In this document: positions 1 through 64,000 of the stretch, piece by piece | Numbering within the stretch: the stretch's first letter is position 1 | How the letters are laid out: each line of letters starts with the position of its first letter | Assembly (NCBI GenBank): GCA_028292665.1 | Contig: JAQGLW010000020.1 | Location: 1-64,000, forward strand | Direction of reading: 5' to 3' | DNA: 64,000 bases | From: Herminiimonas sp. | Lineage (GTDB): Bacteria > Pseudomonadota > Gammaproteobacteria > Burkholderiales > Burkholderiaceae_D | Notes under the pieces: model-generated | What the model was told of the DNA's origin: nothing | Databases searched by the model: none | Seen by the model: the letters and a program-made list of their open reading frames with translations, nothing else | Program-made: the position numbers and the translations under genes

Positions 1-1065
<1,065 letters not shown>

Positions 1066-1425
1066 ATGCAACGCATCATGCTGCGCGCCAAGCTGCACCG
1101 CGTCACCGTCACCGAATGCGTGCTCAATTACGAAGGGTCGTGCGGCATCGACGAAAACCTGCTGGACGCGGCCGATATCCGGGTCAATGAAAAAATCGAC
1201 ATTTACAACATCAACAACGGCGAACGGTTCTCGACGTACGCGATTGCCGGCCGGCGCGGCAGCGGCGCGATTTCGCTCAATGGCGCGGCCGCCCGGCTGG
1301 CGCAGCTGGGGGATTTGCTGATCATCTGCACCTATGGACCGATGAGCGATGAAGAAAGCGCGGCCTACCGGCCGAAGATTGCCTTTGTCGATGCAAACAA
1401 CCAGCTCACCGCACTGAAAAAATAA
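1066..1425 (+). CDS. panD: Aspartate 1-decarboxylase (pyruvoyl enzyme)
   Basis: The enzyme makes beta-alanine from aspartate for pantothenate and CoA synthesis. The 119-residue product starts [17 protein letters not shown] and has Gly24-Ser25 (in YEGSCGID), the self-cleavage site that creates the pyruvoyl group. Length is normal for the family (about 115-130). The ATG follows the pntA stop with no gap, and pntAb begins 11 bases after its stop, so panD sits inside the transhydrogenase operon and must be co-transcribed with it. There are no signs of damage. Confidence 0.95.
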
Positions 1426-1436
1426 CAGGAGTCATC

Positions 1437-1766
1437 ATGGAAGTCAGCCATACCATTACCAATCTGATCATCTTCGTGCTCGCCATTTACGTCGGCTACC
1501 ACGTGGTGTGGACCGTCACGCCGGCGCTGCATACGCCGCTGATGGCGGTGACCAATGCGATTTCCGCCATCATCATCGTCGGCGCCATGCTCGCCGCCGG
1601 GCTGACCGACGGCCTGCTGGCGCAAGTCATGGGCACGCTGGCCGTGGCGCTGGCGGCGGTCAATGTGTTCGGCGGCTTCCTGGTGACGCAGCGGATGCTG
1701 GAAATGTTCAGGAAGAAAGAGCCGAAAGCCTTGTCCAAAACTGCCGGCGAGGGAGCACGCTCATGA
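1437..1766 (+). CDS. pntAb: NAD(P) transhydrogenase subunit alpha, part 2 (membrane)
   Basis: This small membrane subunit (109 residues) corresponds to the C-terminal transmembrane part of E. coli PntA. About three hydrophobic helices are visible ([19 protein letters not shown], then [15 protein letters not shown], then [19 protein letters not shown]). It ends in the typical basic tail [12 protein letters not shown]. Together with pntA and pntB it forms the proton channel and catalytic complex. An AGGAGT ribosome site precedes the ATG. Its stop overlaps the pntB start in an ATGA arrangement, so translation is probably coupled. Confidence 0.93.
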
Positions 1767-3214
1767 GCATGAATTTCGTCAGCATGAACCTGGTGACGAT
1801 GCTGTATCTGATCGCCTCGGTATGCTTCATCCAGGCCCTGAAAGGCTTGTCCCATCCGTCGACGGCGCGGCGCGGCAATGCGTTCGGCATGAGCGGCATG
1901 GCCATTGCCGCCGTCACCACCGTCGTGCTGATCGTCAAACTCAAGTCGCAAGCCGGCGCCGGCCCCGGCATCGGGCTGTGGCTGGCGGCGGCGGGCGTGC
2001 TCGTCGGCGGCAGCATCGGCGCGGTGCTGGCGCGCAAAATCGAAATGACCCGGATGCCGGAACTGGTGGCGGCGATGCACTCGCTGATCGGTCTGGCGGC
2101 GGTCTGCATCGCGGTGGCGGCGGTGGCCGAACCGTGGGCCTTCAATATCGTCGGGCCGGGCGAAGCGATTCCGCTGGGCAACCGGCTGGAATTATTCATC
2201 GGCACCTTTGTCGGGGCGATCACCTTCTCGGGGTCGGTCATCGCGTTCGGCAAGCTGTCGGGCAAATACAAGTTCCGGCTGTTCCAGGGAGCGCCGGTCA
2301 GTTTCCGGGGCCAGCATTTCGTCAATCTGGTGCTGGCGGTGGCGATGCTCGGGTTCGGCATCCTGTTTTGCCTGACGCAGGCCTGGCTGCCGTTCGTGCT
2401 GATGGCGGCGCTGGCCTTTGCGCTCGGGGTGTTGATCATCATCCCGATCGGCGGCGCCGACATGCCGGTGGTGGTGTCGATGTTGAACAGTTATTCGGGC
2501 TGGGCGGCGGCCGGGATCGGCTTCTCGCTCAACAACGCGATGCTGATCATCGCCGGGTCGCTGGTGGGGTCCTCCGGTGCGATTCTGTCGTACATCATGT
2601 GCAAGGCGATGAACCGGTCGTTCTTCAATGTGCTGCTGGGCGGGTTCGGCGGCGATGCGGCGGCGGCGGGCGGCGACGCGCAGGTGCAGCGGCCGGTCAA
2701 ATCCGGTTCGGCCGACGATGCGGCGTTCCTGATGAGCAATGCCGAAACCGTCATCATCGTGCCGGGGTACGGGCTGGCGGTGGCGCGGGCGCAGCATGCG
2801 CTGAAGGAATTGACCGAGAAGCTCACGCACAAGGGGGTGACGGTGAAATATGCGATCCATCCGGTGGCCGGGCGCATGCCGGGGCACATGAACGTGTTGC
2901 TGGCGGAAGCGGAAGTGCCGTACGACCAGGTGTTCGAGATGGAGGACATCAACAGCGAATTCGGGCAGGCCGACGTGGTGCTGGTGCTGGGGGCCAACGA
3001 TGTGGTGAATCCGGCGGCGAAGGATCCGAAATCGCCGATTGCGGGCATGCCGATTCTGGAAGCGTACAAGGCCAAGACGGTGATTGTGAACAAGCGGTCG
3101 ATGGCGGCCGGGTATGCGGGGCTGGACAATGAACTGTTTTACATGGACAAGACGATGATGGTGTTCGGCGATGCGAAGAAAGTGATCGAGGAGATGGTCA
3201 AGGCGGTCGAGTGA
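1763..3214 (+). CDS. pntB: NAD(P) transhydrogenase subunit beta
   Basis: PntB (483 residues) carries most of the transmembrane proton path and the NADP(H)-binding domain III. The N-terminal two thirds are hydrophobic helices (for example [17 protein letters not shown]). The soluble C-terminal domain has [18 protein letters not shown], the GYGLA NADP loop, [18 protein letters not shown] and [13 protein letters not shown], all PntB hallmarks. The ATG at 1763 was chosen because it overlaps the pntAb stop and matches the usual PntB N-terminus; the frame is open further upstream but that stretch reads inside pntAb. The gene ends before a bidirectional terminator. Confidence 0.95.
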
Positions 3215-3253
3215 GGGTGTGATGGCGGCCCTTGCATGGGCCGCAGTAAAAGC

Positions 3254-3288
3254 AAAAGCCGCAGGCGCGACAAGCGCATGCGGCTTTT
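3254..3288. terminator. Bidirectional intrinsic terminator between pntB and ubiH
   Basis: AAAAGCCGCA at 3254-3263 pairs with TGCGGCTTTT at 3279-3288, giving a 10-bp stem with an A run on one side and a T run on the other. It lies between convergent genes, so it can stop transcription from both sides. Confidence 0.85.
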
Positions 3289-4425
3289 TTATCTGCGGCC
3301 GAACATCATCTGCTCGGCCAGCATCCGCTTGGCAGGCTTGAACGCATCGACGATTCCGAGCGAAAGTCCAAGCAAGGTCTGGGTCACTGCGCCTTCCGGC
3401 GCGCCGGCGAATACGCGCGCCATGGCATCGGTCAGATGAATGGTCAGGCTGCGGTCGGACCGGCGGCTTCGCGCGAATCGCTCCAGCATCCCGGGCGAAG
3501 CCTGTTGCGCCAGCAGCCGTGCCAGTACCGCAGCATCGCGCAAGCCGAGATTGAGGCCCTGACCTGCCACCGGATGCAGGGTTTGCGCTGCGTTGCCGAT
3601 GGCGACCGTTCTCGCCGATAGCGCCGGACGCGCATTCAGCCCCAGAAGATAGGCGCTGCGCTGCGTGACGCTGATGAAGCGGCCCAGACGCGAACCGAAT
3701 GCCTGTTGCAGTTGGTCCAGAAAAGCCGCGTCCGGCAACATGATCAGTTTTTCGGCAGTGATCGGCCTCGTACACCATACCAGCGCATAACCGTCATCCT
3801 GCGGCAATAACGCCAACGGGCCCTCATCGGTGAACCGTTCGAATGCACGGTGTGCGATCGGTGCGGTGGAGACTACCTGTGCGACGATCGCGGTCTGATC
3901 GTAGTCGCGGCGCAATGACTTTGCCGTCTGCCCGGAGAACACGCCGCCTTCGGCCTGTACCGCGATATCCGCAGTGAATTGGCGGCCATCGGCAAGCCGC
4001 AATTCAACCGCATCCTTTTGTTCGCTGGCGGAAGCCAAGTGTGCCGGACGGAATTGCGTGATGCCTGTTTGACTGCTGGCGGCGGCAAGCGCCGCCGCCA
4101 GCGCGCCGTAACGGGTGACGTAGCCAAGCGCAGGCAATGCGTAATCCTTGCAGTCGATCAGCGTGCGGCCGAAATGGCCTCGGCGCGATACATGAATCTG
4201 CGCAATCGGATTGGCGGCTGCCGGCCACGCGCCGACTTCTTCGAGAATCTGCCGGCTGCCATAGGACAGTGCGATCGAGCGCGGATCTTTTGCGGTCTGA
4301 TCGATTGTCTTGCCGTCGATCAGCGCAATGCGGTTCGGCTCGGTTCCGTGCCTGACCAGCAGCGCCGCAAGCGCCATGCCGACAGGCCCGGCGCCGCAGA
4401 TGGCGATATCGAAGTCGGTTGTCAT
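3289..4425 (-). CDS. ubiH: FAD-dependent monooxygenase of the UbiH/UbiF/VisC family
   Basis: This is probably a ubiquinone-biosynthesis aromatic-ring hydroxylase acting with FAD on polyprenylated intermediates at the membrane. The 378-residue protein begins with the dinucleotide fold ICGAGPVGMALAALLVRHG (about residues 8-28). It has the second FAD motif GNAAQTLHPVAGQGLNLGLRD near residue 290. It is slightly short for UbiH (about 390-400). UbiH, UbiF and UbiI are hard to separate by eye, so the symbol is a family-level choice. It sits 10 bases after pepP, the classic pepP-ubiH pairing known from enterobacteria, and reads leftward into the shared terminator. Confidence 0.85.
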   Translation of the reverse strand: MTTDFDIAICGAGPVGMALAALLVRHGTEPNRIALIDGKTIDQTAKDPRSIALSYGSRQILEEVGAWPAAANPIAQIHVSRRGHFGRTLIDCKDYALPALGYVTRYGALAAALAAASSQTGITQFRPAHLASASEQKDAVELRLADGRQFTADIAVQAEGGVFSGQTAKSLRRDYDQTAIVAQVVSTAPIAHRAFERFTDEGPLALLPQDDGYALVWCTRPITAEKLIMLPDAAFLDQLQQAFGSRLGRFISVTQRSAYLLGLNARPALSARTVAIGNAAQTLHPVAGQGLNLGLRDAAVLARLLAQQASPGMLERFARSRRSDRSLTIHLTDAMARVFAGAPEGAVTQTLLGLSLGIVDAFKPAKRMLAEQMMFGRR

Positions 4426-4435
4426 CGCAAGGAAA

Positions 4436-5767
4436 TCATTGTTTCATCGTTGCTTCGATATCGGCCACTGTTTTAGGTGCGGCGCTCGTGATGATCTCGC
4501 AGCCGTTTGCCGTCACCAGCGCATCGTCTTCAATGCGGATGCCGATGTGCCAGAACTGTTCCGGCACGCCTTCGGCCGGCCGCACGTAGATGCCGGGCTC
4601 GACGGTCAGTGCCATCCCCGGCTGCAGCGTGCGCCACGGCTTTTCTTCACCGGCCGGCGCCGGATCGCGATATTCGCCGACATCATGCACATCCATCCCG
4701 ATCCAATGGCCGGTGCGATGCATGTAGAACTGGCGGTAATCGCCTTTGCCGATCACGTCGTCCAGCGTGCCGACTTTCTTCCTGTCGAGCAAACCGGTGT
4801 CCAGCATGCCTTGGGCCAGCACCCGGACCGCCGCATCATGGCCGTCGGTAAAACGCTTGCCCGGCCTGATTTCGGCAATCGCCGCCGCCTGCGCGGCGAG
4901 AACGATTTCATACAGGGTTTTTTGCGGACCGGAGAACCTGCCGTTGGCCGGGTAGGTGCGGGTAATATCGGATGCATAGCCGTCCAGTTCGCAACCGGCG
5001 TCGATCAGAACCAGATCGCCATCCCGCAGTACCGCGTCGCCGGCGCGGTAATGCAGCACGCAGGCATTGGCGCCGGTCGCAACGATCGACGTGTAGGCGG
5101 GAAATTGCGAACCGTTTTTGCGGAACTCGTGCAGCAGTTCGGCCTCGATCTGATATTCATGCAAACCGGGACGCGAGACACGCATCGCGCGGGCATGGGC
5201 TTCGCCGGAAATCGCGGCGGCGCGTTTCATGATCGCGATTTCGTCGGCATCCTTGATCAGACGCATTTCGTTCAACAATACATGCACATCGTATGCGCCG
5301 GCAGGAGCGGTAATGCCCGCGCGTGCCTGGGCTCGCACGGCTTGCAGCCAAGTCTGCATTTGCGCATCGAGTTGCGCATCACTGCCGAGCGCGTAAAAAA
5401 TCGCCGGTGCGTTCGCCATCAATTTTGGCATTTCAACATCCAGCTCATCGATCGCGAACGCGGCATCGAAGCCGAATTTTTCGCGCGCGGCTTCGGGGCC
5501 GTACCGATAGCCGTCCCAAATCTCGCGCTCGATATTTTTGTCGCGGCAAAAAAGAATCGACCGGTTGGTCTTGCCGGCGATCAGCACGACCACCGCTTCC
5601 GGTTCGGTAAAGCCGGACAGATAATAAAAATAGCTGTCGTGACGGTACGGATAATCGGCATCACTGTTGCGCATCACTTCGGGTGCGGTCGGGATGACGG
5701 CGACGCCGCCGCCCTTGGCATTCATCAGGGCGATCAGCGCTGCGCGTCGGGTTGCATACGGTTTCAT
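4436..5767 (-). CDS. pepP: Xaa-Pro aminopeptidase (aminopeptidase P)
   Basis: A cytoplasmic metallopeptidase that removes N-terminal residues preceding proline. The 443-residue protein has the N-terminal aminopeptidase-P domain followed by a pita-bread M24 domain. Visible metal-site blocks are LIDAGCELDGYASDITRTY (two Asp ligands), HRTGHWIGMDVHDVG (His ligand), LTVEPGIYV (Glu) and IGIRIEDDALV (Glu). The length matches E. coli PepP (441). Its start overlaps the murU stop in an ATGA arrangement, so amgK-murU-pepP-ubiH look like one leftward operon. Confidence 0.93.
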   Translation of the reverse strand: MKPYATRRAALIALMNAKGGGVAVIPTAPEVMRNSDADYPYRHDSYFYYLSGFTEPEAVVVLIAGKTNRSILFCRDKNIEREIWDGYRYGPEAAREKFGFDAAFAIDELDVEMPKLMANAPAIFYALGSDAQLDAQMQTWLQAVRAQARAGITAPAGAYDVHVLLNEMRLIKDADEIAIMKRAAAISGEAHARAMRVSRPGLHEYQIEAELLHEFRKNGSQFPAYTSIVATGANACVLHYRAGDAVLRDGDLVLIDAGCELDGYASDITRTYPANGRFSGPQKTLYEIVLAAQAAAIAEIRPGKRFTDGHDAAVRVLAQGMLDTGLLDRKKVGTLDDVIGKGDYRQFYMHRTGHWIGMDVHDVGEYRDPAPAGEEKPWRTLQPGMALTVEPGIYVRPAEGVPEQFWHIGIRIEDDALVTANGCEIITSAAPKTVADIEATMKQ

Positions 5768-6483
5768 CAGCGGATTCCTTGGGTTAGAGGTGCATTCAGT
5801 TGCGCCAGTCGTTCCGCAGTGCCGACATCGGTCCAGTCGCCGCGGTACACTTCGCCGCCGACCTGGCCGCGCGCTGCATATTCGCGCAAAATCGGTGCGA
5901 GCCTGGCCGATTCGCCCGGCGTCACTCCATCGAACATCTGCGGCCGATAGACGCCGATGCCGGAGAACGTATAGCGCGGGTCGCCGTCGTTTGCGATTGA
6001 AAAATTGTTCAGCGCAAAGTCGCCTTGCAGGTTATGCACAGGATTCTTGACAAGATACAGCCAAGCCGCATCGCGTTTATCGACCGGATGCGGATTGCCC
6101 CATACGTCGTTGTCTTCCAGCGTGTCTTTCACCTGCCTGAAATCGAAGTGCGGACAATAGATGTCGGCCGCAAGCGCCAGAAACGGCGCATCGCCGAGCA
6201 GATGGCGCGCCTTGGCGATGCCGCCTGCGGTTTCCAGCGCGGTTCCTTCGGACGAATAAGCAATGCGGGCGCCGAACTGCGTGCCGTCGCCCAGCGCATC
6301 CTCGATCATTTGACCCAGGTGGGCATGATTGATGACCAGATCGGTAATTCCGGCGCGCACCAGGTTCAGGATGTGCCAGACGATCAACGGGCGGCCGCGT
6401 ATTTTCAGCAGCGGCTTGGGGCAGGAATCGGTCAGCGGACGCATTCTTTCGCCGCGGCCGGCGGCAAAAATCATGGCTTTCAT
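5767..6483 (-). CDS. murU: N-acetylmuramate alpha-1-phosphate uridylyltransferase
   Basis: A nucleotidyltransferase that converts MurNAc-1-phosphate and UTP to UDP-MurNAc in the cell-wall recycling route that bypasses de novo synthesis (known from Pseudomonas). The N-terminus MKAMIFAAGRGERMRPLTD holds the nucleotide-binding signature GxGxRMxPLT, followed by PKPLLKIRGRPLI. The ATG at 6483 is preferred over an in-frame GTG nine bases upstream, because a GAGTG ribosome site lies at good spacing before it. The product has 238 residues. Direct adjacency to amgK, its kinase partner, supports MurU over a generic sugar-phosphate nucleotidyltransferase. Confidence 0.9.
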   Translation of the reverse strand: MKAMIFAAGRGERMRPLTDSCPKPLLKIRGRPLIVWHILNLVRAGITDLVINHAHLGQMIEDALGDGTQFGARIAYSSEGTALETAGGIAKARHLLGDAPFLALAADIYCPHFDFRQVKDTLEDNDVWGNPHPVDKRDAAWLYLVKNPVHNLQGDFALNNFSIANDGDPRYTFSGIGVYRPQMFDGVTPGESARLAPILREYAARGQVGGEVYRGDWTDVGTAERLAQLNAPLTQGIR

Positions 6484-6543
6484 TTTCGGCACTCTATTTA
6501 TTCGACAACAGACGGGTCCTGCAGGTCGCGGATCGCTCCTGCA

Positions 6544-7569
6544 TCAGAACGTATAACCGACTTGCGGCGCTTTTTCCTCCAGTGCGTCCAGCAGGCGCAC
6601 CAGCGGCATCAACTCCTTATAGCGCCTGGCGGCATTGCGCGTGTATTCCATCACGAGCGGCAGGTCTTTCAGATAGGCATCCTTGCCGTCGCGATGATAG
6701 AGCCGCGCGAAAATGCCCAGAACCTTCAAGTGGCGCTGCACTCCCATGAATTCAAAATCCCGGTAGAACGCGTCGATATCCGGATTGACCGGCAATCCGG
6801 CCCGCCTGGCGCCTTCCCAGTAGCGGATCGCCCAGTCCAGCACCATCTCTTCGTCCCACTGGATATACGCGTCGCGCAGCAGGGAAACCAGGTCGTAGGT
6901 TATCGGTCCGTATACCGCGTCCTGAAAGTCGAGTATGCCCGGATTGCCTTTGCCGAGCACCATCAGGTTGCGCGAATGATAGTCGCGGTGTACGAATACC
7001 TGCGGCTGGGCAAGGTTATTGGCGAGCAGCACGTCGAATACTTTATTCAACTCCAGTGTCTGCGCCTCGGTCATCGCGGCGCCCAGATGCTTGTCGATAT
7101 ACCATTCCGGAAACAGCATCAGTTCGCGCAACAGCAGCGCACGATCGTATTCAGGCAGCACATCGGGCCGGCTCTGTACCTGGATCAGCACCAATGCATC
7201 GATTGCATCCAGATAAAGCTTGTTCGCAGTGTCGTTGTTAAGCTCCTGCAAATAAGTGGTCGATCCCAGATCGGACAGCAACAGGAATCCGCGTTCGGCA
7301 TCCTGAGCCAGGATGTGCGGCACGGATACGCCGGTCTGACCGAATACCTCGGCCACATGGATGAATGGACGCACATCCTCCTGCGGCGGCGGCGCGTCCA
7401 TCGCGATATATGTGGCGCCATCGACGCCGTCGACCCGGAAATATCGCCGGAAACTGGCATCGGAAGACGCCGGCCGGAGCGAATCGGGCCGGATGGACGG
7501 AGAGGGCAGGGCGGCAAGCCATTGCTGTAATTGTGTCAGACGAATATCGGTAGTGGTTGGCAAAGACAT
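6544..7569 (-). CDS. amgK: N-acetylmuramate/N-acetylglucosamine anomeric kinase
   Basis: A choline-kinase-like phosphotransferase (341 residues) that phosphorylates the anomeric carbon of MurNAc and GlcNAc during peptidoglycan recycling. The catalytic loop HRDYHSRNLMVLG and the metal-binding LDFQDAVYGPITYDL are visible in the middle of the protein. The N-terminal ASSDASFRRYFRV segment is typical of the family. It is followed 60 bases later by murU on the same strand, the canonical pair. It diverges from lptD across about 100 bases that should contain both promoters. Confidence 0.9.
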   Translation of the reverse strand: MSLPTTTDIRLTQLQQWLAALPSPSIRPDSLRPASSDASFRRYFRVDGVDGATYIAMDAPPPQEDVRPFIHVAEVFGQTGVSVPHILAQDAERGFLLLSDLGSTTYLQELNNDTANKLYLDAIDALVLIQVQSRPDVLPEYDRALLLRELMLFPEWYIDKHLGAAMTEAQTLELNKVFDVLLANNLAQPQVFVHRDYHSRNLMVLGKGNPGILDFQDAVYGPITYDLVSLLRDAYIQWDEEMVLDWAIRYWEGARRAGLPVNPDIDAFYRDFEFMGVQRHLKVLGIFARLYHRDGKDAYLKDLPLVMEYTRNAARRYKELMPLVRLLDALEEKAPQVGYTF

Positions 7570-7670
7570 GGAACGGCCCAGGTAATCCGGTTGAGAGGCG
7601 GTGAGTTCCCATATAATAAGGGATTCAATTCAAAAAAACGCCTTCCTATGGTATCCAATTTTTCCTTTTC

Positions 7671-9875
7671 ATGATCCGGCCTCTACCATTTCTTCATTCC
7701 AGGCGTTTGTTTCGTATATTGACGGTAGCCGTTACGGCGGTGTCGCTGCCGACATTTGTCTCCGCGCAAACCAATGCGAACCGGAGCAAAACGGACGACA
7801 AGGATGCGCCGACGACGCTGGGTGCGGAGCGGATGACCGGCCGTCCCGATCGGGATGTGATTCTCGAGAAAGATGCCGAAATCACCCGGGGGCAAACCAC
7901 GCTCAATGCCGACCGGGCGACTTACAACATTGTCGAAGATGAAGTGGAAGCCACCGGGCATGTGCGGATGAAGCGCTTCGGCGACCGGTATACCGGCGAC
8001 GAACTGAAATTGAAAATGGATACCGGGCAAGGTTATGTGTCCAATCCCACCTACAAGCTGGAACTCAACAATGCGCAAGGGAAAGCCGATCGGATCGATT
8101 TTGAATCGCAGGACCAGGCGCGGGTGACGGAAGGCACATACAGTACTTGTGAAGGCCCGGATCCCGATTGGTACATCAAATCGCGCACGCTCAATCTCGA
8201 TACCGGCAGGGATATCGGCTCGACATCGAAGGCCATCATCTATTTCAAAGGTGTGCCGATTCTCGGTACGCCGTACATGTCCTTTCCGTTGTCGGATGCG
8301 CGCAAGTCGGGCTTCCTGCCGCCCACGATCGGCACCACCAACCGTGGCGGTCTCGAAATTTCGGTGCCGTATTATTTCAACATCGCGCCGAATCGCGATT
8401 TGACCCTGTATCCGAAAATCATTTCCCAGCGCGGTTTGCAGCTTGGCGCCGAGGGCCGCTACCTGGGGGAAAGCTATGCCGGCGACACCAAGGTCGAAAG
8501 CCTGCTGCATGATCGATTGACCGGCACCAACCGTTATGCGATTTCATCGACGCATACGCAGACCTTCGCCCCGGGGCTGACATTTTCATCGAATCTCAAT
8601 GCGGCCTCGGACGATAATTATCCGAACGATTTTCCGAGCACGATCACGACTGCGTCGCAGCGCCTGTTATCGCGCGACATGAGCCTGAGCTACTCCGGAT
8701 CGTACTGGAGTACGTCGGTGCACGCGTCGAACTATCAGGTGCTGCAGGATCCGGCCGCGCCGATCGCACTTCCCTATGCTCGCTTGCCGCAACTGACGTT
8801 GCAGGCGGGACGCCAGAACGTCAACGGATTTGACTGGTCGGCTTATTCGGAATTTACCCGGTTCTGGCATCCGGATCTGGTGCGCGGCGATCGCTTTGTC
8901 GTGAATCCGCGGATTTCCTATCCGATTATACGGCCCGGCTATTTTGTAACGCCGAGCCTGTCCCTGAATGCAACGACTTACAGTCTTGCCAATACGGCGC
9001 CGGGAGCATCGTCTAACTTTACAAGAGTGCTGCCGACGATGTCGGTCGACAGCGGATTGGTCTTCGAACGCGATACGACTTTTTTGGGCAAGCCGGCAAC
9101 ACAGACGCTGGAACCGCACCTTTTTTACGTTTATACTCCGTTTCGCGACCAAAGCCAGTTTCCGAATTTCGATACCAGTTTGGCGGACTTCAATTTCTCG
9201 CAAATTTTTAGTGAAAACCGCTACAGCGGATATGATCGCATCAGCGATGCCAATCAACTGACCGCTGCGGTGGTTTCACGCTATATCGAAGAGTCGGGCG
9301 TGGAGCGCATGCGTTTTGCGCTGGCTCAGCGCTTCAACTTTACCCAGCCGCGCGTTGCATTAAGCCCCACCAGTGAAGTAAGCCGTTCCGACTTGCTGGC
9401 ATCCGCTTCGGGGCAAGTGACGTCGACCTTGAGCACTGACGTCAACATGCAATACAGTCAAAGCTCGCGCAGCCTGGTTCGCGCCAACTACGGCGTGCGC
9501 TGGCAACCCGAGCCCAAGCACGTGCTTAATCTGGCGTATCGGCGCGACGTGCGCGAGGAACTTGCCGTTGCCGACAGGATCAAGCAATTCGAGGTTTCAG
9601 GACAATGGCCGGTCGCAAGTCGCTGGTATGCTGTCGGACGTGTAAATTATTCGATACCCGACAGTAAAGTTGCGGAAGGGTTGCTCGGCATGGAGTACAA
9701 GGCGGATTGCTGGATATTCCGGATAGTCGCCCAGCGTACGCCGACTGCGGCCGGCGTGGCGACATCTTCGCTATTTTTCCAGCTTGAATTAAACGGTTTA
9801 TCCAAACTGGGTTCCAATCCGTTGAACGCACTGAGAAGCAGCGTGCCTGGTTATCAGATGGTTAATCGGCCTTGA
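7671..9875 (+). CDS. lptD: LPS-assembly outer-membrane protein LptD
   Basis: LptD inserts lipopolysaccharide into the outer leaflet of the outer membrane together with LptE. The 734-residue precursor has a signal peptide (positively charged start, then RILTVAVTAVSLPTFVSAQ). An OstA-type periplasmic beta-jellyroll follows (about residues 55-160; ILEKDAEITRGQTTLNADRA). The large C-terminal domain has alternating aromatic strands typical of a 26-stranded barrel. It is somewhat shorter than E. coli LptD (784). It is followed by surA, whose product folds LptD, a widespread gene order. Confidence 0.95.
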   Translation: MIRPLPFLHSRRLFRILTVAVTAVSLPTFVSAQTNANRSKTDDKDAPTTLGAERMTGRPDRDVILEKDAEITRGQTTLNADRATYNIVEDEVEATGHVRMKRFGDRYTGDELKLKMDTGQGYVSNPTYKLELNNAQGKADRIDFESQDQARVTEGTYSTCEGPDPDWYIKSRTLNLDTGRDIGSTSKAIIYFKGVPILGTPYMSFPLSDARKSGFLPPTIGTTNRGGLEISVPYYFNIAPNRDLTLYPKIISQRGLQLGAEGRYLGESYAGDTKVESLLHDRLTGTNRYAISSTHTQTFAPGLTFSSNLNAASDDNYPNDFPSTITTASQRLLSRDMSLSYSGSYWSTSVHASNYQVLQDPAAPIALPYARLPQLTLQAGRQNVNGFDWSAYSEFTRFWHPDLVRGDRFVVNPRISYPIIRPGYFVTPSLSLNATTYSLANTAPGASSNFTRVLPTMSVDSGLVFERDTTFLGKPATQTLEPHLFYVYTPFRDQSQFPNFDTSLADFNFSQIFSENRYSGYDRISDANQLTAAVVSRYIEESGVERMRFALAQRFNFTQPRVALSPTSEVSRSDLLASASGQVTSTLSTDVNMQYSQSSRSLVRANYGVRWQPEPKHVLNLAYRRDVREELAVADRIKQFEVSGQWPVASRWYAVGRVNYSIPDSKVAEGLLGMEYKADCWIFRIVAQRTPTAAGVATSSLFFQLELNGLSKLGSNPLNALRSSVPGYQMVNRP

Positions 9876-9893
9876 CCATACCCTTGACGATGC

Positions 9894-9925
9894 AACCGTA
9901 ACAACGTAACCGTAACAACGTAACC
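9894..9925. repeat. Short tandem repeat in the lptD-surA gap
   Basis: The 14-base unit AACCGTAACAACGT occurs twice head to tail (9894-9907, 9908-9921) plus a 4-base partial third copy. It fills most of the short lptD-surA spacer. No function is evident; it is prone to slippage length change. Confidence 0.8.
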
Positions 9926-9946
9926 TTTAACGAATCACGCTAACTC

Positions 9947-11371
9947 ATGACTACTTTTCACGCTATGCGCAATCTCTGCAATCCAATCCGGCGCAACAAG
10001 CTTGCGCTTGCCCTTGCCCTGCTGTGTGTAACGGTCAGTGCGATGCCCGGCGCCTGGGCGCAAGCCGCGACAAGCGGAGTCCAGTCCGCAGCGCCGCCCG
10101 GCGATCAAAAGCGGGTACGCGTGGTCGATACCATCGTTGCCGTCGTCAACAGTGAAGTGATTACCTCCCAGGAATTGGAAGAGCGGATGGTCACGATCGA
10201 GCGCCGGATGAAAAATCAAGGCATCGCAGTCCCGCCGCGAGCCGAACTCCAGAAGCAAGTGCTGGAGCGCCTGATCGTCGACCGCGCACAAATGCAGCTG
10301 GCGAAAGAAACAGGCATTCGGGTCGATGACATCATGCTCGATCGCGCCGTTGCCCGCATTGCCGAACAAAACAAGATGTCGCTGCAGGATTTTCGCAACC
10401 GGCTGGAACATGAAGGCACGCCGTTCGCCCGCTTTCGCGAGGAAATCCGCGAAGAAATCACCATGCAGCGCTTGCGCGAACGCGAAGTCGACAACAAGAT
10501 CCAGATCACCGAATCGGAAGTCGATAATTTTATTGCAGCCAGTGCCGGTACCGCGCAAGACGCACCGCAGGAGTTGAATCTCGCGCAAATCCTGGTGCGT
10601 ATCCCGGAAAACGCAACGGCCGATCAGATCGCGCAACGCCGGCAACGGGCGGAAGAAGCATGGCAGCAACTGAAGACAGGCAGCGATTTTGCCAAAGTCG
10701 CGGCGACTTATTCCGATGCAAGCGACGGCCTGCAGGGCGGCGATCTCGGCTGGCGTACCCAGGAGCGGCTGCCGCAGCTGTTCATCGATGCAACCGCCGG
10801 CCTGAAACCCGGTGAAGTATCTGCTATAGTCAAGAGCGCCAACGGTTTTCACATTCTGAAGCTGGTCGGCAAGCGCAGTCCCAGCCTGGTAAGAACCGGT
10901 GCAGCCGCGCCCGCAGTGCAACAGACGCATGCGCGCCATATCCTGATCAAGGTCAATCAGGTCGTTTCGTCGACTGAAGCGCGGCGCAAGCTGGTCGAGC
11001 TGAAAGAGCGCCTCGACAACAATGCGGCAAAATTCGAGGATCTCGCCAAATTGTATTCGAACGATTTGTCGGCATCCAAGGGCGGCGATCTCGGCTGGAT
11101 CTATCCCGGCGATACGGTGCCGGAATTCGAGCGTGCAATGAATGCACTGCAGCCGGGTCAGATCAGTGAACCGATCGAATCGCCGTTCGGCTATCACCTG
11201 ATCCAGGTGCTGGAACGCAAGACCGACGACGTATCGCAAGAGCGCCAGCGACTGCTGGCGCGCCAGACCATCCGCGAACGCAAGCTGGAAGAGGCGACCG
11301 AGGATTGGCTGCGCCAGCTGCGCGATCGCGCGTATGTCGAATACCGGTTCGACGACAATGCCTCGCGCTGA
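9947..11371 (+). CDS. surA: Periplasmic chaperone and peptidyl-prolyl isomerase SurA
   Basis: SurA escorts outer-membrane proteins, including LptD, through the periplasm. The 474-residue precursor has a signal sequence ([21 protein letters not shown]). The SurA N-terminal chaperone domain follows ([19 protein letters not shown] onward). Two parvulin-type rotamase domains begin near residue 209 ([12 protein letters not shown]) and residue 326 ([12 protein letters not shown]); each carries the GGDLGW block. A C-terminal helix closes the protein. It is longer than E. coli SurA (428), as is common in betaproteobacteria. pdxA follows closely. Confidence 0.95.
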
Positions 11372-11382
11372 TTGCCATTGCC

Positions 11383-12438
11383 TTGAATGCACAGCATAAA
11401 CGTCCCGCGATCGCGATCACCTGCGGCGAGCCGGCGGGAATAGGCCCCGAGATCGCGCTGAAGGCGGCGTGGGAATTGCGCGCGCTCGTCAACTGCGTGC
11501 TGATCGGAGATGCCGCCTTGTTGTCGATGACCGCGAATGCGATCGATCCTGCCATCAGGCTCGTCGCCTTGTCGCTGCAGGCGGTGCGCAACGACGGCAT
11601 GCCCGGTTTTCCGCCCGATCGGATAGCAGTCGTCGATTGCCAGCTTGCCGTACCCGTCGTGCCGGGACAACTGGATGCCCGCAACGGCCGCTATGTTCTG
11701 CAGACACTGGATATCGCGATTGAAGGCGCGCTGCAACGATGGTTCGATGCGATCGTAACCGCGCCGCTGCAAAAGAGCACGATCAACGATGCCGGCGTGC
11801 CATTCACCGGCCACACCGAATATCTGGCCGACAAAACCGGCACACCGCAGGTCGTGATGATGCTGGCCGGCGGCGAATCGCCTCATCCATTGCGCGTGGC
11901 GCTGGCGACCACCCATCTGGCGCTGAAAGATGTACCGGCGGCGATTACATTCGACAGCCTGTCGCGCACGATCGATATCCTGCATCGCGATCTGCAGCGC
12001 AAGTTCGGCCTGGCCAGACCGCGCATTCTGGCGACCGGATTGAATCCGCATGCGGGCGAGGGCGGCTATCTCGGACGCGAAGAAATCGATGTGATCGCGC
12101 CGGCGCTCGCCGCCGCGCAAGCCGCAGGCATCGACATCAGCGGTCCTTATCCGGCCGACACGCTATTCCAGCCGAAGTATCTGGACAACGCCGATTGCGT
12201 ACTCGCGATGTATCACGACCAGGGATTGCCGGTACTGAAACACGCAAGCTTTGGCCGCGGCGTCAATATCACGCTCGGCTTGCCGATCATTCGCACGTCG
12301 GTCGATCACGGCACGGCGCTCGATCTGGCCGCTGCCGGCCTGGGTCATGCCGATCACGGCAGCATGATCCAGGCTATCAAGGTGGCGGAACAAATGGCCC
12401 GGGCCGTTTCCGGTGCGCCGTCCGCATTGCGGTCATGA
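11383..12438 (+). CDS. pdxA: 4-hydroxythreonine-4-phosphate dehydrogenase
   Basis: An NAD-dependent enzyme of pyridoxal-phosphate biosynthesis. The 351-residue protein begins [18 protein letters not shown], the PdxA signature. The metal-binding histidine blocks [13 protein letters not shown] and [15 protein letters not shown] are present, with [15 protein letters not shown] between them. No in-frame ATG lies near the conserved N-terminus; a TTG at 11383, 12 bases after the surA stop, is the best start, with uncertainty. surA-pdxA-rsmA is a conserved order. Confidence 0.93.
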
Positions 12439-12471
12439 ACTACGCTACGCAGGGCCTGAACCGCTAATCCG

Positions 12472-13248
12472 ATGAAACACATTCCCCGCAAGCGCTTCGG
12501 CCAGAATTTCCTGACCGATCAATCGGTGCTGTACGATATCATCCGCGCAATCGACCCGGAGCCCGGCGATACGATGGTGGAGATCGGTCCGGGTTTGGGC
12601 GCGATGACGCGGCTGCTGCTGGAATCGCTGAAGCAACTGCATGTAGTCGAACTCGATCGCGACCTGGTTGCGCATTTAAAAAAGAGCTTCGATCCGGCTC
12701 GGCTGATCGTGCATCCGGGCGATGCGCTGCAATTCGATTTTGCATCGATTCCGGTTGCGCCCGACCGGAAGCTGCGCGTCGTCGGCAATCTGCCGTACAA
12801 CATTTCCAGTCCGCTGCTGTTCCATCTGACGCAGATCGCGCCGCACGTGCAGGATCAGCATTTCATGCTGCAAAAGGAAGTGGTCGAACGCATGGTCGCC
12901 GAGCCGGGCGGCAAAACGTACGGGCGCTTGTCGGTGATGCTGCAATGGCGTTATCACATGGAGCTGATGTTCATCGTGCCGCCCACCGCATTCGACCCGC
13001 CGCCGCGCGTCGAGTCGGCGATTGTGCGGATGATTCCGATTGCACAGCCGCTCGCCTGCGATCAGGCGAAACTGGGACAGGTCGTGCTGAAAGCGTTTTC
13101 GCAGCGGCGCAAGGTGCTGCGCAATTGCGTCGCCGGCATGTTTACCGAAAATGAATTGATCGATGCGGGAGTCAATCCGCAGGCACGGCCGGAAGCGGTG
13201 CCGCTGGAGCAGTTCGTTGCGCTGGCGAATCGCCTGACGTCCGACTAG
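12472..13248 (+). CDS. rsmA: 16S rRNA dimethyladenosine transferase (KsgA)
   Basis: RsmA dimethylates two adjacent adenines near the 3' end of 16S rRNA during small-subunit assembly. The 258-residue protein starts RKRFGQNFLTD, the family signature. It has the SAM-binding motif VEIGPGLGAMTRLL and the catalytic NLPYNISSPLLFHL. The C-terminal domain has FSQRRKVLRNC. It is the last gene of the lptD-surA-pdxA-rsmA set, 33 bases after pdxA. Confidence 0.96.
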   Translation: MKHIPRKRFGQNFLTDQSVLYDIIRAIDPEPGDTMVEIGPGLGAMTRLLLESLKQLHVVELDRDLVAHLKKSFDPARLIVHPGDALQFDFASIPVAPDRKLRVVGNLPYNISSPLLFHLTQIAPHVQDQHFMLQKEVVERMVAEPGGKTYGRLSVMLQWRYHMELMFIVPPTAFDPPPRVESAIVRMIPIAQPLACDQAKLGQVVLKAFSQRRKVLRNCVAGMFTENELIDAGVNPQARPEAVPLEQFVALANRLTSD

Positions 13249-13294
13249 ATCTGCCGCACAAACGAACCGGTTCGATTCGCGGCGATTTCCATAA

Positions 13295-13684
13295 TCAGGA
13301 ATCTTTTCGTTCTATCAATTCGACCTTGTACCCGTCCGGGTCCTGCACGAAGGCAATCACGCTAGTACCGCCTTTTACAGGCCCGGCTTCGCGCGTGACG
13401 TTGCCGCCCGCTTGTTTCACCGCCTCGCACGCCTTGGCCGCGTCGTCGACCGAAATTGCTATATGGCCGTACGCCGTGCCCATTTCGTATTTTTCCACGC
13501 CGTAGTTGTAGGTCAGTTCCAGTTCCGCGTGATCCGGATTCTTGCCGTAACCGACAAACGCGAGCGTGTATTTGTATTCGGGGTTTTCAGTAGTGCGCAG
13601 CAGTTTCATGCCGAGCACCTTGGTGTAAAAATCGATCGAGCGTTGCAGGTTGCCGACCCGCAGCATGGTGTGAAGGATGCGCAT
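13295..13684 (-). CDS. gloA: Lactoylglutathione lyase (glyoxalase I)
   Basis: A metal-dependent enzyme that converts the methylglyoxal-glutathione adduct to S-lactoylglutathione. The 129-residue protein starts [21 protein letters not shown], with the first His ligand. It has Glu in HAELELTYN, His in [11 protein letters not shown] and Glu in [11 protein letters not shown], completing the four ligands. The frame stays open 42 codons upstream, but the ATG at 13684 matches the family N-terminus, so the upstream part is not included. The next gene (YgjP-like) lies 91 bases upstream on the same strand. Confidence 0.94.
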
Positions 13685-13775
13685 ATCAAGCCTTTGCAGA
13701 TATTTATCGGAAAACCAGATTTTATGCGCATCCGGAATTCCTTGCCGGACCAGACCGCAGACGAGCGGTCGGCCG

Positions 13776-14681
13776 TCAGAATATCGGCAAGGTTTCCGGA
13801 CCTCGTTCACGCAAGGCTTTTTTCGCGGCTTCGAATTCGGGAAAAACCGATTGCACGGTAGCCCAGAAGCGCGGGCTGTGGTTCATCTCGCGCAGATGCG
13901 CCAGTTCGTGCGCGATCACGTAATCGATTTGCGGCAGCGCGAAATGCATCAGCCGCCAATTGAGGCGGATCTTGCCGTCGGCGGTGCAGGAGCCCCATTG
14001 CGTCATTGCCGAAGACAGCGCGAACGACTGGTAGCTGACGCCGAGCTTCTCGGCATATACCGGCAGGCGTTCGGCAAAAAGCCGCTTTGCTTCAACCTGC
14101 AGCCATCCCTGCACACGATCTTTCAACTGCTGTTCGGCCGCATCGGCCGGCAGGCATACGGTCAACTCGCGGGTCGTCGCGTCGTAGTTGATGCCGGCGG
14201 CCTGCGTCGAGACGATGCGCAGCGTGATATCGGCGCCCAGATAAGGCAGCGCGGCGCCATCGCGCCATTGCATTTGCGGTTGCAGGCGCGCGGAACGTTC
14301 GTGCCGTTCATTGAGCTTGGCAAAAATCCAGCGCTGCTTTTCACGGATCGCACTTTCAATTTCACCGAGCGTGACCCACTTCGGCGCCGTCACGCGCAAT
14401 CCGTCGTCGCCGATCAGAAAACCGATCGAGCGGCGCTTGGAACGCAGCAGCGTGTAATCGAGGACATGTTCCTTCAGATGAACCCGGCGTTTACCATGAG
14501 GCAGGGCCGCAGGCGGCGCCGACGCGCCGGGGAGCGGCAGAAGCGGTTGCTGAATGCCGGGCCCCTGTTTCGGCGCGGGACTGTCGATTGTCGGCAGCGA
14601 TGCGAAATCGCCGGGAAAAAAATCCAACTGCAACGCGAGCTGTTGCGGATCAGGGGAGGTATTGCGAAGCAGCTTCTTCAA
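13776..14681 (-). CDS. YgjP/SprT-like zinc metallopeptidase domain protein
   Basis: This 301-residue protein carries the DUF45/YgjP-type domain. The zinc motif [16 protein letters not shown] is near residue 260 (HExxH plus a third His). An upstream [16 protein letters not shown] block is typical of this group. The N-terminal about 80 residues are proline-rich and probably flexible. E. coli YgjP has been described as a UTP-related pyrophosphatase as well as peptidase-like, so the activity is unsettled. It lies between gloA and plsC in the leftward series. Confidence 0.8.
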
Positions 14682-14696
14682 GGGAGTGGCAGTCGG

Positions 14697-15437
14697 CTAT
14701 TTTTTCGAATATGCATCGGGTGAAATCACCCGCATTTCGGATTCTATCCAATTTTCAACCTGTTGCATCAATTCAACTGCAGTTAACCCTTCCGGCGATA
14801 TCGGTTTGCCGATCGATACGGTGATCGTTCCCGGCTTCTTGATGAACGAATTTTTGGGCCAGTATTCGCCGGCGTTCATCGCAATCGGCACCACCGGCGT
14901 ATTGGTTTCGACTGCGAGCCGCGAGCCGCCGCCTTTATATCTGCCTTTTTCGCCGACCGGGATGCGCGTACCTTCGGGAAACATGATGACCCATTGCCCG
15001 TCGGCCAGGCGTCTTCTGCCGTGAACAACCACTTGAGCAAACGCATCCTTGCCTTTGTTGCGGTCAATCGGAATCATGCGCAGCAGGGCGATGCCCCAGC
15101 CGAAAAACGGAATGTAGGTGATTTCTTTCTTGAATACGTATACCAGCGGACGCGGCATGAAGTACAGGTAGAAAATCGTCTCCCATGCCGACTGATGCTT
15201 CGATAATAAAATGACGGGCGCATCCGGTAAATTCTCATAGCCCCTGACTTGATAGCGGATGCCGCATACGGTTTTGGCTGCCCAGATGACGAACATGTTC
15301 CAGCGCGAGGTCCAGTAATACCGTTTGTTGTAAGGCAGCGGCGCAAACAGGAAGCACATCGGCGCCCAGATCACGGTCGCAACAATCATCAACAGCGCAA
15401 ACAACAGTGAACGCAGAAACAACGTAATGCGCAACAT
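14697..15437 (-). CDS. plsC: 1-acylglycerol-3-phosphate O-acyltransferase
   Basis: An inner-membrane enzyme that makes phosphatidic acid from lysophosphatidic acid. The 246-residue protein has an N-terminal hydrophobic segment (LFLRSLLFALLMIVATVIW). The acyltransferase motif I appears as SKHQSAWET, a His-x4-Glu form instead of the usual His-x4-Asp. Motif III is present as MFPEGTRIP. It lies 15 bases before the YgjP-like gene and 151 bases after gmhB. GmhB-PlsC-YgjP adjacency is frequent in Burkholderiales (from memory). Confidence 0.92.
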   Translation of the reverse strand: MLRITLFLRSLLFALLMIVATVIWAPMCFLFAPLPYNKRYYWTSRWNMFVIWAAKTVCGIRYQVRGYENLPDAPVILLSKHQSAWETIFYLYFMPRPLVYVFKKEITYIPFFGWGIALLRMIPIDRNKGKDAFAQVVVHGRRRLADGQWVIMFPEGTRIPVGEKGRYKGGGSRLAVETNTPVVPIAMNAGEYWPKNSFIKKPGTITVSIGKPISPEGLTAVELMQQVENWIESEMRVISPDAYSKK

Positions 15438-15588
15438 TTAATCTCCAGCAGTGGGTAAGGCAGGCGGCGGTTGAAAGCCTGTAAACAAAGATCGGGAACT
15501 CATCGGTTTTTTTAAATGCCGCGACGACGAATGCATCGTCGATCCTGTTTCGACAGTTCCGCTATTATCGGCAAAAAAATGCCTTTGC

Positions 15589-16188
15589 TTAAGCATTTTT
15601 TCGCTTCAGATCCTTCAGCAGTCCCGGTTCTTCGGGTTGGGCTTGATTTCGAGCCGTATCCAGCAGACGATCGACCACTGTTGCCAGGTTCGGGTAAATC
15701 GCGGTGCCCGGCGGCAGGCCGCCTTTCGCGCGGGTTTTTTCTCCTTTGCCGGTCAACACCAGATACGGCACGCATCCCAATACAAAGCCGGCCTGCAAGT
15801 CGCGCAATGAGTCGCCGATGACAGGCACGCCTTTCAAGGGCACATTGAACCGCTGCCCGATCGCATGCACCATGCCGGGCTTCGGTTTGCGGCAATCGCA
15901 GTTATCGTCCGCGGCATGCGGACAAAAGAATATCGCATCGACATGGGCGCCGACCGATTGCGCCGAAGTATGCAGCTTCTGATGTATCGCGTTAAGCGTC
16001 AGTATGTCGAACAGTCCGCGTGCGATGCCCGATTGATTGGTTGATACAACCACGCGGTAGCCGGCCTGATTCAGCCGCGCAATCGCTTCCAGCGAACCCG
16101 GAATCGGAATCCATTCGTCGGTCGATTTGATGAACGCGTCGGAATCGTGATTGATGACGCCGTCGCGGTCTAATATGATCAGTTTCAT
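15589..16188 (-). CDS. gmhB: D-glycero-beta-D-manno-heptose 1,7-bisphosphate 7-phosphatase
   Basis: A HAD-family phosphatase in ADP-heptose synthesis for the LPS inner core. The 199-residue protein starts MKLIILDRDGVINHDSD (the catalytic DxD). It has STNQSGIARG as motif II. The zinc-binding loop with its Cys and His ligands (FFCPHAADDNCDCRKPKPGM) and the Asp motif VIGDSLRDLQAG follow. It starts 10 bases after the glyS stop, so co-transcription with glyQS is likely. Confidence 0.93.
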   Translation of the reverse strand: MKLIILDRDGVINHDSDAFIKSTDEWIPIPGSLEAIARLNQAGYRVVVSTNQSGIARGLFDILTLNAIHQKLHTSAQSVGAHVDAIFFCPHAADDNCDCRKPKPGMVHAIGQRFNVPLKGVPVIGDSLRDLQAGFVLGCVPYLVLTGKGEKTRAKGGLPPGTAIYPNLATVVDRLLDTARNQAQPEEPGLLKDLKRKNA

Positions 16189-16198
16189 TGTCCAGGTG

Positions 16199-18295
16199 TC
16201 AGGCTGCCAGTTTGGATATATCGGCTACCCGGTTCATCATGCCGTGCAGATTGGACAGCAGCGCAATCCGGTTGTTGCGCAACTGTTCGTCTTCCGCCAT
16301 CACCATCACGTCGGTAAAGAAAGCATCGACGCTCTGGCGCAAATGGGCAAGCGCCTTGAGCGTGCCGGCGAAGTCGCCTTGGGCGAACGCCGCATCGACT
16401 TGCGGCTTCAATAATGTCATCGCGGAATACAAGCCTTCTTCAGCGGCTTCCCGCAGCAATCCGGTTTGCACGTTGCCGGCTTTGCCGTCGGTCTTTTTCA
16501 GGATATTGGTAATGCGCTTGTTGGCGGCGGCCAGCGACTCCGCTTCCGGCAATGCGGCAAACGCCTGTACTGCATTCAGGCGTTCGATAATGTTGTCGAG
16601 CCGGTCCGGATTCTGGGCCGCCACCGCTTCGATTTCATTCGGGGCATAACCGCGCTCGCGCAACAAGCCGCGCAGGCGATCGAGCAGAAATACTGCGACT
16701 TCGGCAGCCGGATCCTTGAATCCGGCATTGCCCGCAAACAGTTTGACGGTATCCGCCAGCAAATTGCCGATCGACAATGGCAGGCGCTTCTCGATCAGCA
16801 TTCGCAATATGCCCAGCGCGTGACGCCGCAATGCGAACGGGTCCTTGTCTCCGGTCGGTTGCAGGCCGATGCCCCAGATGCCGACCAGCGTCTCCAATTT
16901 ATCGGCCAGCGCAACCGCAGTCCCGGTGCCGGTCGCAGGCAATGCGTCACCGGCAAAGCGCGGTTGATAATGCTCGGAAATCGCTTGTGCGACTTCTTCA
17001 TGCTCGCCGTCGTGGCGTGCATAATAAGTGCCCATGATGCCTTGCAGTTCGGGAAATTCGCCGACCATATCGGTGAGCAAATCCGTTTTTGCCAGTAACG
17101 CGCCGCGCTCGGCCAGCGCCGGATCGATGCCCAGTGCGAAGGCGATCTTCGCGGCCAGCGTCTTGACGCGCTCGGTGCGTTGCGCCTGGGTGCCGAGTTT
17201 GTTGTGATAGACGACGTTGGCGAGGCCCGGCAGCCGGTCCGCCAGTTTCTTTTTCTTGTCCTGTTCGAAAAAGAATTTTGCATCCGACAGCCGCGGCCGC
17301 ACCACGCGTTCGTTGCCCTGAATAATATTCTGCGGATTGTCGGTCGCCAGATTGGACACGATTAAAAACCGCGACCGCAGTCGACCGTCTGCGTCGGTCA
17401 GAGCAAAATATTTCTGATTGGTCTGCATCGTGAGAATCAGGCATTCCTGCGGCACCGACAGGAATTCGCTTTCGAAATTGCATTCATAAACCACCGGCCA
17501 TTCGACCAGCGCGGTAACTTCGTCGAGCAGCGATTCCGGCATCAGTATTTTGTCGGCGCCCGCCTTGGCGAGCAACGCGCTGCGGATTTTTTCCTTGCGT
17601 GCGGCGACTCCGGCAATGACTTTACCCTGCTCTTCAAGCGCGGATGCATAGCTATCCGCATCGGCGATCGATAATTCGCGTTGCGACAGGAAGCGATGGC
17701 CGAGCGTGTTTCTGTCCGCCGCCAAACCGAGAATGTCGATCGGTACGACATCGGTCCCATGCAATGCGATCAGCTTGTGAACCGGCCGCACGAACTGAAC
17801 CGTCGATCCGTCCGGACGCTGATAGCTCATCAATTTCGGAATCGGCAGCTTGGCGATGGTCTCTTCCAATACCGTTCGCAGCAGCATGCTCAACTTCAAG
17901 CCTTCACTGGAATAGGTATGAAAAAAACTCTCGGACTTGCCGTCCGCCGCGCGTTCCAGGTCATTCACCGTCAGTTCTGATACTCCGGACGCATTCGCCA
18001 GCGCCGCGAGTTTTTTGAGCAACGGTGCGGTCGGCTTGCCTTCCGCATCCAGCGCCACCGACACCGGCAAGACCTTTTCGCGGATCGATTTGTCGGGCGA
18101 AACGGCGCGCACCCTGCTGATCGATACCGCAAGGCGGCGCGGCGTGGCATAAGCAGTCGCGACCGAATCGGCTTCGAGAAAGTCGCGGGATTTCAAGCCG
18201 TTCGCAATGCCGGCGGCGAACGCGTCGCCCAACCTGGCGAGCGCTTTCGGCGGAAGTTCTTCGGTGAGCAGTTCGACTAATAGTGTTCGATTCAT
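16199..18295 (-). CDS. glyS: Glycyl-tRNA synthetase beta subunit
   Basis: The tRNA-binding beta subunit of the alpha2-beta2 bacterial glycyl-tRNA synthetase. The 698-residue length fits the family (about 690). The N-terminus is [15 protein letters not shown]. Further hallmarks include the HD-like segment [21 protein letters not shown] and [20 protein letters not shown]-terminal anticodon-binding-like domain ends the protein. glyQ lies directly upstream, separated by a repeat element. Confidence 0.96.
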
Positions 18296-18301
18296 TTTAT
18301 G

Positions 18302-18367
18302 CAGTCATTCCCGCGCAGGCGGGAATCCAATGGCTTTACGGTTGTTTGACGACGCTGGAATGACAGT
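18302..18367. repeat. REP/MITE-like palindromic element between glyQ and glyS
   Basis: The core hairpin is ATTCCCGC (18307-18314), loop GCAG, then GCGGGAAT (18319-18326). The outer ends CAGTCATTCC (18302-18311) and GGAATGACAG (18358-18367) form a second inverted repeat with one mismatch. The TCATTCCCGCG...GCGGGAATCC form is a widespread dispersed repeat in beta- and gammaproteobacteria (from memory). It could form an RNA hairpin between the two synthetase subunits. Confidence 0.7.
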
Positions 18368-19303
18368 CTAAGCGACTGCCCTCGCATCTCCGTCGATGGA
18401 GCCGCCCGAACGGGCGCACATCGGAAATCCCAGTTTCTCGCGCGACTCGAAATACGCCTGCGCGACCGCGCGCGACAGATTGCGGATGCGGCCGATGTAC
18501 GCTGCGCGCTCGGTGACCGAAATCGCACCGCGCGCGTCGAGCAGGTTGAACGTATGCGCGGCTTTCAGAATCATTTCGTAGGCCGGCAATGCCAGCGGTA
18601 TTTCCAGCAGCCGCCTGGCTTCCGCTTCGTAATTGCCGAACAGCGAGAACAGGAATTCGGTATTCGAGTGCTCGAAGTTGTAGGTCGATTGCTCGACTTC
18701 ATTCTGATGAAATACGTCGCCGTAAGTCAGCTTCCTTTTAACGCCGTGTTCTTCCGCTTCGGTCCACACCAGGTCGTAGACATTTTCGACGCCTTGCAGA
18801 TACATCGCCAGACGCTCGATGCCATACGTGATTTCACCCAGCACCGGTTTGCAGTCGAGTCCGCCGACTTGCTGGAAATAAGTGAACTGCGTGACTTCCA
18901 TCCCGTTCAGCCATACTTCCCAACCCAGGCCCCATGCGCCGAGCGTCGGATTTTCCCAGTCGTCTTCGACGAAGCGGACATCGTTCTGCTTCAGGTTCAG
19001 TCCCAGCGCTTCGAGCGAACCGAGATACAAATCGAGTATGTTTTCCGGCGCCGGTTTCAATACCACCTGGTATTGATAGTAGTGCTGCATCCGGTTCGGA
19101 TTTTCGCCGTAGCGGCCGTCTTTCGGACGGCGCGACGGTTGCACATAGGCGGCGCGCCATGGCTCCGGGCCGATTGCGCGCAGGAAGGTCGCGGTATGCG
19201 ACGTGCCGGCGCCGACTTCCATATCGTAGGGCTGGAGCAGCGCGCAGCCTTGCGCATCCCAATACTCCTGAAGCTTAAGAATGACTTGTTGAAATGTGAG
19301 CAT
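18368..19303 (-). CDS. glyQ: Glycyl-tRNA synthetase alpha subunit
   Basis: The catalytic alpha subunit that adenylates glycine. The 311-residue protein starts [20 protein letters not shown], the family signature. It has class II blocks [19 protein letters not shown] and [19 protein letters not shown]. The ending [12 protein letters not shown] is typical; the short tail after it ([16 protein letters not shown]) is variable. It is the first gene of glyQ-glyS-gmhB. Confidence 0.96.
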
Positions 19304-19483
19304 GTTGTGGTCGCACTCTGTATCGGCAGAGGATTACGGTAAGGGCAAGGAAATTCGCTAAAACCTTGGATTTTAGCGGGTTTTAACGGCGGCAGGCGAC
19401 TTCATGCGGTTTTTGGGCCGGCAATCGGCCGCCAGTCCGGGTCAGCGGCCCCTGCTACAGACAAATTCAATGAAGATGCAGGC

Positions 19484-21046
19484 TCATGCAGCCGCACCGG
19501 GTTTTTTTCGAACCCGGAACCAGGCGCCGCCGAGTATCAAAAAAGCCAGCGCGACGATCAGCGTATTTCCATAAAGAATATAGGGCGTCCATCCGGTGTA
19601 ACCCTGTACCGTTGCGGTCAGCACGCCTTGCGTGAATGGCGGCAGTTGCGCAACCACCATGCCCTTCGGGTCAATCACGGCGGTGGTCCCGGTGTTGGTC
19701 GCGCGCAGCATCGGACGGCCGGTTTCCAGCGCGCGCATTTGCGAAATTTGCAGGTGCTGCGGCAATGCGATCGAATCGCCGAACCATCCGATGTTCGACA
19801 TATTCAACAGGATCGTCGGTTGCGGGTCGCCTGAAAAATAAGCGGCCGCCAACTGGTCTGCGATTTCTTCGCCGAACAAATCCTCGTAACAGATGTTGGG
19901 CAAGATCCATTGATCCTTCACCGCGAACGGCGGCTGCAATGCCGAACCGCGGGTGAAATCACCGAGCGGAATGCGCATCATGTCGACGAACCAGCGTGCG
20001 CCGGTCGGGATGAATTCGCCGAACGGCACCAGGTGATGTTTGTCGTAGCGATACGGTTTCGCCGCGGTCGGACCGATGCCGATCACGCTGTTCGCATATT
20101 GCCGCGGTCCGTCGCTGATCGGGATGCCGAGCGCAATGTGGCTGTTCGACTGCCGGGCGAATGCCGACAGGCGCTCCAGATAATCCGGCGGCAATTGATG
20201 CGCCAGCAGCGGCAATGCGGTTTCAGGCGTCGCGATCAAGTCTGCCGGCGCTGCGAGAATCATGTCGTGGTAAAGCGTGAGCGTCGCATTGATCTGGTCG
20301 CCGGCAAATTTCATTTCCTGCGGCACATTGCCTTGCAGCAGGCGCACTGAAATCGGTCGGCCGTTGACTGTGGTCCAATCGACCGTCTTCAGAACGGCGC
20401 CGGCGGCAATGATCAGCACGGCAAGCGCGAACGCAAACCTGTTCGATCGCAGCAGCACGAGACTGCCTGCGATCAGCGCCGCCAGCCAGGCTATCCCGTA
20501 GACGCCGACAATCGGTGCAAAGCCGGCCAATGGACTGCCGGTATGCGCATAACCGGATACCACCCATGGAAAGCCGGTCAACACCCAGCCGCGCAGCCAT
20601 TCCGACAACATCCATAGCGCGGGAAAAATGACCAGCAATAAAACGGAGGCCGACCCGCCGCCGGGATTTTTCGCGGCCGCAACGCGGCGCTGCATCAACC
20701 AGGCGCCGCAGCCCATCGCCAGCGCGGAAAATCCACCCAATACCAATCCCAGCAAGGCAACCGCGAGCGCCGCCATCCAGGAGGGCATGCCGCCATAGCG
20801 ATGCATGCTGATGTAGAGCCAGTAGACGCCGCATACCGACCAGCCGAAGCCGTAAGCCCATCCGATCAGCATGCTGCGTTTGATCGAAGATTGCTGCGAT
20901 ACCAGCCGGAACAGGAATGCCAGCGTAGCGATTTGCAGCGGCCAATAGCCGAACGGCGCGAAGGCGAATACGGTGAGCGCGCCGGCGAGCAGTGCGAGCA
21001 GCGGAGAGAAGCGGTTTATCAATAGAGCAAGAGGAGGGATATTCAT
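19484..21046 (-). CDS. lnt: Apolipoprotein N-acyltransferase
   Basis: An inner-membrane enzyme that adds the third acyl chain to lipoproteins. The 520-residue protein has about six N-terminal membrane helices, then a periplasmic nitrilase-like domain. The catalytic triad regions are visible: Glu in IATPETALPLL, Lys in the YDKHHLVPFGEFIP stretch, and Cys in LPNICYEDLFGE. A last helix near the C-terminus (YGNTLIVALAFLILGGAWF) anchors it. corC lies upstream on the same strand, the usual corC-lnt pair. Confidence 0.95.
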   Translation of the reverse strand: MNIPPLALLINRFSPLLALLAGALTVFAFAPFGYWPLQIATLAFLFRLVSQQSSIKRSMLIGWAYGFGWSVCGVYWLYISMHRYGGMPSWMAALAVALLGLVLGGFSALAMGCGAWLMQRRVAAAKNPGGGSASVLLLVIFPALWMLSEWLRGWVLTGFPWVVSGYAHTGSPLAGFAPIVGVYGIAWLAALIAGSLVLLRSNRFAFALAVLIIAAGAVLKTVDWTTVNGRPISVRLLQGNVPQEMKFAGDQINATLTLYHDMILAAPADLIATPETALPLLAHQLPPDYLERLSAFARQSNSHIALGIPISDGPRQYANSVIGIGPTAAKPYRYDKHHLVPFGEFIPTGARWFVDMMRIPLGDFTRGSALQPPFAVKDQWILPNICYEDLFGEEIADQLAAAYFSGDPQPTILLNMSNIGWFGDSIALPQHLQISQMRALETGRPMLRATNTGTTAVIDPKGMVVAQLPPFTQGVLTATVQGYTGWTPYILYGNTLIVALAFLILGGAWFRVRKKPGAAA

Positions 21047-21261
21047 GCAGTCGGTATTTTACTTGCAAGATTCCCGTACGGCATGGATGAATTGGTCGGA
21101 TGCGTGAAATGGCGGCTGTGACCTGTCCTGCGGCAAATTTCGCATGCCGGATGGAGAACAGGGAAACCCGACAGAACGAATTTTATCTGCTGACGAAGCG
21201 TCGGGTTGCGCGATGCTCCATCCAACCTGCTTCCAGGATCGACGGAAGTCCCGGGAAACTG

Positions 21262-22146
21262 TCAATCGATCTCTTTATCCGGCACGTTCTGCAGCTTTTC
21301 CACCAGCAGCACATGCACTTGGCGCGCATCGGCGCGCAGCACTTCAAAGCGCAGGCCGTCGATGTCGAATATCTCGCCTTTGCGCGGCATGCGGCCGAGG
21401 TGATTGGCAACCAGGCCGCCGATGGTGTCGACATCCTCATCGGAAAAATCGGTGCCCAGCGCTTCATTGAATTGTTCGATTTCGGTCAGCGCCTTGATGC
21501 GCCAGCGATTGCCGTGCGGGCCGTCCTTGACCGGCAGGATGTTGTCTTCCTCTTCATCGAAATCGTATTCGTCTTCGATATCGCCGACGATTTGTTCGAG
21601 CACGTCTTCAATCGTGATAATGCCCGCCACGCCGCCATATTCATCGACGACAATCGCAATGTGGTTGCGGTTGGCACGAAAATCCCGCAGCAGCACATTG
21701 AGCCGTTTCGACTCCGGAATGAATACCGCGGGACGCAGCATGCCGCGCACATCGAATGAATCTTCTGCGTAATACCGCAGCAAATCCTTGGCCAGCAAAA
21801 CGCCGACCACTTTGTCGCGCTCGCCTTCGACCGCCGGAAAGCGCGAATGCGCGGTCTCCAGCACCAGCGGCATCCATTCTTCAATCGGCTTGCTGATGTC
21901 GATCACGTCCAATTGCGAACGCGGGATCATGATGTCGCGTGCCGACAGATCCGATACCTGGAATACGCCTTCGATCATCGACAGCGCATCGGCATCGATC
22001 AGGTTGCGTTCATGTGCGTCGTGGAGAATTTCAAGCAGTTCGCCGCGGTTTTCCGGCTCGGGAGAAATCAGGGCGGTCAGACGTTCAAACAATGAACGAT
22101 GGGGTTTGGCGTCAGAGTTTCTGGCGCTGCTGGGTTGATCTTGCAT
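21262..22146 (-). CDS. corC: CorC/HlyC-family CBS-domain transporter-associated protein
   Basis: A cytoplasmic protein linked to magnesium and cobalt efflux. The 294-residue protein has two CBS domains (ARDIMIPRSQLDVIDI and DSFDVRGMLRPAVFIPE). The VDEYGGVAGIITIEDVLEQI block follows, then a CorC_HlyC C-terminal domain (VHVLLVEKL near the end). The ATG at 22146 is preferred over the longer open frame because it matches the usual N-terminus (MQDQPSSARN...). It lies between ybeY and lnt, a conserved order. Confidence 0.92.
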   Translation of the reverse strand: MQDQPSSARNSDAKPHRSLFERLTALISPEPENRGELLEILHDAHERNLIDADALSMIEGVFQVSDLSARDIMIPRSQLDVIDISKPIEEWMPLVLETAHSRFPAVEGERDKVVGVLLAKDLLRYYAEDSFDVRGMLRPAVFIPESKRLNVLLRDFRANRNHIAIVVDEYGGVAGIITIEDVLEQIVGDIEDEYDFDEEEDNILPVKDGPHGNRWRIKALTEIEQFNEALGTDFSDEDVDTIGGLVANHLGRMPRKGEIFDIDGLRFEVLRADARQVHVLLVEKLQNVPDKEID

Positions 22147-22310
22147 ATGGCTAATAGCCGTGGTGTCGACGTTGTTTCGATGTGATATAGCATACAGCAA
22201 ATGGGCCGCAATTCCCAAGGGCGGGCGTTCCGGACTGCTCGATCCGGGCGCACGCCGCCTGCCTATATTGTGCAATCGGCCACGGAAATCCGGATTGCGG
22301 ATTGTCAATA

Positions 22311-22769
22311 TCAGCGGTCGGCATACGGATCAGGCAGCCCCAACGCGGCCAGGATGCCGATTTCGAGCTGTTCCATTTCAGCGGCGTCGATATCGTTCTC
22401 ATGATCGTAGCCCTGTGCGTGCAGTACTCCATGCACGACCAGATGGGCGGTATGCGATTCGACTGGTATTTTCTGCTCCGACGCTTCGCGCTGCAGCACG
22501 TCGGTGCACAGAATGATATCGGCCAGCGTCGCATCGGACTCCTGATCCTCGCTGTAGGCGAAGGTCAGCACATTGGTCGCATAATCCTTGCCGCGATACT
22601 CGCGGTTCAATGTCCGGCCTTCGCCGGCATCGACAAAGCGGATTGTCAACTCGGCCGGTGCGAACAGCGCTGCTTGCGCCCAGCGCCGGACTGAGGTGCG
22701 CGGAATCGCTTCTTTCAACCGGGGATCGGCGTATTGCACCGACAATGACAGCTTATTTTTTGACGGCAT
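22311..22769 (-). CDS. ybeY: Endoribonuclease YbeY
   Basis: A zinc-dependent RNase that acts in 16S rRNA 3' maturation and ribosome quality control. The 152-residue protein has [21 protein letters not shown] and the metal motif [16 protein letters not shown] near residue 115 (HxxxHxxxxxH). The ATG at 22769 gives a 17-base overlap with the end of phoH, typical of coupled phoH-ybeY. The longer open frame reads back through phoH and was not used. Confidence 0.94.
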
Positions 22770-23781
22770 CTTTGATGGATGCCGCAATGTCATTGCTGGC
22801 GAATTCATAGGCATCAACAATGCGAGCCACCAGCGGATGGCGCACCACGTCGGCGCTGGTGAAGTGGGTGAATGCAATGCCGCGGACTTTTTCGAGCACC
22901 TTGACCGCATCGACCAGACCGCTCTTCTGGTTGCGCTGCAGATCAATCTGGGTCACGTCGCCCGTCACCACCGCCTTGCTGCCGAAGCCGATGCGCGTAA
23001 GAAACATTTTCATCTGCTCGGGCGTCGTATTTTGCGCTTCATCGAGGATGATGAATGCATGATTCAGCGTGCGGCCGCGCATGTAAGCCAGCGGTGCGAT
23101 TTCAATTGCCTGCTTCTCGAACATTTTCTGCGTCCGGTCGAAACCGAGCAAGTCATACAGCGCGTCGTACAGCGGCCGCAGGTACGGATCGACCTTCTGC
23201 GCCAGATCGCCGGGCAGGAAGCCGAGTCTTTCGCCGGCCTCGACCGCCGGGCGCGTCAGCACGATCCGTTTGACTGCGTCGCGTTCCAGCGCATCGACTG
23301 CGCAGGCGACGGCCAGATAAGTCTTGCCGGTGCCGGCCGGACCGACGCCGAACGTGACATCGTGTTCCAGAATCGATTTGATGTAATGGTTTTGATGGGG
23401 AGTGCGGCCGCGCAGATCGCTGCGGCGGGTTTTCAGCACCGGACTTTCCGTTGCTTCATCGATCACTTTTTTCGCAAGGATGGCGGCGGTTTCGCCGCCA
23501 TGGGCGAATCCGGCCTGTTGCTCGACCAGCGCGAGCTGGACGTCTTCAATCGATATGATCTTGTCGGCAGCCGCATAGAACTTGTCGAGCATTTCGACCG
23601 CGCGTGCGGCATTGGCGCCGCTGACGATGAACTTTTCACCGCGTCTGAAAATCGTCACATCGAGCGCGGAGGATATCTGGCGCAGATTTTCATCCATCGG
23701 TCCGCACAGGTTGGCAAGCCGGATATTGTCCAGCGGCTGCGGAATGAAATTGAGCGGTTGAACGGGAGATCTGGTTTTCAA
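22753..23781 (-). CDS. phoH: PhoH-like P-loop NTPase
   Basis: A predicted ATPase tied to RNA metabolism, nearly always next to ybeY. The 342-residue protein has an N-terminal KH-like region ([21 protein letters not shown]). Walker A is [19 protein letters not shown] and Walker B is [19 protein letters not shown], with the [11 protein letters not shown] sensor block. It starts 15 bases after the miaB stop, so miaB-phoH-ybeY-corC-lnt probably share a transcript. Confidence 0.94.
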
Positions 23782-23796
23782 ATGATTGTTTACCTA

Positions 23797-25134
23797 TTAT
23801 GTGACGACAATTTCGCCGCGCAATGAATATGCGTAGGTATGCGTAATGCGGACATCGATCATCCGGCCGATCAGCGGCGCATCGCTCGCACTGCCATCGA
23901 AATTCACGACACGGTTGTTTTCGCTGCGTCCCTGCAATTCGTTCGGGTCTTTTTTGGATGGCCCTTCAACCAGAATGCGTTGCACGGTGCCGACCATTTC
24001 CTGGCTGTATCTTTTTGTATTTTCAATAATCACCGCCTGTAATCGCTGCAGGCGCTTGAGCTTGATTTCATGCGGCGTATCGTCCTCCAGGTTGGCCGCC
24101 GGCGTGCCGGGGCGCCGGCTGAAGATGAAACTGAAACTGTTGTCGTAACCGATGTCGTCGATCAACTTCATCATCGCTTCGAAATCCGCATCGGTTTCGC
24201 CGGGGAAACCGACTATGAAGTCGGAGGAAATTGCAATATTCGGCCGCACTTCCCGCAAGCGCCGGATGATCGATTTGTATTCGAGAGAAGTATAACCGCG
24301 CTTCATCGCCGCCAGAATCCGGTCGGAACCATGCTGTGCCGGCAAGTATAAATGGTCGACCAGTTTCGGCACCTTGGCATAGACATCGATCAAGCGCTGC
24401 GTGAACTCTTTCGGATGGCTGGTAACGAAGCGGATACGCTCGATACCGTCGATTTCCGCAATGTACTCGATCAGCAATGCAAAATCCGCGGTCTCGCCGT
24501 CGGTCATCGCGCCGCGATAAGCATTGACGTTCTGTCCCAGCAGCGTGATTTCCCTGACGCCTTGCGCAGCCAGTCCGGCGACTTCGGTCAGCACATCGTC
24601 GAAGCGGCGCGACACTTCTTCGCCGCGGGTATAAGGCACGACGCAGTAACTGCAATACTTGCTGCAGCCTTCCATGATCGATACGAAAGCGGTCGCGCCG
24701 TCGACTTTGGCCGGCGGCAGATGATCGAACTTTTCAATTTCCGGAAAGCTGATGTCGACTTGCGGGCGGCCGGTCGCGCGCCGGCTCTTGAGCAAGTCCG
24801 GCAGCCGATGCAATGTCTGCGGGCCGAACACCAGATCCACGTACGGCGCACGCTTGACGATCGCATCGCCTTCCTGCGATGCGACACAACCGCCGACTCC
24901 GATGACGAGATCCGGTTTGGCAAGCTTCAGCTCGCGCAATCGCCCCAGGTCGGAAAACACTTTTTCCTGCGCTTTCTCGCGCACCGAACAGGTATTGAGC
25001 AAAACGACGTCGGCGTCTTCCGGCGTATCGGTCTTGATGAAGCCGTCGGATGCGTTCAGTACGTCGGCCATCTTGTCCGAGTCGTACTCGTTCATCTGGC
25101 AGCCGAACGTTTTAATGAATAATTTTTTCTGCAT
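23797..25134 (-). CDS. miaB: tRNA-2-methylthio-N6-isopentenyladenosine synthase
   Basis: A radical-SAM methylthiotransferase modifying A37 of tRNAs that read UNN codons. The 445-residue protein has the N-terminal UPF0004 domain ([18 protein letters not shown], first cluster Cys). The radical-SAM motif is [17 protein letters not shown]. The [13 protein letters not shown] block and a C-terminal TRAM domain (SLRGEIVVT end) complete it. It lies just downstream of a small exported-protein gene on the same strand. Confidence 0.96.
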
Positions 25135-25138
25135 TGAA

Positions 25139-25492
25139 TTACTGCTGCTGGTTGGCCCATTGATTTTCCGGGCGCTTGTTCGGCGGCATTGCCTGCGCCT
25201 CTTCCGGACTTAAAATCCAGACGCGATCGACATCGCCCTGGTTATTTTCGGTGTAATTGACGACAAACTCGCGGCCGCGCAATGTAACGGGCATGTCGAT
25301 CGTATTGCGTTCGTTCTTGATCCACGCGCCGGGGGACAGGTTGCGCACCTTGCCGTCGATCGTGATCGTCGGGTAATCGGCGGTGGACATCGTGCCGCGC
25401 TTGGCGATCGGCGGAAACGGACGTTCGAACGCCTGGACCGATAAAGCGGCGGTGGTCAAAAGCAGGCAGATCAGCAGGCGTTGCGTCCACAT
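25139..25492 (-). CDS. Small exported protein of unknown function
   Basis: The 117-residue product begins with a clear signal peptide ([19 protein letters not shown]), so it is probably periplasmic. The mature part contains [22 protein letters not shown] and [13 protein letters not shown], a pattern I associate with small uncharacterised betaproteobacterial exported proteins. No catalytic motif is visible. It sits 4 bases before miaB on the same strand and may be co-transcribed with it. Confidence 0.75.
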
Positions 25493-25618
25493 ATCAGATG
25501 TCGTCCGGTTGGAAAAGAACTGGGGGTTTCGATTAAAACATTGAAGAATCAGCAGTTTATCGTAATTTTGCGATCGGCAGAAAAATGCCGCGGCAGTCGG
25601 TGCCCAAAACCATTCCGT

Positions 25619-26182
25619 TCAGAATCGATAACTGGCACGTACGATAGCAAAATTGACGCCGTCGTTAGGTTTTTTGATGCCGCCGTTCGAGAAATGCTGG
25701 ATTTTCAAGCCGAGCTCCAGATTATTCCTGAACACATATCCAGCGCCGAGGAGAGTGCCGAATTCAATATTGGTGGATAGCCGACGATCATTATTATTGT
25801 AAAGGTCGGATAGATAGTAGAGGCCTATTCCAGCTTCGCCATAAAAGCCCAGGGTAGTATCTTTTTGGAGACGAAACACAGGAGTGATTCCTAATGCGGT
25901 AATGTTTTGCGCAGCTCCCTGCCTGTTTTGAAACCGATTGCCATGCCATTCCGCCAGGCTTAAATCCCAGTAACCGCCAACATGAGTGCCGTTTGATTTC
26001 CACCATTGGCTGTCCCAGTTCCACTGCGCGCCGGCTCTGACAAATTGGGTTCTGTTGCCGCTTCCCAGTTCCAAAGAAACGGAGTCGATAGCGAAACTTT
26101 CAGAAGTGAGGCCCGCAAACAAGCAACCGATAATGAAAGTTTTCCATTGCAAGTTCCCTGGAATCATATTCGGGCTTTCCAA
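25619..26182 (-). CDS. pagL: PagL-like lipid A 3-O-deacylase (outer membrane)
   Basis: PagL enzymes remove the 3-position acyl chain of lipid A in the outer membrane. The 187-residue precursor has a signal sequence ending near SESFA. Alternating short strands follow, typical of an 8-stranded barrel (SLELGSGNRTQFVRAGAQW, LGFYGEAGIGLYYLS). The catalytic motif is IQHFSNGGIKKPNDG near residue 160, with the His-Ser pair seen in PagL. It ends in the barrel signature RASYRF with a terminal Phe. It is monocistronic, with empty flanks on both sides. Confidence 0.85.
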   Translation of the reverse strand: MESPNMIPGNLQWKTFIIGCLFAGLTSESFAIDSVSLELGSGNRTQFVRAGAQWNWDSQWWKSNGTHVGGYWDLSLAEWHGNRFQNRQGAAQNITALGITPVFRLQKDTTLGFYGEAGIGLYYLSDLYNNNDRRLSTNIEFGTLLGAGYVFRNNLELGLKIQHFSNGGIKKPNDGVNFAIVRASYRF

Positions 26183-26505
26183 TTGCCATTATTTTTTATT
26201 TATCCCGGCTGCTTTATCCTGCATGTAGTCAGGACGCCATTTGCAATTTGCAATTGACCGTTGCATCGACATGCCCATCCGATTGCCGGCCAATTCGCCA
26301 TGTCTGAACGCCGACGGCGTTACACGTCATATCACACGACACGTGGAATTTATATCGCTTTTTACGGTTAAGCGGTTTGATTAAATGCTCGTTTCTATTG
26401 AATTTTCTATTGAATACTTGCGCGCCCTCGCTTGCCGTGTTTCGCCAAGGCCCGCCGGAATTGTCGCGCTTGTCCATGCGGCCATCTCGTTACAAGCGCA
26501 TCGCG
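26183..26505. other. Intergenic stretch with no gene
   Basis: This 323-base, AT-richer gap holds no convincing open frame or RNA gene. It should contain the pagL promoter. Nothing else stands out. Confidence 0.5.
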
Positions 26506-26823
26506 CTAAAACGTCGGCAAGTGCTGTAGCGTGCGCCCCGGGTGATTGTCCGGATCAAGCGTTTCAATTCCTCTGGCGCCGTCCGCATAGACCACAGTCT
26601 TAAGATGCGGGCCCATTACGGTCCCGCCCGGCACAGGGAACGCCATGCAAACGTCATCCCCGGCGCGGAGAGCGTCCACCACCGAAATGACGTCGTCCTC
26701 TTCCGGCTCGAATGACCAGGCAGGCGGACGTATCTCGCCGCCTTTTATCTTGCCCCAACGCACTCTTTCAACTCGCTCGCCGGTAGCACCGAAGTGAACG
26801 GCTTCTATCACGTAAAATGCCAT
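26506..26823 (-). CDS. Hypothetical protein (DUF3892-like)
   Basis: A 105-residue acidic protein starting MAFYVIEAVHFGATGERVERV, with RWGKIKGG and a VVDALRAGDDVCMAF block. The layout (short beta strands, then a conserved D-L-x-x-G-D-x-V) resembles the small DUF3892-type family, by memory only. The ATG at 26823 is chosen because the upstream 24 codons are Arg-rich and lie in the gap near the next gene. No function can be assigned. Confidence 0.55.
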   Translation of the reverse strand: MAFYVIEAVHFGATGERVERVRWGKIKGGEIRPPAWSFEPEEDDVISVVDALRAGDDVCMAFPVPGGTVMGPHLKTVVYADGARGIETLDPDNHPGRTLQHLPTF

Positions 26824-26846
26824 GCCTGCCTCGCTCGTCAGTCCGA

Positions 26847-27068
26847 TCAAAAGCCCATGCCGAAGCCTACGCCGGCGCCGCCCCGATGTCCCCAACCGCC
26901 GATGCCGATCCCGATGCCGATGCCTGAAGTGCTCGACCCCGGAGAGATTGGAACGCCGTCCATATCTGTCATGGCCTCCGTGGCCCGTACACCTTCGCTG
27001 TCATAGCCCGGCGTCGCACATCCCGAGAGTATTGCGATTAGAGCAGTGGAAAAGAAATGGCGTTTCAT
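26847..27068 (-). CDS. Small glycine-rich lipoprotein
   Basis: A 73-residue precursor starting MKRHFFSTALIAILSGCATPG. The lipobox LSGC gives a lipidated Cys at about residue 16. The mature peptide carries an Ile-Gly alternating run (GIGIGIGIGGWGHRG) encoded by the GATGCC/GATCCC repeats near 26886-26930. Such Gly-rich outer-membrane lipoproteins have no fixed role. It lies 24 bases upstream of the preceding hypothetical gene, perhaps in one transcript. Confidence 0.65.
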   Translation of the reverse strand: MKRHFFSTALIAILSGCATPGYDSEGVRATEAMTDMDGVPISPGSSTSGIGIGIGIGGWGHRGGAGVGFGMGF

Positions 27069-27398
27069 GACGGCCTCGCAAGTTGTTTGTGGATACTTAG
27101 ATACGGTCATCTCTTTGCGGTTCATTCGTTCTTGCGTTCTTCTCTCGTTGCATCTGCACTGTGAAAACGGGTTTCAAACTGTCCGGATCGTTCTGCAAGC
27201 ACCAGCCGGTTTTTATCCATATTGCTTGAGTGACATAAACGTCGGCCGATCGCTGTATCGGCTATGCATAACATCAGCGCGCCCGCAATCAAAGCTGCCA
27301 CTGTTGCGGGTCTGTTGATGTTTCACAACTGAATGCCATTAGACAATGGCTGTGCCGAGATGGTCATGCTACAGTTCCCTCAACCTTAGGAGGTGCAT
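27069..27398. other. Intergenic stretch with no clear gene
   Basis: This 330-base gap lies between divergent small genes and must hold both promoters. An AGGAGG ribosome site at its right end (27388-27393) serves the next gene. I see no further feature. Confidence 0.5.
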
Positions 27399-27653
27399 AT
27401 GGCACTCGAACGACTCGGCAGGTATGAAATCGATGTTTCAGCAATTCAACTGGCCGACACCGGACAGTGGTTGCCATACTTGGAAATCTTCAGCGTCCCC
27501 GGCAAACCGGAGAAAATCAAGAATGTATTTCCGAAACAGCGCGTTTCCGGCGATGCCGTGTTCGCTGCCGCGACTGCGGCGAAGCTTGAAGCGCGCAGAA
27601 TTGCCATATCGATGATCGGCTGGGGACGGTTTGAACCGTGTCATGTGTCATGA
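27399..27653 (+). CDS. Hypothetical small protein
   Basis: An 84-residue soluble protein (MALERLGRYEIDVSAIQLADT...). A strong AGGAGG ribosome site 5-6 bases before the ATG supports expression. Features include a YLEIFSVPGKPEKIKNVFPKQ stretch and an Ala-rich helix (AVFAAATAAKLEARRIAIS). The length and layout suggest a compact alpha-beta fold. I do not recognise the family. Confidence 0.6.
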   Translation: MALERLGRYEIDVSAIQLADTGQWLPYLEIFSVPGKPEKIKNVFPKQRVSGDAVFAAATAAKLEARRIAISMIGWGRFEPCHVS

Positions 27654-27771
27654 ATCGGCCTTCGCCCGGCGTGTTTTTTCATGACGGAAGAATACAGGGC
27701 ACCGGCGATCGGGCTGCGCCGATGCACTGAAAGAGCGGCACACGCTGCGTAGATAGCAGACGGTGCATTGA

Positions 27772-28110
27772 TCATCTATCCGTCTTGGCAGGGTCGGTCG
27801 TAACAATGATCCACACCGGGTGATCAAGCACGTTTGGCGGTGCTATCCAGTTTAAATAGAGCTGATCAAGCCTGGGAGCAGGATCGAAACGCCAGGCAAA
27901 TGATTTGTCGCCCACGAGAAATTTCACAGTCTCGTAATCTTTCACGTTCACAAGTCTGGTATCGGGTGCAATAACGACCGTGCGAACGGCCGTTGCAGGC
28001 GGCGCAGGATTGCCGTAAAGATCAGGACGAATCGTTGTAGTACATGAAAGCAGTGCTGCGCCAATCAATGCCAGTGCCGCATCGATCAGCACAAATGATT
28101 TCATTTTCAT
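27772..28110 (-). CDS. CzcE-family periplasmic protein
   Basis: A 112-residue exported protein with a signal segment (SFVLIDAALALIGAALLSC) that could be a lipobox. The mature part contains YGNPAPPATAVRTVVI, DTRLVNVKDYETVKFLVG, KSFAWRFD and APPNVLDHPVWIIV. This matches the pattern of CzcE-type copper/heavy-metal-binding proteins as I remember them (NV-GETVKFVV-SFxWxFD-APxxxLDH). No other metal-resistance gene is nearby. The ATG at 28110 is preferred for the standard signal-peptide layout. Confidence 0.65.
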   Translation of the reverse strand: MKMKSFVLIDAALALIGAALLSCTTTIRPDLYGNPAPPATAVRTVVIAPDTRLVNVKDYETVKFLVGDKSFAWRFDPAPRLDQLYLNWIAPPNVLDHPVWIIVTTDPAKTDR

Positions 28111-28280
28111 GATGTGTCCGATGAAAAGACAGAACACCGTGTGGCATGCGCGCCCCGAAACAAATGCGTGGCCGGCGCAGATTATTCGGCAACAATATAA
28201 ATCAGTGCGAGACAGGCTAATATGGCAAGGACCAAGCCGGACATGTCGAATTTGACCCGTATAGGTGCTATAGGTTTAAG

Positions 28281-28357
28281 TGGTGCCATTGCGGGGTCTC
28301 GAACCACCGGACCTCCTGCATACAAGGCAGGTGCTCTACCAGCTGAGCTACAACGGC
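28281..28357 (-). tRNA. tRNA-Thr(UGU), with one extra base in the T stem
   Basis: Read on the minus strand, the 7-bp acceptor stem is GCCGTTG/CAATGGC, followed by A73 and an encoded CCA. The D stem is GCTC/GAGC. The anticodon stem CCTGC/GCAGG encloses the loop CTTGTAT, giving anticodon TGT (threonine). The T arm reads CGGTGG-TTCGAGA-CCCCG: it pairs perfectly only if one U is bulged (the A at plus-strand 28306). Total length is 77 instead of 76. The extra base could impair folding, so this may be a weak or defective copy, or a sequencing error. Confidence 0.8.
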
Positions 28358-28789
28358 ATGGACTCAACAGTATTCCCCTTGGTAATCGACGTCTTGCGTT
28401 GGCACAAATCTTGTGCGCAAGAGCGATGCTTGTCAGAAAAATGAACCGATGCGCCAGCCGACATTTCCGGTTAATGCTGCCCGAAACGGAAACGCCTGGC
28501 AGGTTTTGAAAAGCCATCCCTGAGCGGCGATTTCTTCAGAAGAGTGATGTAATTGATGTGATGTGTAATTGCATCATGTTCTCCAAGTCGTCTCGACCTG
28601 CGTTTGCCACGAAAAGTCGGGGATTTTTTTATGTCCTTTGATCCGCATTAAATATCTTTTGGCCACGCAGCCTAGTCTTTAATTGGGAGCCATCCCTCCA
28701 AGGTCTCTCGGAAAGATCTAAATTTCTTTCCCCCTCGGAGACACTCCCCTACGCCGTTTGAGGGCAAACGCTCCCCTCGAATGCGCGAG

Positions 28790-28826
28790 GCCCGCACTAC
28801 GGAATACGGAAGCAGTGCGGGCTTTT
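28790..28826 (+). terminator. Intrinsic terminator
   Basis: GCCCGCACT at 28790-28798 pairs with AGTGCGGGC at 28814-28822 and is followed by TTTTCTTT. No gene clearly ends here on the plus strand, so it may end a small RNA transcribed from 28.5-28.8 kb. Confidence 0.75.
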
Positions 28827-28974
28827 CTTTGCTTCCTTTTCCTCGGGTTACATTCTTATCTGCAGTGTTGGTGTTGGCAGGCATCGGAGTGCCCCAAATG
28901 GGATCAGAAAGTGCCTCGTGAAATATCCCGGTATTTGCAGATGCAAACAGATAAAGCCGGATGATATTAGACAA

Positions 28975-29012
28975 AAAACCCCGCATCAGCACTAGGGCGG
29001 AGGCGGGGTTTT
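28975..29012. terminator. Bidirectional intrinsic terminator
   Basis: AAAACCCCGC at 28975-28984 pairs with GCGGGGTTTT at 29003-29012, a 10-bp stem with A and T runs on either side. It marks the border just before the tRNA-Arg fragment. Confidence 0.8.
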
Positions 29013-29253
29013 GCGTGTTGCCGGACTTCTTGAAACATGTTCATGGTGGGATAGGTGGACTTGGATGATGCATTGAAACTGTTATAAACAGTGTGTTTTC
29101 ATTTTATATAAGTAAAATATGCCCCTAAAAATGCCCCCATAAATTTTTCCATGTTTTAATTTATTTCTATTTGGCGAGTTCTCCCTGCTACCTGTGCTAT
29201 TTTCCCCTCCTAAATTCTAAATTGACACTGCTACCATGGTGAGCGTTAAGGGG
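29013..29253. other. AT-rich spacer with no gene
   Basis: AT-rich DNA unlike the GC-rich core genes to the left. No open frame or RNA is supported. It leads directly into the tRNA-Arg 3' fragment and looks like element-end DNA. Confidence 0.45.
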
Positions 29254-29298
29254 CTCCGAAGCCAAGGGTCGTGGGTTCGATCTCCGCCAGCCGCGCCA
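29254..29298 (+). other. 3' fragment of tRNA-Arg(CCG), probable att site
   Basis: The stretch contains the anticodon loop CTCCGAA, the 3' half of the anticodon stem GCCAA, variable GGGTC, T arm GTGGG-TTCGATC-TCCGC, acceptor 3' strand CAGCCGC, G73 and CCA. The matching 5' half is absent. A 3' tRNA end without its 5' half is the typical footprint left when a tyrosine integrase recombines into a tRNA gene. No integrase gene is seen beside it. Confidence 0.7.
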
Positions 29299-29376
29299 TT
29301 AAATCAAAGACTTACCAAGTTGCTGTGGAAGTACCCATAAAGCTTCCGTTTGGAAGATTTATGGATAATTCGGGCA

Positions 29377-30118
29377 TTAAGGCCGGCCTCTGAGTTGCAA
29401 CCCTTCCACCTCGGCCGCGAGTCGCTTTTGAGGGGCCCGTATCAGAGGCTCTCCTTCCGATGAACGTTGAAGCCGCGTGAAGCAAGCTGTCGAACGATCT
29501 TTTTCCGGCTCGGATATTCTCCGGACCTTTCGAGGGCTCGAGCGACGTCCAGCGCGGCGTTGAATGAAGGCTTTCCTTCTCTGAGCGCGCTTTTTGCTGG
29601 CCGCTCTGCGGGCTTCCAAGCACCTTGCCGACACTTCCCTGCATAGTTCGGGGAAGCGCCTACGCAGGAACCGCCGGTCGACCGAAAAGGCCCTGGCGAG
29701 CTCACATACGCTCACGCCGACGTTGCCTCGGCCCTTGGCCGTTTCCTCAAGAATACGTTTGTTCCGGTCCCAGTCGTGTTTGAATCCCGTCCTTTTCTTT
29801 TGCCGGGCCGTCTGCAGAACGTTCTCTGCAGAAAACAGTTCCCAAGCGCATTCTTCCCCTAGGACGAGGTGTTCGACCGGAATATTAAAGACGTCCGAAA
29901 TATCGGCCAAGCTTTGAAGAGACGGCAGGGTTTTTTTGCTGTTCCCATTGCACTACAGTGGATTTTGCTCGATGTATTTTTCTAGCGAAATCTGCTGCTA
30001 CCCCGGAACATCGGACTCGCACTCCTACGGTGATCATGCGGGCAAAGACCTTGCCGACGGCAAACGGAGTCGATATGGGAGAGCGGTTCAATAGGTTGAA
30101 ACGCACGTTGCGACCCAC
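29377..30118 (-). pseudogene. XRE-type DNA-binding regulator with repeated C-terminal HTH motifs, frameshifted
   Basis: Reading from 30118 gives an XRE helix-turn-helix (AADFARKIHRAKSTVVQWEQQ). The frame breaks at an A7 run (minus strand, about 29930-29936). Removing one A restores an XRE continuation (TLPSLQSLADISDVFNIPVE...) that runs on to a region with VCELARAFSVDRRFLRRRFPELC, an HTH block seen in TniQ/TnsD-like and related phage regulators. A second extra A near 29592 shifts out of frame before SALREGKPSFNAALDVA...YPSRKK, a second repeat of that block. So there are at least two single-base insertions, both in A runs. It is either a decayed gene or a homopolymer artefact. It lies divergent to the neighbouring operon. 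Confidence 0.6.
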
Positions 30119-30277
30119 TCCTCGTAGTCGCCCGTAGCTGCCGTTCTAGGCTTTGGGCGAGCGCATTCCTCTCCGAGCCATGCATAGCAGTAAGCGCAAA
30201 ATCCGGCATGCAAGGCAGCGGCTGCGCCAGTCCAAGCTAAAACGGCTGGGCTAGGATGGGATTGAGGTATAAAATAA

Positions 30278-30293
30278 CTGTATAAAAACACAG
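30278..30293. promoter_or_regulatory. LexA-type SOS box upstream of the conflict operon
   Basis: CTGTATAAAAACACAG matches the CTGT-N8-ACAG LexA consensus exactly. It lies 86-101 bases before the ATG of the ribbon-helix-helix gene. It suggests induction by DNA damage. Confidence 0.65.
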
Positions 30294-30327
30294 TATGCCC
30301 GCCGGCTGCGATTATTGTATATACGTG

Positions 30328-30364
30328 TGCATTACTATATATTGCATTTATATTTAATAATGCA
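30328..30364. promoter_or_regulatory. TGCATT operator array, candidate RHH-repressor site
   Basis: TGCATT occurs at 30328-30333 and 30343-30348 (15-base spacing), with the inverted copy AATGCA at 30359-30364. The last two form a 6-bp inverted repeat with a 10-base spacer. Position between the SOS box and the RHH start suggests autoregulation by the RHH protein (inference). Confidence 0.45.
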
Positions 30365-30378
30365 GTACACGAAATCCC

Positions 30379-30576
30379 ATGCCACGCGGACGCCCAAAGA
30401 AAAAAACGGCTGTAATCACCCTTCGGGTCGATCCGAAGGTTAAGGCCGCTGCGGAGTCGGCGGCCGAACGCGATCACCGAAGTCTCACCAGCTTCATAGA
30501 AGTGTTGATTCTGGAACACTGCGACGCACTCGATCAAAAATCGTCTATGACTAGCGAAAAGGTATCTACGCCATGA
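30379..30576 (+). CDS. Ribbon-helix-helix (Arc/MetJ-type) small DNA-binding protein
   Basis: A 65-residue basic protein starting MPRGRPKKKTAVITLRVDPK. It has the RHH pattern: beta strand TAVITLRVD, then two helices (VKAAAESAAERDHR and SLTSFIEVLILEHC). Such proteins are typically autorepressors, often in toxin-antitoxin or defence operons. Its stop overlaps the ATG of the next gene (ATGA), so it is translationally coupled to the NADAR gene. Upstream lie a LexA-like box and a TGCATT array. It is the first gene of a six-gene operon. Confidence 0.8.
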   Translation: MPRGRPKKKTAVITLRVDPKVKAAAESAAERDHRSLTSFIEVLILEHCDALDQKSSMTSEKVSTP

Positions 30577-31175
30577 AGAAAACAGCGCCAAAGGCCAAGA
30601 AGACAAGTAAAGCGAGCGCTCCTCCTCCCCGACCGCGGGAAGCGCAAGAGATTTGTTTTTACCGTGCCAACGAAAAGCCCTATGGGCCGTTCAGCAACCT
30701 ATACCGGAGACCCGTCGTATTTGAAGGGATCGAATATCCAACTTCAGAGCATGCCTACCAAGCGGGCAAGGCAAGAAAAGAGGCAGTTCGCGATTGGATC
30801 CTAAGTGCGCCTAGCCCGTCGTTGGCGGCAATGGCAGCCCATGGCCTGTACGTTTGGGACGTGGTGCCGAACTGGGCAGAGGTCAAGTTCGATCGCATGC
30901 GCAGAGTGCTGCATGCGAAATTCACTCAGCACGATGATCTGCGAGACTTACTCCTCTCGACGGGCGACGCCCGTTTAGTAGAGGCGGGCACGATGGACAA
31001 CGCGGTCAACCGCCTATGGGGAGAAGTAAATGGTAAAGGGCAAAATATGCTTGGCGTTATGCTGATGGAGCTTCGGGACCAGCTGAGGCAGCAAGCGACG
31101 CCAACCAAACCAGGGCGCGCCAAACAATCAAAGAGAGCCGAATCGGAAAAAAACGTCGTCCTTGAGCTTGCGTGA
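30573..31175 (+). CDS. NADAR domain protein (YbiA-like)
   Basis: A 200-residue protein with a Lys/Ser/Pro-rich N-terminus, then a NADAR domain from about residue 27. Visible blocks are ICFYRANEKPYGPFSNLY, YPTSEHAYQAGKA, and near the end NRLWGEVNGKGQNMLGVMLM. NADAR domains bind NAD/ADP-ribose-like ligands. Known activities are N-glycosidic cleavage (YbiA type) and removal of ADP-ribose from guanine in DNA by DarG1-type antitoxins. The key residues look intact, so it is probably active. Coupled by overlap to the RHH gene before it and close to the SIS-HAD gene after it. I infer a role in making or removing a nucleotide derivative. Confidence 0.85.
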   Translation: MKKTAPKAKKTSKASAPPPRPREAQEICFYRANEKPYGPFSNLYRRPVVFEGIEYPTSEHAYQAGKARKEAVRDWILSAPSPSLAAMAAHGLYVWDVVPNWAEVKFDRMRRVLHAKFTQHDDLRDLLLSTGDARLVEAGTMDNAVNRLWGEVNGKGQNMLGVMLMELRDQLRQQATPTKPGRAKQSKRAESEKNVVLELA

Positions 31176-31194
31176 AAGGCCGCACATTACACGT

Positions 31195-33150
31195 ATGACG
31201 CAGACCTACTACGACGTTGAGTTAACCAAACTGGCGAGCACGTATAGAGAAGCTCTGTCCGCTGACGTCGAAAAACTGAAGCTTGCCATCTCCGGGGCAA
31301 GCGAGTCGAGCATCATTGGAGTTGGGTCCGGCGGCTCCTATACCGTGGCGTCCCTCCTTTGTAATCTTCACGAAGCATACACCGGGCGGGTGTCCCGCCC
31401 CTCTACGCCCCTTGAGTTGATATGTAACCCGACGTTGGCATCGTCAAGTCCGGTCTTCCTAATATCAGCAGAGGGTAAAAATCCCGATATCGTTGAGGCG
31501 CTGCAAAGGGCTAGGCTGCACAGCTCCCGAACAGTTCATGTGCTGACCAACCGGGCCAACAGCCGGCTTATGGAATGCGTCCAGAGTCTCACGGACATCA
31601 CGCCATATATCTTCGAGCTGGCCAACAAAGACGGCTATTTGGCCACGAACAGTCTGTTACTTGACGCCGTGCTAATTGCGAGGGCGTATGGAGAATTAGA
31701 CAGGGCGACCGAGAACCTTCCCGACACAGTAGACGGGTTGAAGATAGGGGAGCATTCCATCGCGGAGTGGCTGGACGGTGCAAGCAGTTTCGTACGCCAA
31801 GCTGCGCCGCGTAAGGGAATCATTGTTGTCTATTCCCCGCTTTTACGCCCGGTAGCGGCTGACTTGGAATCAAAATTGTCAGAGGCTGCTTTAATGTACT
31901 GCCAGTTCGCGGATCTCCGGTCCTTCGCGCACGGTAGGCATTTGTGGTTAGCGGAGCGCCCGGATGACTGCTCGATATTGGCAATAACGGAGCCCGGACT
32001 CGAGCAACTGTGGGACCGCATGCGCGGCTTACTGCCAACGCACGTTCCCACGTACACCATGGCACTGGGGGGGGCTGCGCCCAAAGACCTGCTTGCAGGA
32101 TTGCTGGCTCAAATGCAACTGGTATCAATGATCGCCTCAGAACTCCGTAAAGACCCGGGAAAGCCGGACGTTCCAGAATTTGGAAGAGCGGTTTATTACG
32201 TCGATCTACCCGAGGTGATACCAACTCCCCGGGAAATTGAAGACCACAGCGAGCGCTCGAAGTCAGAAGCTTTGGGCGCAAGATGGCCACTGATTAGCGC
32301 GAACGGTGTGATGCGTCGTGCCTTAGAAAATTTCAAAGCCGGATTTCAAAACAGGGAATTTCGCGCCATTGTTTTTGACTATGACGGAACGCTGTGCAGC
32401 TCCCAGCGTAACGACGGCCCACCGTCCGAGGCCGTCTTAGAACACATAAAACGTTTAGCATCTTCTGGCGTAGCAGTGGGAATCGCCTCTGGCCGCGGAG
32501 GCTCCATACAGGAGCACCTGCAGACGGCGCTAGACGAAGCGTACTGGCCGCTGATTCGGCTGGGCCTATATAACGGCGGCTGGATTGGCCACGTAGGTCC
32601 TCCGACGCCGACGCCAGGAGACACAAGCGAATTCCTTAGCCACGTCCGCCGGATTGTCGGTCGCCTGCAGGCCTTGGGTGTGCCGATTGAACAAATCAGA
32701 GCCACGCATCCATACCAAGTCAGCGTAAGATTTAAAGAGGGAGTGCACGCGGAAAACATGTGGTTCGTGATCGCGGACGCGTTGCGACAAGCCGGATTGG
32801 ACCCTTCAACGGTGGTACGAAGCAAGCACTCTGTGGATATCCTCGGAAAAGGGGTAAGTAAGTCACACCTAGTGGCAAGGATCGTTCAAGAATCTAAAAT
32901 TGACCCGTACGAGGTGGTGTCGATGGGTGACCAGGGCGCGTGGCCAGGAAATGATGCCTCCCTCCTCGAACACAGATTTTCGTTGAGTGTCGATACCCCT
33001 TCTCGTCGAATTGACAGAGGCTGGAAGCTCGCACCTCAAAATAAGCGAGACGTCGACGCGACGCTTTGGTACCTAGACCGAATCGACGTTTCCTCGCGCG
33101 GCACATTTAGCTTTCGTCTCGACCAGTTCGATTCTGGTGGTGCAACATGA
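31195..33150 (+). CDS. SIS-domain/HAD-phosphatase fusion protein
   Basis: A 651-residue two-part protein. The N-terminal half is a SIS sugar-phosphate-binding region (IIGVGSGGSYTVASLLCNLHE near residue 41, and LISAEGKNPDIVEAL). The C-terminal part is a HAD phosphatase: nucleophile motif VFDYDGTLCSS with Asp395 and Asp397, IASGRGGSIQEHL as motif II, a Lys region (ILGKGVSKSHL) and GDQGAWPGND with Asp579/Asp587. All catalytic motifs look intact. The ATG at 31195 is preferred, but TTG codons at 31162 and 31168 are alternatives. Its stop overlaps the next start (ATGA). A sugar-phosphate isomerase/phosphatase role in making a small molecule is inferred. Confidence 0.8.
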   Translation: MTQTYYDVELTKLASTYREALSADVEKLKLAISGASESSIIGVGSGGSYTVASLLCNLHEAYTGRVSRPSTPLELICNPTLASSSPVFLISAEGKNPDIVEALQRARLHSSRTVHVLTNRANSRLMECVQSLTDITPYIFELANKDGYLATNSLLLDAVLIARAYGELDRATENLPDTVDGLKIGEHSIAEWLDGASSFVRQAAPRKGIIVVYSPLLRPVAADLESKLSEAALMYCQFADLRSFAHGRHLWLAERPDDCSILAITEPGLEQLWDRMRGLLPTHVPTYTMALGGAAPKDLLAGLLAQMQLVSMIASELRKDPGKPDVPEFGRAVYYVDLPEVIPTPREIEDHSERSKSEALGARWPLISANGVMRRALENFKAGFQNREFRAIVFDYDGTLCSSQRNDGPPSEAVLEHIKRLASSGVAVGIASGRGGSIQEHLQTALDEAYWPLIRLGLYNGGWIGHVGPPTPTPGDTSEFLSHVRRIVGRLQALGVPIEQIRATHPYQVSVRFKEGVHAENMWFVIADALRQAGLDPSTVVRSKHSVDILGKGVSKSHLVARIVQESKIDPYEVVSMGDQGAWPGNDASLLEHRFSLSVDTPSRRIDRGWKLAPQNKRDVDATLWYLDRIDVSSRGTFSFRLDQFDSGGAT

Positions 33151-34370
33151 GAGACCAAAACGCACAGCATTTATTAGCCACGGTAATGGGGTGGGAGGAC
33201 CAAGAGGCGGTCACGTCAAGAGTCCCACATCTAATGCTTCTCGCAGATTATAAATACGACCAATACCAGAGGTTCGCACCGGGAAAGAGGTTCGTTGAAA
33301 GCCTTGCCCTTTGGCTAAACCAATTTGACCGCGAAGACCGCCAAGCCGCACTCGAATTTGTCGAGAAGCAGTTGGTTTATTTTTCCGACCAAGAGCTGTC
33401 TCACTTAGTTCAGCTCGCCTACCCCGATGTGATTGTTCAAGAGTGCCTGCGCCTCGTCGCGGAAGAGCACGACATTGCAAGTTACCGCGTTGGAGAAATT
33501 TCTAGACACCCTCGCTTCAAGGAGCTGCAGCTAAAGTCTCTGTTTTTAGGCCTGAGCGACGGAGCCCGAACGAACGACCTACGGCGGGCCAGTGCCGGGG
33601 CGATCAACAACGAGCAGATTTGGCAAGCCTACGAACTCGGCGATGCCAAGGCGGAAGACATGCTAAACGAGCTGCGCACAGCACTAAACAATGAACTAGG
33701 GCCGCCGCTGTCCCCGGCTACCAACGACGAGATTTGGGCCGCTTATGACAGCGGTGACAAGGCAGCTGCGAACAAACTTTTGGACAACCTACGGCCTCTA
33801 GATGCGTCCCAACCGAAGCCAAATCAAGACGCGAAATTCAACCTGATTTGGCTATTGGACGACTTTTCTGGAAGCGGCAATACATATATTCGTTTCGATA
33901 GTAAAAAGGGAAAATTCAAAGGAAAAATAAAGAAAATATATGAGCGACTGCATCAAGGCGACCTAATTGATCCGTCGCATTACGAGGTCTTTTTACTGCT
34001 TTACGTCGCAACACGTCAAGCGATCGACCACATCGAGTATTGGTCAGAGCGATTTACTTCGGAAAATGGCTACAAGCCATTGCAGCTTCGCGTCTTGTGT
34101 CCCATTGAGCCCGACGTGGCCGTTACATACCCTTCAGCCGGGGCGTTGAACCCGATATTTACCAAGAAAGGGTATTACGACCCACAGGCGTCTGACAAAC
34201 ACATTGAGGTCGGCGGGACGCCCGACGCGCAGTTGGGATTTGCAGGCTGTGCGCTACCTGTTGTGTTGTCGCACAATACGCCTAATAATTCGGTCTATCT
34301 TCTCTGGGGGCCGGAGACATTCGAGTTTTTTGGCCTGTTCCCTCGTATTAGCCGGCATAAGGAGCTTTAA
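33147..34370 (+). CDS. Phosphoribosyltransferase-like protein (PRTase-CE type)
   Basis: A 407-residue protein whose C-terminal half holds the PRPP-loop signature WLLDDFSGSGNTYI (Asp238, Asp239, Thr246). This is the form I remember from conflict-system PRTases (PRTase-CE). The helical N-terminal part ends in an internal duplication: IWQAYELGDAKAEDMLNELR (about residue 156) and IWAAYDSGDKAAANKLLDNL (about residue 195), 39 residues apart. It overlaps the preceding gene by four bases and the following one by one base, so translation is tightly coupled. The ligand is unknown; PRPP chemistry or sensing is an inference. Confidence 0.75.
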   Translation: MRDQNAQHLLATVMGWEDQEAVTSRVPHLMLLADYKYDQYQRFAPGKRFVESLALWLNQFDREDRQAALEFVEKQLVYFSDQELSHLVQLAYPDVIVQECLRLVAEEHDIASYRVGEISRHPRFKELQLKSLFLGLSDGARTNDLRRASAGAINNEQIWQAYELGDAKAEDMLNELRTALNNELGPPLSPATNDEIWAAYDSGDKAAANKLLDNLRPLDASQPKPNQDAKFNLIWLLDDFSGSGNTYIRFDSKKGKFKGKIKKIYERLHQGDLIDPSHYEVFLLLYVATRQAIDHIEYWSERFTSENGYKPLQLRVLCPIEPDVAVTYPSAGALNPIFTKKGYYDPQASDKHIEVGGTPDAQLGFAGCALPVVLSHNTPNNSVYLLWGPETFEFFGLFPRISRHKEL

Positions 34371-36295
34371 TGGCCTACCGCGCTAATCCATTCTTAGAGC
34401 GCATGTCGGAGCGCACGACCTCCGACCAAGACTTCGTACGTCTGTTCTCGCCGAAGATTCTTGAACAACTGCAGGAAGATGCATTTGAAGGCGCAGTACA
34501 CCTCTTTACGAGTCCACCTGGCGGTGGAAAAACCACACTGCTGCGAGCCTTAACCCCAACGGCCCTCCGAGCGTTCTGGAACAACAGAACGGTTCCGGAC
34601 ATGAACGAGTCATATAGGCGACTGGCCGCACGAGGCATCTTTCACGATCAAGAGGGCCCGCAGCTGCTTGGCGTTTTTCTCTCTTGCGCATCCGGGTACG
34701 CTGACTTACCGCCCGGCGCGTCGATGGCGCAGGAAGGGTTATTTCGAGCACTGTTTGATTGCCGAGTTGTCCTGCGTTCTCTGAGGAGCCTAGCGTCTTT
34801 ACTGGGGTTCGGCACGACGGATCAACTAGTTTCGGTGAAGCTCGAATATGCTGAATCAGCGAAAGACCTCAAATCTATACCGCTACTTGAATCGGTCCCT
34901 GAATTAATTCGCTGGGCAGAAGAACAAGAGCGGAAAGTCTACGCGCGGCTCGACGCGATAATTAACAAAGACGCCGGCGAGATGCCGGTGCACGTTCGTT
35001 TTGAAAGCGTACTTTGGCTCCAAGCGGTGCGGTTTATTAGGGACGGTCGAGCCGTGGCGCCAACGCGTCTGTTAATGGTGGATGACCTGCACGCGCTTCG
35101 AAAAAAGCAGCGCGAACTGCTAATGAGGGAGCTGGTTGAATTAAGACCCCTAATACCGGTGTGGCTTGCCGAGCGGAGTATCGCACTTGGTGACACTCTG
35201 ATATCCCAGGGTGCCCGTGAGGGGCGAGACCTCCGTCATTGTTCGTTGGAGGGGCTGTGGTCTACTCCTCGAGGGCAGCATCAGTTCTGCACGTTTGCCC
35301 AAAACATCTTGGACAGAAGGCTGGACGTGCAGCACGTCATACCAGGGGGCGCATTCGCTCAGTACCTTCGGGACCAGTTCACAACTGACGAGCTCCGAGA
35401 CCATATCGCCAAGGGCGTTGACACGTTTAGAGCGGAAATGCAGCGGCACCAGAGCAACCCACGCTATAGCGAGTGGATGGCTAGAGCGGAGCGAGGTTTA
35501 ACCACCTCCGAATTTGAATCGTTGCGGGACTTGTATGTGACAAGAATCTTGGTGGCGCGTGACGAATCTAAGCGGCAACTTACGCTGGAACTTGCTCCGC
35601 TATCTTCGGACGAGCTGGACGAACGCGACAGCTCGCAGGTGCAAAGCGCCGCCGAAATTTTCGCCAATGAGGACATTCAGGTTCCATACTATTTTGGTGT
35701 AGACCGTCTATGCGCAATGGGGTCGTCCAACGTTGAAGAAGTTCTGTTTTTGGCTGCATCGCTTTATGAGGGAATGAAAGCCAAGCAGATATTGCGTAAG
35801 CAACCTGACCCGCAGTTGTCGCCGCAAGACCAGGAGAGGCGAATTAAGGAAGCCGCGAAGAGGAAACGGGACTTCATTCACAAGAACCACACCGAAGGGT
35901 CGCGCGCGCAGAGACTGTTGGACGCAATTGGCGTATTCTGCCGAGGAAAAACTTTCCAACCAAACGCGCCATACGCGCCCGGTGTAACGGGCGTGCGCCT
36001 AGGCCAAGCCGAATTAAATAAACTTGCGCCAGACTCTAAGCCGCAATCGGAGTTGGCGCCGACGCTCCAGCGGGTTCTCTCCGAGTGTGTTGCAGAAAAT
36101 TTGCTGGTCGCGCGTCCGAGCCAAGCTAGCGTGGGACGTGAAGGAGGTACGGTTTTTTACCTGAACCGCATACTCTGCGCACATTATGGCCTTCCACTGC
36201 AATACGGCGGTTGGCAAGAAACGTCCGTCGACAAGCTTATTGAGTGGATGGAGCGTGGGCTCCAGCCAAGCCGCCAACGTCGACTGGAGGGATAA
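34370..36295 (+). CDS. P-loop ATPase (ORC/CDC6-like or STAND-like) of the conflict operon
   Basis: A 641-residue ATPase. Walker A is SPPGGGKTTLL (Lys54, Thr55). Walker B is LLMVDDLHAL (Asp238, Asp239), with a long helical insert between them. A C-terminal region (about residues 440-640) looks helical with a likely winged-helix end (FYLNRILCAHYGL). The layout fits AAA+/ORC-CDC6-type ATPases reported next to PRTase-CE genes, from memory. Start TAATG overlaps the upstream stop, with GGAG at 34361. It could be the sensor or DNA-engaging part of the system (inference). Confidence 0.72.
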   Translation: MAYRANPFLERMSERTTSDQDFVRLFSPKILEQLQEDAFEGAVHLFTSPPGGGKTTLLRALTPTALRAFWNNRTVPDMNESYRRLAARGIFHDQEGPQLLGVFLSCASGYADLPPGASMAQEGLFRALFDCRVVLRSLRSLASLLGFGTTDQLVSVKLEYAESAKDLKSIPLLESVPELIRWAEEQERKVYARLDAIINKDAGEMPVHVRFESVLWLQAVRFIRDGRAVAPTRLLMVDDLHALRKKQRELLMRELVELRPLIPVWLAERSIALGDTLISQGAREGRDLRHCSLEGLWSTPRGQHQFCTFAQNILDRRLDVQHVIPGGAFAQYLRDQFTTDELRDHIAKGVDTFRAEMQRHQSNPRYSEWMARAERGLTTSEFESLRDLYVTRILVARDESKRQLTLELAPLSSDELDERDSSQVQSAAEIFANEDIQVPYYFGVDRLCAMGSSNVEEVLFLAASLYEGMKAKQILRKQPDPQLSPQDQERRIKEAAKRKRDFIHKNHTEGSRAQRLLDAIGVFCRGKTFQPNAPYAPGVTGVRLGQAELNKLAPDSKPQSELAPTLQRVLSECVAENLLVARPSQASVGREGGTVFYLNRILCAHYGLPLQYGGWQETSVDKLIEWMERGLQPSRQRRLEG

Positions 36296-36297
36296 CC

Positions 36298-37473
36298 ATG
36301 CTCTGGGACCAGTATGTATTTCGACGAGGCGCAGACGTAGAGGACATGTGGGATAGCATGTTCCGAGTCCGTCGTGAAGCTAAACGGCCCGTTAGACTAC
36401 TTTACATCGCTGGGCGCGGATTCGACATGCGCGCGCAAGGCGTTATGTCGAAGTTCGCGGATAGCCTGAAGGCTTCTGGCTGCGAAATCGAAAAGGCGGA
36501 CTTACTCCTTGTGGGCTTCAAAGATTACCAGCTGAGTTCCGAATTGCAGGAGCAAACGGAGGCCAACGCGGCAGCGCTTAAGGCCACTTTTCGCCCGCTC
36601 GGTGAAGTCGATACGCTCATGATTGGCACGGAGGCAGAGGGCGAAGACGACATAAGCGCCGGTAACGCCTTGCGACTAGGAACGGCTGAACTCTTAGGGC
36701 GTGTTTCTGACCAGACCGACATCGTCCTGGACGTGAGCTCTCTTCCGCGCATTGCTTACCTGTCGTTCATGCTTGGGTTACTAGAGTTGCTAACGGACGC
36801 TGCCACAGTGTCAACGCTATCGGCAAAGGGCGTAAATTTTCAGGTTTTGGTCGGGGAAGACGCCGCGCTGGACAGCCATATTCAGTCTGAGGACCCGAGC
36901 AATAACCTCGTGCTTATACCTGGCTACTCGAGCGCGTTGCAGGTTGAAAGCATGCAGGACTGGCCGCTCGTATGGTTCCCGGTCCTTGGCGAGAACCGCA
37001 CCGCGCAACTTCAAAAGGTGATGTCTGTTGTTCCGGAGCTTGCGGAGATCTGCCCGGTTTTACCCCACCCCTCCCGAGATTTACGCCGCGGCGACAAGCT
37101 GCTCCTGGAATACAGGTCACTGCTTTTCGACACCCGCGAAACACCGCTATCAAACGTGCTGTACGCGCACGAGGCTCACCCGTTTGAGGCGTACCGCCAG
37201 TTGCTCGGCGCCATGACTCGTTATAGGCAAAGCATGACGGTCGTTGGGGGATGCCGCTTGGTTGTGACGCCCCTCGCCAGCAAACTCATTACCTTAGGTG
37301 CTGCACTTGCCTGTTTCGAGATGAAATTTCAAGGCGCGCGAGGCCCGCTTGATTACAGTGTCGCCATACCCTATGCGGAGCCGCGGCGTTACGTAGCATC
37401 GCCCGCAATGCTTCAACAGTCGAAGCCCGACATATCGGCGTTGGTCCTTACCGGCGAAGCGTACGCGTATTGA
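36298..37473 (+). CDS. Unrecognised protein with a Rossmann-like N-terminus, last gene of the conflict operon
   Basis: A 391-residue protein with no family I recognise. Around residue 32 it has VRLLYIAGRGFDMRAQGVM, a beta-turn-helix that could bind a nucleotide, and later IVLDVSSLPRIAYLSFMLGLLELL. The C-terminal half is rich in short strands. A GGAGGG ribosome site lies just before the ATG, and the gene follows the ATPase stop by 2 bases. The first open frame starts earlier, inside the ATPase, and was trimmed. No transmembrane segment is evident. It may be an effector or ligand sensor (inference). Confidence 0.65.
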   Translation: MLWDQYVFRRGADVEDMWDSMFRVRREAKRPVRLLYIAGRGFDMRAQGVMSKFADSLKASGCEIEKADLLLVGFKDYQLSSELQEQTEANAAALKATFRPLGEVDTLMIGTEAEGEDDISAGNALRLGTAELLGRVSDQTDIVLDVSSLPRIAYLSFMLGLLELLTDAATVSTLSAKGVNFQVLVGEDAALDSHIQSEDPSNNLVLIPGYSSALQVESMQDWPLVWFPVLGENRTAQLQKVMSVVPELAEICPVLPHPSRDLRRGDKLLLEYRSLLFDTRETPLSNVLYAHEAHPFEAYRQLLGAMTRYRQSMTVVGGCRLVVTPLASKLITLGAALACFEMKFQGARGPLDYSVAIPYAEPRRYVASPAMLQQSKPDISALVLTGEAYAY

Positions 37474-37532
37474 GTTAGTCCATCGGCGACCTGAGTGTTT
37501 CGCCGCAGTTTCCCAACCCCCCAAGCCATCTA

Positions 37533-38534
37533 CTAGCGTACTTTAATTGCATCGACCTGCAACCGCCGTCTAATATCTTCTTCTTGCACCGACAGCCACG
37601 CTCCAGGGTCGGTATTGCGGTCAACCCTTGCGCGCCGCATGGCAAGCTTGGCCGCCTTATTCCGCTCGCCTTTGTCGTCAGTAAGAAAACAAAGTAACGC
37701 AAAATTGTTATCTTGAAAAACACGATCGAGCTCGATGAGCTTTTGGCCGTCTTGCAAAATGCGCTCGTACTGCTGAAGTGCAGTCGTAACTGAATCGATT
37801 TCTTTGTTCTTGCGTGAGATGTCAATCTCAGCTGCGATCTCCTCGGCGCGCTGGTGAGCTCGCACGACATTATTGACCGCGTCGTACACCGCTTGGAACG
37901 ACCCCGGCGCGACGAGATCCAGCCCCCCAAGGGCGCCTAAGGTATGTGCAAAAGTACTCACTTCTTGCTTCTGTTTTCCATCGGTGTCGATGTAGTCCCG
38001 ACGCTTGACCGCATTAATTACGACAGCTGACTGACGTGTGCGCACCATGTCGCGCAAGCGGCGTTGAAGTACCGGCCCTAGCTCGTTGGTGACGCTTTTG
38101 ACTCGCCTATCAAGATCAAGGAGAGAGGTTCGAAGAGCTGCAAGCTGCCCAATTCGCGCGCCCTTCAGGGGAATCAGTTCCCGCATTGTCGCAAGCCGCT
38201 CACGCCGGCGCTTCTCGTTGATGTAGCGGTGACTATCAGCCACAAGTTTGGAATCGGCGCCAAATTTGTCGCGAGCGCAATCACCACCGATAATGGTTGC
38301 CTTCTCGTCACGTCGTAGAACAACCCAGCCGTGCTTATGCGCTTCGCCGCATAGCTTCTTATTCTCCTTCTGATAGCAGCAGTGGACCTCCTCAGGAAGG
38401 TGATAGTCACCAAGCAGTCGTTTGTAGTCGCCTTTCGACAGTGGGCCGCCTTCGACGAAGTTTTCAAGTTTGCGAATTTCTTCAATGCTGGCGAACGTCC
38501 GTATTTCGATTTCTTCAGAAGCACCTGTGGTCAT
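37533..38534 (-). CDS. Cys/His-rich coiled-coil protein convergent with the conflict operon
   Basis: A 333-residue protein. The N-terminal part has a Cys/His cluster (His51, Cys52, Cys53, Cys62, His66, His68, Cys86) that may bind zinc. The rest is mostly helical with heptad-like stretches (AHQRAEEIAAEIDISRKNKE). It reads toward the operon from the other side, leaving 59 bases between the two stop codons. Its ribosome site GGAGG is part of the right-hand palindrome, and a LexA-like box covers its promoter. I do not recognise it; it may be a partner, immunity or sensor component. Confidence 0.6.
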   Translation of the reverse strand: MTTGASEEIEIRTFASIEEIRKLENFVEGGPLSKGDYKRLLGDYHLPEEVHCCYQKENKKLCGEAHKHGWVVLRRDEKATIIGGDCARDKFGADSKLVADSHRYINEKRRRERLATMRELIPLKGARIGQLAALRTSLLDLDRRVKSVTNELGPVLQRRLRDMVRTRQSAVVINAVKRRDYIDTDGKQKQEVSTFAHTLGALGGLDLVAPGSFQAVYDAVNNVVRAHQRAEEIAAEIDISRKNKEIDSVTTALQQYERILQDGQKLIELDRVFQDNNFALLCFLTDDKGERNKAAKLAMRRARVDRNTDPGAWLSVQEEDIRRRLQVDAIKVR

Positions 38535-38541
38535 CTAACCT

Positions 38542-38573
38542 CCACCATACTGTATATATACCCAGTATGGTGG
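38542..38573. promoter_or_regulatory. 11-bp-arm palindrome containing a LexA-like box
   Basis: CCACCATACTG (38542-38552) and CAGTATGGTGG (38563-38573) are perfect inverted repeats separated by 10 bases. Within it, 38548-38567 matches the 20-bp E. coli SOS consensus at 18 positions (CTGT-N8-CCAG core, one mismatch from ACAG). It overlaps the ribosome site of the convergent gene, so it may act as an operator and possibly as an RNA hairpin. Confidence 0.65.
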
Positions 38574-39098
38574 AAGACTGCCGCTGATGCAAGGCAATGC
38601 CTCCACGGTCTATTGCCCTATCGTAGTTAGTTGCGTATGAGTAATATCCTAAAAGAGGAAGGGATATCTAGTATCTATCGCCTATGCGGAAGGTAATTCC
38701 GTTATCGGCTACTAGAAAAAAGGACTATTCTTGGCGCTGTATGGCCGTCCGGGACGTTTAACGGTGAATTTCACGGCAGCTTTTCCCGTTCTTCGACAGC
38801 CCGTGCTTCGGGTGTGTTAATTTTCACGCGGATCTGGCTAGGTTTTCATTGAACTTTGACCCGGCAATTTGCCGCACTGAGTATTAATGGACCGGTGCTT
38901 CAACTTCCCGCGGGTGGGTCATCAAAGGCCAAAAAAGGTGGGTCAAACCACGGTGCAAATCAACAGTTTAATCCCAGCAATGGCTAATAAGATATTCAAC
39001 GCATTACGAATGGTTTCATCCGTGTTCCATTTTAATTCACCGTGGATCATTATGACAATATCGAAATAACAATTTCTTTTTTGAAAAATAGGGAAAAT
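38574..39098. other. Long intergenic gap with IS-end-like GGTGGGTCA repeats
   Basis: About 525 bases without a gene. GGTGGGTCA occurs at 38913-38921 and 38937-38945, and a TTTGACCCGG motif lies near 38855. The 14-base AAAGGTGGGTCAAA at 38934-38947 is the exact inverse of 43410-43423, which straddles the left end of the IS3 element. It may be the remnant of an insertion-sequence end (IS21-like terminal repeats come to mind; unverified). Confidence 0.35.
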
Positions 39099-39821
39099 AT
39101 GGCGACGGCACAGCAACATGAAGCAGCGGAAATTCTTGGGAAGGTCGATTGGGATCTTTATCGCGATCGGCGCGTTATGACTCTATGGAAGGTCGCCGCG
39201 TTAAGTATGGAAATGACGCCAACGAAACCATTCATAAATCAGGCAAAGAAAAATGATCCAAACTGGAAAGCTGAATACAATTCAAGAAAAAATTACTTAT
39301 GTGCCAAGTTGTGTGAAACCCCGACTGAAGGCCTTGTCATGTGTTTTCCTAAGCACCGCGGCGGTAATGAAGGCGCAGTTCGAACCAATCTGACTATCGA
39401 CATGTTGAGTGCAATTCCGGTTTTGCGGAACAGATATTCCAGCGACGACATGGCGAAAGGATTTCTAGCGCTTGAAGCCGATCTTAAAAAAATCCCAATC
39501 CCACCGCTGATCGGCATGTCGCCATCTATTCATGTCCATGTCCCGTCCGGTCAATCGATTGAGAAACCAAAAAGGGACCAGACAGCGCGCAACAACGCGA
39601 CGTCGACATCAGGCATGCACTACATCGTCTATGCAATGGCCAAATTACACTATAACTACTCGGGTAAGGCGACAGCGACGGAGAAAAGCGAAGCAATCGA
39701 GAAAATGTGTGCAGCTATGCAATCCATAAGCATCAATGGCTACGGCGCTGGACCCGACGCACTGAAGAACATATTGATAGACGCGCACAACGCTGTAATC
39801 AATAAGAATCTTCCTGAATGA
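39099..39821 (+). CDS. Hypothetical protein, first gene of the satellite-like module
   Basis: A 240-residue soluble protein (MATAQQHEAAEILGKVDWDL...). The ATG at 39099 is preferred to the upstream one because it has a better ribosome site and a more protein-like beginning. It contains WKVAALSMEMTPTKPFI and a C-terminal helical segment (ATATEKSEAIEKMCAAM). I do not recognise the family. Position before alpA and a P4-type primase suggests a phage-satellite or plasmid gene. Confidence 0.6.
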   Translation: MATAQQHEAAEILGKVDWDLYRDRRVMTLWKVAALSMEMTPTKPFINQAKKNDPNWKAEYNSRKNYLCAKLCETPTEGLVMCFPKHRGGNEGAVRTNLTIDMLSAIPVLRNRYSSDDMAKGFLALEADLKKIPIPPLIGMSPSIHVHVPSGQSIEKPKRDQTARNNATSTSGMHYIVYAMAKLHYNYSGKATATEKSEAIEKMCAAMQSISINGYGAGPDALKNILIDAHNAVINKNLPE

Positions 39822-39919
39822 ATTCATGATGAATTCAATTTTGTAAAAGCGCGACTTAATTTAGTCTTCGCAGACGGATCCGCAACTTCTGTTGGATTCA
39901 TCAACCTGCGAGGAATTAA

Positions 39920-40135
39920 ATGACAACTGCAATTCAAGAAGCACTCATTCGTAAGCGAGAAGTCCTCCGCCTTACAGGATGGTCCGATTCAACTCTTTAT
40001 TTACGGATGGCGGACAATACGTTTTGCCGCCCAGTCCGTATCGGCCCCCGCTCGGTGGCTTGGCCTGCAAGCGAGGTCCAAGCATATATTCAGAAATGCA
40101 TCGCGGAACGCGACGCGATGGGAGAAAAGAAATGA
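39920..40135 (+). CDS. alpA: AlpA-family phage regulatory protein
   Basis: A 71-residue protein with the AlpA/excisionase-type winged-helix pattern. It begins ALIRKREVLRLTGWSDSTLYLRMAD (helix-turn-helix), then FCRPVRIGPRSVAWPASEVQAYI, which matches the R-x-G-x-x-x-x-W-x-x-x-E-V-x-x-W/Y-I signature closely. AlpA-type proteins activate integrase/excision genes in P4-like elements. An AGGAATT site precedes the ATG. The stop overlaps the start of a 42-residue frame. Confidence 0.85.
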   Translation: MTTAIQEALIRKREVLRLTGWSDSTLYLRMADNTFCRPVRIGPRSVAWPASEVQAYIQKCIAERDAMGEKK

Positions 40136-40260
40136 ATGCTCTCTCAATCCGCAACCCGCATGCAAGGCTTCCACATAACGGTTATTTGGCGGATGTAACG
40201 CTTCCATTGGCTGAACCAGTCGGCGTTATGCCGGCTGTAGTTCGCAGCGCCAAACTGTAA
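40132..40260 (+). CDS. Small 42-residue ORF coupled to alpA
   Basis: A short frame (MNALSIRNPHARLPHNGYLADVT... then SAKL) overlaps the alpA stop in an ATGA arrangement. Coupling of this type is common for real small genes in phage satellites. No domain is visible. It could also be an accidental frame. Confidence 0.4.
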   Translation: MNALSIRNPHARLPHNGYLADVTLPLAEPVGVMPAVVRSAKL

Positions 40261-40464
40261 ATAGTTAACAGGTCCATGCGGCACATGGACCATCAACCAC
40301 ATAATTCAACCATCTCCCTTCCCCGAAAAAAGTGGAGGAGGTGCAACCGTTTTCTTTTAATTTCTAAAAAGAAAAAATACATGCAAGTGATGTACAGCAT
40401 GGTTAGCGGTTCCACCTTGTCCGCACTGTGGGGGAGGCACTGGTTGATAACCGAAGGAATACAA

Positions 40465-42693
40465 ATGCAACTGAAACCAAACCCCGTAGAAATGAAGATA
40501 TTCAAAGACTTTTTTCACCCGAACCAGCCTGCCCGTTATCAGACCTACAGCAAACATGAAGAGCGCCGCAAAGAATCCAAACATTTTTCGAGTAAATGGA
40601 CGAAGAAGGCGAAAGACCGGTTAATTCGCGCCAACATGAACAAGATGGAAATCGCCATGACGATCAACCGCACAAACGGCAAAGGCCGCAGTACTCAGAA
40701 CATCACTGAAATTGTTGCTCTGTTTGTCGACTGCGACCATGGCACCCCAAGCAAAAACGAACTGCTGGCGCTTCCCATACCGCCGCATCTCATCGTGGAA
40801 ACGTCCCGTGGCAATTACCACGCGTACTGGTTGATCAAAGGATGCCCAGTCGAACAATTCAAGGCCGTACAACAAGCTCTGGCTCAGAAGCTCGGAACGG
40901 ATATCAATGTCTGCGACCCAGGTCGTGCGATGCGTATGCCCGGCACGATCAACTGGAAATCCGACCCGCCGTTTTTGGCAAAAATCATGCATATTCAAAG
41001 TGATGCTACGCCGATTCCGCTTGCCCGCTTCCTCAAGAAAATGGGGCTGACCGTCAACTTCCTTGAGGATGCGCCATCGACGAGTGGTCAGGCAGTGATT
41101 TCCGAAACGGCGCAACAGGAACTCACGCCGCAACTTAAAGCCAGAATCGAATCCGCCCTGGAAGGGGTGCCTGCCGATGACCGATGGGTGTGGCAGCGTG
41201 TCGGCATGGCGATTCACAGTGCCGATAGCACGGAGAGGGGTTATGAAGTATGGACATCATGGTCCCGCCAGTCTGAAAAATTCGATGCGAAAGACCAGCA
41301 CAAACGCTGGAGCGAATTCAAGGCGAGTGGCGGCGTGAATATTGAATCGCTCTTTTGGCTCGCGAATCACTCAAAACTGGGCGGCGACGCCGCGTTCGAC
41401 GAAATGTCGATGGCGGAACTCTTCGCGGCCACGTACGGGCATTGCTTGCGGTACGACAGTGAGAACAAGGAGTGGTACCACTTTGCCGGCGTGATATGGG
41501 TGCCTGGCGAGAAAGCCGCGCACCGCCTCGCCCGTCAGCTGATCTCCGAACTGACGAGCGGCAAAAAGGGAAACGGCAATGAATCGCTGAAACGATTTCG
41601 CAGTGTGAACGCTATGAAAAGCGTCGTCACCCATGCCGAACTGTTGGACGACCTGAAAATTACGGTCCAGGCGTTCGACTCGTCCGCGCATGTGTTAGCG
41701 GTCAAGAATGGCGTGATCGACCTGACGACGAGCCAGTTCCGCACCGCATGCGCATCCGACTATTTGCGTCGGCAGGCGGACGTGGCGTTCGCTCCGGGAG
41801 CGAAATGCCCGCTCTGGATCGCATTCATGAAAGACGTGACTCGGAAAGACGCGGGCCTGTACGAATTTATCCGACGCGCATTGGGATACATCGTGTTCGG
41901 TCATGCCGACCTGCAACTCTTTTTCCTGGCGGTGGGGTCGGGCGGCAACGGCAAGGGGGTGCTGATGCGGACCATCAAAGCGATTCTGGGCGACTATGCG
42001 CAAAGCGTGGCGCCCAATTTGCTCAGCAGCGCCTACAGCGGCAACGCCAACAGCCCGTCACCGGCACTGGCGACACTGTACGGCGCACGCTTTGTGATCT
42101 GCACGGAATTGCAGACGCACCGGAAAATGGACGATGCGTTCATCAAGCAATATGCGGGCGGCGACGAGATCACGGCGCGCACCACCTATGGAGAAGTTTT
42201 TTCGTTCAAACCGGAAGGAAAGTTGTGGCTGTCGGCAAACGAGCTGCCTGAAATTGCCGCATCCGATGAAGCGATGTGGCGTCGCCTCAAGCCGATACCG
42301 TTCGATGTCAAGTTTCAAGGTGCGCAGCGCGATGACGATCTGGAGAAAAAATTCCGGGACGAGTATCCGGGCATTCTGAACTGGATATTGAAAGGAGGAA
42401 AGAAATTTGCGAAAGATGGATTGGGAAGTTGCGCGGCAGTAGACACCTTGGAAGGGAAAATGCGGGCGGCGTCTGATTCCGTGCTCGCCTGGATGTCGGA
42501 GTGCTGTATCGAGGAAAGTATCGACGAAACACAAGCCAGTCTGGCGTATGAAAGCTATGCGGTTTTTTGTCGAAAGTCCCGCCGCAAGGCAATGAGTCCG
42601 ACGGCTTTTCGTGCTGTCATGGAGGAGAAAGGCTTTCAGCGAAAAAAGAAAAGATCGAACAATGTCTATCTGGGCTTTCGTCTGCAGGGGTGA
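40465..42693 (+). CDS. P4-type phage/plasmid primase-helicase
   Basis: A 742-residue replication protein. The N-terminal primase-like part (about residues 1-230) has LFVDCDHGTPSKNELLALP and ETSRGNYHAYWLIKGCP, typical of RepB/AEP-type primases. A PriCT-like region follows (ESALEGVPADDRWVWQRVG). The superfamily-3 helicase has Walker A GSGGNGKGVLMRT and the later GDEITARTTYGEVF block, ending in D5-type modules. The ATG at 40465 has a GAAGGAA ribosome site; the frame is open further up but that part looks unlike the family. It is the core gene of a P4-like satellite or plasmid-derived element. It looks intact. Confidence 0.88.
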   Translation: MQLKPNPVEMKIFKDFFHPNQPARYQTYSKHEERRKESKHFSSKWTKKAKDRLIRANMNKMEIAMTINRTNGKGRSTQNITEIVALFVDCDHGTPSKNELLALPIPPHLIVETSRGNYHAYWLIKGCPVEQFKAVQQALAQKLGTDINVCDPGRAMRMPGTINWKSDPPFLAKIMHIQSDATPIPLARFLKKMGLTVNFLEDAPSTSGQAVISETAQQELTPQLKARIESALEGVPADDRWVWQRVGMAIHSADSTERGYEVWTSWSRQSEKFDAKDQHKRWSEFKASGGVNIESLFWLANHSKLGGDAAFDEMSMAELFAATYGHCLRYDSENKEWYHFAGVIWVPGEKAAHRLARQLISELTSGKKGNGNESLKRFRSVNAMKSVVTHAELLDDLKITVQAFDSSAHVLAVKNGVIDLTTSQFRTACASDYLRRQADVAFAPGAKCPLWIAFMKDVTRKDAGLYEFIRRALGYIVFGHADLQLFFLAVGSGGNGKGVLMRTIKAILGDYAQSVAPNLLSSAYSGNANSPSPALATLYGARFVICTELQTHRKMDDAFIKQYAGGDEITARTTYGEVFSFKPEGKLWLSANELPEIAASDEAMWRRLKPIPFDVKFQGAQRDDDLEKKFRDEYPGILNWILKGGKKFAKDGLGSCAAVDTLEGKMRAASDSVLAWMSECCIEESIDETQASLAYESYAVFCRKSRRKAMSPTAFRAVMEEKGFQRKKKRSNNVYLGFRLQG

Positions 42694-42720
42694 CGGCAAT
42701 GCCGCTTGATTGATCGCCGG

Positions 42721-42757
42721 TTGCCTTCATCCGATTCACGCGTACGGATGAAGGCAA
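42721..42757. repeat. 13-bp-stem hairpin downstream of the primase gene
   Basis: TTGCCTTCATCCG (42721-42733) pairs perfectly with CGGATGAAGGCAA (42745-42757) across an 11-base loop. There is no T run after it, so it is either a non-standard terminator, an origin-type structure or a recombination site. Confidence 0.6.
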
Positions 42758-42942
42758 TGCATTCCCTTACCTTTCAACCGGCTTCCATCTGCGAACTTGC
42801 ATGGTGGCACGTCGGGTCAACATTATCGGTAAGTGTAAAGAAAAAAGAAGCAGGATTCCTGCTGAGAAATTAGCCCTATCCACCTTACCATGCGCGCGTT
42901 GCTTTGAGCCCGTTTAACCACGAAAGAATGGAGAAATACATC

Positions 42943-43302
42943 ATGTCCAGCATTCGAATCATCAATATTGACTGCTTCATCGCCGCACTCGAACAACACG
43001 GCATTTCGGTCTACTACAATGCACCATTGCCCAATGGATACGGCGAGAAATTCACGTTGCGGAACGGTGGAATTCTGACAATTTATCCCTCGACATACAA
43101 CTGGCAGATCCAGGGAAAAATGTTGCCGAAGGCCCGAGCTAGCCTGGAAGCACTCATGCAACAACTGTTACCCAAGGCTGCCGTTTGCAGGCACAGGCAG
43201 TCATCTCCCCGTTTCAGCCAAGCTGTTCCGCCGCAGGAAGGCGATTGGACCGAGGAGGAAGAGGGGCAGTGCGCACGTATTCTGAAACTGGGTAAGTTTT
43301 GA
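42943..43302 (+). CDS. Hypothetical satellite protein
   Basis: A 119-residue protein starting MSSIRIINIDCFIAALEQHGI. A GGAGA site precedes the ATG with a 9-base spacer. It contains GEKFTLRNGGILTIYPS and WQIQGKM, a short beta-hairpin pattern, and an acidic tail (GDWTEEEEGQCARIL). I do not recognise it. It belongs to the satellite-like module. Confidence 0.5.
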   Translation: MSSIRIINIDCFIAALEQHGISVYYNAPLPNGYGEKFTLRNGGILTIYPSTYNWQIQGKMLPKARASLEALMQQLLPKAAVCRHRQSSPRFSQAVPPQEGDWTEEEEGQCARILKLGKF

Positions 43303-43319
43303 CAAGTACGCAAAAGTCA

Positions 43320-43414
43320 TGGAAATCAATCAACTCGCCCAACCGGTCGGTCATGTGAAAGGCTGCCGGTTGCGCTACAAGCGCCGACAGATGTTGAATT
43401 GCAGCGCGTTTTGA
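43320..43414 (+). pseudogene. Short frame cut by the IS3 element
   Basis: A frame (MEINQLAQPVGHVKGCRLRY...) runs into the left inverted repeat of the IS element at 43412, where the TGA of TGACCC becomes its stop. So the original 3' end has been lost. Only 31 residues remain and the ribosome site is weak, so it may never have been a gene. Confidence 0.3.
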
Positions 43415-44712
43415 CCCACCTTTGGAGTGCACCCCCCGGACTGAACCAGGGTAGCGAGATGAAGTGATACGCTTGTCGAGCCTTCACAAGAGGCGCGACA
43501 TCATGTCAGTCAGAGGACCATACCGGCGGCACAGCCTGCAATTTAAAATCCAGAACTGCACCGATATCCGTAGCGGCAAAGTCGGACGCCGAGAGGCGCT
43601 CAAGACACATAACCTCTCAGCCAATCTCATGCAGATGTGGCTGACGCAGTTTGATCGCGGCGAGCTTGACTTGGAAGAAGCCGCCGCATCGACCGTGGCT
43701 GAATGCGAAGCCCACATTGCTGCCTTGGAGCGCAAGGTCGGCCAGCTCACCATGGAACTGGATCTCCTTAAACAAACACCCCGATTGCGACTCGTAAGCG
43801 ACAACGAGATCATCGATCGTCAGCGGCCCGAAGCCTGCTCCATTCGACGGGGGTGCCAAGTGATTGACCTTCTTCGGAGCACCTATTATTACCGACCAAG
43901 CATCGCTGCGAGACCGATTGATGATCTGGCTTTGGCCGCCTTGATTGACGACATCCACGATGAATTCCCTGGCTACGGCTATCCCCGTGTCACGCTGGAA
44001 CTCAAGGGGCGAGGTCATGCAATCAATTACAAACGCGTCGCCAGAGTAATGAAGGCGCATGGTTTGAATGTCCGGCGCCGGCGCAGCTTCAAACCTGCGC
44101 CAGGCTCTGAGGCCGATTTGTCTGTATACCCGAACCAGTATCGCAACAACATTCCGAAGGAGCCTGATCGGGTCTGGGTCTCTGATATCACGTACATTCG
44201 CATCGCTTCCGGATTTGCCTATCTGGCCGTTATTCTTGATGCCTGTAGTCGGAAGGTGATCGGATATGCGTTATCGCAGCGAATCGATGCACCGCTCGCA
44301 TTAGCCGCATTGAACGCGGCCTACTCAGCCAGGCAGCCAGCGGCAGGCACTTGCATTCATCACACGGATCGAGGATGCCAATATGCCAGCGCGTTGTATC
44401 GTAATGCGTTGGCGCAGTTTGGTTTGATCGGCTCGATGAGTGCGCCAGCGAATCCGTACAATAACGCGCAAGCGGAGAGCTTCATGAAGACACTGAAGGT
44501 GGAAGAAGTTTATCTGGCCGGCTATGAGACATTCAATGACGTCGCCAACAGATTGCCCTATTTCATCGAACAGATTTATAACGAACGGCGCATGCATTCG
44601 GCGCTCGGCTACCAATCACCTAATAAATTCGAAGCACAACTCGCTCTGCAAGCGGCTTAAATCTTTAAACCAGATTGGTCCAGTCCGAGGGGTTCACTCC
44701 AATGACGGGTCA
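43412..44712. mobile_element. IS3-family insertion sequence, complete
   Basis: A 1301-base element with imperfect terminal inverted repeats: TGACCCACCTTTGGAGTG at the left end, and TGACCCGTCATTGGAGTG read inward from the right end. Inner parts match further (CAGTCCG near both ends). It holds one intact transposase gene. No clear short target duplication was found at the borders. Confidence 0.85.
43503..44660 (+). CDS. IS3-family transposase (single reading frame)
   Basis: A 385-residue transposase. The N-terminal HTH part starts SVRGPYRRHSLQFKIQNC, with a Leu-rich coil (LERKVGQLTMELDLLK). The HTH_21-type middle has GYGYPRVTLELKGRGHAINYKRVARVMKAHGL. The rve integrase core has the three catalytic acids: Asp in VWVSDITYI, Asp in HHTDRGCQYAS and Glu in NAQAESFMKTLK. 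The frame is continuous where most IS3 elements need a frameshift, so it resembles the single-frame subgroup. The ATG at 43503 is chosen from the conserved SVRGPYRRHS beginning. It looks active. Confidence 0.92.
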   Translation: MSVRGPYRRHSLQFKIQNCTDIRSGKVGRREALKTHNLSANLMQMWLTQFDRGELDLEEAAASTVAECEAHIAALERKVGQLTMELDLLKQTPRLRLVSDNEIIDRQRPEACSIRRGCQVIDLLRSTYYYRPSIAARPIDDLALAALIDDIHDEFPGYGYPRVTLELKGRGHAINYKRVARVMKAHGLNVRRRRSFKPAPGSEADLSVYPNQYRNNIPKEPDRVWVSDITYIRIASGFAYLAVILDACSRKVIGYALSQRIDAPLALAALNAAYSARQPAAGTCIHHTDRGCQYASALYRNALAQFGLIGSMSAPANPYNNAQAESFMKTLKVEEVYLAGYETFNDVANRLPYFIEQIYNERRMHSALGYQSPNKFEAQLALQAA

Positions 44713-44784
44713 ATTTATGGCAATAGCCAACACACTAGCTGAAACTAACGCTATTTCGGTTATTTTTTTACTTGAGGGCGCCTG

Positions 44785-45147
44785 CTATTGGCATGAATTT
44801 AATGCTTCTTCAAACTTACCGGCACCTATTACTCCACCTCTAAAATAATTTGTTTTCGAACCAAGTTGAGTGTCATCGACATCGACTAGCAATCCTGTTC
44901 CGCCCATGCCATTAATCCAAGAAAGGGTATATCCTGTCGTGGTTGGTCTCATGTTGACGGGGACGGTATTTCCAAACAACCCACCATTTTCCCAATTATC
45001 CGCAATGCAAACCGCTATAAATTTTGCTGATTTTTGGCTCGTAAATTGGAGATCAGCTTTTTCTTTTCGCATGTCCCCAGGGGATGCACAACTAGTTAGC
45101 AAAATTATCGAGATTAGACTCACAAGTCTTGCAGAAATATTTTTCAT
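44785..45147 (-). CDS. Predicted small lipoprotein
   Basis: A 120-residue precursor starting MKNISARLVSLISIILLTSCASPG. The lipobox LTSC indicates a lipidated Cys. The mature part (SQKSAKFIAVCIADNWENGG...) has no family I know. Base composition is AT-richer than the core, fitting transferred DNA. It follows the truncated membrane gene on the same strand. Confidence 0.6.
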   Translation of the reverse strand: MKNISARLVSLISIILLTSCASPGDMRKEKADLQFTSQKSAKFIAVCIADNWENGGLFGNTVPVNMRPTTTGYTLSWINGMGGTGLLVDVDDTQLGSKTNYFRGGVIGAGKFEEALNSCQ

Positions 45148-45241
45148 GTTGATCATAGATTGCTTGTAATGTTTGATCCATCTGTTTATTTTGAACTGCA
45201 AGTTTTGTTTTGAATCTTAGATTGAACCAGTCGATCAGAGC

Positions 45242-45830
45242 CTATTTTACGCTGAGATCTTGCATTACATTTTGCATGAATGGTTGTTGAAGGAGGTCCT
45301 GAAGTGGCGAGCCTGGGTGGGCTGAGTCTATAAATCTAACTGGATTAGAGTCTAATTGCGTGATCGCAGCAGCAAATAGGCGTTGCTCTAATAATGGGTC
45401 CGGACCCTTGGCCTGGTCTCTAAACCCGACATAAGCTTTAGCTAGAGACGCTTTGTATGCATAGTCCTCGGTAAGCGAAAAGTTTTTGGACAACATTGTC
45501 GTCGACATCCACGCAAGCCAAATAGGGGCTCCTAAGCCAAACAATAATAAAAGTAATTGTGCTCCAAGGGCCCAATTATCTGGCTTTGTACCAATTAACT
45601 TTGATAAGTCTTCGTATCTAAGCCATCCGATAACTGCTGCTACCAATAATGAAGCAATTAGTGCGACACCCCAGAACTGTTCTCTAGTTTTATTTTTTAA
45701 AGCTTTTTCGTTGAAAGCCCCTGCCAATCCGGCTGTCGTACTGAGGTTGTGCGCTTCAGCTGCTTGATTTGCTTCCGTCTCAGCTTTTATTTTCGATTCT
45801 TCAGCCGATACGCTAGCCTTTACAGCGTTA
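45242..45830 (-). pseudogene. C-terminal remnant of a membrane protein
   Basis: The frame reads AVKASVSAEESKIKAETEANQ... with no start codon, after an in-frame stop in joined foreign sequence near 45845. It continues as ALKNKTREQFWGVALIASLLVAAVIGW and LGAQLLLLLFGLGAPIWLAW, two membrane helices, and a soluble tail. Its N-terminus was lost at a junction with transposon scraps. A helical, possibly signalling or phage-like protein; identity unknown. Confidence 0.55.
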
Positions 45831-45957
45831 TAACAGCAGACGATCGCGCATCAGCAACAGGTGATGAATGATGTCACTCCAACGCCTGCACCGATGTCCC
45901 CACAAGCAAACAAACTATTAAATGAGGACCATCAGCGACGCTGGACAGCAGAGGAGC

Positions 45958-46035
45958 GGCTGCAGCTCAAACATGGACGCGGCCGAATACAAGCACATCG
46001 TGCTTAGCCTCATTTTCGTCAAGTACATATGGGAA
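45958..46035 (+). pseudogene. hsdM fragment (type I restriction methyltransferase scrap)
   Basis: NMDAAEYKHIVLSLIFVKYI is nearly the HsdM N-terminal signature NMDAAEYKHVVLGLIFLKYI (from memory). Only about 25 residues remain and the rest reads as unrelated sequence. A type I restriction system once existed here or was carried in. Confidence 0.55.
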
Positions 46036-46049
46036 TCGATCATTCGTAG

Positions 46050-46139
46050 CGTGCTGCACCGCATACCGTATCCGTGCAGAGCCGGTTTAAACTGCGGGCT
46101 GTGCCGCCGATAAGCATGCCATGGAATCTTCATTTCCAA
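46050..46139 (-). pseudogene. Decayed IS3-like transposase start
   Basis: MEMKIPWHAYRRHSPQFKPALH resembles the SVRGPYRRHSLQFK beginning of the intact IS3 transposase at 43.5 kb, then becomes unrelated. A short remnant of another IS3-type copy. Confidence 0.4.
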
Positions 46140-46140
46140 G

Positions 46141-46858
46141 TTAGATGAACACCATAGGACTTCGACGTTGTGGCCCCTTGGTTTTTAGACTGTTTTGGGC
46201 CTGCTTACTCATTGAAGAGAGTTGGTCTCGGTCGATGCCGACATTGGTCACCTCATGCGCCACAATCAGATGATGTTTCGCATCGACCGCAGTTTGGACG
46301 TTGTAGCCGACGATGCCTGTTCCGCGCGTCTTCATTGAGCGGGCATACGGATCGGTCAGGGAAATCTGCTTGTCCGGTGTTTCATCAAGTCGTACCTCGA
46401 TCTTCTGAGTTCCTGCATCAGTGCCTACAACGCAGCGATCTTCTCTTGTAGACGCAGATTCTTCGCTTGTGCCGCCTGGGGCTTTTGCCGGTCGGATGTA
46501 TCGAGAGCGGCGAGATAACGATGAATGCTTGATTCAAACTCCTCCATCCGTCGTTGGAGCTTCGCGCTGGTGAAGTTTCGGTCACGGCTATTAACGGCCT
46601 TGAATTTGCTGCCATCAATGGCAACCAGGGGTCGGAGAACAATCCCAGTTGCTGGCAGATTACGACGAACTGTCGGCAGACACTCGTTATTGCTTTACCG
46701 TTGTCTTTGCGGAAGTTGGCGGTGGTCTTGAAGTCCGGTTTCAAATGCGAGAAAATTACGCTGTTCTTGAAGGCGGTGCCAATATGGCCTTGTTTTACAC
46801 AATCTCGACCCTTTGCGGACGCCTGATCAGATGTATAACTGACTCTCGATGGAGACAA
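46141..46858 (-). pseudogene. Decayed IS1182/IS4-like transposase
   Basis: RGTGIVGYNVQTAVDAKHHLIV and HEVTNVGIDRDQLSSMSKQA in one frame, and HLKPDFKTTANFRKDNGKAITSVCRQFV in another, are typical of IS1182-type transposases. The two blocks lie in different frames with degraded stretches between, so several frameshifts have occurred. No intact element ends were found. Confidence 0.6.
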
Positions 46859-47050
46859 TCAAGTGAATTCGTCACGTCCGTTGTTTGCCACCACTGAGCG
46901 ACGCATTTGTGGTGAAAGAGAAATTTTCGTTCACCAGCTTGTTTGATCCTGCGTGGTATCTCGTAATTGACGCCAAAATTTCAGCAAGCTCAAAGACTTT
47001 CCTCGTAAGACAGCTCAGAGCTGCCGTGACTAAGTCAACATCACCAACTC
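46859..47050. other. Spacer with no gene
   Basis: Short stretch between transposase debris and the AraC-family gene. No supported coding frame. Confidence 0.4.
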
Positions 47051-47845
47051 CTACACGAGATTTGCTGCCACCGAACCTGGAGCACATCCAAATCGTCGGG
47101 TAAACGCTCTTGAAAATGAGGCTGCACTGCCAAAGCCCACATGTCGGGCCACCAGCTTGACAGACTCTCCTCTGGTGAGCCGTCGATGCCCGAGAGCCAG
47201 TCTCCAAGCTGTGAGATATGCGCCAGGCGTCTCGCCTACGACTGCTCGGAACTGCGCAATAAAATAGCTCCGTGACATCCCGGCTGCATCTGCCATCTTG
47301 TCAATGTCCCAGACGGCGGCCGGTGCGTCATGTACTGCGACGAGTGCGTGATGCAGCTGCGGGTGCGCAAGACCCGCTAGCAGGCCGGAACCGCCTGCAT
47401 GACGGCCAATCGTACGACGTAACATGATTAATACGATCACTTCAGCCAGACGATTGATGATGACTTGGCTACCACATTGATTCTTTTCGACTTCCACCGC
47501 AAGTGCATCCGTTAACGCGAGCATGATTGGTTCCACATGCAGATCGAATGTAATGCATTCCGGCAGCGCATTGACCAACGGATTTGAACTGCCACCAAAC
47601 TCTATCGTTGCCGCAATCATTTTTCCTCCGGGATCAGAAGGCAATGCGGCACCCGGCGCGAAAAATCGGATTTGCGAAAATTGATCGCCAATGCTGGTTG
47701 CCTCTAGCAACAAGTTCGGCATTGCGTCAGCGTCGGTTGGCTTTACCACGGAAACAGACAACGGAAAAGCGTCGATGAATGCGGCAAGACGGTCTCGTTT
47801 GGGCTTCGGCATAGGACTTTTAGTCATGTTTTTCAGATATTTCAT
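47051..47845 (-). CDS. AraC-family transcriptional regulator
   Basis: A 264-residue regulator. The N-terminal cupin-like sensor half (VKPTDADAMPNLLLEATSIGD) is followed by a double helix-turn-helix DNA-binding half: MADAAGMSRSYFIAQFRAVVGETPGAYLTAWRL and VKLVARHVGFGSAASFSRAF. It resembles AraC proteins with an AraC_binding_2/cupin_6 domain. It is divergent from the peroxiredoxin gene over 56 bases, so it probably controls that gene, perhaps in answer to an oxidising or thiol-reactive compound (inference). Confidence 0.88.
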   Translation of the reverse strand: MKYLKNMTKSPMPKPKRDRLAAFIDAFPLSVSVVKPTDADAMPNLLLEATSIGDQFSQIRFFAPGAALPSDPGGKMIAATIEFGGSSNPLVNALPECITFDLHVEPIMLALTDALAVEVEKNQCGSQVIINRLAEVIVLIMLRRTIGRHAGGSGLLAGLAHPQLHHALVAVHDAPAAVWDIDKMADAAGMSRSYFIAQFRAVVGETPGAYLTAWRLALGHRRLTRGESVKLVARHVGFGSAASFSRAFTRRFGCAPGSVAANLV

Positions 47846-47901
47846 ATTCTAAACGATGAAATACTGTGTCTTTCATCAAACAATCAGACTAGGAGCTACA
47901 A

Positions 47902-48435
47902 GTGATCATTCCCGGCCAGAAAACGCCTGAACTTCGTATCGATACCGTTTCAGGTGAGAGTTTCGACCTCAACGAACAACACACTTCGTTGATGACATTA
48001 GTATGTTTTTATCGGGGAGCGCATTGCGCAATTTGCAGACGCTATTTGCTGGAGTTGGCGAAGCTCGCCCCGAATTTTGCCGAAAGAGACGTAAAAGTCA
48101 TTGCGGTCAGCATGGATACCGAACAACGTGCGCGCTTGATGCTGGAGACTATTGGATCTAACGATTTGCAAGTCGGGTATGGATTGACAGCCGAAACCGC
48201 TCAGAACTGGCATTTGTATCTCTCGTCGCACCGCGGGAAAACCTCTGTCGGACTGGAAGAGTCTTCTGTCTTCACCGAACCAGCGTTGTTCTTGATCAAA
48301 CCATCCCGCAGCACCTACTTCGTATCCGTGCAATCCATGCCGTTTGCGCGACCTCCGTTGCCGGAAATTCTGCAGATGGTTGATTTTGCGAAAATCAACA
48401 GTTACGATGCCAGAGGCGGATATATGCCGTCGTAG
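47902..48435 (+). CDS. AhpC/TSA-family thioredoxin-fold protein (peroxiredoxin-like)
   Basis: A 177-residue protein with a redoxin fold. The GTG at 47902 has an AGGAG ribosome site. YRGAHCAICRRYLLELAKL holds a CxxC-type pair near residue 38, typical of a peroxiredoxin-like or AhpC/TSA-type protein. Its divergent partner is the AraC-family regulator. Likely reduces a hydroperoxide or related electrophile; the substrate is unknown. No truncation seen. Confidence 0.85.
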   Translation: MIIPGQKTPELRIDTVSGESFDLNEQHTSLMTLVCFYRGAHCAICRRYLLELAKLAPNFAERDVKVIAVSMDTEQRARLMLETIGSNDLQVGYGLTAETAQNWHLYLSSHRGKTSVGLEESSVFTEPALFLIKPSRSTYFVSVQSMPFARPPLPEILQMVDFAKINSYDARGGYMPS

Positions 48436-48579
48436 CCGAAAGAACCGATGTAATATTCGTCGAATTTGATGCATGCCGGCTGCGCCGGCGTGGACTCGAG
48501 TTCGCGGTTATCGCTTCCACTGGCTTACCCGCCCCATGGCCGAGTTCGGGTGGCGGCACCATTGGCGGTCGGCGACGAG

Positions 48580-49025
48580 GCAGGCCGACCAAACCGATGC
48601 GGCGCAAACCTTCCTGAAACAAGGGACTGGCACTGTGCGAAAAATGGGGACCAGCGGCTTCGTTGTCGTCCACATACAAGCGCAGCAGGCGACCTACCTG
48701 CGGCGTCGCTTTCTGGCGTTCTATCATGGCATCGGCTGAACGCTGCGTAGCGCTGATCTTAGTTGTCTCTTCCACTTTTTCATGTGGTAGCCGAAGGCTT
48801 GCACCAGATTATCGGTCAATTGCCGATAGCGCTGCCAAGCGTAGCACAGCAGGTACAGAGCGCTTTGCCCAGGGTTCATGCGGCGCAAATCGTAGATGGT
48901 GTAGTAGTTGGCCAGGCTAGCATAATAAGTCAGGTTCTGTTGCGACACACCAAGGCCGGGCAATAAAGTCTTGGCTACTCGGTATAGCGGTTCCAGTGTC
49001 ACGCGCTTCTGTCGTTCCAGCACCA
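48580..49025 (-). pseudogene. Tn3-family transposase (TnpA) remnant, frameshifted
   Basis: KTLLPGLGVSQQNLTYYASL, NYYTIYDLRRMNPGQSALYL and YAWQRYRQLTDNLVQAFGYH are close to Tn3-family TnpA. The frame then breaks near 48770 and continues in another as ISATQRSADAMIERQKATPQ and VGRLLRLYVDD. Both ends are missing. It directly abuts the truncated resolvase. Confidence 0.65.
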
Positions 49026-49029
49026 TCAT

Positions 49030-49584
49030 TTGGTATCGGATCAGACTACTGAAAATCAACGGTTGGAAATTAATGCGGCCGGATTCACCATTGAAGAGCG
49101 TCGGCTGATCGAAGAAAACATCAGCGGTTCCGTGGCGGCAAAGGAGCGTCCTGGTTTTATCAAGTTGATTGACCGAATGGAAGCAGGCGATGTGCTGGTT
49201 GTGTCCAAGCTTGACCGACTCGGACGGAAAGCGATGGATGTTCGGGCAACCATTGAGCAACTCGCGAGTTCAGGTGTGCGAGTGCATTGCCTTGCACTTG
49301 GTGGGGTTGATCTTACCAGTCCGGCTGGCAAGATGACGATGCAAGTAATCGCCGCCGTGGCCGAGTTTGAGCGCGACCTGTTGATTGAACGAACGCAGTC
49401 AGGAATTATTCGGGCAAAGGCAACTGGCAAACAGTTTGGCAGACCGCCAGTGCTCAATGCGGAGGAACGTGCGGTAGTCGTGGAGCGACTGGATGCCGGT
49501 GTCAACATTGCCGAGATCGCACGGGAATTTAAGACCACTCGACAGACTATTATGCGGGTAGACCTCAAACGGACGAAATCATGA
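49030..49584 (+). pseudogene. Serine recombinase (Tn3 resolvase) missing its N-terminus
   Basis: The frame reads [20 protein letters not shown], then [39 protein letters not shown] and a C-terminal HTH ([19 protein letters not shown]). A complete resolvase begins about nine residues earlier with a YARVST-type segment holding the catalytic Ser. Here that start is replaced by transposase debris and only a TTG is available. So it is probably inactive. It overlaps the next gene by four bases (ATGA). Confidence 0.7.
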
Positions 49585-50324
49585 CTACTGTCACTGAACA
49601 CTACGCGAGCCACCTCGCACCTGTTTACCTATGGATGGCCGGTGGACTTGATGCCGCTATGTCCCGCGGTGAAGCGGAAATCAACATGGTTTGTCCAAAT
49701 GGAGCGAACGGGCTCATCGCAGTCGATCTCGGAGCCGGATTCGGCATGCATACCGTCTCATTGGCACGCCGGGGCTATTCGGTCATAGCCATCGACATGT
49801 CGGCCATCCTGCTTGGGATACTTCGGGATCAGGTCAATACGCTGCCTGTGAAAATAGTCGAGGATGATTTTGTCACCTTCCAAAAGCATCTAGATATGAA
49901 GGCCAATCTGATTCTGTGCATGGGCGACACGTTGACTCACCTGCCAGAACAAAGGTCTGTCGAGCAACTGTTCGCCGATATCGCGGATTCGTTGCACGTC
50001 GGCGGCACGTTCATCGCCACTTTCCGAGACTATACGATACCCCTTACCGACACTGGCCGTTTTATTCCGGTGAGGGGCGATAGTGATCGAATCCTCACCT
50101 GCTTTCTTGAGTATACCGACAACTACGTTACTGTTCACGATGTTCTTCACGAGCGACGTGGCTCAAGTTGGCAACAACGCGTCAGCGCCTATCAGAAGCT
50201 TCGGCTCTCAACCGAGTGGGTCGCCAAAGCGCTGCAAGCCAACGGATTTTCGGTTCGTATTGAACAAGGACTCGCAGGCATGGTTCGTGTCGTGGCAACT
50301 GTGCACACCCATCCATCTCCATAA
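49581..50324 (+). CDS. SAM-dependent methyltransferase
   Basis: A 247-residue class I methyltransferase. The SAM motif is [19 protein letters not shown] near residue 50, with the following acidic block VIAIDMSA, and later [14 protein letters not shown]. Its start overlaps the truncated resolvase, so it probably came with the Tn3-type element. The substrate cannot be told; small-molecule methylation is more likely than DNA, given the absence of a DPPY-type motif. Confidence 0.8.
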
Positions 50325-50518
50325 CGCCCAAAATCAATGCGGTATTGCCCGTCACGATCTTGGTAATATCGCTACGGCTAAGCGGCATCCCGAAAGGATA
50401 CTTCGATGGGGATGCCGCGCTTGTCGCTGTCCACTCTTTCAGGATGGGGGCAGTCCGGCTGATCGGATTATCTCAAAGCAAGCATAAGGCCATATTCCTA
50501 AACAGCGCACGAAACGTA

Positions 50519-51757
50519 TTAGCTCGCACTGATCGTCTTCCGATTGTCAGAATTTATCAACGATTCGACTGGCCGCTCGAAGTGATGCAGAAATTTGCTT
50601 ACTGTACTCATGACGGTAAGGCCAACGATAACGAAGAAGACTGCCACGGGGATAAGGCTGTGGAATGGCACAAACCCGGCCAGTGCCATCATGCCCGATG
50701 AAACGAGTAACAATGCGAATCCAAGAATGGCGCTTGTCAGTCCTGCAATATGGGGGAAAATTGAATTCCCCTTGGCCATCAAGGTGGGATACATGGCGCC
50801 AGCACACAACCCCATGAGCAGAACGGGGCTCATCAACGTCCACACGCTCAAGCCAACTGTTACCGAAAGAATCAACATAACAATTGCTGCGCCTGTCATG
50901 ACGCGTGCTCCGATGCGAAGGCGTTGTTCCGGCGTTGGTAAACGGGGATGGTGTACCCGATTGGAAATACCGCCGAGAAAATACATGAGTCCGATTGCCA
51001 GAGCCAGGTATCCGAAATAGGTCGGAGGCTTGTGCAGGGTGTTCTGCACAATGAATGGTCCGACGATGTTGAATACCAGAAGAATGCTGTAGCACAGCCC
51101 TTGCGCAAGAAAACAACTTTGGAAAACAGGGCTCGTGAGCACCATGCCCGCGTTCTTGACGAGCGCTTTCGGATTCAGATGTACCGGATGCTTTAGCGTT
51201 TCCCGGTAACGCCAGAGCAAAATCCACATCGCGAATGAATAGATAAGCAGAAAAGTCAGACAGGAACGCCAGCCGAACAATGTTTGCAGATGTGCACCAA
51301 TGACGGGCGCCAGGATCGGCGCCAGCCCCCATGCGGTGGCCATGTAAGTGAATACATGCATCAGTGCCTGACCCGAAAACGAATCAGTGATGATCGCCTT
51401 GGCGAGCAGATTGGTAGCCGCTATGCCGAAGCCTTGCAGGCAGCGCGCCAGGACAAAGGTCTCCAGATTGCTTGCAGCCAAAGTAAGCAAGCAGCCGCAT
51501 GTAGACACGGCCATTCCTAAAGCAAGCATTTTTTTGCGACCGTAGGCGTCCGCCAGAGGTCCGAAGACCAGTTGTCCGAATGCATAGGCCACCAGATAGA
51601 TCGTCACGCTCGACTGAATCGCTTGCGGCGAGGTTTGAAAAAAATGCGCCATTGTCGGCAGTGCAGGGACATAGATATCAATTGCCAGCTGGCCCGCAGA
51701 GGCAAGCATGCAAATGAAAAATATTAAGAAGCGTGGATGGTTCGCAGTTTTATTCAT
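50519..51757 (-). CDS. MFS multidrug transporter, Bcr/CflA family
   Basis: A 412-residue inner-membrane protein with 12 predicted helices. IYVPALPTMAHFFQTSPQAIQ is a Bcr/CflA-type hallmark, followed by FGPLADAYGRKKMLALGM (the MFS loop-2 motif) and CLQGFGIAATNLLAKAI. Members export drugs such as bicyclomycin or chloramphenicol; the true substrate here is unknown. It is convergent with the methyltransferase across 194 empty bases. Confidence 0.88.
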   Translation of the reverse strand: MNKTANHPRFLIFFICMLASAGQLAIDIYVPALPTMAHFFQTSPQAIQSSVTIYLVAYAFGQLVFGPLADAYGRKKMLALGMAVSTCGCLLTLAASNLETFVLARCLQGFGIAATNLLAKAIITDSFSGQALMHVFTYMATAWGLAPILAPVIGAHLQTLFGWRSCLTFLLIYSFAMWILLWRYRETLKHPVHLNPKALVKNAGMVLTSPVFQSCFLAQGLCYSILLVFNIVGPFIVQNTLHKPPTYFGYLALAIGLMYFLGGISNRVHHPRLPTPEQRLRIGARVMTGAAIVMLILSVTVGLSVWTLMSPVLLMGLCAGAMYPTLMAKGNSIFPHIAGLTSAILGFALLLVSSGMMALAGFVPFHSLIPVAVFFVIVGLTVMSTVSKFLHHFERPVESLINSDNRKTISAS

Positions 51758-51810
51758 GAAAAAAAATTGGCGCCGGACATGTGAAGACCGTATTCTGCCG
51801 ATTTATCGAA

Positions 51811-52827
51811 TTATCTGTTGATGAACGCCAAAATATCGTCAAGCAGTTTCTTTGGTACAAAGACACCATTTTTCTCGCTGCGGGCACGAGCATCAAATCT
51901 ACGCTGCGACGGAAGGCGAGCTCCCTGGCCGGTAATTTGTTCAAACAATTTTTCTGCTCGGCCGAAGTTCGCTTCGGTATCCGCCCCCAAAAAGACCTTA
52001 GGATCCAGTGCCAGGATGAGCTCGCCATGGCAAGGGGTAGCTCCGGCGCCGGCGTCAAAAGCCTGTGATTCAGAACTCAATAGATCGCCAATCAGCGGAC
52101 CTGCAAGCAATTCAATCATGCAAGAAAGTGCCGAACCCTTGTGCTGCCCAAACGTAAGCATCGCACCAGCCAGGCCCGCTTCTGCATTGTCGGTTGGTTC
52201 GCCGGACGCATCAACGGCCCAGCCAAAAGGTATAGCCTTCCCGCTGCGGCGGTGAAGCTCAATTTCTCCTCTGGCCACCGCGCTGGTCGCAAAATCAAAT
52301 ACATATGGATCGCCACCAGGGCGAGGCCACGCGAAGGCTATAGGATTGGTACCAAATACTGGCTTTGTACCGCCGGCAGGTGCTACCCAACTATGACTGG
52401 GGGTTAATGCGAGGCCAACTAGGCCTTGGGATGCCAGATGTTCAACTTCAGGCCACAGCGCTGAGAAGTGGTAGCAGTTGTTAATAGCGAGGGCTGCTAT
52501 TCCCACTTTTTTGGCCTTTTCGGCAAGGTGCTTCGCACCCATCTCGAAGGCCAATTGGGAGTAGCCGAACTTCGCGTCGACTTTGACGACGGCGGGGGCC
52601 ACATCGATCACTTCTGGCAGGGCGCTCTTGTTGACCTTTCCTTGTTTCAAGGTATTGACACTGACAATCAGTCGATAGACCCCATGTGAATAACATTCGT
52701 CACGTTCTCCCGCAGTAATCACCTTTGCGATGGCATGAGCATGATCGCTTCCAAGGCCATTTTTCTCAAGGACTTCAACGGCGAGGTTGTGAACCTCGGT
52801 CAGGGAAAGATTAAGTAGTTCGTTCAT
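51811..52827 (-). CDS. Ldh-family NAD(P)-dependent oxidoreductase
   Basis: A 338-residue enzyme of the malate/L-lactate dehydrogenase (Ldh) family, the group that also contains delta1-pyrroline-2-carboxylate and ureidoglycolate reductases. Visible blocks are ECYSHGVYRLIVSVNTLKQGKV near the N-terminus, LAINNCYHFSALWPEVEHLA and PVFGTNPIAFAWPRPGGDP, with the usual HKGSALSCMIELLAG near residue 240. The layout looks intact. It is divergent from a GntR regulator, with the putative operator at 52972 between them. Neighbours suggest a role in imino-acid catabolism, but the substrate is inferred only. Confidence 0.85.
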   Translation of the reverse strand: MNELLNLSLTEVHNLAVEVLEKNGLGSDHAHAIAKVITAGERDECYSHGVYRLIVSVNTLKQGKVNKSALPEVIDVAPAVVKVDAKFGYSQLAFEMGAKHLAEKAKKVGIAALAINNCYHFSALWPEVEHLASQGLVGLALTPSHSWVAPAGGTKPVFGTNPIAFAWPRPGGDPYVFDFATSAVARGEIELHRRSGKAIPFGWAVDASGEPTDNAEAGLAGAMLTFGQHKGSALSCMIELLAGPLIGDLLSSESQAFDAGAGATPCHGELILALDPKVFLGADTEANFGRAEKLFEQITGQGARLPSQRRFDARARSEKNGVFVPKKLLDDILAFINR

Positions 52828-52971
52828 ATTTGGTGTGATGGAGAGGCATGCCTGTGATGGAAATCAAGTGGCATGACAGGAAATAGATCCCTGAACGATA
52901 TGCGCTGCAGCGCGGTAAGCGGCATAAGGCAGCCGAACTAGAAGCAGTGCTGCGGTTTATGAATAATGTAA

Positions 52972-52983
52972 ATTGGATGCAAT
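52972..52983. promoter_or_regulatory. Candidate GntR operator, ldh-gntR divergent region
   Basis: ATTGGATGCAAT, one change from the ATTGGATACAAT motif found at 53934. It lies 60 bases before the gntR start, in the shared promoter region. Confidence 0.5.
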
Positions 52984-53042
52984 ATGCAATATGCGTAATT
53001 AAGATTATAAGATATTCTTACGTGTGTCAATAACTACGCCTA

Positions 53043-53780
53043 GTGGCCATGAATACATCCTCCTCATCCGATCTGTCGCAATCTGAGGAGCGTCGCATAG
53101 TCCGGAAGACGGCCGTTGAATTGGTCGTTGAGAAACTCAGAAACAGAATTCTTAACGGAAAATTGGCGCCTGGATCACAGCTGCGACAAGAATCGCTCGC
53201 AGAAGAACTAGGCGTTAGTCGGATTCCATTGCGTGAAGCTTTTCGTCTACTCAGCTCGGAGGGCCTGGTTGAACTACAGCCACACCGCGGTGCATTTGTG
53301 TCGTTGGTATCAGCAGAAGAAGTGGAAGAGCTCTTCGAGCTGCGTCAGAAGATCGAGCCTTGGCTGGTCGAAGAAGCTGCAGCCAAGATTTCAGAGGACG
53401 TATTGAAGCAAGCTGCGCGTCTGGTTGTTGAGATGGACAAGGTCAAACCTGAACGTTGGGGGTTTCTAAACTGGCAGTTGCATGAGATTCTCTATAGCGC
53501 CGCTGAGAAGCCAACAGCATTGGCTATGGTCAAAACCCTTCACGATAAATCTGAGCGATATTTCCGTTTTCAAATCGTAAATGCGCCAATTCGAAAGCAA
53601 TCGCGTACCGAACATCTTGAGTTAATCAAGGCTTGTCGTGAGCGGAAGGGTTCTGTTGCGCGGGAAGTCATGCAGCATCATATTCAAGACGCTGCGGTTC
53701 AGATCCTTGCCATTGTTAGGCAGTTGATGGATGAGAGCGAAACAACAACTTCAACCCGCAAAGTTGTGGTTACCGCGTAA
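53043..53780 (+). CDS. GntR-family (FCD) transcriptional regulator
   Basis: A 245-residue regulator. The winged helix is LRNRILNGKLAPGSQLRQESL and LAEELGVSRIPLREAFRLLSSEGLV, typical GntR. The C-terminal FCD domain contains NWQLHEILYSAAEKPTALA, HLELIKACRE and VMQHHIQDAA, the probable metal/ligand histidines. The GTG at 53043 or the ATG six bases later can serve as start. FCD regulators sense small organic acids. Its recognition site is probably the palindrome seen at 53934 and 60908. Confidence 0.9.
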   Translation: MAMNTSSSSDLSQSEERRIVRKTAVELVVEKLRNRILNGKLAPGSQLRQESLAEELGVSRIPLREAFRLLSSEGLVELQPHRGAFVSLVSAEEVEELFELRQKIEPWLVEEAAAKISEDVLKQAARLVVEMDKVKPERWGFLNWQLHEILYSAAEKPTALAMVKTLHDKSERYFRFQIVNAPIRKQSRTEHLELIKACRERKGSVAREVMQHHIQDAAVQILAIVRQLMDESETTTSTRKVVVTA

Positions 53781-53930
53781 TTCAGAACAACCGCCGTGTG
53801 ATTTGCGCGAGGTGACATGTTGCTGTCGCTTTGCGCTATCAACGTCAGTGTAGTGAAATTTTAGTCCCTGCATTCGCAGTGAGTGGCGGAAATAAAAAAC
53901 TAAAAAATACGTAAAAAAAATCTACTAATT

Positions 53931-53948
53931 TATATTGGATACAATATA
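53931..53948. promoter_or_regulatory. Candidate GntR operator upstream of the DapA-family gene
   Basis: TATATTGGATACAATATA is a perfect palindrome with 7-bp arms around GATA. It lies 135 bases before the start of the DapA-family gene. Confidence 0.6.
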
Positions 53949-54082
53949 CTATTAATCAAGGGCAGATAACTAGCCCTGTATTTTCGATGCAGGTCGAGCG
54001 TGAATAGCAGGGTAGTTACCGCCAGTTTCCTTGGTCAAGTGAGTCGCTTGATCGCTTATTTCTTTACATACAGGAGTATTAA

Positions 54083-54982
54083 ATGTCCGTCCTCTGGAAA
54101 GGTGTATTTCCGGCAGTTACCACCAAACTGCAAGCAAATGGCTCGCTCGACGAAGCCGCAATCAAGAAGGGTCTTGAGCGTTTGATCGATGCCGGCGTGG
54201 GCGGTATCGTGATGATGGGTATGGTCGGCGAGAACGCATCGCTGTCCGCGGAAGAAAAGCGTCAAGTTCTGCGTATCGCAAAGGAAACCGTTGCTGGTCG
54301 CGTGCCTATCATTTCGGGTGTTGCAGAAACTAGCACTCAAGGCGCAATCGATTTTGCTCGCGCAGCCCAAGAGATCGGCGTCGACGGCCTGATGGTTTTC
54401 CCTGCCCTGACATATAAGTCGGACGCACGAGAAACTGTCGCGTTCTACCGTGCAGTTGCTCAGGCAGTAAACATCGACATCATGCTGTACAACAACCCAC
54501 GCGGCTACGGCGTCGATTTGACTCCTGAATTGCTTGAGCAACTGAAGGCGGAAAAGAACATCACTGCCATCAAAGAAGAGTCCTACGACACTACTCGCGT
54601 GACAGATCTGTTCAACGCGTTCAGCGAACGTTTTGCCGTGGTCTGCGGTGTTGATGATCTGGTGCTGGAAAGTGTTGTCCTTGGCGCTACTTGCTGGGTT
54701 TCGGGTATGGCAAATGCCGTTCCGAAGGAATCGGTCAAACTGCTCAACGACGCAGTGGCTGGCGATTTCACCTCCGCACGCAAGTTGTATCGCATTCTGA
54801 CTCCGCTGTTCCATCTGGATACGCACGTCAAGCTGGTGCAGTACATCAAACTGGCAGAGAACATCATTGCCGGCTTCTCCGAAGCTGTCAAAGCGCCACG
54901 CCTGGCGCTTGAAGGTGAAGAGCGCAAGCGCATTATTTCTGTGGTCGAGAAGACCGTCAGCGATCTGAAGGCTAATGCATAA
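54083..54982 (+). CDS. DapA/NanA-family lyase or deaminase
   Basis: A 299-residue TIM-barrel protein of the dihydrodipicolinate synthase family. The Schiff-base Lys lies in ITAIKEESYDTTRV near residue 165. The Tyr of IMLYNNPRGYGVDL and the loop MMGMVGENASLSAEEKRQV are present. The family also contains N-acetylneuraminate lyase, 2-keto-3-deoxy acid aldolases and 1-pyrroline-4-hydroxy-2-carboxylate deaminase. With a GntR/FCD regulator, an Ldh-type reductase and amino-acid ABC transporters around it, a proline/hydroxyproline-type deaminase is one plausible role (inference). The gene looks intact. Confidence 0.88.
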   Translation: MSVLWKGVFPAVTTKLQANGSLDEAAIKKGLERLIDAGVGGIVMMGMVGENASLSAEEKRQVLRIAKETVAGRVPIISGVAETSTQGAIDFARAAQEIGVDGLMVFPALTYKSDARETVAFYRAVAQAVNIDIMLYNNPRGYGVDLTPELLEQLKAEKNITAIKEESYDTTRVTDLFNAFSERFAVVCGVDDLVLESVVLGATCWVSGMANAVPKESVKLLNDAVAGDFTSARKLYRILTPLFHLDTHVKLVQYIKLAENIIAGFSEAVKAPRLALEGEERKRIISVVEKTVSDLKANA

Positions 54983-55010
54983 GTTTCAAATCAGATAGTT
55001 TCTCTGATTA

Positions 55011-55057
55011 GACAGCTTCATGTGACTAGAGATTGGCGTCTCCCATATGAAGCTGTC
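55011..55057. repeat. 14-bp-arm inverted repeat after the DapA-family gene
   Basis: GACAGCTTCATGTG (55011-55024) pairs with CATATGAAGCTGTC (55044-55057) with one G-U/mismatch, across a 19-base loop. No T run follows, so it may be a transcript-end hairpin or a recombination scar. Confidence 0.55.
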
Positions 55058-55208
55058 GCCATGTCCTTTGCCGTTATTGCAATGTGAGCTGGATATGATT
55101 CAGATATTCAGCATTCGATTTTTGTGTTTGTCGTAAATCATAAGATCTCGAACTGCAGCATGGGGATGGTGCACGTTCGGGCTTCTCGAATTTTCAGGAT
55201 TTTCCGAT

Positions 55209-56027
55209 ATGGATACCAAGGCCGCGGTCCGCCCGCCTATTTATGCCAAAGTGCTCGTCGCTAGTTTAGTGGGCAGCGTCATTGAATGGTTCGACTATTT
55301 CTTGTATGGGACCGTCGCCGTATTGGTGTTTAACAAGCTATTCTTCCCAAGTTTTGATCCGGTCGTCGGATTGATGCTCTCGTATCTTTCCTTTTCTCTT
55401 ACTTTTTTCGTACGCCCGTTTGGCGGCATCCTTTACTCGCATATTGCGACATTAGTCACTGTGGGTGCGATTCCGATCATGGGAATGTTGGCTGACAAAA
55501 TCGGCAACAAAAAAGTCTTCATCATCGGAAGTATTTTAATGGCGCTTTTTGCCTACCCTTACTTTATGTTGCTCGACATAGGAAAAACATGGGGAATTAT
55601 TCTGGCATCCGTCCTAGTTCTGGGGCTGGTGTGGGCTCCCATTGTCGCAACAATCGGTTCGGTGCTTGCGCAGATTTTCTCCACACGTGTCCGTTTCACA
55701 GGAATTACGATCGGCTCCCAGCTCGGCGCCGCCTTTGCGGGCGGCACGGCACCATTGATTGCAACCTGGCTGCTGAAAGAAAACGCCAGCAGCTGGTCCT
55801 CGGTTGCGATTTATATCATCGTTTGCGCTGTCGTGTCTTTGGTCTCCGTAGCCAGCGTAGCGAGGAAAAAAGAAGAAGCGCACAATGCGCTCGGTATCGG
55901 TGCAAAAAACCTGATCATTTTGAGCGCACGCCGCCGCCCCGAATGGAGGAGATCCGGAAAGACGGAGGTAATTAGCAGGAATCGCGTGTGTTTTCGAGGC
56001 GTCAAAGGCAGGTATATATTGCTCTAA
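55209..56027 (+). pseudogene. MHS-family (metabolite:H+) transporter with an internal deletion
   Basis: The N-terminus (SLVGSVIEWFDYFLYGTVAVL) and helix 2 region (FFVRPFGGILYSHI) are those of MHS-family symporters (ShiA/ProP-like, about 430 residues). At about residue 80 the sequence jumps to ATLVTVGAIPIMGMLADKIG, which belongs to the second half, so roughly 170 residues are missing in frame. The end is also unusual (SARRRPEWRRSGKTE...) after residue about 245. At 272 residues it cannot form a full 12-helix transporter. It lies in the GntR regulon and was probably once the uptake protein for its substrate. Confidence 0.75.
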
Positions 56028-56033
56028 TAATAT

Positions 56034-56045
56034 ATTGTATCCGAA
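56034..56045. promoter_or_regulatory. Candidate GntR operator (partial) before the first ABC cluster
   Basis: ATTGTATCCGAA matches the reverse-strand form ATTGTATCCAAT at 10 of 12 positions. It lies 30 bases before the substrate-binding-protein start. Confidence 0.45.
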
Positions 56046-56074
56046 AAGGATATTTCTAATCTAAGGAGATTGTT

Positions 56075-57292
56075 ATGAATCGTCGCAAATTATTAGCTGT
56101 TGCTGTCGCAGGTCTGATTTCTTCGCAATTTGCGATTTCCGCCTGGGCGCAGCAAGAGTCGTTCAAGATCGGCTCTCTGAATCCGGTGACAGGAGCGGGC
56201 TCACCGTACGGTACTGGGATGCTGAAAGCAATTCAGTTGGCCGTCGCAGAAGTCAATGGCGCTGGTGGTGCCGGCGGAGCAAAGTTTGAGATGTTTGCAG
56301 AAGACTCTCAAACCAATCCGCAATCTGCTGTACTCGGCGCTAAGAAACTCATTGATGTGCAAAAAGTGAAAGCGATCGTAGGGGCGTGGAGTTCGGGTGA
56401 GTCGCTGGCGGTTATCCCGATTACCAATGATTCCAACGTCCTTTTGATGCATGCCGCCGGCGCGCCGGCCTTAAGTGTCGCTCCCGCCAATACCAAGAAG
56501 TTGGGCTTCCGTTTCCAGGCTACAAACGAGCGCTTCGGCCGTGCATTTGCGCTAATTGCTAAGAAGGAAAACTTCAAGCGCCCAGGAACGATGGCATTCA
56601 ATAACGCATCGGGTGTCGGTAATACTGATGGATTCAAGAAGGCATGGACAGCAGCCAAGGGCAGTGTGGTCGCAAGCGTTGTCTACGAACCGAACCGTCC
56701 GACATATCGCTCGGAACTGCAAGAAGTTCTCCGGGCCAAGCCAGACGTCATTGTCACAGGCTCTTATCTCGCAGACACCACGATTATCCTGCGTGAATGG
56801 TATCAAACAGGCCAGCAGACTCGTTGGATCATTCCTGGTTGGGCAGCGAACGCGGATCTTCTGAAAGCGCTCGGCCCGGAAGTCACAGAAGGCATCATTT
56901 CTGTTGAATGCGTCTCTGCCGAAGACTCCCCAGCGTACAAGAGCTTTGCTGATCGCTTTGTGAAACAGACAGGGATGCAGGCGCAAGACAACGTCTACGC
57001 TGCCATGTCTTATGATGAAGTAATTATTCTCGCGCTTGCAGTCCAGGCGCTGGGGCCTAACGCTACCGGCGAAGCCCTTGCCAAGAAAGTACATGAACTC
57101 GGTACTCCGGGCGGCACAGTCGTGAACAGCTTTGCTGAAGGTAAAAAGGCTTTGGCCGCACGTACACGTATTACGTACAGCGGTGCTTCGAGCGCATTTA
57201 ACTTCGACGAAAACAATGACGTGACGCCAAATTTCGCGGCTTCCTTTGTCGAAAAAGGTAAGTTGGTCCGCAAGTACCTGGTCAAGTTGTAA
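56075..57292 (+). CDS. ABC transporter substrate-binding protein, branched-chain amino-acid type (cluster 1)
   Basis: A 405-residue periplasmic receptor. Signal peptide LLAVAVAGLISSQFAISAWAQQ. The periplasmic-binding fold starts FKIGSLNPVTGAGSPYGTGMLKAIQLA, typical of LivK-like type I receptors (two-lobed). Ligands are usually branched-chain or other amino acids and amides; the ligand here is not known. A GGAG ribosome site precedes the ATG. It begins the livK-H-M-G-F-like operon. Confidence 0.92.
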   Translation: MNRRKLLAVAVAGLISSQFAISAWAQQESFKIGSLNPVTGAGSPYGTGMLKAIQLAVAEVNGAGGAGGAKFEMFAEDSQTNPQSAVLGAKKLIDVQKVKAIVGAWSSGESLAVIPITNDSNVLLMHAAGAPALSVAPANTKKLGFRFQATNERFGRAFALIAKKENFKRPGTMAFNNASGVGNTDGFKKAWTAAKGSVVASVVYEPNRPTYRSELQEVLRAKPDVIVTGSYLADTTIILREWYQTGQQTRWIIPGWAANADLLKALGPEVTEGIISVECVSAEDSPAYKSFADRFVKQTGMQAQDNVYAAMSYDEVIILALAVQALGPNATGEALAKKVHELGTPGGTVVNSFAEGKKALAARTRITYSGASSAFNFDENNDVTPNFAASFVEKGKLVRKYLVKL

Positions 57293-57305
57293 TAGAGGCT
57301 GTTTA

Positions 57306-58178
57306 ATGAATTTCGCTGATTATCTTAATCTAGCGCTTAATGGTCTGGTGGAAGGGCTGCTTATCGCCCTTCCAGCACTAGCGGTAACGCTAGTGCATGG
57401 GCTTGCGCGGTTCCCTAATGCTGCAACAGGGGATGTAGTCGCCACCGGCGGTGTGGGTGGCTTGCTTGCGTTTAATCTCACCGGGTCGCTTGTTCTTGGC
57501 GGTATCAGTGGCGCCATTGCTGGTGCTGTCACGTCGCTTCTTGTGTATTTCCTGGCATTCAAGCCGGTAATTCGCAGGTCTGTAATTACCTTGCTTCTAA
57601 CGTCGATCGGGGTGGGATTTTTTATCCGCTCTGTCTTGGGCGTCACCTTTGGGCACGATCCGAAAGTCTTCAACCTCCCATTGAGCCGCGCGATCAATCT
57701 GGGAGGAGTGCTGATCAACCCTACCGACCTGGTCCTGGCCGGCTTGATCGTTGTCGTCTTGGCTGCAGTCTTTGCGATGCTCTACATCGCACCTATTGGC
57801 CGGATCATGCGAGCGTTGGCGGACGATCCGGATTTGGGTCGCGTGTGCGGGATTCACAAGGAGCGTGCCATGGTCATGATGTGGGCCGTATCGGGCGCCG
57901 TTTGTGGGATCGCCGGCACCGTTCTCGGTGTTCGGACAGCGATTTCTCCAGAAATGGGCTGGAATCTTCTGTTGCCGGCGTTCGCCGCTGCGGTCATCGG
58001 AGGACTCGGTAATCCTGTCGGTGCTGTTGCCGGGGCTGTGTTGCTAGGTGTTACTCAGGAATTGTCGACCCCGTTCGTTGGCTTCGTGTACAAGATCGCG
58101 CTTGCGTACGTCGTTATGTTGCTCGTTCTCTTACTGCGTCCTCAAGGACTGTTTAATCGACCTCAGGGAGTGCGTTGA
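57306..58178 (+). CDS. ABC transporter permease, LivH type (cluster 1)
   Basis: A 290-residue inner-membrane permease with about eight helices (for example LIALPALAVTLVHGLARFPNAATGDV near the N-terminus, the LivH hallmark, and FAAAVIGGLGNPVGAVAGAVLLG near the end). The ATG at 57306 has a GAGG ribosome site and follows the receptor stop by 13 bases; the longer open frame reads inside the receptor gene. Its stop overlaps the livM-type gene. Confidence 0.92.
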   Translation: MNFADYLNLALNGLVEGLLIALPALAVTLVHGLARFPNAATGDVVATGGVGGLLAFNLTGSLVLGGISGAIAGAVTSLLVYFLAFKPVIRRSVITLLLTSIGVGFFIRSVLGVTFGHDPKVFNLPLSRAINLGGVLINPTDLVLAGLIVVVLAAVFAMLYIAPIGRIMRALADDPDLGRVCGIHKERAMVMMWAVSGAVCGIAGTVLGVRTAISPEMGWNLLLPAFAAAVIGGLGNPVGAVAGAVLLGVTQELSTPFVGFVYKIALAYVVMLLVLLLRPQGLFNRPQGVR

Positions 58179-59065
58179 TGAGCAGCTATATCACTACCAT
58201 TTTGATCGTAATGTCGATCTACGTACTGTTGGCGCTTGCTCTGGATCTACAGTACGGATTTACCGGACTCATCAACTTCGGTGTAGTCGGTTTTTTTGGC
58301 GTCGGGGCGTATACGACCTCCTTGCTGACCCTGAAGGCTGGTTGGCCTGCCTGGTTGTCGTTTCCGGCCGCAATGGTCATCGCTGGCGCGCTGTCATGGC
58401 CAATTGGACGAATCGCGCTGAAACTCAGAGACGACTATCTCGCGATCGTCACTCTTGGCTTTTCCGAGATTATCCGACTTATTATCGTGAAAGAAGAATG
58501 GCTGACTAACGGTGTGCAGGGTGTTTCCGGCGTACCAAGGCTGTGGCCCACGTGGACCGGTAAAGCGAGCGAGCTGTTCCTGCTGGGAGCATTGATTGCC
58601 GCAAACGTCATCACAGCGTTGGTCATGCGCCGGATCACACAGAGTCCATATGGACGGACCATTCAGGCCATCCGAGACGACGAGGTGGCAGTGACGGCAT
58701 TAGGTAAATCTCCGTCGAGGTTTAAGACTCAAGTTTTGGTGATCGGCGGAGCAATTGCTGGGCTTGCTGGCGCCTTCTATGCGCACTACATCACGTACGT
58801 TGTTCCTGATCAGTTTATGCCATTGGTCACGTTCTACGTTTGGATTGCCATCATCATGGGTGGAGTGGCGCGTTTGCTGGGCTCAATTTCCGGTGCGATT
58901 CTGCTGGTGGTGCTCCTCGAGGGGTCTCGATTCCTTCGTGGCGTGATTCCAGGCGTATCGGATGTTGCCATGGCAAGTGTGCAGCTGGGTGTAGTTGGTT
59001 TGCTGTTGATTTTATTTATGCGCTGGCGGCCGCAAGGTCTGTTCGGCCAAAGGAGTGCAAATTGA
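58175..59065 (+). CDS. ABC transporter permease, LivM type (cluster 1)
   Basis: A 296-residue permease, the partner of the LivH-type subunit. Characteristic stretches are LALALDLQYGFTGLINFGVVGFFGVGAYT, IALKLRDDYLAIVTLGFSEII and MGGVARLLGSISGAILLVVLLEG. Ends with MRWRPQGLFGQRSAN, the usual LivM tail. It overlaps both neighbours by four bases. Confidence 0.93.
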   Translation: MMSSYITTILIVMSIYVLLALALDLQYGFTGLINFGVVGFFGVGAYTTSLLTLKAGWPAWLSFPAAMVIAGALSWPIGRIALKLRDDYLAIVTLGFSEIIRLIIVKEEWLTNGVQGVSGVPRLWPTWTGKASELFLLGALIAANVITALVMRRITQSPYGRTIQAIRDDEVAVTALGKSPSRFKTQVLVIGGAIAGLAGAFYAHYITYVVPDQFMPLVTFYVWIAIIMGGVARLLGSISGAILLVVLLEGSRFLRGVIPGVSDVAMASVQLGVVGLLLILFMRWRPQGLFGQRSAN

Positions 59066-59817
59066 CGTCATTAAAGACATCTGACATCGAATTGTCTTAT
59101 GGCGACTTCAAGGTTCTCGATGGCGTAACAATGGAGATGAGTCTTTCCGGTCTCCACGGCATGATCGGTCCCAATGGCGCAGGCAAGAGCACCTTGTTTT
59201 CCGTGTTAAGCGGCTTTCTGAAGCAAACTGATGGAAAGGTGAGTTTCAACGATGTAGCGTTCGAAACCATGTCACCTGCAGACAGGGCTACTCATGGCTT
59301 CGGTCGAACCTTTCAGGTTCCCCGGGAATTCAAGCACCTCACGGTGCGCGAGAACTTGATGGTCGGCGCTAGAAAGCAACCTGGCGAATCATTGATCAAG
59401 CTTCTTTTTGCTCCAGGCGAGGTGCGCCGCGCCGAAGCCGAGATTGCTGAGCGCGTCGACGGCATCTTGCAATTTCTGAAATTGGCTTCGGTAGCGGACA
59501 AGCTAGCTGGCGGTCTTTCCGGAGGCCAGAAGAAACTGCTCGAGCTCGGTCGCATTCTGATGTCCAATCCGAAGTTCATTTTGCTCGATGAGCCGTATGC
59601 GGGTGTCAATCCAGTATTGATCGAAGAAATTTCCCTGCGAATCAAGGAGCTCAATGAAACAGGTATTGGTTTCTTGATCATTGAACACAACATCGAAGCG
59701 CTCAATCGTTTGGTGGATGATCTTTACGTCATGGATCGAGGTGCCTTGCTCGCGCATGGCAACCCAGAGGAGGTCTTGGAAAACCGAGCCGTCCGCGTCG
59801 CCTATATGGGGAGTTAG
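59062..59817 (+). CDS. ABC transporter ATP-binding protein, LivG type (cluster 1)
   Basis: A 251-residue ATPase. Walker A is GPNGAGKST, the signature motif is LSGGQKKLLE and Walker B is FILLDEPYAGVNP, the latter typical of LivG. The TTG at 59062 is the only suitable start: it overlaps the livM stop by four bases and has AGGAG 7 bases upstream. An earlier frame start would read into livM. Couples ATP hydrolysis to transport. Confidence 0.92.
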   Translation: MTSLKTSDIELSYGDFKVLDGVTMEMSLSGLHGMIGPNGAGKSTLFSVLSGFLKQTDGKVSFNDVAFETMSPADRATHGFGRTFQVPREFKHLTVRENLMVGARKQPGESLIKLLFAPGEVRRAEAEIAERVDGILQFLKLASVADKLAGGLSGGQKKLLELGRILMSNPKFILLDEPYAGVNPVLIEEISLRIKELNETGIGFLIIEHNIEALNRLVDDLYVMDRGALLAHGNPEEVLENRAVRVAYMGS

Positions 59818-59819
59818 GA

Positions 59820-60524
59820 ATGGAAGCTGTGTTGAAAATGCACGATATCAAGGGTGGATACGGCGAGGTCGACATTCTTAAAGGAATTAGCCTGCAGGTT
59901 TTTCCGGGTGATATCGTGACCATCGCCGGCACCAATGGGGCCGGAAAATCGACGATCATTAAGGCGATCATGGGATTACTCCCTCGCGTTACAGGAGCGA
60001 TCTCTTTTCAAGGTCGAGACATTCTGAAAGGAAGCGTCGAATCGCGATTAGAACAAGGCATAGGGTACGTGCCACAAGTAGCTAATGTATTCCCGTCATT
60101 GACGGTGCACGAAAATCTACTGGTGGTCCAAGGAGTTCGTCGCCAAAAAGAGCGGGCAGCATCAATGTATGAGATGTTCCCCGCGCTTGCCGGACATCGG
60201 AAGCGCAAAGCAGGGCTGCTGTCTGGCGGAGAACGTCAGCAACTGGCATTTGCCCGGGCCTTAATGCGTGAGCCTAAGATGATGTTGCTTGACGAGCCGA
60301 GTGCAGCACTTTCTCCCGCTTTGGTTGGCGAGATATTCTCTTACGTGGAGAGATTACCCAAGGCCGGAACGGCGGTTCTGATGGTTGAACAGCGGGCCAG
60401 GCAGTCGCTGGCCATTAGCCATCGGGGCTACATCATTGATCAAGGACGTGTTGCTATGGAAGGGGAGGCAACTAAGTTGCTGAACGATCCGGCTGCAGCT
60501 GACCTATTCATCGGCAAGCACTGA
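59820..60524 (+). CDS. ABC transporter ATP-binding protein, LivF type (cluster 1)
   Basis: A 234-residue ATPase. Walker A is GTNGAGKST (a Thr where the related proteins have Pro), signature LSGGERQQLA and Walker B MMLLDEPSAALSP. The LivF-type tail is present. It follows the LivG-type gene by two bases and ends 16 bases before a terminator, so it is the last gene of the first cluster. Confidence 0.93.
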   Translation: MEAVLKMHDIKGGYGEVDILKGISLQVFPGDIVTIAGTNGAGKSTIIKAIMGLLPRVTGAISFQGRDILKGSVESRLEQGIGYVPQVANVFPSLTVHENLLVVQGVRRQKERAASMYEMFPALAGHRKRKAGLLSGGERQQLAFARALMREPKMMLLDEPSAALSPALVGEIFSYVERLPKAGTAVLMVEQRARQSLAISHRGYIIDQGRVAMEGEATKLLNDPAAADLFIGKH

Positions 60525-60540
60525 CAAACATTCGCCAATA

Positions 60541-60573
60541 AAAAAAGCATGGTTTCGACCATGATTTTTTTTC
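60541..60573 (+). terminator. Intrinsic terminator after the first ABC cluster
   Basis: CATGGT (60548-60553), a TTCG tetraloop (60554-60557) and ACCATG (60558-60563) are followed by A and eight T residues. A preceding A run makes it work on both strands. A clear stop signal for the livK-F-like operon. Confidence 0.9.
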
Positions 60574-61082
60574 GTCCAACATGTTCACGACTTGTAATCG
60601 ACTTTGTCCAATTTTTAGTGTCGTCATTTCCGCAATATTAAGTGCCGCATTGCAGCACTCATGTCCTCTTTCGTTGTGATCTTTGTGCATACAAATTGCG
60701 CCGTGATTGCAAAAAATATCGTCATTATTTTTTTTGCATGCTGATGGAAATGGGCATGCTGTGCAGCAGCATTCTTTGCGACTCAAACTGACGCAAAGAA
60801 TCATAAATTTGCACCAACGTCGCGTATCTTAAATTCATTGTCATTTTTGCGTAATGAATCGTTGACAAGTGCATATCTATATTCTAATCTTGCGCGGCAT
60901 CTAGAATATTGTATCCAATATAAATTAAATGACTTGTGTCGGATGTGAAGCGTTATCAATTTTCTGCGTGGAGACGTAGGTTGTTTCGATAGAAGTTGCT
61001 CAGCTAGTTCGTAGTGCCGTGGTGGACGAGTGCGCCTCTCACTGAGCTGGCGTATATCGACAAGATCAATTTTGGGCAGAAC
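60574..61082. other. Long intergenic gap with the second-cluster promoter
   Basis: About 510 bases without a convincing gene; a Cys-rich frame on the minus strand overlaps the terminator and is doubtful. It holds the GntR-type operator at 60908. An AT-rich stretch around 60850-60930 is a plausible promoter region for the second ABC operon. Confidence 0.5.
60906..60921. promoter_or_regulatory. Candidate GntR operator before the second ABC cluster
   Basis: ATATTGTATCCAATAT is the reverse complement of ATATTGGATACAATAT seen at 53932-53947, a perfect 6-bp-arm palindrome around TATC. It lies about 160 bases before the ATP-binding-protein start. Confidence 0.6.
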
Positions 61083-61853
61083 ATGAATACATCGATTCTT
61101 CGAGTGCATGACCTACATTGTCATTTCTGGGGGGTACGTGCTTTAGATGGTGCAACTTTCGAAGTTGCTGAAAAAAAGATTACAGGGCTTATCGGTCCAA
61201 ATGGGGCCGGTAAAACGACGCTTTTCAATTGCATTAGTGGCCTCCTGCCAAAGACCGCGGGGCAGGTCGAATTCAATGGCAAGAACATCTCGGAAAGCCG
61301 CTCAGACCAAATCACCAATCTGGGACTCATCCGAACGTTCCAGTTGGCCAGGGGGTGTCCACGAATGACAGTCTTTGAACACCTGATGCTGTACGGGCGC
61401 AATCAATCCGCAGAGGGAATTCTCTCTGCTTTCCTCGGTGGCGCCAAAGTGCGTCAAGAAGAACAGGAGCTGCGGGAGCATGCACACAGTTCCGCCAAGC
61501 GTCTAAAGCTGGACCACGTTTTGGATAACTTGGTTACGGATCTTTCGGGTGGTCAGAAGAAGTTGCTCGAGATCGGACGTGCCCTGATGTCGAAACCCAA
61601 GATGATCTTGCTGGATGAACCGATGGCTGGTGTCAATCCAGCTCTCGTTGATCAGATCGCAGAGCATCTCAGTGACATTCGGGCACAAGGCGTGGCAATC
61701 CTTCTCATCGAGCACGAGATGGCACTCATCGAAAAGCTGTGCGACGACGTAGTCGTGATGGCCGAAGGAAAGTACCTGACGCGAGGTGCATTTGCAGAGA
61801 TTGCCTCCAACAAAACCGTTCAAGAAGCCTATCTCGGGATGAAGCGTTCATGA
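61083..61853 (+). CDS. ABC transporter ATP-binding protein, LivG type (cluster 2)
   Basis: A 256-residue ATPase with Walker A GPNGAGKTT, signature LSGGQKKLLE and Walker B MILLDEPMAGVNP. The ATG at 61083 starts MNTSILRVHDLHCHFWGV. It overlaps the next gene by four bases (ATGA). In this cluster the ATPases come first and the receptor and permease follow, the opposite of cluster 1. Confidence 0.92.
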   Translation: MNTSILRVHDLHCHFWGVRALDGATFEVAEKKITGLIGPNGAGKTTLFNCISGLLPKTAGQVEFNGKNISESRSDQITNLGLIRTFQLARGCPRMTVFEHLMLYGRNQSAEGILSAFLGGAKVRQEEQELREHAHSSAKRLKLDHVLDNLVTDLSGGQKKLLEIGRALMSKPKMILLDEPMAGVNPALVDQIAEHLSDIRAQGVAILLIEHEMALIEKLCDDVVVMAEGKYLTRGAFAEIASNKTVQEAYLGMKRS

Positions 61854-62569
61854 GTTCGATACAGATTAAGGAGCTGCGTGGCGGCTATGCCACTGCGGAG
61901 GAAATCGTCAAAGGTGTAGATCTGAACATCGCACCACGTGACCTTGCAATCATCATTGGGCCAAACGGTGCTGGAAAATCGACACTCCTCAAGCTCGTCG
62001 CCGGTCTACTTAAGCCGAAGAACGGCTTGATCTCTCTGGATGAGAAACCAATGGCTCTCGGCGACGCGCAGCTCGCCTGCCGAAACGGCCTGGGTTTCGT
62101 TCCCCAAGAAAAGAATGTCTTCGGCAGTCTTACTGTGCTCGAGAACCTGGAGATGGGTGGTTACTTGTTGAAGTCCGGACTGCAACAGCGAATCGAGGAA
62201 CAGTTGCAGCGATTTCCTCTGTTGAAAAAGCGCTTGAAAGACAAGGCAGGAAGTTTGTCCGGCGGTCAACGGCAGGTATTGGCGGTTGCGATCGCATTGA
62301 TGACAAATCCTACAGTCCTCTTACTCGACGAGCCAACAGCAGGACTCTCTCCTGCTGCGGCCGACGAAATCCTGGGAATGGTGAAAGGACTTGCGGAAGA
62401 TGGTCTCGCGATTCTGATGGTAGAGCAAAACGCATTGCTGGCGCTTGAATACGGTACACGCGGGATCGTGCTGGTAGCCGGGAAGAAGATTCGAGATGAG
62501 AGCGCGTCGTCATTATTGCAAGACGATGAAATTAGAAGTTTGTTTTTGGGTGGCGGAAAGAAACATTAA
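61850..62569 (+). CDS. ABC transporter ATP-binding protein, LivF type (cluster 2)
   Basis: A 239-residue ATPase starting MSSIQIKELRGGYATAEEIVKG. Walker A GPNGAGKST, signature LSGGQRQVLA, Walker B VLLLDEPTAGLSP. It partners the preceding LivG-type ATPase. Followed after 19 bases by the receptor gene. Confidence 0.92.
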   Translation: MSSIQIKELRGGYATAEEIVKGVDLNIAPRDLAIIIGPNGAGKSTLLKLVAGLLKPKNGLISLDEKPMALGDAQLACRNGLGFVPQEKNVFGSLTVLENLEMGGYLLKSGLQQRIEEQLQRFPLLKKRLKDKAGSLSGGQRQVLAVAIALMTNPTVLLLDEPTAGLSPAAADEILGMVKGLAEDGLAILMVEQNALLALEYGTRGIVLVAGKKIRDESASSLLQDDEIRSLFLGGGKKH

Positions 62570-62588
62570 CCTTACTGGGGAGTGCAAC

Positions 62589-63791
62589 ATGGAACAAGGC
62601 AGAAGGAATTTCATGATTTATGGCGGTGGTCTTGGCGTGGCGGCAGCAGTTTTGCCAGGCATTTTGCATGCGCAGAACAGTGGCCCGATCAAAATCGGTG
62701 TTTTGATTCCCTTGACTGGTAGCACCAGTCAGTATGGTTCTACCTTGGGCCAGGCCGCAACTTTGGCCGCTCAGGAAATCAACGCCGCGGGCGGAGTGAA
62801 TGGCCGTAAGGTCGAGATCCTCATTGAGGATGATCAAAGTAACCCCGAAGCTGGTGTGCGTGCCGCACGCAAGCTGATCGATGTCGACAAAGTTGTAGCA
62901 ATCTGTGGAACGTACGCATCGTCGGTGACGGCGGCAGTTGCTCCGCTGTGCTGGGAAGCAAAGGTACCCCTGTTCACGTCGTCTGGAGCAGACAGCATCA
63001 CAAAGCTGCCGCACCATGGCTTTATTTTTCGTACCTCTCCAACAGTGACGATCCAAGGCCAACGTTTGGCGCAATTCTCCATGGATGTCGGTGGAAAAAA
63101 GGTCTACTTCATGGGGCCACAAACTCCGTTCGCACAGACGTACATCGACAGTATGACTGCGGTGATGACAAAAGCCGGCGGTACATGTGGCGGCCTGGTC
63201 TATGAAGATAAGAAGACGACCTATAGAACGGAAGTCGACCAGGTACTCAAGAACAAGCCAGATATCATCGTTCTCGGCGGCTACGTCCCAGACACTGCGG
63301 TCGTGATTAAAGATCTCTATCGTGCAGGATTCGCTGGCAAGAAAATTGGTCTCGCATTCGGTGTGAACCAAAAGTTGGTTGAAGGCGTGCAGAAAGAAGC
63401 CGTGGAAGGGACGTATTCCTTGACACCTTCGGCCGCCGTCAATTCGCCCGCGTATAAGAATTTGGTGGCGAAGTTGAAGATGGAATCGCTGGATGTCTAC
63501 AGCTGCCAAATCTACGACCACATCAATCTTGTCGCGCTCGCTATCGCGCATAGCAAGACCGCGACCGGCAATGCTGTGAAAGAAAACGTGCGCATTATCT
63601 CGCAACAAGCCAAAGCGCAGGTTGCCGAGAACTTTCCAGACGCCATCAAGATTCTAGCGGCCAAGGGTTCGGTTAACTATGACGGTGCCAGTGGCTCTTG
63701 CGAGTTCGCGGAAAACGGCGATGTGCAGAGAGCTGTATTTCGCTACGACCAGATCCAGGCTGGGAAAATTGTGACCGTCAAGGTCGCTTGA
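62589..63791 (+). CDS. ABC transporter substrate-binding protein (cluster 2)
   Basis: A 400-residue periplasmic receptor with a twin-arginine-type start (GRRNFMIYGGGLGVAAAV...), so Tat export is possible. The mature fold begins PIKIGVLIPLTGSTSQYGSTL, typical of LivK-like receptors. The ATG at 62589 has a GGGGAG ribosome site; the earlier frame start lies inside the ATPase gene. It probably binds a different ligand from the cluster 1 receptor, as the two differ in sequence. Confidence 0.92.
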   Translation: MEQGRRNFMIYGGGLGVAAAVLPGILHAQNSGPIKIGVLIPLTGSTSQYGSTLGQAATLAAQEINAAGGVNGRKVEILIEDDQSNPEAGVRAARKLIDVDKVVAICGTYASSVTAAVAPLCWEAKVPLFTSSGADSITKLPHHGFIFRTSPTVTIQGQRLAQFSMDVGGKKVYFMGPQTPFAQTYIDSMTAVMTKAGGTCGGLVYEDKKTTYRTEVDQVLKNKPDIIVLGGYVPDTAVVIKDLYRAGFAGKKIGLAFGVNQKLVEGVQKEAVEGTYSLTPSAAVNSPAYKNLVAKLKMESLDVYSCQIYDHINLVALAIAHSKTATGNAVKENVRIISQQAKAQVAENFPDAIKILAAKGSVNYDGASGSCEFAENGDVQRAVFRYDQIQAGKIVTVKVA

Positions 63792-63819
63792 TTTCAATTA
63801 ATACGTTCGAGGCAATGCA

Positions 63820-64000
63820 ATGATTATCGATTTAGTTCAGCACTTATTAAATGGGCTGATGCTGGGGGCGATTCTAGCCCTCCCTGCACTTGGATTAACT
63901 CTCATTTTTAGCGTGCTTGGCTTTGTCAACTTTAGCATTGCCGCACAGATGTCGGCGGGTGCGTACGCTGGTTGGGTCGTCAATAACCAATTTCATTGGT
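63820..64000 (+). CDS. ABC transporter permease, LivH type (cluster 2, partial, cut by window end)
   Basis: The frame starts MIIDLVQHLLNGLMLGAILA and continues LPALGLTLIFSVLGFVNFSIA, the LivH start. About 60 residues are visible, the rest lies outside. It follows the receptor by 28 bases. Confidence 0.9.
   Translation, partial: MIIDLVQHLLNGLMLGAILALPALGLTLIFSVLGFVNFSIAAQMSAGAYAGWVVNNQFHW

What the first reader, a model, noticed from the sequence alone, without database searches (positions are those of the whole stretch)
52972..60921. Repeated GntR operator motif defines a regulon
ATTGGATACAAT or its reverse complement, with 0-2 changes, occurs before the ldh/gntR pair, before the DapA-family gene, before the first ABC cluster and before the second. 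Two copies are perfect palindromes with AT extensions. One regulator could control uptake and breakdown together.
Basis: partly seen in the sequence, partly recalled or inferred. Interest (0 to 1): 0.55.

Follow-up and report, generated by a model that had tools for sequence, protein, structure and literature searches.

The report
HypR-type switch for hydroxyproline use
A short DNA word repeated in front of most gene groups of a hydroxyproline-eating gene cluster, and almost nowhere else in the genome, looks like the landing site of two sister repressor proteins; this is a known kind of switch, here found with a doubled regulator.

Summary
The motif is real, rare and confined to one gene cluster. 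ATTGGATACAAT occurs exactly three times in the 4.33-Mb genome, all inside a 23.4-kb cluster, about half of which lies beyond the window. ATTGGATACAATAT with at most one change has six places, five in the cluster. Two weaker sites make seven, in front of most transcription units. Genes beyond the window reveal the pathway: 4-hydroxyproline epimerase, D-amino-acid dehydrogenase, aldehyde dehydrogenase, dipeptidase-like amidohydrolase, with the DapA-type gene inside: trans-4-hydroxy-L-proline use. A second GntR, 63% identical with a nearly identical recognition helix, sits at the far end. Herbaspirillum sp. RV1423 has a similar cluster with four of the sites. Of 22 foreign loci with a GntR1 relative and hydroxyproline genes in the stretch, 21 carry a site, about 1 expected. 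De novo search on 15 foreign loci recovers the motif. Best reading: a HypR-type (GntR/FCD) regulon, probably repressed and released by hydroxyproline or a product, with paired paralogous regulators. HypR regulons are published: a new member of a known kind. Binding, repression and effector are inferred.

The parts
52970..52985 (+). operator S1 (AAATTGGATGCAATAT) between ldh and gntR1
   Evidence: 1 change; 16/16 bases kept in Herbaspirillum RV1423 against 60% in the rest of the aligned intergenic stretch
53932..53947 (+). operator S2 (ATATTGGATACAATAT) before the DapA-family gene
   Evidence: exact; best score on the contig with both matrices from foreign loci
56032..56047 (-). operator S3, weaker (2 changes), centre 35 nt before the ABC1 binding-protein gene
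   Evidence: block TATTGCTCTAATAATATATTGTATCC identical in RV1423; seventh on the contig with either matrix
60906..60921 (-). operator S4 (ATATTGGATACAATAT on the - strand) before ABC cluster 2
   Evidence: exact; second score with one matrix, tied first with the other
51811..52827 (-). Ldh_2 (MLD2) dehydrogenase, possibly Delta1-pyrroline-2-carboxylate reductase
   Evidence: Pfam PF02615 317 bits; MLD2 role from passages of PMC4113996
53049..53780 (+). gntR1, HypR-type GntR/FCD regulator
   Evidence: Pfam GntR + FCD above cut-off; tree
54083..54982 (+). DapA-family gene, probable Delta1-pyrroline-4-hydroxy-2-carboxylate deaminase
   Evidence: Pfam DHDPS 183 bits; relatives lie near epimerase and oxidase genes in many foreign loci
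55209..56027 (+). MFS transporter ORF, apparently with the middle part deleted
   Evidence: TIGR00883 in two stretches; residues 79-211 fit profile positions 269-400 of 400, full score below cut-off
56075..60524 (+). ABC cluster 1 (binding protein, two permeases, two ATPases), branched-chain amino acid type
   Evidence: binding protein, one permease and one ATPase scanned; five genes 93-96% identical in RV1423
61083..64000 (+). ABC cluster 2 (two ATPases, binding protein, then permeases; runs on to 65642 beyond the window)
   Evidence: labels by similarity to ABC1; best matches in the RV1423 contig only 34-43% identical

Best explanation
[quoted passage not shown] Two paralogous GntR/FCD proteins (gntR1 at 53049, gntR2 at 72585 on the contig) bind, as dimers, the near-palindrome ATATTG(G/T)AT(A/C)CAATAT in front of ldh/gntR1, dapA, ABC1, ABC2, the amidohydrolase unit, epimerase-dehydrogenase/gntR2 and aldehyde dehydrogenase. 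Without substrate they block transcription; some sites hold or adjoin -10-like hexamers such as TATACT. Hydroxyproline or an early product bound in the FCD domain releases them, so uptake, peptide cleavage and the route to 2-oxoglutarate are switched on together, and the regulators limit themselves and each other. Shown by sequence: pathway genes, sites, their rarity, conservation and linkage to this regulator type. Inferred: binding, repression, effector, cross-binding of both paralogs.
For: Pathway: epimerase equivalog NF010578 at 563 bits against a cut-off of 376; DAO, DHDPS, Aldedh, Amidohydro_1 in Pfam. Conservation in Herbaspirillum RV1423: operators S1, S2, S5 at 16/16, 14/16, 16/16 against 60, 68 and 73% in the rest of the same stretches; its only exact ATTGGATACAAT in 6.2 Mb is in this cluster. 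Across lineages: 21 of 22 hydroxyproline-linked loci carry a site, about 1 expected, reversed-pattern control 0. De novo palindromic search on 15 foreign loci gives TATTGTATACAATA (score 99.8 against 21.6-25.3 in 4 shuffles) and ranks five cluster sites first to fifth on the 78.3-kb contig. The two regulators share 26 of 28 residues over the recognition helix and its flanks.
Against: No binding or expression data. Caballeronia NK8 has the regulator type and the genes but no site. Some GntR relatives without hydroxyproline genes in the stretch also have the site (7 of 19 loci), so it is not diagnostic of the pathway. The GntR of the S. meliloti hydroxyproline cluster is only 25-27% identical and that locus has no such site. 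S3 and S7 are weak: in the de novo scan 7648 (before lptD) outranks S3, and 7648 and 14741 (inside an acyltransferase gene) outrank S7. The promoter scan of 52700-61200 was at chance (8 found, 7.2 expected), and its one match that overlaps an operator (56058-56029) points away from ABC1. The porin and chemoreceptor-like ORFs have no site of their own among those found.
Confidence: 0.88

Rival explanations
1. Only gntR2 (next to the epimerase and dehydrogenase genes) binds the motif; gntR1 has drifted to another role.
For: gntR2 lies beside core enzymes; two regulators for one operator seem redundant.
Against: The recognition helix and flanks are 26/28 identical, both genes have a site centred 70-72 nt upstream, and both paralogs are kept in RV1423 at 86 and 89% identity.
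Confidence: 0.08
2. The site belongs to another FCD-type GntR of the genome, which controls the cluster from outside.
For: The first look of two searches listed 15-18 candidates in this genome; a separate GntR group with SRTP helices also carries ATTGTATACAAT-like sites.
Against: In foreign loci the site goes with this regulator type beside hydroxyproline genes, 21 of 22.
Confidence: 0.03
3. Chance AT-rich matches in promoters.
For: At up to 3 mismatches the word is at chance frequency; promoter regions are AT-rich.
Against: Genome-wide rarity, out-of-window sites, conservation and de novo recovery.
Confidence: 0.01

Closest known systems
HypR regulons of Proteobacteria (PMC5343134, passages seen; Shewanella: PMC3223726, passages)
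   Same: GntR-family regulator, core genes hypE, hypO, hypD and hypH, autoregulation in 32 of 46 genomes, variable transporters, taxon-specific motif changes. PMC4494728 (passages) lists HypR among FadR-subfamily regulators with 2 nt between GT and AC, as in ATTGTATACAAT.
   Different: Here two paralogous regulators lie in one cluster; two branched-chain-type ABC transporters and an amidohydrolase unit carry the site; the site is mostly the asymmetric GGATAC form. The published HypR logo (a figure) was not seen, so letter-by-letter agreement is not tested.
HypR of Sinorhizobium meliloti (White et al. 2012, known here only as cited in PMC5343134)
   Same: GntR beside dapA-, Ldh-, ALDH-, ABC- and epimerase-type genes.
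   Different: 25-27% identical, SRTP recognition helix, no such site in the 14.5-kb locus. That this gene is HypR is inferred from its position.
HypR of Streptomyces coelicolor (PMC6608401, passages)
   Same: FadR-subfamily GntR/FCD repressor of hydroxyproline genes, studied there by EMSA, footprint and reporter.
   Different: Different operator, CTNTGC(A/C)ATGTCAC, with unclear symmetry. Protein not compared here.

Membership tests
HypR-type hydroxyproline regulon | Regulator is a GntR protein with an FCD domain | tested here: met
   PF00392 and PF07729 above cut-off for gntR1 and gntR2
HypR-type hydroxyproline regulon | Linked core genes: epimerase, D-amino-acid oxidase/dehydrogenase, DapA-type deaminase, KGSA dehydrogenase | tested here: met
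   at family level; only the epimerase passes an equivalog cut-off. The dehydrogenase, DapA-type and aldehyde dehydrogenase genes are below all specific NCBIfam cut-offs listed, so their substrates rest on context.
HypR-type hydroxyproline regulon | Operator with GT-2 nt-AC type palindrome before core genes and the regulator | tested here: met
   seven sites; de novo consensus TATTGTATACAATA from foreign loci
HypR-type hydroxyproline regulon | Shared ancestry with described HypR proteins | tested here: inconclusive
   falls in one 33-row group with Pseudoalteromonas and Vibrio hyp-linked GntRs (38% identity to the former), support 89/92, not starred, and 8 rows of that group are not hyp-linked; the S. 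meliloti protein falls outside on a very long branch. No Shewanella HypR was fetched.
HypR-type hydroxyproline regulon | Repression relieved by hydroxyproline | not testable with these tools
   needs binding and expression assays

The most novel reading that the evidence does not exclude
The two HypR paralogs form a paired switch: same operators, so they compete or form heterodimers, and their diverged parts let the cluster respond to two signals (for example the two hydroxyproline epimers, or a peptide-derived signal), while newly inserted units (ABC2, the amidohydrolase unit) were captured by gaining copies of the operator.
Probability: 0.25. Interest if true: 0.45.

Novelty: new member of a known kind. 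Interest (0 to 1): 0.3.

Why it matters
It turns four unexplained promoter words into a testable pathway regulon, suggests hydroxyproline or its peptides (from collagen or plant wall protein) as substrates of two branched-chain-type ABC transporters, and offers a compact case for how a regulon spreads onto new genes and why a duplicated repressor is kept.

Tried and rejected
Chance reading: rejected by genome-wide counts. Unlinked members: the one other 14-mer place with at most one change (C136:34528) lies inside ORFs; of the two best sites elsewhere on the window's contig, 7648 lies before an lptD gene and 14741 inside an acyltransferase gene. I looked at seven unlinked one-change places on other contigs, five of them inside ORFs of 80 aa or more; the other unlinked places on other contigs were not examined. 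In RV1423 a pair of one-change sites 2.4 kb apart on C10 falls inside ORFs that read as a sensor kinase and a membrane protein (labels by reading). RV1423 has aldehyde dehydrogenases 50, 47 and 36% identical on other contigs; I did not check their promoters. ABC2: no close relative of its binding protein in 299 other genomes of the order at E 1e-130, so its origin stays open. In one search the S. meliloti, Paracoccus and Sulfitobacter hydroxyproline loci (L120, L121, L125) were listed apart because no GntR1-type regulator was seen in the stretch (L121 and L125 show no annotated GntR, and L121 is cut beside its DapA gene). I set them apart after seeing that they lack the site; counted in, it is 21 of 25. 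From, 12 of the 22 matches outside the own genome were fetched with wide flanks; the rest were not examined. Of the plasmid hits only two GntR hits and six loci picked by the epimerase, plus one extension, were opened. Seven of the 22 linked loci are Microvirga and not independent. The training sites were picked with the window motif and so are partly circular; one search is the test that is not, though its 4 shuffles used 100 starts against 400 for the real data. The loci were compared with first-order Markov copies, 30 per locus. Structure prediction was not run; the family was not in doubt.

Full report
Observation. At up to three mismatches the word is as frequent as in shuffles (43 against 43.4), so loose matching would mislead. 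At zero or one mismatch it is selective. In the whole 4,334,345-base genome the exact ATTGGATACAAT occurs three times, at 53934, 60908 and 72509 of one contig. ATTGKATMCAAT with at most one change has 22 places, 5 inside the cluster 51811-75223; the density of the other 17 predicts 0.09 there. ATTGGATACAATAT with at most one change has 6 places, 5 in the cluster. The motif was chosen from this cluster, so the fair test is the part beyond the window: two more such sites appear there (72509 exact, 73458 one change) where 0.04 were expected. The copies are near-palindromes, not perfect ones.

What it is. The window ends in mid-cluster. The contig continues to 78314 (same coordinates). Beyond 64000 lie the rest of ABC2, a porin (65966-66985, Porin_4), a short chemoreceptor-like ORF (67096-67578, MCPsignal), a 175-aa ORF without a Pfam match (68064-68591; I thought of a GAF domain, no model supports it), an amidohydrolase (68626-69861) whose best NCBIfam model is an Xaa-Pro dipeptidase (240 bits, cut-off 500), a 4-hydroxyproline epimerase (70163-71161; NF010578, 563 bits, cut-off 376), a D-amino-acid dehydrogenase (71178-72425; 211 bits, cut-off 383), gntR2 (72585-73316), an aldehyde dehydrogenase (73628-75223), then two transposase genes with a proC between them. 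With the DapA-family gene and Ldh_2 this fits the published route trans-4-hydroxy-L-proline, cis-4-hydroxy-D-proline, pyrroline-4-hydroxy-2-carboxylate, 2-oxoglutarate semialdehyde, 2-oxoglutarate (PMC4113996, passages).

The sites. Seven, written in the GGATAC orientation: S1 52972 (ldh/gntR1), S2 53934 (dapA), S3 56034 (ABC1), S4 60908 (ABC2), S7 67947 (175-aa ORF and amidohydrolase), S5 72509 (dehydrogenase-epimerase/gntR2), S6 73458 (aldehyde dehydrogenase). S7, GGATAATGGATACATTATCC, differs from S2 by matched changes in both arms, so it keeps its symmetry; it is weak by score, and the RV1423 locus, where the amidohydrolase follows ABC1, has no such unit. The site is centred 70-72 nt before both gntR starts and 35 nt before the ABC1 start; the other distances are 90-170 nt. 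S2 and S4 share a 26-nt inverted match at 96%, which suggests that one may be a copy of the other; chance in AT-rich DNA is not excluded.

Conservation. Herbaspirillum sp. RV1423 has an orthologous cluster on one contig. There the tblastn search gave no close match for ABC2, the porin, the 175-aa ORF or the aldehyde dehydrogenase, and the amidohydrolase (93%) follows ABC1 directly. It has sites at the places of S1, S2, S3 and S5. Operators S1, S2 and S5 are kept at 16/16, 14/16 and 16/16 bases against 60, 68 and 73% around them. In its 6.2-Mb genome the one exact ATTGGATACAAT is in this cluster; with one change there are 3 places in the cluster and 16 on other contigs. The regulator is rare nearby: of 145 genomes drawn from the family, the own genome included, only the own one had it at E 1e-45, and of 399 drawn from the order 21, own included.

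Wider test. I sorted loci with a GntR1/2 relative by whether a tblastn hit to the epimerase or DapA protein lies in the stretch. Linked: 21 of 22 have at least one site with at most one change, 29 sites against 1.03 expected, reversed pattern 0. Not linked: 7 of 19, 13 sites against 2.77 expected; six of the seven are one separate group of MAGs (Syntrophaceae, Deltaproteobacteria, Dehalococcoidia, uncultured) with an SRTP helix. The exception among linked loci is Caballeronia NK8. Seven linked loci are Microvirga. Three hydroxyproline loci without this regulator type have no site (0 of 3). To lessen the circularity I ran a palindromic motif search of my own on upstream regions of 15 foreign loci without the window or RV1423: TATTGTATACAATA came out, with a clear site in 14 of 15, score 99.8 against 21.6-25.3 in four shuffles. 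This matrix ranks S2, S4, S5, S6 and S1 first to fifth on the 78.3-kb contig; 7648 is sixth, S3 seventh, 14741 eighth and S7 ninth. A matrix built from 23 foreign sites picked with the window motif, four of them from RV1423, puts all seven on top.

The regulators. gntR1 and gntR2 are 63% identical; 52 of 66 in the HTH, 26 of 28 over the recognition helix and its flanks, 81 of 126 in the FCD region. The putative metal-site residues N141, H145, H189 and H211 (roles recalled from FCD proteins, not tested) are the same in both. In the tree as drawn the pair arose before the split from RV1423 and after the split from the other beta relatives sampled. The closest solved chains by sequence are GntR-family regulators, first 3c7j and 7xp0.

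Mechanism and comparison. S2 and S6 run into TATACT, a -10-like hexamer (my reading). HypR of S. coelicolor is a repressor (PMC6608401) and HypR of S. meliloti a negative regulator with 4-hydroxy-L-proline as inducer (as stated in PMC5343134). Repression with substrate release is therefore the likely mode. The consensus promoter scan gave no support by itself. HypR regulons were reconstructed in 44 genomes of 12 groups by that paper's table, while its text speaks of 13 groups, two of them betaproteobacterial, and 46 genomes; HypR sites have 2 nt between GT and AC (PMC4494728). Three text searches listed 20 of 191, 15 of 29 and 5 of 5 papers; by title and opening of the abstract none was on this cluster in Herbaspirillum or on paired HypR paralogs. 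Subscription papers and supplements were not searched.

Verdict. It is a HypR-type hydroxyproline regulon, a known kind, with a doubled regulator and extended membership.

Noticed in passing
window 55209-56027: MFS transporter ORF of 272 aa fits the family profile only in its N-terminal and C-terminal parts, as if the middle were deleted. The RV1423 stretch between dapA and ABC1 is far shorter. Perhaps a former carrier replaced by ABC uptake.
   Followed up: partly
window 53926-53951 and 60902-60927: 26-nt inverted match (96%) between the operator regions of dapA and ABC2, longer than the operator itself; possible copying of an operator onto an inserted transporter.
   Followed up: partly
window 53002-53019 and contig 72539-72555 (L016 12539-12555): A second conserved block, AGATTATAAGATAT(C/T)CT, lies between the operator and the start of both gntR genes, in the window genome and in RV1423; before gntR2 it runs on as the near-palindrome ATAAGATATCCTAT. 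Perhaps the -10 region or another site.
   Followed up: no
L016 15249-16052 and 17404-18312: Two transposase genes (Pfam DDE_Tnp_1) between the cluster and the contig end; the cluster is also poorer in G+C (51.5%) than window 1-50000 (55.6%). With the rarity in the family this hints at horizontal gain.
   Followed up: no
L040, L043, L044: A separate GntR group (SRTP helix, no hydroxyproline genes found in the stretch) has ATTG(G/T)ATACAA-type sites directly before the gntR gene in these three loci.
   Followed up: no
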